DNA of 27,242 bases from a virus: the IMG/VR virus record IMGVR_UViG_3300042396_000182, positions 1 through 27,242 of that record; one strand, given 5' to 3'. Positions 1 to 27,242 of the stretch are shown piece after piece. A program made the position numbers and the translations under genes. Every line of letters begins with the position of its first letter. Position 1 is the first letter of the stretch. The notes under the pieces were generated by a model. It did no database searches. It had not been told where the DNA came from and saw only the letters and a program-made list of their open reading frames with translations.

Positions 1-162
1 GCTATTGCAAACCAGATGCTTGGGTATGCGTTTGCTCCTGAATACAAGGAGAAGGTCAGTAATTACATGACAATGGATTGGTGGGCGTCTTTGACTCCCG
101 ACGAGGACACTCGGGATAGTGGATGGCTTATCGGTGCCAGTTCTGTCCGTTCTCAACGCTAG
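1..162 (+). CDS. C-terminal fragment of probable terminase large subunit
   Basis: An open frame enters from the left edge and ends at TAG 160-162, giving the last 53 residues of a protein. The fragment is Trp- and Asp-rich (a YMTMDWWASL stretch, then TPDEDTRDSGW) and ends in SSVRSQR. It carries no diagnostic ATPase or nuclease motif. The call rests on position: it lies just upstream of two small proteins and the portal gene, where tailed phages usually carry terL. If correct, the protein is the ATP-driven DNA-packaging motor with a C-terminal nuclease. The coding call is firm and the product is inferred from synteny only. Confidence 0.5.
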   Translation, partial: AIANQMLGYAFAPEYKEKVSNYMTMDWWASLTPDEDTRDSGWLIGASSVRSQR

Positions 163-163
163 G

Positions 164-171
164 GCGGGACA
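164..171 (+). promoter_or_regulatory. GCGGGACA motif, copy 1 (terL/217 junction)
   Basis: The 8-mer GCGGGACA starts one base after the upstream TAG stop codon and 46 nt before the next ATG. The same 8-mer sits in three other gaps of the rightward block (2758, 12228, 19207). Downstream bases are partly shared with the copies at 2758 and 19207 (motif, 7 nt, then CT at the same spacing). It is a candidate phage promoter or processing signal; the function is inferred. Confidence 0.5.
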
Positions 172-197
172 GTCTCATCTGTTTACTAGGACTGTCC
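167..197 (+). promoter_or_regulatory. Stem-loop after motif copy 1
   Basis: GGACAGTC (167-174) pairs perfectly with GACTGTCC (190-197) around a 15-nt loop. The left arm overlaps the GCGGGACA motif. Only a short T run (203-206) follows, so this is a weak terminator candidate. It may equally be an operator or an RNA-processing hairpin. Confidence 0.5.
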
Positions 198-216
198 TAC
201 GATTTTGGAGTATTAA

Positions 217-495
217 ATGGCTAAGGGTTCTTACAACAGCGTCGGCGCGGGAGAAACCCCGAAACTCGGTGTGTGCGAGTCTGTTGATGTGAAATCACGT
301 CCAGGTGGCAGCGGTCGCAGTTTTGATGGCGTCAAGGTCACTACTGATCTTCCTAAGGTTGCTCGTTCGGGTGGCTACGGCAAAGACATGGGTAAAGTTC
401 CTGGGTCAGCCCCCAAGGCTGCACGTCCTGGTGGTTATGGCAAAGACATGGGTTCCCCCAAGTCTGCACGTCCTGGTGGAGCACGAGGAATCTAG
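217..495 (+). CDS. Small repeat-containing basic protein, function unknown
   Basis: 92 residues from ATG 217, preceded by a good Shine-Dalgarno (TTGGAG, about 6 nt upstream). It is rich in Gly, Lys, Arg and Ser. The C-terminal half is built of a repeated unit: GGYGKDMG occurs twice (around residues 52-59 and 72-79), each preceded by ARSGG or ARPGG, and further RPGG motifs occur near residues 29 and 88. The DNA repeats as GGCAAAGACATGGGT at 379 and 439, exactly 60 nt apart. It looks disordered and positively charged, which would suit a nucleic-acid-binding or minor head protein. I do not recognise a family. The next gene starts at GTG 495, overlapping its TAG by one base. Confidence 0.75.
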   Translation: MAKGSYNSVGAGETPKLGVCESVDVKSRPGGSGRSFDGVKVTTDLPKVARSGGYGKDMGKVPGSAPKAARPGGYGKDMGSPKSARPGGARGI

Positions 496-695
496 TGTCA
501 ACGCACTCCTACGGGGAGTGCATTGCTCAACCGCATCCGTGTTTCGCCTGCAAGATGAAGTATTGGCGTGAGGACGGTATCCCTGGGCTTGCGCTTCCAG
601 ACCACGATCACTGGAACGGTCCAACCCTTCGGGAGCGGATCGACGCAACGCTGACCTCAGCGCGTGCCAACGGCTACGAACCAGAACGTTGTTAG
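495..695 (+). CDS. Small Cys-rich protein, function unknown
   Basis: 66 residues. The GTG start at 495 overlaps the upstream stop by one base (TAGTG), which suggests translational coupling. The N-terminal region has a Cys/His cluster, C-x6-C-x2-C (CIAQPHPCFAC), followed by a Trp and the DHDHW stretch near residue 38, so metal binding is possible. The C-terminus is a predicted helix (LRERIDATLTSARANG). Gene position between terminase and portal is typical of small phage accessory proteins. No specific function can be given. Confidence 0.65.
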   Translation: MSTHSYGECIAQPHPCFACKMKYWREDGIPGLALPDHDHWNGPTLRERIDATLTSARANGYEPERC

Positions 696-699
696 TTTG

Positions 700-2757
700 A
701 TGGCAAAACTTAGTAAAGCCGAACGCCTCAAGCGTTACCGTAACCGTCTGAATCATGCGAAACGTTGGCGTGAGGAACAGGGTTACGACCAAACGTGGAA
801 TCGAATGCTGGACCTATATAAGGGCAAGCATTTTCCCGCAGGTATGGATGACGAAGATCGCATTGCGATCAATATTGCGTTTTCCACAATCAACGTAATC
901 TTCCCGTCTATTACGGTGAATCATCCTGGCATTGAAGTAATGGCCAATAGGGGTGAGGACGAGGATCGTGCGATTATTTCGCAGGCCGTTATCAACTATT
1001 GGTGGCGTCACTATGACTTTCGTGCTCCGTTCCGTCGAGCTGCTAAAGACTTTTTGACTGTTGGTCATGGTTGGATCAAGGTTGGTTACAAGTTTGAGGA
1101 AAAATCTGCTGACCTGAGTTATGACGAAAAGTCTGCTCAGGAACAGGAGATGATTGCTCAGGCGGACAGTTTTGCGATGTTGAATCCTGACATGGCAGCT
1201 GAGACTCCGACTGATGAGGAAATTTCGGCAAACATTCCTGACACAAAGTCTGTTGTTGTTGAAGATCGCCCGACGTTGGAACGTGTCAGCCCGTTTGATA
1301 TGTTCGTTGATCCCGAAGCAACGTGTATGGAAGATGCCCGTTGGATTGCCCAGCGCATTGTCCGTCCGATTGAAGATGTTCGCAGTGATCCACGGTACAA
1401 CTACAAGGCACGTCGATCTACGAAGGCTGATGCGGTCATTTCGTCTGACTGGCTGAGTCCAGAGCAGAAACGCAAAATGGATGGTGACATTGATCGTGTC
1501 ACTGTTTGGGAATATTACGATCTAGTTGCTAACAGCATGTGCGTGTTTGCTGAAGGCGCAGATGACTTTCTGATTGATCCTCGCGGTATGCCGTATGTGT
1601 TTGGGCATCCCTATGAGTTCATTGCGAACTATGAGGTTCCCGACGAGTTTTACCCAATCGGTGATTTGGAGATGGTTGAGGCTCCGCAGCAGGAGCTCAA
1701 CAAGACTCGTTCACAGATGATGAACCATCGTAAAAAGTATGGTCGCAAGTATCTGTATCGAGCGTCTGCGCTTGGTCCTGAAGGTCGTCAAGGCTTGGAG
1801 TCCAACGAGGACAACATTGCTATTGAAGTTATTGACGACAATCAGCCGTTGCAGGATGTAATTATGCCTGTACCGATCACGCCGATGGCGGGGGATCTGT
1901 ACCAGTACAGCCAAATCATTGAAGCCGACATGGACAAGGTTTCGGGTGTAAATGAATATGCCCGAGGTTCAACCCCTGAGGTTCGTCGTACCGCTACTGA
2001 AGCAGCGATGATTCAGGATGCCTCTAATGCCAGGTCTGCTGACAAGTTGGCGTTGATTGAAATTGCGATTGGCAGTATTGCCCGCAAGGTGTTGCAGCTC
2101 GCTCAGCAGTACATGACAGGGCAGCAGGCAGCACGCATCGTCGGGGCTGAAGGTCAACCTTTTTGGTTCGAGTACACCCATGAGGACATTGAAGGCGAAT
2201 TCGATTTCATTGTTGAAGGTGGCTCAACCCAGCCCAGTAATGAAACGCAACGTCGCCAGCAGGCCGTAGCGATGATGAACTCACTGGCACCGCTGGTCGG
2301 TTCGGTTATTGACCCTGCCGCACTGGCCAAACATGTGTTGCAGCATGGTTTTGGTGTGAAGTCTCCTGGCAAGTTCTTGATGCAACAGCAACCTCCCCCT
2401 CCTGTGCCTGGTGATCCGAACGCTATGCCACCGCAGGGCGGTCCACCGCCGATGCAAGGTAATCCTGGTGTTGGTGTCGATGCTCCACAAATGAATCCGC
2501 AGGACATTTTGGCAGCTCAACAGGCTGGCGGAATGGACGCTGCTGGTTTAGGTGGACTTCAAATGCCGATGGGTGGTGGTGGAATGCCAATGTCGCCACC
2601 ACAGATGCCTATGGGTGGTGACCCAATGCAGTCGGGATCAATGCCCATGTCTATGCCTCAAGGCGGAGCGCCCACTGGTTTAGAGGATGTTCCTCTTGAA
2701 GTGTTGATGCAGTTGCAACAGCAAATGGCTAGTCAGCAACAGCAACAGCCCGTCTAG
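700..2757 (+). CDS. Portal protein
   Basis: 685 residues from ATG 700, 4 nt after the upstream stop; an in-frame GTG at 664 would overlap the previous gene by 32 nt and is less likely. The portal is the dodecameric ring at the capsid vertex through which DNA is packaged and ejected. Support: size (podovirus portals are usually 500-750 aa), position before scaffold and capsid, an N-terminal helical start with KAKRWR/RMLDLYKG-type residues, and a central portion of portal type (VSPFDMFVDPEA, then QELNKTRSQMMNHRKKYGRK, then ATEAAMIQDASNARSADK). The last 130 or so residues are low complexity, dominated by Pro, Gln, Gly and Met with repeated PMGG and MPMS, ending in a poly-Gln-rich tail. Such tails probably project from the ring. 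No obvious SD is visible. Confidence 0.85.
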   Translation: MAKLSKAERLKRYRNRLNHAKRWREEQGYDQTWNRMLDLYKGKHFPAGMDDEDRIAINIAFSTINVIFPSITVNHPGIEVMANRGEDEDRAIISQAVINYWWRHYDFRAPFRRAAKDFLTVGHGWIKVGYKFEEKSADLSYDEKSAQEQEMIAQADSFAMLNPDMAAETPTDEEISANIPDTKSVVVEDRPTLERVSPFDMFVDPEATCMEDARWIAQRIVRPIEDVRSDPRYNYKARRSTKADAVISSDWLSPEQKRKMDGDIDRVTVWEYYDLVANSMCVFAEGADDFLIDPRGMPYVFGHPYEFIANYEVPDEFYPIGDLEMVEAPQQELNKTRSQMMNHRKKYGRKYLYRASALGPEGRQGLESNEDNIAIEVIDDNQPLQDVIMPVPITPMAGDLYQYSQIIEADMDKVSGVNEYARGSTPEVRRTATEAAMIQDASNARSADKLALIEIAIGSIARKVLQLAQQYMTGQQAARIVGAEGQPFWFEYTHEDIEGEFDFIVEGGSTQPSNETQRRQQAVAMMNSLAPLVGSVIDPAALAKHVLQHGFGVKSPGKFLMQQQPPPPVPGDPNAMPPQGGPPPMQGNPGVGVDAPQMNPQDILAAQQAGGMDAAGLGGLQMPMGGGGMPMSPPQMPMGGDPMQSGSMPMSMPQGGAPTGLEDVPLEVLMQLQQQMASQQQQQPV

Positions 2758-2765
2758 GCGGGACA
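2758..2765 (+). promoter_or_regulatory. GCGGGACA motif, copy 2 (portal/scaffold junction)
   Basis: GCGGGACA immediately follows the portal TAG (2755-2757). Seven bases later it is followed by CTAAC, exactly as in copy 4 at 19207. This conserved spacing argues that the element is longer than the 8-mer. Confidence 0.5.
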
Positions 2766-2777
2766 CACATATCTAAC

Positions 2778-2818
2778 TCTTAGGGAACAACCTGCGAGAT
2801 ACGCACGACTCCCTAGGA
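2778..2818 (+). promoter_or_regulatory. Stem-loop enclosing the scaffold-gene ribosome binding site
   Basis: TCTTAGGGA (2778-2786) pairs with TCCCTAGGA (2810-2818), 9 bp with one G-U. Inside it TGCG (2793-2796) pairs with CGCA (2802-2805) around a 5-nt loop. The 3' arm contains the AGGA Shine-Dalgarno for the start at 2822 (and ATG 2819), so folding could mask translation initiation. Confidence 0.5.
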
Positions 2819-2821
2819 ATG

Positions 2822-3619
2822 ATGACTGATACATCTGACGCCGAATACTCGGCGGTAGGGGAATCGGACTTTGTTTCTGAAGGACTGGAACAGCCATCGA
2901 GTTTCGACTCGGAACCTACCAGCACCCCTGATGAGACATTTGATTCGGTTCCTGACGGTTCTTTCACGGAATCGGCTGAGCCCATTGAGTCCATTTTTGA
3001 ACTTGATGGAACACCGATCACCCTTGATGAAGCCCGAAACGGTTACTTACGTCAATCGGATTATACCCGTAAGACGCAAGAGCTGGCCGAAATGCGGACT
3101 CGACTGGCGGAAGCTGAAGCGATCACCGCAGCACTGCAACAAGATCCACAAGGAACACTACAGGCACTTCAAGAAGCGTTTGGTGTGGGCCAAAACTATG
3201 AGGCAGATCCGTTTGCCGACATGGACCCCGATCTTGCTCGTATCGCTGTGTTGGAGCAGAAGATTGCCGCTCAAGAAAGTGCCGCAACCCAGGCGCAAAT
3301 CGAAAACGAACTGAACACTCTGCACAGTGACTTCGGAGATTTCGATAACCAAATTTTGTTTGCTCACGCAATCAAAGGTGGTTTCCCTAATCTTCGGGCC
3401 GCTTATGCGGACATGAATTTCACTTCGCTGCAAACGCAACTGGAGTCTCTGCGGAGTCAACAGCAGCAGGAGCAGCAACGGATTGAAGCTAAGCGTCAAG
3501 CCGCAAGTGTTGTTCATACAGGCTCTAGCCGTTCTGGAACTACGGTTCCCGCACAACCTGAGCAATACGGTTCACTTCGGGACGCGTACCTGGCCGCAAA
3601 GAAAGCGTTGGGCGTATAG
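2822..3619 (+). CDS. Capsid scaffolding protein
   Basis: 265 residues from ATG 2822, the better spaced of two adjacent ATGs (2819 and 2822) behind the SD AGGA at 2815-2818. Scaffold proteins guide coat assembly and then leave or are cleaved. The N-terminal 65 residues are very acidic and Ser-rich. Next comes the hallmark phage scaffold block DGTPITLDEARNGYLRQSDY, then TRKTQELAEM leading into long Gln/Glu/Ala-rich helices (coiled coil, about residues 80-130 and 150-225). The C-terminus is basic, as expected for coat binding. It sits directly before the major capsid gene. No protease motif is visible, so it is a scaffold rather than a scaffold-protease fusion. Confidence 0.85.
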   Translation: MTDTSDAEYSAVGESDFVSEGLEQPSSFDSEPTSTPDETFDSVPDGSFTESAEPIESIFELDGTPITLDEARNGYLRQSDYTRKTQELAEMRTRLAEAEAITAALQQDPQGTLQALQEAFGVGQNYEADPFADMDPDLARIAVLEQKIAAQESAATQAQIENELNTLHSDFGDFDNQILFAHAIKGGFPNLRAAYADMNFTSLQTQLESLRSQQQQEQQRIEAKRQAASVVHTGSSRSGTTVPAQPEQYGSLRDAYLAAKKALGV

Positions 3620-3645
3620 CCCATTTAACCTAGGAGAAACCCGAA

Positions 3646-4590
3646 ATGCCTAATGTCAATTACGACACAATCCTGAGTACCACTTTGGCAAACCACATGC
3701 CGAAGTTGGTCGATAACGTGTTTTCAGCACGTCCGTTTGTTTACTTCCTGAAGCAAGCAGGACAGGTTCGTACCATCTCTGGTGGCTCGAAGATTGTTCT
3801 TCCGCTCCTTTACGGACAGAACGGTACTGCTGCGTCTTACTCGGCGTATGACACGATCACCACGACTCCGCAGACTGGTATCACCGCTGCCGAGTACAAC
3901 TGGAAGCAGTACGCCGCTTCGATCACCATTTCTGGTATTGAGGAAGCACAGAACAACAGCGAAGAACAGATCATTGATCTTCTTGAAGCCAAGACGTTTC
4001 AGGCTGAAGAAACCATCACTGAAAAGTTTGACCAAATGTTCATCACTGGTGATGGCACTGGCAACAGCGGCAAGGATTGGCTTGGTCTTGCCAAGCTGGT
4101 CAAGGATTCGTCCTCAACCAACATCGGCGGCATCGATCAGGTCACTGATACTTGGTGGGCTCCTGGCCACAAGAACACGACTGCTGGCGCTCTTACGCTC
4201 GCTCAGATGCGTACTGCGTACAACACCGTTTCAGTTGGCAACGATCAGCCGAACGTGATCCTTACGACCCGTACCCTGTTTGAAAAGTATGAGGATCTTC
4301 TTCAGCCACAGGAGCGTTTCATGGACTCCAAGACCGCTGATGGTGGATTCCAGAACCTTCTGTTCAAGGGTGCGCCAATCGTTTATGACAACTACGTCAC
4401 GGCTGGCGACATGTTCTTCCTTAACACGAAGTACATCCGTCTTGTCGGTCACTCGGACACTTGGTTCAAGCCAACCCCGTTTGTTCGTCCCAACAACCAG
4501 GATGCTCGTTACGCACAGATCCTGTGTTACGGCGAACTCACGATCAGCAACCGCGCACGCCAAGGTGTTCTTACCGCCAAGACCGCCTGA
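3646..4590 (+). CDS. Major capsid protein (HK97 fold)
   Basis: 314 residues with a strong SD (AGGAG, about 11 nt upstream of ATG 3646). The shell protein of the head. Support: position after scaffold, length, and typical HK97-fold features: an N-terminal arm (LSTTLANHMPKLVDNVFSAR), an E-loop-like region rich in Gly, Thr and Ser (about residues 45-85), a central helical stretch EEQIIDLLEAKTFQAEETIT with the FDQMFITGDGTG turn, and a C-terminal A-domain (TTRTLFEKYEDLL, then GAPIVYDNYV, then GELTISNRARQGVL). No extra Ig-like insertion is seen. A strong terminator follows at 4614-4643, as expected for a very highly expressed gene. Confidence 0.9.
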   Translation: MPNVNYDTILSTTLANHMPKLVDNVFSARPFVYFLKQAGQVRTISGGSKIVLPLLYGQNGTAASYSAYDTITTTPQTGITAAEYNWKQYAASITISGIEEAQNNSEEQIIDLLEAKTFQAEETITEKFDQMFITGDGTGNSGKDWLGLAKLVKDSSSTNIGGIDQVTDTWWAPGHKNTTAGALTLAQMRTAYNTVSVGNDQPNVILTTRTLFEKYEDLLQPQERFMDSKTADGGFQNLLFKGAPIVYDNYVTAGDMFFLNTKYIRLVGHSDTWFKPTPFVRPNNQDARYAQILCYGELTISNRARQGVLTAKTA

Positions 4591-4613
4591 TAGTAGCGCA
4601 ACAAGCATGAGTT

Positions 4614-4643
4614 ACGGGGCGGGGGTTTCGGCCCTCGCCCCGT
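4614..4643 (+). terminator. Rho-independent terminator after major capsid gene
   Basis: A 12-bp GC-rich stem with one internal G-U: ACGGGGCGGGGG (4614-4625) pairs with CCCTCGCCCCGT (4632-4643), loop TTTCGG, followed by TTTCGTTCT. It lies 23 nt after the capsid stop codon. It would end or attenuate the capsid transcript, lowering expression of the tail genes relative to capsid. Confidence 0.85.
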
Positions 4644-4673
4644 TTCGTTCTACAAACCTTTTCGGGAGTTTCT

Positions 4674-4922
4674 GTGAGTCAACTAGCAGTCAGTTACGGT
4701 GCAAATGCTGTACCAGCAATGGGCGGCACCGCCGACTCGTCCCGAGTCAGATTCCAAAACGCTGCTGTTCCCGCAATCGGTTCAGGGTCATCGCTACCAA
4801 CAGTTGTGCAGGCAGTCGGTGGGTGTGCAGACACCAACAAGGCGGGCGATCCATGTGGAGCTCGACCCGCCAAAGGGACCGAATGGTGTGTCGGACATCT
4901 TCGTTCTCGGGGTGAACTGTAA
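4674..4922 (+). CDS. Small Cys/His protein downstream of capsid, function unknown
   Basis: 82 residues from GTG 4674, with SD CGGGAG 5 nt upstream. The N-terminal 50 residues are Ala/Gly/Val/Ser-rich and contain VPAMGG and VPAIGSG repeats. The C-terminal 30 residues hold a likely zinc knuckle: C-x9-C-x9-C-x2-H (CADTNKAGDPCG... WCVGHL). Small proteins at this position in tailed phages are often head-decoration or completion proteins, but no function is proven here. It overlaps the next gene by one base (TAATG). Confidence 0.7.
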   Translation: MSQLAVSYGANAVPAMGGTADSSRVRFQNAAVPAIGSGSSLPTVVQAVGGCADTNKAGDPCGARPAKGTEWCVGHLRSRGEL

Positions 4923-5596
4923 TGGCATACACGCTGGATCAAATGCGAGTTTATGTGCGTCAGCACTTGGATTTGGATGAATCTGAAATTCCCAACGAGT
5001 TGCTCGATGTTTGGGCCAGGGACGCTTCTATCAAGATTTCCCGTAGCCGTAAGCGTTGGCCGTTCTTTGAAACCTCATGGGTTCTCACCACTACCAGCGG
5101 AACACGCGATTACGCACTGTCGGCTCTTAGCCCTGCTGCTGACGAAGTTGTTTCGATTGTTCGCAACGACCGTCGTTTGACCTTTATGGGTCGTGACGAG
5201 GCTGAAGCAGCGTACCTTCCCTATCAAACGTCTAGTGGATTTGTGACGTTCTACAACGTGTGGGGCGACACCCTGCGTCTGTATCCAACACCCGACATGG
5301 CTGACACGTTGAATCTTCGTGGCTACCGCAAAGTCGTTGACTGGGTTGCTGACGGTGCTGGTGCAGTACCCGATTTCCCAGACGACTTTCATGACGCCAT
5401 CCGTTTGTATCTGGTGGGTATGGCGTATTTGCAGCAGGAAGATCCTGAGATGGCACAGCAGTTCATCGGTGCGTTTAACGCCGAGATGGATGTGTTGAAA
5501 AAGCAGTACGGCGATGCTCCTGGTGCCTATCCGCTTGTGCTTGGTGGTGGCCCTCGGGTTCGTCAACCAAACCGACTGCATTTCCCGTTTGACTGA
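4922..5596 (+). CDS. Head-tail adaptor (podovirus gp4/gp11-like)
   Basis: 224 residues. The ATG at 4922 overlaps the previous TAA. Predicted to form the ring joining the portal to the tail nozzle. Features: an N-terminal helical start (YTLDQMRVYVRQHLDL, then DVWARDASIKISRSRKRWPFFE), a β-rich centre (residues about 50-135) containing GDTLRLYPTP, and a C-terminal helical part (DDFHDAIRLYLVGMAYLQQED, then EMDVLKKQYGD). Helix bundle plus β-domain, the 200-250 aa length and the position directly before the nozzle gene match podovirus adaptors. Family-level identity is by pattern and synteny only. Confidence 0.75.
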   Translation: MAYTLDQMRVYVRQHLDLDESEIPNELLDVWARDASIKISRSRKRWPFFETSWVLTTTSGTRDYALSALSPAADEVVSIVRNDRRLTFMGRDEAEAAYLPYQTSSGFVTFYNVWGDTLRLYPTPDMADTLNLRGYRKVVDWVADGAGAVPDFPDDFHDAIRLYLVGMAYLQQEDPEMAQQFIGAFNAEMDVLKKQYGDAPGAYPLVLGGGPRVRQPNRLHFPFD

Positions 5597-5601
5597 TTGT
5601 C

Positions 5602-7248
5602 ATGAGGACTTCTCCTAAACGAACTCAACTGCATTCTCTGCGCGATTTCACGGGTGGAATCAACCTTGTTTCAGACGCTTTCAAGTTGGGTGACAACGAG
5701 TCACCCGACCTATTGAACGTTGACTTGGATCGTCGTGGAGGATTCCAGGTTCGACGTGGGGTAACACCGTTTTCAAACACTCCTTTGGCTGCGTCCCCCG
5801 ACAGTATTTGGACTTTCAACGCTTCTGGAACTATTCACACGATGGCGCAGGTTGGCACTGTCGTGTACAGCAGTGTCCCATCGGTTTGGACGACAATCGG
5901 AACCAGTCTTGGTTCCGCAACAAAAGATGTTTGTCCTGTCACGTTCAACAACAACTGTTACTGGGCTAGAGGCAACGCTGATGTAGCCAAGTTCACTGGT
6001 TCTATAGCCTCCACGATGGGCAATGCCTTCAACGACACAATTACTGCTACCAGCGGTAATGTCATCAGAGCCAACCATGCTGCTGTTCATGCAGGTTACA
6101 TGTGGGTTGCCAGCACCTACGAGGGTGCTGGAGGCGTAAACAGTTTCCCCAACCGCATTCGTTTTTCATGGGCAAACACCTTTGACAACTCGGGTGAGAA
6201 CTGGCGTACAGACGATTTCATCGATATTGATGAAGGCAAAGACTTTGATCCGATCACAGCAATGGTCCCGTTTGGTGATCACCTTCTCATATTCAAACGT
6301 GATTCCGTGTATGCCATCTACGGTTCATCGGCTGAAACATTTAGCATGGTCAACGTTTCCAGCACTGTCGGTTCTGTTTCCCATGCAGCTGCTATCGCAA
6401 CACCAGCAGGAGTATTTTTCTTTGACCATTCATCGGGCGTAAACGTCTACACGGGTCGAAATGTCACAAACGTATTTGGCCAGGTTTTGCCTGCGCTGCG
6501 TGACGGTGACATTCCCCGATTGCAAACCGACAAAGTGGATATGGGTTGGGTCAACAATCGCCTATGGGTTTCAGTCCCGTGGGCGGACGATCCAACACCC
6601 CCCAGAGGTGTCACGTTTGTTCTCGACCCCAACCTGAAAACAGGTGGGTCATGGACAAAGTATTCATTGAAACTTGGTCCATACAGCCGCGGTTACAGGA
6701 CTGTTGACAGTTTGGCGTATGTGTACGGCACAAATCTGGTGTTTAAGGTTGATGTGGTTGGACAATATTTTGACAACTTTGGTCCCGAACTGGGCATCAA
6801 ACCTATTGATGCTTGGTATCAGACTCGTTGGGTTGATCTGGGGGAGCCATCAATTAAGAAGCGTTGGCGGCGCACCGAGGCTTTGATGCAGGTCGATCAA
6901 GGTTATGACTTGCCTGTTGTTTCCTATTCAGATTATGACCCGACAGTTACGGTAAAGAGCTTTAAGTTCAATGCTGTTGGCAGTTCTTCTGGTGTTAACG
7001 ATGCCATCTGGGATGATCCTGATTCCGATTGGGTTAGTCCATCAATAAACCCAGGGGCAACAAAATGGGCTAAATCGGGTGTTTACGGATATGTGGATCG
7101 TGGACAAACGCTGGGTATTGCTCGATCAGTTTCTTTAAAGGTGGGCGGTCAAGTGCTGTCTGCCGCTGAGCCAGGTGAAGTGCAGGCCCCCGTTTTTTGG
7201 GGTGTCGATGCTTTGCTTTTTAAATATGTCCCTCGGAGGGTTCGATGA
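5602..7248 (+). CDS. Tail nozzle / packaged-DNA stabilisation protein (P22 gp10-like)
   Basis: 548 residues from ATG 5602. The N-terminus has the recognisable nozzle signature: LRDFTGGINLVSDAFKLGDN followed by ESPDLLNVDLDRRGG and VRRGVTPF. The body is β-rich with regularly spaced aromatic/Gly repeats, as in the β-propeller nozzle proteins (for example DHLLIFKRDSVYAIYGSS and VFFFDHSSGVNVYTGR). It forms the distal tail tube below the adaptor and plugs the DNA channel. No clear SD is visible, so it is probably coupled to the gene ending 5 nt upstream. The stop overlaps the next start as ATGA. Confidence 0.8.
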   Translation: MRTSPKRTQLHSLRDFTGGINLVSDAFKLGDNESPDLLNVDLDRRGGFQVRRGVTPFSNTPLAASPDSIWTFNASGTIHTMAQVGTVVYSSVPSVWTTIGTSLGSATKDVCPVTFNNNCYWARGNADVAKFTGSIASTMGNAFNDTITATSGNVIRANHAAVHAGYMWVASTYEGAGGVNSFPNRIRFSWANTFDNSGENWRTDDFIDIDEGKDFDPITAMVPFGDHLLIFKRDSVYAIYGSSAETFSMVNVSSTVGSVSHAAAIATPAGVFFFDHSSGVNVYTGRNVTNVFGQVLPALRDGDIPRLQTDKVDMGWVNNRLWVSVPWADDPTPPRGVTFVLDPNLKTGGSWTKYSLKLGPYSRGYRTVDSLAYVYGTNLVFKVDVVGQYFDNFGPELGIKPIDAWYQTRWVDLGEPSIKKRWRRTEALMQVDQGYDLPVVSYSDYDPTVTVKSFKFNAVGSSSGVNDAIWDDPDSDWVSPSINPGATKWAKSGVYGYVDRGQTLGIARSVSLKVGGQVLSAAEPGEVQAPVFWGVDALLFKYVPRRVR

Positions 7249-7850
7249 GTGCAGTAAGTAAAACCTACACGTTTGTTCCTGCCACAGACATTGAGTCTGC
7301 GGAGGTCAACCAAAACTTTGATGATGTTGTCAACTATGTCAATGCTGAAGTGATTGTCCGTGACGCATCCAAGGCGTTTACGGCTATCCCGTCTGGTCCT
7401 GGAACTGATCCGACTTCACCTAATCAGTTTGCTCGGAAGCAGTACGTAGATGACAAAGACGCTGCTATTACAGCTGTTACCACCTCTCACACGGCAACAC
7501 TCGCTACCCAAACGACAGATTTAACGAAACGTCCGACAATCAATAACAATGCAACGAACGTCAAGATGATTTCGCAAACGGTGGTTACAGCCACAGATGC
7601 TAATGGGGATGTTACGGTAAATTTTCCCGCAGGCCATTTAACGACTTGTGTAAATGTTGTTGCAGTAAGTGGAAGTATTAATGCAAGTTTGGTTACACAA
7701 ATTTCAACAATTTCTTTGATTGGTTTTACAAACACTGGGTTTAATGTGAGGGTGTTCAAGACCGCTTCTGCGGCCCCGTTTGGTGTTTACATTCTTGAAC
7801 CTGCCGTAAGTCAGGGCGTTAGAATCAACTACATCGCCACTGGAACCTGA
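7245..7850 (+). CDS. Tail fibre / receptor-binding attachment protein
   Basis: 201 residues, SD GGAGGG 5 nt before ATG 7245, ATGA overlap with the nozzle gene. The N-terminus has the common fibre-protein lead-in (YTFVPATDIESAEVNQNFDD, then NQFARKQYVDDKDAAI), followed by a helical, Thr/Ala-rich trimerising segment (about 85-105) and a β-rich C-terminal region typical of fibre tips. The 3' half of the gene is AT-rich: I count 42 G/C in 7621-7740 (35%), well below the neighbouring genes. It probably attaches to the nozzle and carries other fibres, but the exact role is unknown. Confidence 0.65.
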   Translation: MSAVSKTYTFVPATDIESAEVNQNFDDVVNYVNAEVIVRDASKAFTAIPSGPGTDPTSPNQFARKQYVDDKDAAITAVTTSHTATLATQTTDLTKRPTINNNATNVKMISQTVVTATDANGDVTVNFPAGHLTTCVNVVAVSGSINASLVTQISTISLIGFTNTGFNVRVFKTASAAPFGVYILEPAVSQGVRINYIATGT

Positions 7851-8236
7851 TGGCAAAGTGGTCGAATCCGATCCCAGCAGTACAGCCCGCAGAGCCTCCG
7901 ATTTTGCGGCAAATCTTTACGTCCATTGAGAAATGGTCAGATGGCGTTGGGACTGGTGCTACTGGTCCTGCTGGCCCGCAAGGGCCGCAAGGCATTCAGG
8001 GACGTTTCATTGTTTCCGATACCGCACCTAGTAGCCCGATTGTTGGCGACATTTGGTTTAACAGTTTAAGTGCAGTGTCCTATGCGTTTTATGACTCGCA
8101 TTGGATTGAACTGGGGTCAGGTTCGCAAGGGCCGCAAGGGCCGCAAGGGCCTTTTGGCGGGACATTGAACGTTGATGGTGGAGATCCCAATTCGATTTAT
8201 GGCGGCATCCTCCCGCTGGATGCAGGTGGAATTTAA
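7850..8236 (+). CDS. Short collagen-like fibre protein
   Basis: 128 residues, TGATG overlap with the upstream gene. A short Gly-X-Y collagen run ([16 protein letters not shown], residues about 38-53) leads into an SP-module ([16 protein letters not shown], then AFYDSHWIELGSG) and a second short Gly-X-Y run (QGPQGPQGPFGG), ending in a β-like tail. The same module occurs twice in the following 1007-residue fibre, so this gene looks like a duplicated or detached fragment of that architecture. Collagen repeats form trimeric rods in phage fibres. A GCGGGACA copy occurs inside this gene at 8157. Confidence 0.7.
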   Translation: MAKWSNPIPAVQPAEPPILRQIFTSIEKWSDGVGTGATGPAGPQGPQGIQGRFIVSDTAPSSPIVGDIWFNSLSAVSYAFYDSHWIELGSGSQGPQGPQGPFGGTLNVDGGDPNSIYGGILPLDAGGI

Positions 8237-11200
8237 ATGGCAACACAAATCCAACTTCGACGCGGAACAGCATCACAGTGGTCAACGGCAAACCCAATTC
8301 TTGCTGTTGGCGAAATGGGTTTGGAAACCGACACAGCAAAATTTAAGGTCGGTAACGGCACGCAAACTTGGTCTGCCTTGGCGTATTCGTCTGGACCTAT
8401 TGGTGCTACTGGCCCGACTGGTACTGCTGGCGCTCAGGGTTCTGTTGGTCCTGCTGGGGCTACGGGCCCTGCTGGACCTACAGGGGCTACTGGTTCTGCT
8501 GGCGCTACTGGTGCAGCCTCAACTGTTCCTGGCCCCGCTGGCCCTACTGGTCCTGCTGGACCGCAAGGATCGACTGGTGCAGCATCGTTTGTTGCTGGCC
8601 CGCAGGGACCAACAGGTCCGCAGGGACCAATAGGTCCGCAGGGATCTGTTGGGGCACAGGGTTTAACTGGTTCGCAGGGTGCGGTTGGATCTCAAGGAGG
8701 AACTGGTGCCCAAGGTTCGACTGGACCTCAGGGGGTGCAAGGTCGTTTAATCGCATCGGACACTCCACCTAGTAGCCCTGTCGCAGGTGACATTTGGTTT
8801 AACAGTCTGACCGCCGTTTCGTATGTGTTTTACGATTCGTTTTGGGTTGAGTTGAACTCAACAGCAGGTCCGCAAGGACCCACAGGTCCGCAGGGATCTG
8901 TAGGTACTGCATCGACTGTTGCTGGTCCGCAAGGTGCAGCGGGAACGAACGGAACAAACGGCGCACAAGGTTCAACAGGCCCACAGGGATCGACTGGCGC
9001 TCAAGGAGCCACAGGAGCCACAGGAGCCACAGGATCTCAAGGGGCCATAGGACTTCAAGGTGCGACGGGTGCTACTGGTTCTCAAGGAACGATGGGTCGT
9101 TTCATTGCGTCGGATACTGCGCCCAGTAGTCCTATTGCGGGTGATGTTTGGTTTAACAGTTTGACTGGTGTGTCATACATTTTTTTCGACTCCTTTTGGG
9201 TTGAGTTGGGTTCAGGTAGTCAAGGTCCTCAGGGTGCTGCTTCAACTTCTGTTGGTCCGCAGGGACCGACTGGTCCTGCGGGTGCGGCTGGAGCGGCAGG
9301 TTCTCAAGGTCCGCAAGGTGTTCAGGGTGCTACGGGCGAAGGTGTCGCTACGGGCGGCACAATCGGGCAGGCGTTAGTCAAAACCTCGGCTACTAATTAC
9401 GCTACCGAATGGGCTTCGATTGGTTCGGCGGCACGTCCGCTACTGACTGGTGGCGCGTATCTCGACGGCAGCGGGTTGGTGCTGGGTGGGCTTGCCAGCA
9501 ACTATGCCAGCACCCCTGACTCGGCGGCGCTGTCAATCACGGGTGACATTGATATTCAAGTGAAGGTTGCGCTGGATGACTGGACGTCAGCAAACGTTCT
9601 TATTAGTAAGCGAACAGGCGGCACGAGTATAGATCAGCCATATGAGTTCGCTGTCCTAGGATCGGGCCTACTTCGTTTTATTTGGGCGAACGGCACGACC
9701 AACTTCATTCAGGATTCAACCATTGCACCGACTGTTTCGGATGGTGACAGCCTTTGGGTGCGCGTCACTCTTGACGTAGACAACGGGGCAACGGGCAACG
9801 ATGTCACCTTTTTCACATCAACGGACGGTACGGCTTGGACACAACTTGGCAGCGTTGTGACGACCGCTGGCACAACCAGCATCATTGACGACGCCGCTTC
9901 TCTCGCAATCGGCGTCCGTGGAGCATCGGGGTCACCTACCAGCGGCACCGTTTACCGCGCAATCGTCAAGAACGGCATCGACGGCACCACCGTTTTCGAC
10001 GCTGACTTCTCCGATCAAACTGCTGACGCGTTGGCGTTTAATGCGACGGGCGATATGGGGATTAAGGCAGACGGCCTTGTCTTGAAAGGGGTTTCGGGTC
10101 AGTATGCAAGTACCCCTGACGCAGCGGTGCTGGACATTGCTGGCGATATTGATATTGCGGTGCGTGTGGCGCTGACCGATTGGACTCCTGCTTCGGGGGG
10201 ACCGCAAGCGCTGATATCCAAACGGTTGAATTCAAACGTCTCTTACAGTTTGTTTGTCCGAGACGCTGCCAACTCTGGCAAACTTTTACTGGAAACATCA
10301 GGGGACGGGTCAACAGCACGAAACGCAACCTCATCAGTAGCCCCAACAGTAAGTGACGGTCAGGCTTTATGGGTTCGGGCGACACGCGCATCGAGTAGCG
10401 GCAGCACCGTCTTTTACACTGCACCCGATTCGCCTACTTACCCGACAGTATGGACGCAACTCGGGACAACAATTTCTACCCCCGCTGGGGCAATCTTTGC
10501 TAGCACAGCAAACTTAGTTGTTGGTTCGCAATCAGCAGGAACTTCAACAATGCTGAACGGCACCGTTTATCGCGCCATCGTAAAAGACGGCATTGGTGGT
10601 ACTACCGTGTACGACGCCGACTTTAATGCGCAACCGTCAGGGACAATTTCGTTTGTGGAGTCGTCATCTAACGCTGCGGCTGTGACTGTGAATGGCGGCA
10701 CAAACTCAACCGTCACGATCAACACCACCCGCTATTCGTACGGGGTGCCTGAAATGCAAGGGTCATCGGTCGTCTCTCAGGTTTTAAATCCGAATCGGGA
10801 CTTTTACTTCCCGTTTCGCATCACGCAGTCGCTCATTGTTGACATGTTTGGCTTTGAAGTTACGACGGGACCAGCATCGGCCTCCACGACCTATATGGCT
10901 ATTTACAACGCCGACAATGATTTGCAGCCTGTCGGTTCTCCCGTCGCTACGGCTAGTGCTGCCGTCGCCGCATCAACCGCTGGCGTTGGGCTGTATCGCC
11001 TCCAGTTCACACCCGTGACCTTGCCCGCTGGCAACTATGTGATCGGTCTCAATAGTTCCGTTCAGACCACCTACCGAACTATTCGCGGTGGCGTCTCGTC
11101 ACTTATTGAAACAATCGGGGCTACCCCGTTTATCACAACTCCGCAAGTCGTCCGAACAGCGGCAGCGTTTTCTGCCAGCCCCTTGCCTTGGGTTGAAAAA

Positions 11201-11260
11201 GGAACAGGCAACTCTGGTTCGTTGAACCCGATCCACCTCCGATATAAGGCGGCTACCTGA
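8237..11260 (+). CDS. Large collagen-like tail fibre with tandem LamG-like domains
   Basis: 1007 residues from ATG 8237, directly abutting the previous stop. Order: an N-terminal head of the phage fibre type also seen in Mtd ([20 protein letters not shown] then [20 protein letters not shown], residues 4-45); Gly-X-Y collagen runs at about residues 53-170, 207-287 and 326-370; two SP-x-x-GD-[IV]-WFNS modules between the runs; two tandem LamG/concanavalin-like domains (about 408-593 and 611-801); and a β-rich C-terminal domain (about 830-1007, [20 protein letters not shown]). LamG-like domains often bind glycans, so this is a candidate host-recognition protein. The 3' half is markedly GC-richer (80 of 120 bases at 9421-9540), suggesting modular acquisition. 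Confidence 0.8.
9458..10640 (+). repeat. Tandem duplication of a LamG-like domain within the fibre gene
   Basis: Two adjacent copies of about 190 codons. Each starts with a matching block ([20 protein letters not shown] versus [20 protein letters not shown]), followed by GDIDI and VAL-x-DWT in both. Each ends with [13 protein letters not shown][FY]DADF. The copies have diverged in between, so the duplication is not recent. Confidence 0.75.
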
Positions 11261-11502
11261 TGATTCACCATTTCACCGACCCCCAAGGCGTGACTCACAC
11301 ATGGGAAACACCTGACCCGCCGCAAACACCGCTTGACCCGACAGGCGCACTAGCCACACTCCTCGCAGTCACCGAAACGCTCACCGTCGAAGACGCTGCG
11401 AACGCTGTCGGACTTACCGCCGCCGATCTTGTTGCAGAGGCTGAAGCGTGGGCGATGGCAGATGTAAATCGTGTCCCATCCGACATGCTCGCCCTGTTTT
11501 AA
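11260..11502 (+). CDS. Small fibre-associated protein, function unknown
   Basis: 80 residues, TGATG overlap with the large fibre gene. The N-terminus is polar and Pro-rich (HTWETPDPPQTPLDP). The C-terminal 50 residues form an Ala/Glu-rich helical region resembling a helix-turn-helix (TVEDAANAVGLTAADLVAEA). Placement between two fibre genes suggests a chaperone or a short fibre component. That is inference only. Confidence 0.65.
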   Translation: MIHHFTDPQGVTHTWETPDPPQTPLDPTGALATLLAVTETLTVEDAANAVGLTAADLVAEAEAWAMADVNRVPSDMLALF

Positions 11503-11520
11503 CAACTATTAGGAGCAGAA

Positions 11521-12228
11521 ATGCCAATCGACTTTCCAAACACCCCCACCTCGGGACAAACATTTACCAGCGGTACACGCACATGGACCTATGACGGGTC
11601 TAAGTGGAATTTGACTGCATATGGTGCAACAGGCCCCCAAGGGGCTACGGGTGCTTCTGGCACAGGTCTGATTGTTTGCACCTCCACGACACGACCTGCG
11701 TCACCTTCGGTTGGTCAAAACATTTACGAAACCAACACAGGCGATCATTTGGTGTATTACGGGGCGACAACGGGCTGGCGTTTCCCGTGGGATAAACCGT
11801 GGGGCAACATGGGCCAGTCAACAGTCCAAGCAGCCGCCAGTGCAAACAGCATAACAAGCGTGAATACTGGATTGGTAATTACAACACCAAGTCTGCCCGC
11901 TAACCGTCGCTTAAAGTGGACTGTCAGCGGCCACCATTTCTTTACTTCAGTTAATGATTTGGCACACTTTGAACTGAAAACAGGTGCCACAACTGGCGGT
12001 ACGGGACTGGGGCTTGTCAACTATGTGCCAGGGTCAACCACATTTGCTAACGGATTTTCATTTCACCAAGTTGAAACAACGGCTTCTTCGGCCACCGTAA
12101 CCAGACGTTTGATTGTTTATGGGGCTTTGACGACATCTGGAACAATCCAGATGTTTGCTGACGCCAGCCGTCCAGCGTTCCTGTCATGCGAGGACATGGG
12201 GCCTTCTGGTAATCCTCCAGCGGCATAG
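11521..12228 (+). CDS. Second tail fibre / tip protein with short collagen run
   Basis: 235 residues with SD AGGAG about 6 nt upstream. Order: an N-terminal FPNTPTSGQTFTSGTRTWTY and DGSKW block common to phage structural proteins; a short Gly-X-Y run (GATGPQGATGASG, about residues 35-48); a TRPASPSVGQNIYETNTGDH block that is a relative of the SP-x-x-GD module of the other fibres; then a β-rich C-terminal domain (about 90-230) likely forming a β-sandwich tip. Its stop TAG overlaps motif copy 3 (GCGGGACA, first G shared). Probably the distal, possibly receptor-contacting, fibre component. Confidence 0.7.
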   Translation: MPIDFPNTPTSGQTFTSGTRTWTYDGSKWNLTAYGATGPQGATGASGTGLIVCTSTTRPASPSVGQNIYETNTGDHLVYYGATTGWRFPWDKPWGNMGQSTVQAAASANSITSVNTGLVITTPSLPANRRLKWTVSGHHFFTSVNDLAHFELKTGATTGGTGLGLVNYVPGSTTFANGFSFHQVETTASSATVTRRLIVYGALTTSGTIQMFADASRPAFLSCEDMGPSGNPPAA

Positions 12229-12235
12229 CGGGACA
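12228..12235 (+). promoter_or_regulatory. GCGGGACA motif, copy 3 (fibre/ejection-protein junction)
   Basis: The first G is shared with the upstream TAG stop. It is followed by TTT and a 12-bp perfect palindrome (12239-12250), then one base and the ATG at 12252. Same 8-mer and same position relative to a stop codon as copies 1 and 2. Confidence 0.45.
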
Positions 12236-12238
12236 TTT

Positions 12239-12250
12239 TACATATATGTA
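12239..12250. repeat. 12-bp perfect palindrome before gene 12252
   Basis: TACATATATGTA is fully self-complementary and lies one base upstream of the ATG at 12252. That start has no visible Shine-Dalgarno. The palindrome could be a dimeric-repressor operator or a small RNA hairpin at the translation start. Confidence 0.5.
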
Positions 12251-12251
12251 G

Positions 12252-12686
12252 ATGAGCAACGTCACAAACTATCTGAGCCCAGAGGAAATCAACGCCTACC
12301 AGTCACGCATTGACAATGCGGATCTGGCAGCTCAGCGTGGATTGACGAAACTGGGTACTCGTCGCCAAGAAGCGACGGCTGACTTCAATACAGCCTATGG
12401 GCGGTTGGGTACTCAGTGGGATAACTACCAGAGGGCGTTGCCCAACTCGTTTGCCCGTCGCAATGTATTGCGCTCGGGAATCATGAATCGCGCCATCAAT
12501 GATTACGGGACAAATCGTGCAAATGCTTTTGGTGATTTGCAGCGGACTTCCGACCGTCAAATGGGTGGTTATGCCGAGAGCCAAGGTGATATCGAGATGA
12601 TGTTGAAAATGAATCGCGATCAGGTTGAACGTGAACGTATGGCTCGTCAGCAATCGTTGGCTTCTCAAATACAGGCGGTGCAGTAA
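12252..12686 (+). CDS. Putative small ejection/internal virion protein
   Basis: 144 residues from ATG 12252. No SD is seen; the palindrome TACATATATGTA precedes the start. Almost entirely helical and Gln/Arg/Asn-rich (YLSPEEINAYQSRIDNADLA, then RRQEATADFNTAYGRLG, then RQMGGYAESQGDIEMMLKMN). It lies directly before a 341-aa helical protein and a 1692-aa protein, the usual place for the podovirus ejection proteins (compare the three ejection genes of T7 or P22). It overlaps the next gene by one base (TAATG). Function is inferred from composition and position. Confidence 0.6.
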   Translation: MSNVTNYLSPEEINAYQSRIDNADLAAQRGLTKLGTRRQEATADFNTAYGRLGTQWDNYQRALPNSFARRNVLRSGIMNRAINDYGTNRANAFGDLQRTSDRQMGGYAESQGDIEMMLKMNRDQVERERMARQQSLASQIQAVQ

Positions 12687-13711
12687 TGCTTGGTGATCTG
12701 ATTCTTGCAATCAAAAAAAATGCAACTAGCAAATCAGGCCCAAAAAACGCCTGGTCTAGTGGCTACTACGGGCCATCAAAAGGCCCGACACTTAACACTT
12801 CTTACAGGTCTGCTAGATCTGCTGGACCCGCTGGTCCTATGGGGCCAACCACTCCTTTCAGTATCGGTCCAGCAGGACCTCAAGGTCCTGGGGATGTTTT
12901 GCCTGAGCCGAGAATCGATGTTGACGATATTTTTGGCGGTGGTGACAATGGTGGTGGTGATGGTGGCGCTGCCGCCTATGTGCAATCGCTAATTAAGGGT
13001 ATTAACGAGTCATTTGATCGTCAGCGTGGTGCGCTCGATACCAACAAGGCGAATTCTTCTGCGGGTATTCAAAGGAACTATGACGCCTTTAAACAGGGCA
13101 TTGCCAGTAACCAAGCGTTGTATCAGCAGGGTTCTGCTGCAATCCAGGCTGAAATCTCACGTCGTATGGCGGAGTCTGTTGCACGCAACACCGATCTGGG
13201 AAATCAGATTGGTGGCGCGGTTGGAAGCATTGGTGGTAACGCTGCTGTTCCTCAAGCGCAGGTTGCTGCAAATGCGGCAACGTTGGCTTCTTCACAAGGT
13301 TTTCAGCAGGATCTGGGTAATCGTTTAGACCAGATTGTTGGTGCTAATCAGCGGTCTGCTGAGAACAGTGGTGATCTTGTTCGACAAGGTGCCTCGGGCA
13401 ATTTGGAGAACAATTACAACGCAATGCTGAATGCGATGTTGGCGCAGCGTGAACAAAGTCTTATGGAAGCTCAGCAGGCTGGAATGTCTAGTGGCCGTGG
13501 CCGTGGCGGTGGCGGTGGCGGTTCAAGTAAAAGCGGTGACTACACAAACCTTTTGAAACAAACTATTGCTCGGGATCGGTTGGAAAGTTATTTGAATAAT
13601 GATCCGATTGACAATGATCGGATGCTTCAAATGATGTTGGCTAGTGGTGGCACTGATGCTGCTACAGCATGGTCTTGGCTTGCAGCTCAGAATCCACCTG
13701 AATCCAATTAA
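12686..13711 (+). CDS. Putative internal virion/ejection protein
   Basis: 341 residues, ATG overlapping the previous TAA. The N-terminal third is Gly/Pro/Ser-rich with short collagen-like bits (SAGPAGPMGP, IGPAGPQGPG) and an acidic-Gly segment (DDIFGGGDNGGGDGG). The middle (about residues 95-265) is Ala/Gln/Asn-rich helix. Near residues 265-280 there is an RGRGGGGGG hinge before a C-terminal helical region. The mixture suits a protein that is packaged in or near the head and ejected with the DNA. No enzymatic motif is seen. Confidence 0.6.
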   Translation: MLGDLILAIKKNATSKSGPKNAWSSGYYGPSKGPTLNTSYRSARSAGPAGPMGPTTPFSIGPAGPQGPGDVLPEPRIDVDDIFGGGDNGGGDGGAAAYVQSLIKGINESFDRQRGALDTNKANSSAGIQRNYDAFKQGIASNQALYQQGSAAIQAEISRRMAESVARNTDLGNQIGGAVGSIGGNAAVPQAQVAANAATLASSQGFQQDLGNRLDQIVGANQRSAENSGDLVRQGASGNLENNYNAMLNAMLAQREQSLMEAQQAGMSSGRGRGGGGGGSSKSGDYTNLLKQTIARDRLESYLNNDPIDNDRMLQMMLASGGTDAATAWSWLAAQNPPESN

Positions 13712-13714
13712 TAC

Positions 13715-16700
13715 ATGGCGGGCTTGTCGCAGTCTCAAATCGCAAAACTAAAAACCGTCAGTTCGGCGCGTACAAAAACACGAAACAGTTCGGGCCGCAA
13801 ATTCTCTGCTAAAGACGAAAATTTATTGAAGTTAGCCCGTGGCTTGGCTGCTGGTTCCTATGCGTACAATTCCGACCCTTTGGCTGGTTCTCAAAAGAAA
13901 CTGACTGATTCAATCCAAGCAATCATGCAGTCAAATTCGCCTGGTGGTTTCAAGAATGCTGCGGCTGGATATTCGACAGACAAGTCCATCAAGAAAGATG
14001 AGTCGGTTTTCGATCAAGTCAAAGGTGCATTAGGCACAGGCATTTCTGGTGTCGGACAGTTTTTGACTGTGCCTCAAACATTGGTGACTCAACCGATTCG
14101 TCGTTTGATTGATCCTTCACGAAATTTGATGAAGGACCTCAACAACCTTGAAACAACATCCTCATCATTAGCGGGTGCCGACTGGTTTAAAGGTTTACCT
14201 GCCCCAGCAAAGATCGCTGTCGGGATTACCGCTGACATTGCCACTGATCCGTTGACGTATGTGCTTGGTGCGGGTTTGATAACAAAGCTCGGTAACGCTC
14301 CAGGCATTATCCAAAAAATTGATAAAGCATCTGATGTGCTGAGAGCTGCTGGACGTGTTGATGACGCTGAACGTCTGGTTACGTTTGGTGGCAACCTTGC
14401 CCGCAAAGGCAAAGGTGGCATCGGCGGCATTAAGAATGCCGACCTCACTTGGATCGGCAAGACGCTGGAAGAAACTGGTGTTGTCGATTTAGGTGGCAAA
14501 GCCCTGAAGGGTGGTTTGTATTTCCAGCTTCCAGGCACAGGGCGTGTCGCTTCTTATGGCGCGAAGAAACTTACGGGCGTAGGTATCGACTCGGCTAAGT
14601 ATCAAATGTATTTGGGTCGTGGTCCTCTCGTTGAGGGTGTGTCGAAGTTTGCTTCAAATGTTTCTGGCGGCATAAAGACCTCGAAGTTGATGTCAACTTT
14701 GGGTGAAACTTACGGCGGCGGCGAAGGCCAGTTGAAGCGTGCGATTCTGAATGCGAAGTCTCCGCAGGAAGCATTAAATTTTCGTCGCATCCTCGTCAGT
14801 GACCGTATCGAAAACGGTGTCACAGCGACTGTTTTGAAGATGCACGAGCGTAAAGCTGCGGCTGTTGAGAAGATTGCTAATCAATCGGGTGTTGATCGGG
14901 CTGTGATCGTCGGGGCTTTGGACGGCAACCTTGATGACATTGGGAAGTTGAAAGCTGCGGACGCTGGTCTTTACGATGTTGTTCGTGGTCTTGATGACCA
15001 GTTGATTACTGAGACGACAGCGCAGGTTAGGCGTGTTGTTCAAAGTTTTGGTGGGGATCTCAATGATGTTCAGCCTTTGGTTGATCGAGCGAAAGATCAT
15101 TTGCATGGTCTTTTGACTGATGAGGCTCGGGCTGGAATGGCGGCTTCCAAGAAGATCAGATACGCCGACAATGGTGTTGAAGGTTTCATGTTGCCTGCCA
15201 AGTATGTGCCTGGTGCGGATCACCTTGGGACTCCGATTAGAGACGCTACGGACACTCTGACTCGGGCGTATGTCGTCGGTGAGGACGGTCGCAAATACGT
15301 TCTTCTTGGTGAGGCAAACAAGCCTGCTGTTGCGATGGCTGCTGAGCATGGCACTGGTGCCACTGCTGAGCAGGCTGTTCTTGCCAAGGTTGGTGAGACT
15401 TTGCAGGACAATGCAAAGGCCGCAGCGGAACTTGACATTGATGGTCCTGTCACACAAATCCGTTACATCGACAAGGACGGCAAGATTGTTCCTGGCTGGG
15501 TTTCTACCAGCGACATTCGGTATGACCAAATTGCTCCGAATGGTTTGGGTGCTAAAACCCAGGTGAATGCAATCAATCGTGCCAAGTATGGGCATGATTT
15601 GTTCAGCAATGATTACGGTCAGATTGTTCAAAAGCAGATCCGTGATTTTGGTAGAGCCGCTGGTAAAGAGGTTCGAGGTCTGTATCTGAAAAAGTACGGC
15701 CTTGCTGTTTCTAAGGGTGAGGATCAGTCGGTTGCTGCTGCGATTGCTGAGCAGCGTGGCATCACTGTTTCTGCTGATGCTGCATCTGATCCTGCATTCC
15801 AGACTGCCGTTGTCGCCAATGTTGATGATCCTGCGAGAATTCAGGTTGCGGCTATTGCGGCGAATGGTGCTGCTGATGCACGCACCTCACTGCCAACAGA
15901 GCCAGCAGATTTCTCGCTGTTGTCGCTAACGCCTGAGGAAGCGCAGACTCATCTTGATGAGGTGGTGGAAGTTCAGCAGGCACAAGCTGATGCTCTTGCG
16001 GGTCGTTCTGCTCGATCAAGACCGAATGAAGTATCGGATGTTCTGGGTTCGATCGATCGCACGAAAACTCGTTTGGGGATTGCGAAGGAACAGGTTGCAT
16101 CGCTGAATCGTCTGATTGATGATGCGGAGCAGATGAACGCTGGGATGCCTAAGCAGGTTGCCGTTGAAAGCAATCCAGATTTGCGACCCGATCTTTTTGC
16201 CCCCGAAAAGTCTTTGCCAGAGATGACTCCCGAAGAACTGGCGGGAAACGAAAAGTCGCTGGATCTTGAATTAGGCAATGCTGAAAATGCGAAGTCTGGG
16301 TTGCAAGCTGAACTCGACGATGCTCAAAAGTTTGAGGGTGTTGCTTCTGATACTCAAGTGTCTCGTAGAGACTTGAATGATCTTCGAGGTGAAGTTAAGA
16401 CTGAGGCTGGTCAAGTTGCCTCTCAGATGCGTGCTCAGGTGGATGCTGTTGGTGGTCGTTTAGAATCTCCGTGGAACAGTCCTGGTGGCGAGTGGGACTG
16501 GTGGAAACAACTGTCACGTTCGCAGCAGAGCGTTTTGCGTCGATTTATGGGTGGCGGAGAAGTTGTTAGTAGCGGTGCCTCTAGGTTTGGTGGTGCCGAT
16601 GTTGGTCGTCTAACTGACGGCATGGGTGTTGATGTATTTGCTGAGCAATGGCGACAGATCCGCAATCTGTCACCTGATGCAAATATCAGCGAAATCATGG

Positions 16701-18793
16701 ACGACTGGGTTAGTCACGTTCTTCAAATGAACGATGCCGAAAAGGTTGCCCGTGGTGCTGCTGGTTACACGTCTTTGGTGCAGGACTGGATGGCACCAAG
16801 TGTGTTTGGTGACTCCGCTCGACGGCTCACCCCCGAGTTGCTGTTCCCGTCTGAAAAGCTCGGGGATACAGCGATTGCAGAGAATCTGTCTCAACACTTG
16901 GCACGAGAGTTCAGCGATGCGGGAGTACCTGGACGTGCGGCTGCCGATATTGAGGCGGAACTTCGCCAGCTAGAATCCAGTAGCGAGGATCTTGTCAATC
17001 GTTATCAAGAAGTAATGTCTGAGCTTGGCCGCCGCGAGGCGTTAACTGCTGCGGGTCAACCAATCGGAACGCAGAAACTGATTGGCAATCCTGACTTGCT
17101 AGAGGTCAGCGAGTTGAAGTCGATTCGTGAATCAATCATGGTGACAATGCAGTCAGATGCTGATTCGCTGAGGATGCTCACGGATCGCAGTATTGATGAA
17201 GCCAAGTATCTTGCCTGGACTAAATCTGGTGATGCCCAGCAAAGTTTGGCTAACGCTGTTTTGAATGGCTGGGTTGGGATCTCCCGTCACACCCAAGTTC
17301 CTGAGCAAGTGGCCGAGGTTATGGCGATGCTCGCCAAAGTGACTGGTCCTGATGCGTTACCAGGACTATTCCGCTATTTCGACAAGCTTACAAACCTGTT
17401 TAAGTCATGGGCTATTGCCAGCCCTGGTTTCGTCATGCGAAACGGCATGGGCGGAATGTTCAACAACTATCTGATTGGTGTTGACGCTGGAAGGTATCGG
17501 GAGTTCATCAAGGCTGATCGTGCTTTCACGACTGCGTTGAAACGCACTGGCGACATCGACAAGGCGTTGGCTGCTGTACCTGCACGATTCAACAGGCAAT
17601 ACCGTTTGCTGCATTCTTCTGGCGTGCTGGCTGAAACAGATCGTGCCAGTGATGCTGTGTTTGGCCTTACGAAATCTATGGGCCAAGGCGACCAGACCCG
17701 TGATGCGTTTGGATGGTTGGGCAATAACGTCGCCACCCGTGGTGTTTACGCTGCGAACTCTCGCATGGAGCGGGTGTTGCGTGGCGCAGCAGGAATGGAT
17801 GCTGCTGCCAAAACTGATTCGTTGGACGGCATTTACGAGTCCGTGTTTAAAGCACATTTTGATTACTCGGATCTCAACAGGTTTGAGGTCAATGTGATGA
17901 AGCGTGTATCACCTTTTTACACTTGGACTCGAAAGAATCTTCCGTTGCAAATGGAAATGCTGTTTAAGAATCCGAAAGCGTACAATCGCTATCAGATTTT
18001 TAAGAGCAACATTGAAGCAGTGACTCCTGAAGAAGATTTGGTTCCGACTTGGATGAAAGATCGTTTGAACATTCGTCTGCCGTTTACGAACAAAGACGGT
18101 CAGATGTACATTCTTCCTGATCTACCTTTCACATCGTTAAATATGTTTACGAATGCTGATGAGTTGGCAGGTCAAATCAACCCTGTTATCAAGACTCCCA
18201 TTGAAATGTTGATGAACCGAAAAATGTATTTCGGTAAATCTATTCCGTTCAAAGAAGGTTATGTTCAGATGCCTGACATTCTCACTAAGACAGGCATAGC
18301 TCAGGTTATGGGTTTGACTGGATTGGCGGAGAAAGATCAGAGCGGGAACTTCATGACCCGTGACAAGACGTTGTATGCGGTTGAACAGTTCCTTCCGTTC
18401 TTTGGTCGGATGCGTCGCTTGCTACCGTCAGAGAAAAAGTATGATGAGCGGGCCGCTACCACTTGGATCAACTTCTTGTTTGGTGCTGGGTTGCGGACCA
18501 ACACGATGACAGATCGGTCGTCGGAGTTGTATTTCCGCCAGCGCAGTGTCGATGAGATTGCGAAAGATTTGAACTCGTTGGGGTATGGCGGTTACACCTA
18601 TTGGGATAAGCGTGTCGAAACTTCCCGTAAGCCAGGGCCGAATGATAAGCGTCCGTATCTGACTTTGAATCAGCCCAAGGGTGGGTTGGGTCCGAATTCT
18701 GCGTACACAAACGTGCGTAGCTCCAGCAAGTTGTCGCCCGAGGCATTTCAAGCTGCAATGACTCAGCTCGCAAAGATGAGTAGTACAAAGTAA
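13715..18793 (+). CDS. Giant internal virion / DNA-ejection protein
   Basis: 1692 residues, the largest gene here, beginning 3 nt after the previous stop without an obvious SD. In short-tailed phages a giant, mostly helical protein at this place is ejected into the host and helps form the channel for DNA entry (T7 gp16 is the model). Visible features: a hydrophobic Ala/Gly/Ile segment near residues 168-195 (APAKIAVGITADIATDPLTY), a long helical middle with heptad-like Glu/Ala/Leu runs (residues about 700-900 and 1060-1115), and a strongly conserved-looking C-terminal third with SWAIASPGFVMRNGMGGMFN and MKRVSPFYTWTRKNLPLQME. I see no lytic-transglycosylase motif in its N-terminus, unlike T7 gp16. 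It overlaps the next gene by one base. Confidence 0.75.
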   Translation: MAGLSQSQIAKLKTVSSARTKTRNSSGRKFSAKDENLLKLARGLAAGSYAYNSDPLAGSQKKLTDSIQAIMQSNSPGGFKNAAAGYSTDKSIKKDESVFDQVKGALGTGISGVGQFLTVPQTLVTQPIRRLIDPSRNLMKDLNNLETTSSSLAGADWFKGLPAPAKIAVGITADIATDPLTYVLGAGLITKLGNAPGIIQKIDKASDVLRAAGRVDDAERLVTFGGNLARKGKGGIGGIKNADLTWIGKTLEETGVVDLGGKALKGGLYFQLPGTGRVASYGAKKLTGVGIDSAKYQMYLGRGPLVEGVSKFASNVSGGIKTSKLMSTLGETYGGGEGQLKRAILNAKSPQEALNFRRILVSDRIENGVTATVLKMHERKAAAVEKIANQSGVDRAVIVGALDGNLDDIGKLKAADAGLYDVVRGLDDQLITETTAQVRRVVQSFGGDLNDVQPLVDRAKDHLHGLLTDEARAGMAASKKIRYADNGVEGFMLPAKYVPGADHLGTPIRDATDTLTRAYVVGEDGRKYVLLGEANKPAVAMAAEHGTGATAEQAVLAKVGETLQDNAKAAAELDIDGPVTQIRYIDKDGKIVPGWVSTSDIRYDQIAPNGLGAKTQVNAINRAKYGHDLFSNDYGQIVQKQIRDFGRAAGKEVRGLYLKKYGLAVSKGEDQSVAAAIAEQRGITVSADAASDPAFQTAVVANVDDPARIQVAAIAANGAADARTSLPTEPADFSLLSLTPEEAQTHLDEVVEVQQAQADALAGRSARSRPNEVSDVLGSIDRTKTRLGIAKEQVASLNRLIDDAEQMNAGMPKQVAVESNPDLRPDLFAPEKSLPEMTPEELAGNEKSLDLELGNAENAKSGLQAELDDAQKFEGVASDTQVSRRDLNDLRGEVKTEAGQVASQMRAQVDAVGGRLESPWNSPGGEWDWWKQLSRSQQSVLRRFMGGGEVVSSGASRFGGADVGRLTDGMGVDVFAEQWRQIRNLSPDANISEIMDDWVSHVLQMNDAEKVARGAAGYTSLVQDWMAPSVFGDSARRLTPELLFPSEKLGDTAIAENLSQHLAREFSDAGVPGRAAADIEAELRQLESSSEDLVNRYQEVMSELGRREALTAAGQPIGTQKLIGNPDLLEVSELKSIRESIMVTMQSDADSLRMLTDRSIDEAKYLAWTKSGDAQQSLANAVLNGWVGISRHTQVPEQVAEVMAMLAKVTGPDALPGLFRYFDKLTNLFKSWAIASPGFVMRNGMGGMFNNYLIGVDAGRYREFIKADRAFTTALKRTGDIDKALAAVPARFNRQYRLLHSSGVLAETDRASDAVFGLTKSMGQGDQTRDAFGWLGNNVATRGVYAANSRMERVLRGAAGMDAAAKTDSLDGIYESVFKAHFDYSDLNRFEVNVMKRVSPFYTWTRKNLPLQMEMLFKNPKAYNRYQIFKSNIEAVTPEEDLVPTWMKDRLNIRLPFTNKDGQMYILPDLPFTSLNMFTNADELAGQINPVIKTPIEMLMNRKMYFGKSIPFKEGYVQMPDILTKTGIAQVMGLTGLAEKDQSGNFMTRDKTLYAVEQFLPFFGRMRRLLPSEKKYDERAATTWINFLFGAGLRTNTMTDRSSELYFRQRSVDEIAKDLNSLGYGGYTYWDKRVETSRKPGPNDKRPYLTLNQPKGGLGPNSAYTNVRSSSKLSPEAFQAAMTQLAKMSSTK

Positions 18794-19086
18794 TGGATGT
18801 GGTGTTGCGGTTTGTAGAGACTGCCATTGTCCCTATTGTTGTGGCTGGTGTCACAGCGGGAGTGGGGGCTTGGGCGTTGATCCGATCCCATCGTAAAGAT
18901 GTTCAGGGTTTGGATGATCGCAACACTGAGCAGCATCATCAGAATGCTGCGTTACTTACCCACCTGAGCAAGCAGGTTGGTGGGATTGACTCGAAGGTTG
19001 ATCGCCTGGATCAGCGGTTGGATCATGTCCAGCAGTGGGCTAGTGAGCATGAAATCACCCATTTGATTGAGGATTCTGCTCCGTAA
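18793..19086 (+). CDS. Single-TM, coiled-coil lysis-cassette protein (holin-like)
   Basis: 97 residues, TAATG overlap with the giant gene. One membrane segment near residues 10-30 (AIVPIVVAGVTAGVGAWALI), then a charged RSHRKDVQ stretch and a coiled coil (about 50-92, HLSKQVGGIDSKVDRLDQRL). The layout resembles the single-TM coiled-coil proteins found next to endolysins in actinophages. It may be a holin partner or spanin-like membrane protein. Here it sits one gene before the amidase. Confidence 0.65.
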   Translation: MDVVLRFVETAIVPIVVAGVTAGVGAWALIRSHRKDVQGLDDRNTEQHHQNAALLTHLSKQVGGIDSKVDRLDQRLDHVQQWASEHEITHLIEDSAP

Positions 19087-19230
19087 AGCCCGTATCGTTC
19101 GTACAGGTGTTCTACAGGTCGTACAGCCGTTCGATGGGGTTTGGGGTGTAATCACCCCACCCGACAGGCTGGAATCGCTTAGAACGCATTCTGGAGGCTG
19201 GTTTGGGCGGGACATTCTCACCTAACAGGT
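19087..19230 (+). promoter_or_regulatory. Intergenic region with repeats, hairpin and motif copy 4
   Basis: The longest gap in the window (144 nt). It holds three copies of TACAG (19102, 19113, 19122; the first two extend to TACAGGT); a 7-bp hairpin TGGGGTG/CACCCCA with loop TAAT (19142-19159, no T tract after it); the GCGGGACA motif at 19207-19214; and the hairpin CACCT-AAC-AGGTG (19219-19231) touching the GTG start at 19231. I see no credible reading frame in it. It likely controls the endolysin gene. Confidence 0.55.
19207..19214 (+). promoter_or_regulatory. GCGGGACA motif, copy 4 (before endolysin)
   Basis: GCGGGACA followed after seven bases by CTAAC, identical in spacing to copy 2 at 2758. 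The hairpin CACCT/AGGTG at 19219-19231 follows. It lies 17 nt before the endolysin start at 19231. Confidence 0.5.
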
Positions 19231-19980
19231 GTGGATGACGTAGACGGATTTTTGCAAGCACAAAATTTTACGAAGAATGGGTCTCGGACCCCGAACTTGT
19301 GGGTGGTCCACGACGAGGAATATCCCGAGCGGCCCGATGCCGCATGGGATGTCGCCCGATACTTTGCAGGGGCCAACGCCCCCCGATCCTCAGCCCATGT
19401 ATGTGTCGATGACCGCAACGCCATTGGCTGTGTTGATTGGCGCGACATTGCATGGCATTCAGGTCACGGTGCAACCAACAACCGTTCTATCGGTGTTGAG
19501 CATTCAGGATATGCGTCACAATCCCGCGAGGAATGGTTGGACGAGTACGGCATGAAAATGCTGGATCGTTCCGCCCGACTGTTCGCAGAAGTCGCCTACG
19601 GCATTTTTGGTATCCCCGCCGTAAAACTCACCCCCGAACAGGTTGCAGCAGGTGAAGCTGGAATCTGCGGCCATGCCGATGTGACCTACGGGTTCAACAT
19701 TTATGGGGGCCACACCGACCCAGGCGAACAGTTCCCGTGGGACGTTTACATCTCGATGTGCAAAAAGCACATCACAGGATCATCGGAGGATGATGAAGTG
19801 AAACCGTACATTCTGATCGACCCCCGAGACACAAAAGCATGGCTGTGTTCGGGAAACACCAAATACCATTTGGCAAGCATGGGGGAACTAGAGGTCCACA
19901 AGTTCTTTGGTGCCGCCGTTGTGAACCCTGCGCCCGCCGCATGGGTGGATTCGCTGTGTACTATCAAGGACGCACAGTGA
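19231..19980 (+). CDS. Endolysin: N-acetylmuramoyl-L-alanine amidase (Amidase_2)
   Basis: 249 residues from GTG 19231. A zinc amidase that cleaves the bond between MurNAc and the peptide stem. Zn ligands by family pattern: H27 (LWVVHDEE), H148 (CGHADV) and D163 (GGHTDPGEQFPW). E90 in SIGVEHSG matches the catalytic/structural acid. The amidase domain spans about residues 20-175. A C-terminal region (about 185-249, ending WVDSLCTIKD) is a probable wall-binding or regulatory domain. The only SD-like AGG is inside the hairpin at 19219-19231, so initiation may be regulated. It overlaps the holin start (GTGA). Confidence 0.9.
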   Translation: MDDVDGFLQAQNFTKNGSRTPNLWVVHDEEYPERPDAAWDVARYFAGANAPRSSAHVCVDDRNAIGCVDWRDIAWHSGHGATNNRSIGVEHSGYASQSREEWLDEYGMKMLDRSARLFAEVAYGIFGIPAVKLTPEQVAAGEAGICGHADVTYGFNIYGGHTDPGEQFPWDVYISMCKKHITGSSEDDEVKPYILIDPRDTKAWLCSGNTKYHLASMGELEVHKFFGAAVVNPAPAAWVDSLCTIKDAQ

Positions 19981-20249
19981 ACAGCAAAGTCACTGCCATT
20001 TCTGGTGCAGTCATCGGACTTGTTCAGGCCGTCATCATTCTCGTCAACTCGTTCGGTTGGGCAACTATCACTGGCGACCAGTCAGCAGCGATTACAGCAG
20101 TGATTACTGCTGCCGTCACCGTTGTTGCACACATACTGATTAACGACCAGATTGATGTTGCCTTGCACACCGAAGTACCTGTTGTTGCTGTGTCTGGTGC
20201 AGCGGTCACCCCAACGTTTTCTGATGACGCTGGCACCCCCACGCCCTGA
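19977..20249 (+). CDS. Holin
   Basis: 90 residues from GTG 19977, which overlaps the endolysin stop as GTGA and has SD AAGGA 6 nt upstream. An in-frame upstream start would overlap the endolysin by 140 nt and is rejected. It has two hydrophobic segments, about residues 5-25 (VTAISGAVIGLVQAVIILVN) and 35-55 (SAAITAVITAAVTVVAHILI), and a short polar tail. Two-TM small protein next to the amidase fits a class II-type holin that triggers lysis. Confidence 0.8.
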   Translation: MNSKVTAISGAVIGLVQAVIILVNSFGWATITGDQSAAITAVITAAVTVVAHILINDQIDVALHTEVPVVAVSGAAVTPTFSDDAGTPTP

Positions 20250-20382
20250 CTGGGATCTTGACGATCCCAACCATGCCAAACCCGAGTCAGATGATGACTA
20301 CGAGTATGTGGAGCCTGATGCGGTTCCTACGCGGGTCCATCCCAACGAACACCCGTACGAGATTCCAGTAGCACCAGTTTAG
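20224..20382 (+). CDS. Short acidic protein, last gene of rightward block
   Basis: 52 residues from ATG 20224, overlapping the holin by 26 nt. Very acidic and Pro-rich (DWDLDDPNHAKPESDDDYEY), no TM. No SD is visible, so it may depend on coupling. Its 3' end overlaps the last leftward gene by 56 nt, an unusual convergent overlap. It could be real or a read-through of non-coding DNA; the amino-acid composition favours real but only moderately. Confidence 0.45.
   Translation: MTLAPPRPDWDLDDPNHAKPESDDDYEYVEPDAVPTRVHPNEHPYEIPVAPV
20251..20269. terminator. Perfect 7-bp hairpin at the convergent junction
   Basis: TGGGATC (20251-20257) pairs with GATCCCA (20263-20269) around TTGAC, starting one base after the holin stop. 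No T tract follows on either strand, so it is a weak terminator candidate. Its place between opposing operons makes it worth noting. Confidence 0.35.
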
Positions 20383-20512
20383 AACGCAGTCGCTCAATCT
20401 CGTCGGCTGCCTCACGTTCCAAATAACAGTCTGAGTGGCCGTGGTCGTGTTCAAGATATTCTCCCTCTGGTAAACACGCCCGTAGGCGCAACATTTCAAC
20501 AATGTCACTCAT
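20327..20512 (-). CDS. Small protein with helical EAADEIERLRS motif
   Basis: 61 residues from ATG 20512. Its start overlaps the upstream stop (ATGAGTGA, 8 nt), so translation is likely coupled. It resembles the common phage small-protein plan MSDIVEMLRLRACL... then a helical EAADEIERLRSKLVLL. These are widely seen in phage accessory clusters and have no known function. A HDHGHSDC run (about residues 20-29) might bind metal. It is the last leftward gene. Confidence 0.65.
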   Translation of the reverse strand: MSDIVEMLRLRACLPEGEYLEHDHGHSDCYLEREAADEIERLRSKLVLLESRTGVRWDGPA

Positions 20513-20693
20513 TTTCAAATTCCCGTGGGTCCGATTTAACGTCGTACTCGTCCCAAAGTGCATGGCGCATGGCGGATCGAACCTGTTCGGCCTCGTCCTG
20601 TTTGACCAGGTGCCACGGCTTTACCATTTTTCGGATTAAGCCAACAGGCAAAATCACAGTGACTACTTGTTCATCAGGCATTTGATAAGTCAT
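20505..20693 (-). CDS. Small RHH-like protein, paralogue 1 of 3
   Basis: 62 residues from ATG 20693, with SD AAGG 8 nt upstream; an in-frame ATG at 20702 abuts that SD and is unlikely. Pattern: β-strand VVTVILP, helix of about 15 residues (VGLIRKMVKPW), a loop, and a second helix (EQVRSAMRHAL). This strand-LP-helix-loop-helix plan is shared with the next two genes upstream and resembles ribbon-helix-helix DNA-binding proteins. The RHH reading is inference, and there is no search behind it. Confidence 0.65.
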   Translation of the reverse strand: MTYQMPDEQVVTVILPVGLIRKMVKPWHLVKQDEAEQVRSAMRHALWDEYDVKSDPREFENE

Positions 20694-20835
20694 TAGTTTC
20701 ATCCTTTACAAGACTTTGTTGGCACGCAAGTTCAAAAACATCTCTTGGGTATCGGGTGAGTCGAAGTCGGTCGGCTGCTGCTTTGACAATCCAACGAGGC
20801 AGGAACACGGCGATGATTTCATCCTCATTGTCCAT
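20674..20835 (-). CDS. Small RHH-like protein, paralogue 2 of 3
   Basis: 53 residues from ATG 20835, with SD GGGAG 7 nt upstream; an in-frame start at 20859 would bring in eight extra residues and lacks an SD. The strand IIAVFLP is followed by the helix RWIVKAAADRLR, the turn LTRYPR and the helix DVFELACQQSL. The spacing from LP to the second helix is 18 residues, against 20 and 21 in its neighbours. Overlaps the upstream gene by 11 nt and the downstream gene by 20 nt. Probable small DNA-binding or regulatory protein. Confidence 0.65.
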   Translation of the reverse strand: MDNEDEIIAVFLPRWIVKAAADRLRLTRYPRDVFELACQQSLVKDETNDLSNA

Positions 20836-21055
20836 TAGATGACTCCCAATCAATCGCATTGCGGAATGCCGTCATAACGGCATCTTTGGGATTCAGGTAC
20901 ACGACCTGATCTTTAGTAAAGTTCGCCCATCGCTGCACCAAAGACAACGGCAACTCAACCATCACTGTTGCCTCAGGTTTGATTTCAGGCGTAGCTTCTT
21001 CTGCGCCATCTAGCGCACTGATGCTGGCGACTGACTGTGAACCATAACTACCCAT
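20825..21055 (-). CDS. Small RHH-like protein, paralogue 3 of 3
   Basis: 76 residues from ATG 21055, overlapping the upstream stop by one base (TAATG). It has an extra N-terminal acidic/Ser-rich leader (residues 1-25), then the strand ATVMVELP, helix LSLVQRWANFTK, loop VVYLNPK and helix DAVMTAFRNAI. This is the most RHH-like of the three. Dimeric RHH proteins use the β-strand to read DNA. Tandem position plus matching layout suggests gene duplication. Confidence 0.65.
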   Translation of the reverse strand: MGSYGSQSVASISALDGAEEATPEIKPEATVMVELPLSLVQRWANFTKDQVVYLNPKDAVMTAFRNAIDWESSNGQ

Positions 21056-21234
21056 TACAAATCAACCATCTTTTCTTTTGTATTTTGGCGTACCGAATGT
21101 CGATACAACTCCAACTGTCCTGACAGCGATTCAATGGTGTACGCAGCAGCAAGCAGTAGAGCGACGTGCTCACTGATGCCAGCAGGCGAGGCCCCATACC
21201 TCAGGCGTTTCACCAACTCGTCATGTTCTGTCAT
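21055..21234 (-). CDS. Small helical protein (59 aa), function unknown
   Basis: Translated by hand from the minus strand: ATG 21234 to TAA 21055-21057. SD AAAGGAG lies about 10 nt upstream of the ATG. It begins MTEHDELVKRLRYGAS and continues helical (SEHVALLLAAAYTIESLSGQ), ending KEKMVDL. This matches the common phage plan DELV-x-RLRYGAS followed by an AA-x-x-IESL helix. Both ends overlap neighbours (ATGA with the upstream gene, TAATG with the downstream gene), which fills an apparent gap in the operon. Function unknown. Confidence 0.75.
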   Translation of the reverse strand: MTEHDELVKRLRYGASPAGISEHVALLLAAAYTIESLSGQLELYRHSVRQNTKEKMVDL

Positions 21235-21443
21235 CGTTTGCTTTCTCCTTTGATGCCCTTTAGGTCTGATAGCAGTAGCTCGTTCTGATCCCGCAAGTAG
21301 CGAATCTCAACGGCTGCTTCAAGTACGTCGTCCTCGCACCAGTCAGCACCGCATCCGCAGTGCTCACGACAGCTGGCATAGCAAGTGCAGTCCGAACCAG
21401 CGTTTTCCAGTCGAACCAGGATGTCCTGCTCAGTCCTGCTCAT
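21231..21443 (-). CDS. Cys-rich small protein, function unknown
   Basis: 70 residues from ATG 21443, with SD GAGGA 5 nt upstream; the alternative ATG at 21473 lies well inside the upstream gene. A dense cysteine cluster at residues 19-36 (C-x-C-x3-C-x3-C-x-C-x4-C; with His28) suggests one or two zinc sites. The C-terminal half is helical (EAAVEIRYLRDQNELLLSDL). Such proteins occur in phage accessory clusters, and their targets are unknown. Overlaps upstream by 14 nt and downstream by 4. Confidence 0.7.
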   Translation of the reverse strand: MSRTEQDILVRLENAGSDCTCYASCREHCGCGADWCEDDVLEAAVEIRYLRDQNELLLSDLKGIKGESKR

Positions 21444-21630
21444 AATCTTCCTCATCCATTTCAGGCAGCTCATAGGCGTCGAGCTCCCATTGCAAAGCCA
21501 CTTTCAGCATTCCGATTACTTCCCACGGATGAACTTCGTCATCCGTGTTCACTTCCAGCGACATGGTGCCGTCAGGTTCCAGAATGCGAATGACGTGGAC
21601 TCCACCAAGTTCCATGCGTTCACTGGTCAT
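21430..21630 (-). CDS. Small acidic protein, function unknown
   Basis: 66 residues from ATG 21630, overlapping the upstream stop as ATGA. The in-frame TTG at 21648 is less likely. It has a short β/helix layout (VHVIRILEPDGTMSLEVNTD, then EVHPWEVIGMLKVALQWELD) and an acidic C-terminal tail (PEMDEEDYEQD). No family is recognised. Confidence 0.65.
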   Translation of the reverse strand: MTSERMELGGVHVIRILEPDGTMSLEVNTDDEVHPWEVIGMLKVALQWELDAYELPEMDEEDYEQD

Positions 21631-22103
21631 TGGCAGGCCCCGTTCCAAGGTTTCGCACCCAGTTCGTTGTACGCACCTAGGGCTACAGCGTCTTGGTCAG
21701 TGGGGGAGGCATGGTTGGGGGCAACACCGATCAGGTCGTGGCGTCCGATGCGACCTGCAAAGGTGTCCCATCCGCCTTGATAAAACTGGTAGGCACCCAT
21801 GAAGGTTCCTGTCGAGTTCACTGCCTGATAGTTGCCTCGGGATTCACGCCAGCGAATGCACTCGAAGAATGCGTCAACGTTGGTTGGCGCAACAGACGCA
21901 ACAGACACTGGTTTTGTGGTGGTTGTTGTGTTTATCCAGCTCAGGTCAACGGTCGTGGTCGTTGTTGGCGACAATAGAACTGTTGATTCAACGACTATTT
22001 CGGTTGTGACTGGTCGATCTGTTTGATCCCAAATCAGCAGCATTATTAATGCTGTGAGGATCGCTAGAAGAATGAATCCATGTTTCCATGTTGGGTTTCT
22101 CAT
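21627..22103 (-). CDS. Membrane-anchored Rpf-like transglycosylase
   Basis: 158 residues from ATG 22103 (SD GGAG 8 nt upstream, ATGA overlap; an in-frame TTG at 22145 is rejected). Order: a TM/signal anchor at about residues 9-25 (GFILLAILTALIMLLIW), a Thr/Ser/Val-rich extracellular linker (30-75), and a transglycosylase-like domain of the resuscitation-promoting-factor type at 77-158 (FFECIRWRESRGNYQAVNST, then GAYQFYQGGWDTFAG, then WNGACQ). E87 in RWRES is the expected catalytic acid, and C82/C157 could form the family disulfide. It cuts peptidoglycan glycan strands. It is unusual in a leftward early-type operon, far from the lysis genes. Confidence 0.85.
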   Translation of the reverse strand: MRNPTWKHGFILLAILTALIMLLIWDQTDRPVTTEIVVESTVLLSPTTTTTVDLSWINTTTTTKPVSVASVAPTNVDAFFECIRWRESRGNYQAVNSTGTFMGAYQFYQGGWDTFAGRIGRHDLIGVAPNHASPTDQDAVALGAYNELGAKPWNGACQ

Positions 22104-22285
22104 TGCACCTGCTCCAGTCCATAGACCCGCACTGCGGGTACACAAAAATCAAGACCTTTTTGCCAGTCGTCAATTTCATCTTCGAGAAACGGCAATCCGT
22201 CATGGGTTTCGCAAACCACTTCGCTAATCCATTTCTGGGCGATGCCGTGGCTGATCCATTCCTGGAAGTCATCTCGATTACTCAT
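22100..22285 (-). CDS. Small protein with C-x-THDG motif, function unknown
   Basis: 61 residues from ATG 22285, overlapping the upstream stop (ATGA). Contains WISHGIAQKWISEVVCETHD and a second conserved-looking part (DWQKGLDFCVPAVRVY). The two Cys and His-Asp could bind metal. The plan is familiar from many phage accessory clusters but has no assigned function. Confidence 0.65.
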   Translation of the reverse strand: MSNRDDFQEWISHGIAQKWISEVVCETHDGLPFLEDEIDDWQKGLDFCVPAVRVYGLEQVQ

Positions 22286-22587
22286 GTGAACGTGATCCCG
22301 TGAACATCAATGATCGTGTTCCAAATGGAAGCGATCAGGTTTGCTGCGAAGTCGTCAATCATTTCTTGACAGTCATCACACTCATGGTCGGTGGAGTGAA
22401 ACAACGCACCTATTAGCCCTATGGCGTATTCGCCTGAGACTGGCATGACGATGTGGTAGTCGTAGTCAATGATCTGGTCGAACTGTTCATCCGTCAGATC
22501 ACCGAACTGTTTGGTCGCCGTATGGCGACTCAGTTCTTCGTACAACTCTTTGCCAAGAACGTTTTTGAGTTCGTCAGAATCACTCAT
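22282..22587 (-). CDS. Hypothetical protein with CxxC, function unknown
   Basis: 101 residues from ATG 22587. Frame continues upstream to 22806, but that extension overlaps the upstream gene and the ATG at 22587 has an SD (GGAGGG) nearby. The N-terminal half is helical (SDELKNVLGKELYEELSRHT). A C-x2-C motif (HECDDCQEM) lies near residue 75. The C-terminal half is helical and hydrophobic. Overlaps the upstream stop by 8 nt (ATGAGTGA). Confidence 0.65.
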   Translation of the reverse strand: MSDSDELKNVLGKELYEELSRHTATKQFGDLTDEQFDQIIDYDYHIVMPVSGEYAIGLIGALFHSTDHECDDCQEMIDDFAANLIASIWNTIIDVHGITFT

Positions 22588-22852
22588 TACCCGTTCCCTC
22601 CACCCACACATACTCGTAATACGGGGTGTTGTCTTTGTTAAACCTGAGATCACCAGTGGTGTGGTCACCGCTACTGCTACGCCATTTGGCGTGCTGTCTG
22701 CGATACACAACGCCAGTTGGGTAGCGGATCTCATCATCAAGGGGAATGCGTTCCCCACTGGGAAGCATCCATCCAATACGCAGTTCATGGCCCTCGTAGG
22801 GGCCACCTTTCAGCGGGAACATCCAGCCTTTGCGTTTGGTGAACGCTTTCAT
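22580..22852 (-). CDS. Hypothetical protein, KGGPYEGHEL type, function unknown
   Basis: 90 residues from ATG 22852, TAATG overlap with the upstream gene. It begins with a basic KAFTKRKGW stretch and has FPLKGGPYEGHELRIGW, then a β-rich middle and an aromatic C-terminus (NTPYYEYVWVEG). Small β-rich phage proteins with GGPY-type motifs occur in accessory regions. I cannot assign a function. Confidence 0.6.
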   Translation of the reverse strand: MKAFTKRKGWMFPLKGGPYEGHELRIGWMLPSGERIPLDDEIRYPTGVVYRRQHAKWRSSSGDHTTGDLRFNKDNTPYYEYVWVEGTGNE

Positions 22853-23265
22853 TACTTAGAGTTCCATTGCTGCGTTTTCAGGTAACCCGCCACCGCGTAC
22901 ACGGCGAGGTCGATCCATGCGTCATCCAAGGATTCGTTACTGAGTTGGACTGAACCCGTTTCCAGCCATTGCTGTGTTGCTGTAGAGATTCGACGCATCT
23001 TGTCGTTGGATCGAATGGCAATCCCGATCCATGCAGGAATGCCAAACATCTCCGAGGCTTCAAGGTTTGCAAACGGGGACTCTTTGGTCCCATAGTCCTT
23101 CTGTTTGCGGTCGTGTAGCAGCAACATCGCATCGAGTGTGTCTTTGAATGCCTGTGACTCAGGATGACGTTTTGGTTCAATCACTGGGGGCTTTTGTTTT
23201 GCAACTTCACGCCAAAAATCTTCGGTGCGGGCGGTCATGTGGTTATACGCGTTGGGCTTACCCAT
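22852..23265 (-). CDS. Nmad1-like (formerly DUF1599) nucleotide-modification-associated protein
   Basis: 137 residues from ATG 23265 (overlaps the upstream TAA by 8 nt, GGA 6 nt upstream); an in-frame TTG at 23283 is less likely. The core has the family pattern: KQKDYGTKESPFANLEASEM, GIPAWIGIAIRSNDKMRRIS and ESLDDAWIDLAVYAVAGYL. In the literature this domain is associated with pathways that modify phage DNA or nucleotides. Fully α-helical in appearance (MazG-like folding is possible). It lies next to a sigma-like and a nuclease gene. Family call by pattern, not by search. Confidence 0.6.
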   Translation of the reverse strand: MGKPNAYNHMTARTEDFWREVAKQKPPVIEPKRHPESQAFKDTLDAMLLLHDRKQKDYGTKESPFANLEASEMFGIPAWIGIAIRSNDKMRRISTATQQWLETGSVQLSNESLDDAWIDLAVYAVAGYLKTQQWNSK

Positions 23266-23665
23266 TTCGTTCCAATCGTTCAAGTTGCATAACTACTGCT
23301 GGATGGTTTTGTAAGGCTTGTTGAAGTTTTCGTACCGCACGTTTCTTTGTGCGAAAGATCGAGGACTTTGAAGCGTTCAGTTGTCGTGCAATGGATCGGT
23401 AACTGAGTCCTTCAATGACTACAGAATCAAACACCCACGCTTCTTCCTGCGTCAGCACGCTGAAGGCGTCTGCGATTGCTTCTTTGACGGCAAACAGTTC
23501 TAACTGTGATTGCTCAGGCTCATTGCCTGGAGCGCATGACATCAACGCTGCGAGCGGTGTCTCTGCGCGTTTCGTGTCGGGTAACCAGTTTTCATCGGGT
23601 AGACCCGATGTTTCCCATTTGGGGCGCACAAACAGGTCGTATACGGGTGCGAGATGGTCAGTCAT
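23258..23665 (-). CDS. Sigma-region-4-like HTH transcription regulator
   Basis: 135 residues from ATG 23665, overlapping the upstream stop by 8 nt (ATGACTGA); in-frame GTG at 23671 is the alternative. Residues about 60-118 form a sigma-70 region-4-type domain: VLTQEEAWVFDSVVIEGLSY, then RSIARQLNASKSSIFRTKKR, then AVRKLQQAL. The second helix of the HTH is SKSSIFRTKKR. No region 2 is visible, so it is probably not a full sigma factor, but it may redirect host polymerase or act as a DNA-binding activator/terminase-small-subunit-like protein. A plausible partner for the GCGGGACA elements (inference). Confidence 0.65.
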   Translation of the reverse strand: MTDHLAPVYDLFVRPKWETSGLPDENWLPDTKRAETPLAALMSCAPGNEPEQSQLELFAVKEAIADAFSVLTQEEAWVFDSVVIEGLSYRSIARQLNASKSSIFRTKKRAVRKLQQALQNHPAVVMQLERLERNG

Positions 23666-24101
23666 CACCACTCACAAACAGATGGTCGTCAACGTTGATT
23701 GCCCAGTACGCTTTCCCTTCAGGGAAATGCTCGACAGGCATTGTCGGCAGCAGCTTCCACAACTCAGCCCACGGCCAGTCAGCACAACGCTCATTAGTGG
23801 AGTCCCAAACCCACATGGTCAAATCAAACATTGAGTGCCACTGCTGTAGCGCTAATGCTTTTTCAATCTTCACTTTTAGGATGCGGTCTTTGCCGACCCC
23901 CTGGCATTCCACTAGCCCGTTGCTGGTCAGATAGTCGGGCTGGTAGCGGATGAATGGGGGGAGTTTCTTCATTGAAACTGGCGGTCGGTTCAAACCGAAA
24001 CGCACATGAGCAACCCCGCACAGTTCCTCGTACTTACCTTCCGCTTCGTCGCCCATTGCGGAGAATCGAGATGCAAAGGACTGGTTACGGAATTGACTCA
24101 T
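23658..24101 (-). CDS. PD-(D/E)XK-like nuclease, probable
   Basis: 147 residues from ATG 24101, ATGA overlap with the upstream RusA gene. Residues fit a PD-(D/E)XK plan: E21 (GDEAEGKYEEL), P55-D56 (IRYQPDYLTS), then E65-C-Q67 (LVECQG) and nearby K71. The usual Lys is replaced by Gln, as in some families with ExQ. The following KVKIEKALALQQW helix and FDLTMWVWDS strand would complete the fold. Together with RusA it may resolve branched DNA or process ends. Assignment is by motif only. Confidence 0.55.
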   Translation of the reverse strand: MSQFRNQSFASRFSAMGDEAEGKYEELCGVAHVRFGLNRPPVSMKKLPPFIRYQPDYLTSNGLVECQGVGKDRILKVKIEKALALQQWHSMFDLTMWVWDSTNERCADWPWAELWKLLPTMPVEHFPEGKAYWAINVDDHLFVSGDD

Positions 24102-24460
24102 GTTGTCAACTTTGCATTGACAGCCGTATCAAAGTAGGCGTAAATGGATTTGATTTGACGATCATCGACCCAAGCGACGCCGTTCAAACCGTCCGCAACC
24201 ATCTTGATGTAGTTGTCTAAGTCTCCACGCAAACCTTTGATTGGTTCGTAGTCCAGGTCGGTGATGTGGATACTGATGTGGTCGGTGGAGAAGCGCATCT
24301 CAACCGAGACAGGACCCTCGAACAGCGGTCCTTCGTATTGGGCTGCAACAGCCTGCTCTGCTAGCAGTGTGCGTTCGGGAGTGAACACACGCCCTCGCCT
24401 TGTCATCCTCGGTCGTTGCTTGACTTGAGGTTTGCCTTCAGCGATAAACGAATAGTTCAC
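24098..24460 (-). CDS. rusA: RusA-family Holliday junction resolvase
   Basis: 120 residues from GTG 24460, which overlaps the primase stop as GTGA with SD AAGG 7 nt upstream; the length equals E. coli RusA. An upstream start at 24526 would add 22 residues and overlap the primase heavily. Motifs: GKPQVKQRPRMTRRG at 9-23, a TPE turn at 27-29, and the catalytic block RGDLDNYIKMVADGLNG (D80, D82, K86) followed by VDDRQI (D99/D100). The homodimer cuts four-way junctions and so resolves recombination or replication intermediates before packaging. Confidence 0.85.
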   Translation of the reverse strand: MNYSFIAEGKPQVKQRPRMTRRGRVFTPERTLLAEQAVAAQYEGPLFEGPVSVEMRFSTDHISIHITDLDYEPIKGLRGDLDNYIKMVADGLNGVAWVDDRQIKSIYAYFDTAVNAKLTT

Positions 24461-25389
24461 TTGTACACCTTGGAGATTATTTTCTCTATTTCGTGGAGGT
24501 CGCCACGTTCGATAAATTTTCCCCATCGTTCGTCTGCATTGCAGAGCAACGCCAAAGCCTCGTTTGGCGTGTACGCATCGTCGGCTAGATACAATCCCAG
24601 CCTGAATAGAAACCCTGAGCGGTCGGTATCCTCAAACGGCCCGTAAGCAAACGCATGGTGCGTTCGCTTTGACATCCTTTGAGTTGATGGCAGATCCCCG
24701 TCAAGCTCGGCAACCGTGATTGTCAACGGTTGTGACTGGACTGGCTTGCGGGGTGGTTTCCACAACGTCTGGTACTGCTCAAACAGTGCAGGTTCCGTAC
24801 GTCGTTCGTGTGCTGCCTCAACAAAGTCCTCGCAAGCAACCGTCACACCGTTGGGGCTGACCACGACACGACGGTCATCCTGCTCACCATCGGTCAGGGC
24901 GTGCGGATAGGGGAGTCGAACGTAATTCCCCAGCTGGCTATCGGCCATTTCAAACTGCTTAGGATTGATTTCCTTTGTTGAAGCCCGAGCAATCTGTGTC
25001 GCACCAAGCAGAGCTTTCCTCATGTGCTCCGCCCTGGTGGGGGCGGAGGCAAATACCCAGACATGAAACCCTTTAGAGCGGGATCGTTCCACCCAACCAG
25101 TGATTCCCAATTCACCAAGCACAACCCTCAGGTTCTGTGCTTCGATCCATGCGGTTTCTTCACCCTCATCGAAGTCAACGCAACCCCAGTTGACTTGCCA
25201 GTGTTCGGCAACATGAACCATCGGATAGACACCCATTGGTTTGCCGTCGCCTAGGTGTTGTTTGATCCGCTCCACATAGTTGACCCACAGTGAGTCGGTG
25301 GTTCGTTCGCATCCGCCTTCTTCTGTCCCGTAGGCGTCCATGCGTCCGAGGAACAGTTCAGCAAACTGGTTGATGAGATCACTGCTCAT
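24457..25389 (-). CDS. Archaeo-eukaryotic-type primase (primase-polymerase)
   Basis: 310 residues from ATG 25389 (AGGA just upstream; overlaps the preceding stop by 11 nt); an in-frame start at 25422 is less likely. Catalytic features of the AEP fold: WGCVDFDEGE (D72, D74 metal ligands) and RSRSKGFHVWVF (S105-H109 with the conserved sGxH), then STKEINPKQFEM and GNYVRLPYPHAL, as in the TOTE-type/phage primases. It would make primers, possibly polymerise. A C-terminal region (about 215-310) with KRTHHAFAYGPFEDTDR and FLFRLGLYLADDAYTPNEAL resembles a primase C-terminal helical domain. It lies downstream of the helicase. Confidence 0.8.
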   Translation of the reverse strand: MSSDLINQFAELFLGRMDAYGTEEGGCERTTDSLWVNYVERIKQHLGDGKPMGVYPMVHVAEHWQVNWGCVDFDEGEETAWIEAQNLRVVLGELGITGWVERSRSKGFHVWVFASAPTRAEHMRKALLGATQIARASTKEINPKQFEMADSQLGNYVRLPYPHALTDGEQDDRRVVVSPNGVTVACEDFVEAAHERRTEPALFEQYQTLWKPPRKPVQSQPLTITVAELDGDLPSTQRMSKRTHHAFAYGPFEDTDRSGFLFRLGLYLADDAYTPNEALALLCNADERWGKFIERGDLHEIEKIISKVYK

Positions 25390-25567
25390 GGTCCTGGTTC
25401 CGATGGTGGAGGTCGGATTCAATGTCCTCTAGTTCAATCCACAGCTGTCGAATGAACTGGAGTGCAGTTTGTTTTCCGTCGTTGGAGTGAATGTCGAATG
25501 CACGACCCCACAAGGTTGAGCCTCGGGTGTTCAGATAGTCGGTGATTGCAGAGTCCATTGTGTTCAT
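25379..25567 (-). CDS. Small protein between helicase and primase, function unknown
   Basis: 62 residues from ATG 25567, ATGA overlap with the helicase stop (a second in-frame ATG at 25558 is possible). It is helical and charged (QTALQFIRQLWIELEDIESD) with a His/Asp/Gln tail. It could be a loader or accessory for the helicase-primase pair, by position only. Confidence 0.6.
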   Translation of the reverse strand: MNTMDSAITDYLNTRGSTLWGRAFDIHSNDGKQTALQFIRQLWIELEDIESDLHHRNQDHEQ

Positions 25568-26580
25568 CGCATCGCTACTTTCATTGCTTGTTCCGCTGAT
25601 TGCAGTGGCATACCTACAGTCAGGGAATCGTCATCTCGTAAAGTTCGTATCGATCCTGTGTTTGGATCAAGGTGTACGTCGAAACATCCCAGCTTGGATG
25701 GTGGACGCTTGTTCTTTGCCAGGTTGATGCTGAGTGTGTGCTGATGGCGGCGACGCTCAAACGGATCTAGTGAGTCATCTTCACGTTTGCGGAATGCCTC
25801 AATAACGAAGGTTGCTTCGGCTTCACCGCCGTAACGCATACCGCTCATTCCTGCTGCTTGGCCTCGGGAACCTGAAGATCGTGACGACTGGTGGACAACG
25901 GCAACAGGAATGCCAGCGTTCTTTGTCCAGCGTTTTATTGCCTGCGCTTTGGCGGCTACGCCTTCGGCACCTTCCACACCATTGATGGGGATGAGTTCCA
26001 GGTAATCGAAGATGGCGAGGTCGGCTTCCGCCTGCCAGTAATCATGCGCTTCTTTTAGGGCGTCGGCGCATTGACGTAGCGTCAAGGATTCATCAAACAC
26101 GATCAGGTTGCGGAAGTCGTGTGATGCTGCACGACGCACTAAACGGGTGGTGTCGTCGTCGCCCATTTTGATTTTGCGTTCGATTTCTTCTGCGTTGATC
26201 CCATATTTAATGGAAGTCAATTTGGCGAGAATCAGTTCAGATACTTCATCGGGAGAGAACATGACGATGTGTGCTTGGGGGTTATTGACGATGGCGTTCA
26301 GGAGTATCTGCGTTTTACCTGAATGTGCTCGACCAGCGAACATGGCTAGTTCGCCTCGGGCGAAGCCTCGGGTCATTAGATCCAGCTCGGGGATACCTGT
26401 CATAAAGCGACCGTCAACGTTGGTCATTGCCTCGATCAGTCCGTCTGCTGCCAACGTCAGCGGTTTCACATACTGATAGATGCGTTCAGTTTCTTCAGCG
26501 TTTTCTTGATGTTCTTGTGTCTGGCGGGCCTGAATCTCCATACGGATTTCTTCCAGGTCCAACAGTTGAACGTCTGTCAC
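25564..26580 (-). CDS. RecA-fold replicative helicase (DnaB-like)
   Basis: 338 residues from GTG 26580, overlapping the upstream stop as GTGA. P-loop ATPase of the DnaB/RecA type: Walker A GRAHSGKT (83-90), Walker B LAIFD (188-192), a sensor-like VVHQSS (Q231), and a C-terminal SINLAKNKRPPSKLG (NLAKNK as in DnaB's loop). Residues 1-45 are a short helical start; the ~150-aa DnaB N-terminal domain is missing, so the protein is a compact helicase core, perhaps loaded or regulated by the adjoining proteins. Acts at the replication fork with the primase. Confidence 0.8.
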   Translation of the reverse strand: MTDVQLLDLEEIRMEIQARQTQEHQENAEETERIYQYVKPLTLAADGLIEAMTNVDGRFMTGIPELDLMTRGFARGELAMFAGRAHSGKTQILLNAIVNNPQAHIVMFSPDEVSELILAKLTSIKYGINAEEIERKIKMGDDDTTRLVRRAASHDFRNLIVFDESLTLRQCADALKEAHDYWQAEADLAIFDYLELIPINGVEGAEGVAAKAQAIKRWTKNAGIPVAVVHQSSRSSGSRGQAAGMSGMRYGGEAEATFVIEAFRKREDDSLDPFERRRHQHTLSINLAKNKRPPSKLGCFDVHLDPNTGSIRTLRDDDSLTVGMPLQSAEQAMKVAMR

Positions 26581-26795
26581 GGGTTCTCTTTCAGCGCCTC
26601 AACCAGCCAAAACGTTGTTTCCATAAAGCGTTGTGTGGCGATTTGGCGTGCAGCGGATTGGGGGAACAGTTCGATTGTCTCCAGAAACGATTTCTCGAAT
26701 TGTTCAATGGCTACGACTTGGCCGATGATGTCGGCAGCAACACCATCAGGGGGATCTGATGCTGCTGCCGAATCACCGTTGCTGGGGGAACTCAC
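26577..26795 (-). CDS. Small protein upstream of helicase, function unknown
   Basis: 72 residues from GTG 26795, GTGA overlap at both ends. An N-terminal disordered Ser/Pro/Asp-rich part (1-20) is followed by a helical region (DIIGQVVAIEQFEKSFLETI, then ARQIATQRFMETTFWLVEAL). It might be a helicase partner or regulator; no family recognised. Confidence 0.6.
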   Translation of the reverse strand: MSSPSNGDSAAASDPPDGVAADIIGQVVAIEQFEKSFLETIELFPQSAARQIATQRFMETTFWLVEALKENP

Positions 26796-27235
26796 AACCA
26801 GAAACCAACGCCCGAGCTCCTGTGCTTGTAGTCGGGGCCAGTGCGCTCAGCGCCGCCAGCCTTCTTCTCAGCATTAGAGGCTGTGTTGTCGTAGAACTCA
26901 TCAGGATTAGTGGCGTAACGTGCAATCGCCCACTTCTTGTTGAGTGCCTTTTCGTTTGTGTCCTTAGTCATCGACGCATACGGGGGGGCGTCGCTGGTAG
27001 GTGAAGCGGCTGCTGCTGGCGCAGCGGCGGGTGCAGCAACGGCCTTTGGTGCAGTGCTAGTTACCTCAGTGACGTTCCCAAACTTGGCTTCCAACAGCTC
27101 ACGAACAATGCCACCTTCGGTGACCTGAAACTCCAGGCCCAGTTCTTCAAACACTAGGGCCTTGCACTGCATCATGGCCTGCTTGAGATTCGCCATTGTT
27201 GCTTCCGAGTCATTGAGATCAATTTCGGTCTGCAT
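26792..27235 (-). CDS. Ala-rich-linker protein, possible single-stranded DNA-binding/replication factor (start uncertain)
   Basis: Up to 147 residues from ATG 27235; ATG 27196 has a better SD (GGAAG about 6 nt upstream) and would give 134 residues. The reading frame stays open to the window edge, so the gene could also extend beyond it. N-terminal helical/β domain (CKALVFEELGLEFQVTEGGI then VRELLEAKFGNV), an Ala/Pro-rich linker (about 65-85), and a C-terminal Lys/Arg/Asn-rich part (KKWAIARYATNPDEFYDNTA) ending GVGFWL. Its place at the head of the replication block suggests a replication accessory protein, but this is inference. Confidence 0.6.
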   Translation of the reverse strand: MQTEIDLNDSEATMANLKQAMMQCKALVFEELGLEFQVTEGGIVRELLEAKFGNVTEVTSTAPKAVAAPAAAPAAAASPTSDAPPYASMTKDTNEKALNKKWAIARYATNPDEFYDNTASNAEKKAGGAERTGPDYKHRSSGVGFWL

Positions 27236-27242
27236 GAAGATG

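Follow-up and report, generated by a model that had tools for sequence, protein, structure and literature searches.

The closest described systems are proteins of the RHH_1/CopG-Arc type (PF01402; P22 Arc, CopG) and the small phage ORFs collected in PHROGs of unknown function. The three small proteins analyzed here, G1, G2, and G3, are similar to the former in size and in the order of the predicted elements, and G3 further resembles them in hydrophobic spacing and in a small second-helix residue. In contrast to RHH_1/CopG-Arc proteins, however, the family is acidic, lacks a basic strand face, has a short predicted first helix, and gives no profile match. PHROGs of unknown function are alike in being short, overlapping, co-directional accessory genes beside replication genes, although the family matched no PHROG at a meaningful E-value. 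Searches of Pfam, PHROGs, PDB sequences, and annotated phages with single proteins or the profile gave nothing above chance, the 7-kb region had no DNA match among annotated phages, and no matching report was found among the titles and abstracts covered by the literature search. A first-pass annotation had known of no described phage trio of this kind, and that statement held in the databases searched, where neither a Pfam or PHROG family nor an annotated-phage match was obtained. These results agree with a small acidic protein family that is undescribed in those databases.

The window, that is, the whole stretch of DNA analyzed, is a 27.2-kb virus record. Its right side carries a leftward cluster encoding a DnaB-like helicase, an AEP-type primase, RusA, a sigma-70 region 4 protein, and a transglycosylase-like protein; Pfam matches of the neighbors were DnaB_C, AEP-TOTE, RusA, and sigma-70 region 4. 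Small overlapping genes come after these, and G1-G3 are located near the distal end of the cluster (Table 1). All three are co-directional, overlapping ORFs on the minus strand, and the strand-LP and helix motifs quoted in the first-pass annotation were present in them. The start of G2 is most likely at 20835, because the ATG at 20859 is absent in the close IMG/VR relatives L001 and L002. Similarly, G3 most likely starts at 20693; this ATG is common to both relatives and is preceded by AAAGGA. The transglycosylase-like (PF06737) protein, at 21627-22145, sits inside the leftward cluster and not beside the gene at 19231-19980, which we take to be amidase-like.

Table 1. Features of the G1-G3 region in window coordinates.
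Feature	Position	Strand	Description	Basis or relatives
G1	20825..21055	-	76 aa; N-terminal leader (MGSYGSQSV...) and strand-LP-helix-loop-helix core	ORF
G1 leader	20987..21055	-	First 23 codons of G1; conserved	MGSYGSQSVASI identical in L003
G2	20674..20835	-	53 aa, bare core; overlaps the 3' end of G1	ORF; putative start by L001/L002 conservation
G3	20505..20693	-	62 aa, bare core and acidic tail; overlaps the 3' end of G2	ORF
Flanking small gene	20327..20512	-	HDHGHSDC...AADEIERL	Homologue adjoins family genes in L003
Small gene directly upstream of G1	21055..21234	-	Stop codon overlaps the G1 start	Conserved in L001/L002

L001 and L002 hold the same trio, with G1 89-91% identical to that of the window. 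Changes in G1, G2, and G3 between the window and these close relatives were mostly silent, and dN was well below dS. Compared with L001, dN and dS were 0.047 and 0.23 for G1 (dN/dS about 0.2), 0.008 and 0.23 for G2, and 0.039 and 0.59 for G3. G1, G2, and G3 are real genes under purifying selection.

The more distant relatives L004 and L005 carry a single 100-aa gene, in which a G1-type leader is followed by a G3-type core; the two matching stretches are separated by about 70 bp in these relatives, 272 bp less than the approximately 342 bp of the window, which may reflect either fusion in L004 or expansion in the window. The 56-kb contig L003 contains three cores, namely, one after the leader, one bare, and one after an extra domain related to the protein of the neighboring gene at 5639-5992. 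This neighbor is also matched by the protein of the window's flanking gene (phmmer E 1.5e-12, Z=700), and blastn gave no DNA match between the two genes. In the L022 record, which is a fragment, the neighboring gene is present and the matching site has no family member. Because the copy number thus spans zero (L022) to three across the relatives, the family is, as read from these genomes, accessory, with zero to three copies per virus. Scans of genome contigs with the L004-type protein and with the leader DNA returned zero relatives.

The shared core is ~45 residues long and comprises a hydrophobic strand with L/M-P at its end, a short helix of ~7-9 residues, a loop, and a helix of ~17 residues. 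It occurs alone (G2 and G3), after the conserved leader (G1 and its relatives), or after an AADEIExL-type domain (L003). On recounting, LP and the quoted helix were 21, 18, and 19 residues apart in G1, G2, and G3, respectively; the first two values agree with the first-pass annotation, which had given 20 for the third. The pattern h-x-h-x-L/M-P-x-x-h-h was found in 14/14 family ORFs. The remaining 718 ORFs of these loci, 68,087 residues in total, did not contain it, and among shuffled versions of G1-G3, 0.03-0.06% had the strand-P-helix pattern. This is a post hoc test. Because the pattern was chosen after the data had been seen, profiles built without the tested copy were given more weight than the motif count.

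Plain BLASTP showed zero similarity among G1, G2, and G3. In the leave-one-out HMM analysis, the G3 copies ranked 1-4, and G2 and the three L003 copies (L3a, L3b, and L3c) came top except for one L005 family ORF that remained among the decoys, whereas the G1 copies ranked 5, 9, and 11, interspersed with shuffled sequences. Profile-profile comparison against the L003 cores, two of the three of which were chosen by eye from the motif ahead of testing, gave hhalign scores of 30.6 for G2 and 18.5 for G3, with 0/100 shuffles as high in either case, and 14.0 for the G1 core, where the top decoy reached 14.7. A direct hhalign alignment of G2 with G3 gave no significant score, as 16 of 100 shuffles reached it. 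Thus, comparison of the profiles with one another linked G2 and G3 to the L003 cores but not directly to each other. The paralogy suggested in the first-pass annotation is accordingly supported at the sequence level for G2 and G3, which appear to form one paralogous family with the three L003 cores; for G1 it is weaker by the core, and the apparent tie depends mainly on the shared leader. The absence of BLASTP similarity and the weakness of the profile scores obtained with G1 and between G2 and G3 would also be expected of unrelated small proteins that have only a simple amphipathic strand-turn-helix pattern in common. We consider this unlikely, since it is opposed by the absence of the motif from the other 718 ORFs, the leave-one-out recovery, and a leader that is common to different cores.

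This leader, MGSYGSQSVxxI, precedes the G1 core in the window, the G3 core in L004 and L005, and another core in L003. Its occurrence before three different cores points to exchange between copies. It is furthermore the sole DNA similarity to L003 detected in this part of the window (52 bp, 88%). A nucleotide-level element was considered and set aside, as the third-codon changes seen in L003 and L004 suggest that it is the peptide that is selected. Three contigs added by a looser leader pattern (L023-L025) were also discarded; their reading frames look like chance matches. Because of the HMM recovery and the leader before different cores, G1-G3 are likely one ancestral family of tandem copies with reshuffling of leader and core.

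The first-pass annotation had also suggested that the three are RHH-like, perhaps combinatorial repressors or anti-host DNA-binding proteins. Divergent regulators of the Arc/MetJ/CopG type would act as dimers, possibly mixed ones, on operators of the phage or the host. By our own reading, the hydrophobic residues of G3 at P+3, +4, +7, and +22, its small residue at P+25, and its positions +26 and +30 fit the register of the RHH_1 consensus. The score of the family profile against the RHH profile, 13.9, was likewise above all 150 column shuffles. However, 4 of 250 real-ORF decoys scored as high or higher (up to 18.4), and true RHH proteins scored 21-42. The comparison set consisted of six sequences, namely, Arc and CopG, both verified with PDB chains, the Rv0298 antitoxin, most of which followed its printed sequence, and Mnt, NikR, and PutA. 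Furthermore, the window contained nothing that matched the RHH_1 (PF01402) profile at E<=10, in a search that was positive in 14/14 control genomes, and no family member matched an RHH model in Pfam.

AF2 monomer models had a mean pLDDT of 63 for G3 (helices 17-23 and 34-50) and 66 for G2 (helices 14-20 and 31-48). The second helix is located at the expected start of RHH helix B, in favor of an RHH fold, and the helix layouts of the two models match, although both derive from one 13-sequence alignment and their agreement is not independent. Against such a fold, helix A is predicted to span just 7 residues, and at P+9/P+10 every core has an N, D, G, or P. Foldseek with these low-confidence models found neither an RHH nor another useful match, and VIA-align returned only two bHLH proteins (Z 2.1-2.5), which were not useful. 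All family members are acidic (pI 4.0-5.6). At strand positions -6, -4, and -2, which would face DNA if an Arc-like register is assumed, the window proteins have T/M/E, I/A/F, and V/T/I, and no member has K or R. Because of the missing RHH_1 match, the decoy-range score, the low-confidence and unmatched models, the acidity, and the lack of a basic strand face, identity as RHH DNA-binding repressors is not supported, and we regard divergent RHH regulators as improbable. A degenerate RHH-type dimer is possible. The LP-strand-helix-helix pattern by itself is insufficient to call an RHH repressor.

We therefore prefer, with about even confidence, to view G1-G3 as diverged tandem copies of a small unnamed phage family, whose products would be fast-evolving early accessory proteins that act by protein contacts. 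The overlapping reading frames suggest that the three are translated from one message, and gene order alone would place their expression early. The apolar strand may pair either with another copy, giving a homo- or heterodimer, or with a protein of the host. The products, being small and acidic, could then act on a host or phage protein instead of reading a DNA operator, for which their acidity is indirect evidence only. More tentatively, and in our view doubtful as a whole, the family may be modular, with one leader exchanged among tandem, fast-diverging cores, providing a changing protein-binding set that keeps an RHH-like layout without DNA binding. Antitoxin-like or anti-defense factors, each blocking one host enzyme and retargeted after duplication, would suit small, acidic, fast-diverging, and accessory proteins with no member in the L022 record, but neither a target nor a toxin partner was found and no such family was matched in Pfam or PHROGs, so that we hold them very unlikely.

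If the preferred reading of diverged tandem copies is right, the locus would be a compact example of small early phage genes arising by duplication and N-terminal peptide swapping. It would also offer a clear test case, with three neighboring proteins, one natural fused variant, and one relative without them. Separately, two adjoining small genes at L022:4088-4551 were observed to resemble tandem copies (HLDFDRD...WTLHFGDFEIRTSLEVLEHIV and VEIKKDSQSTYTLHFDGFEISTTIDYLEYLI).
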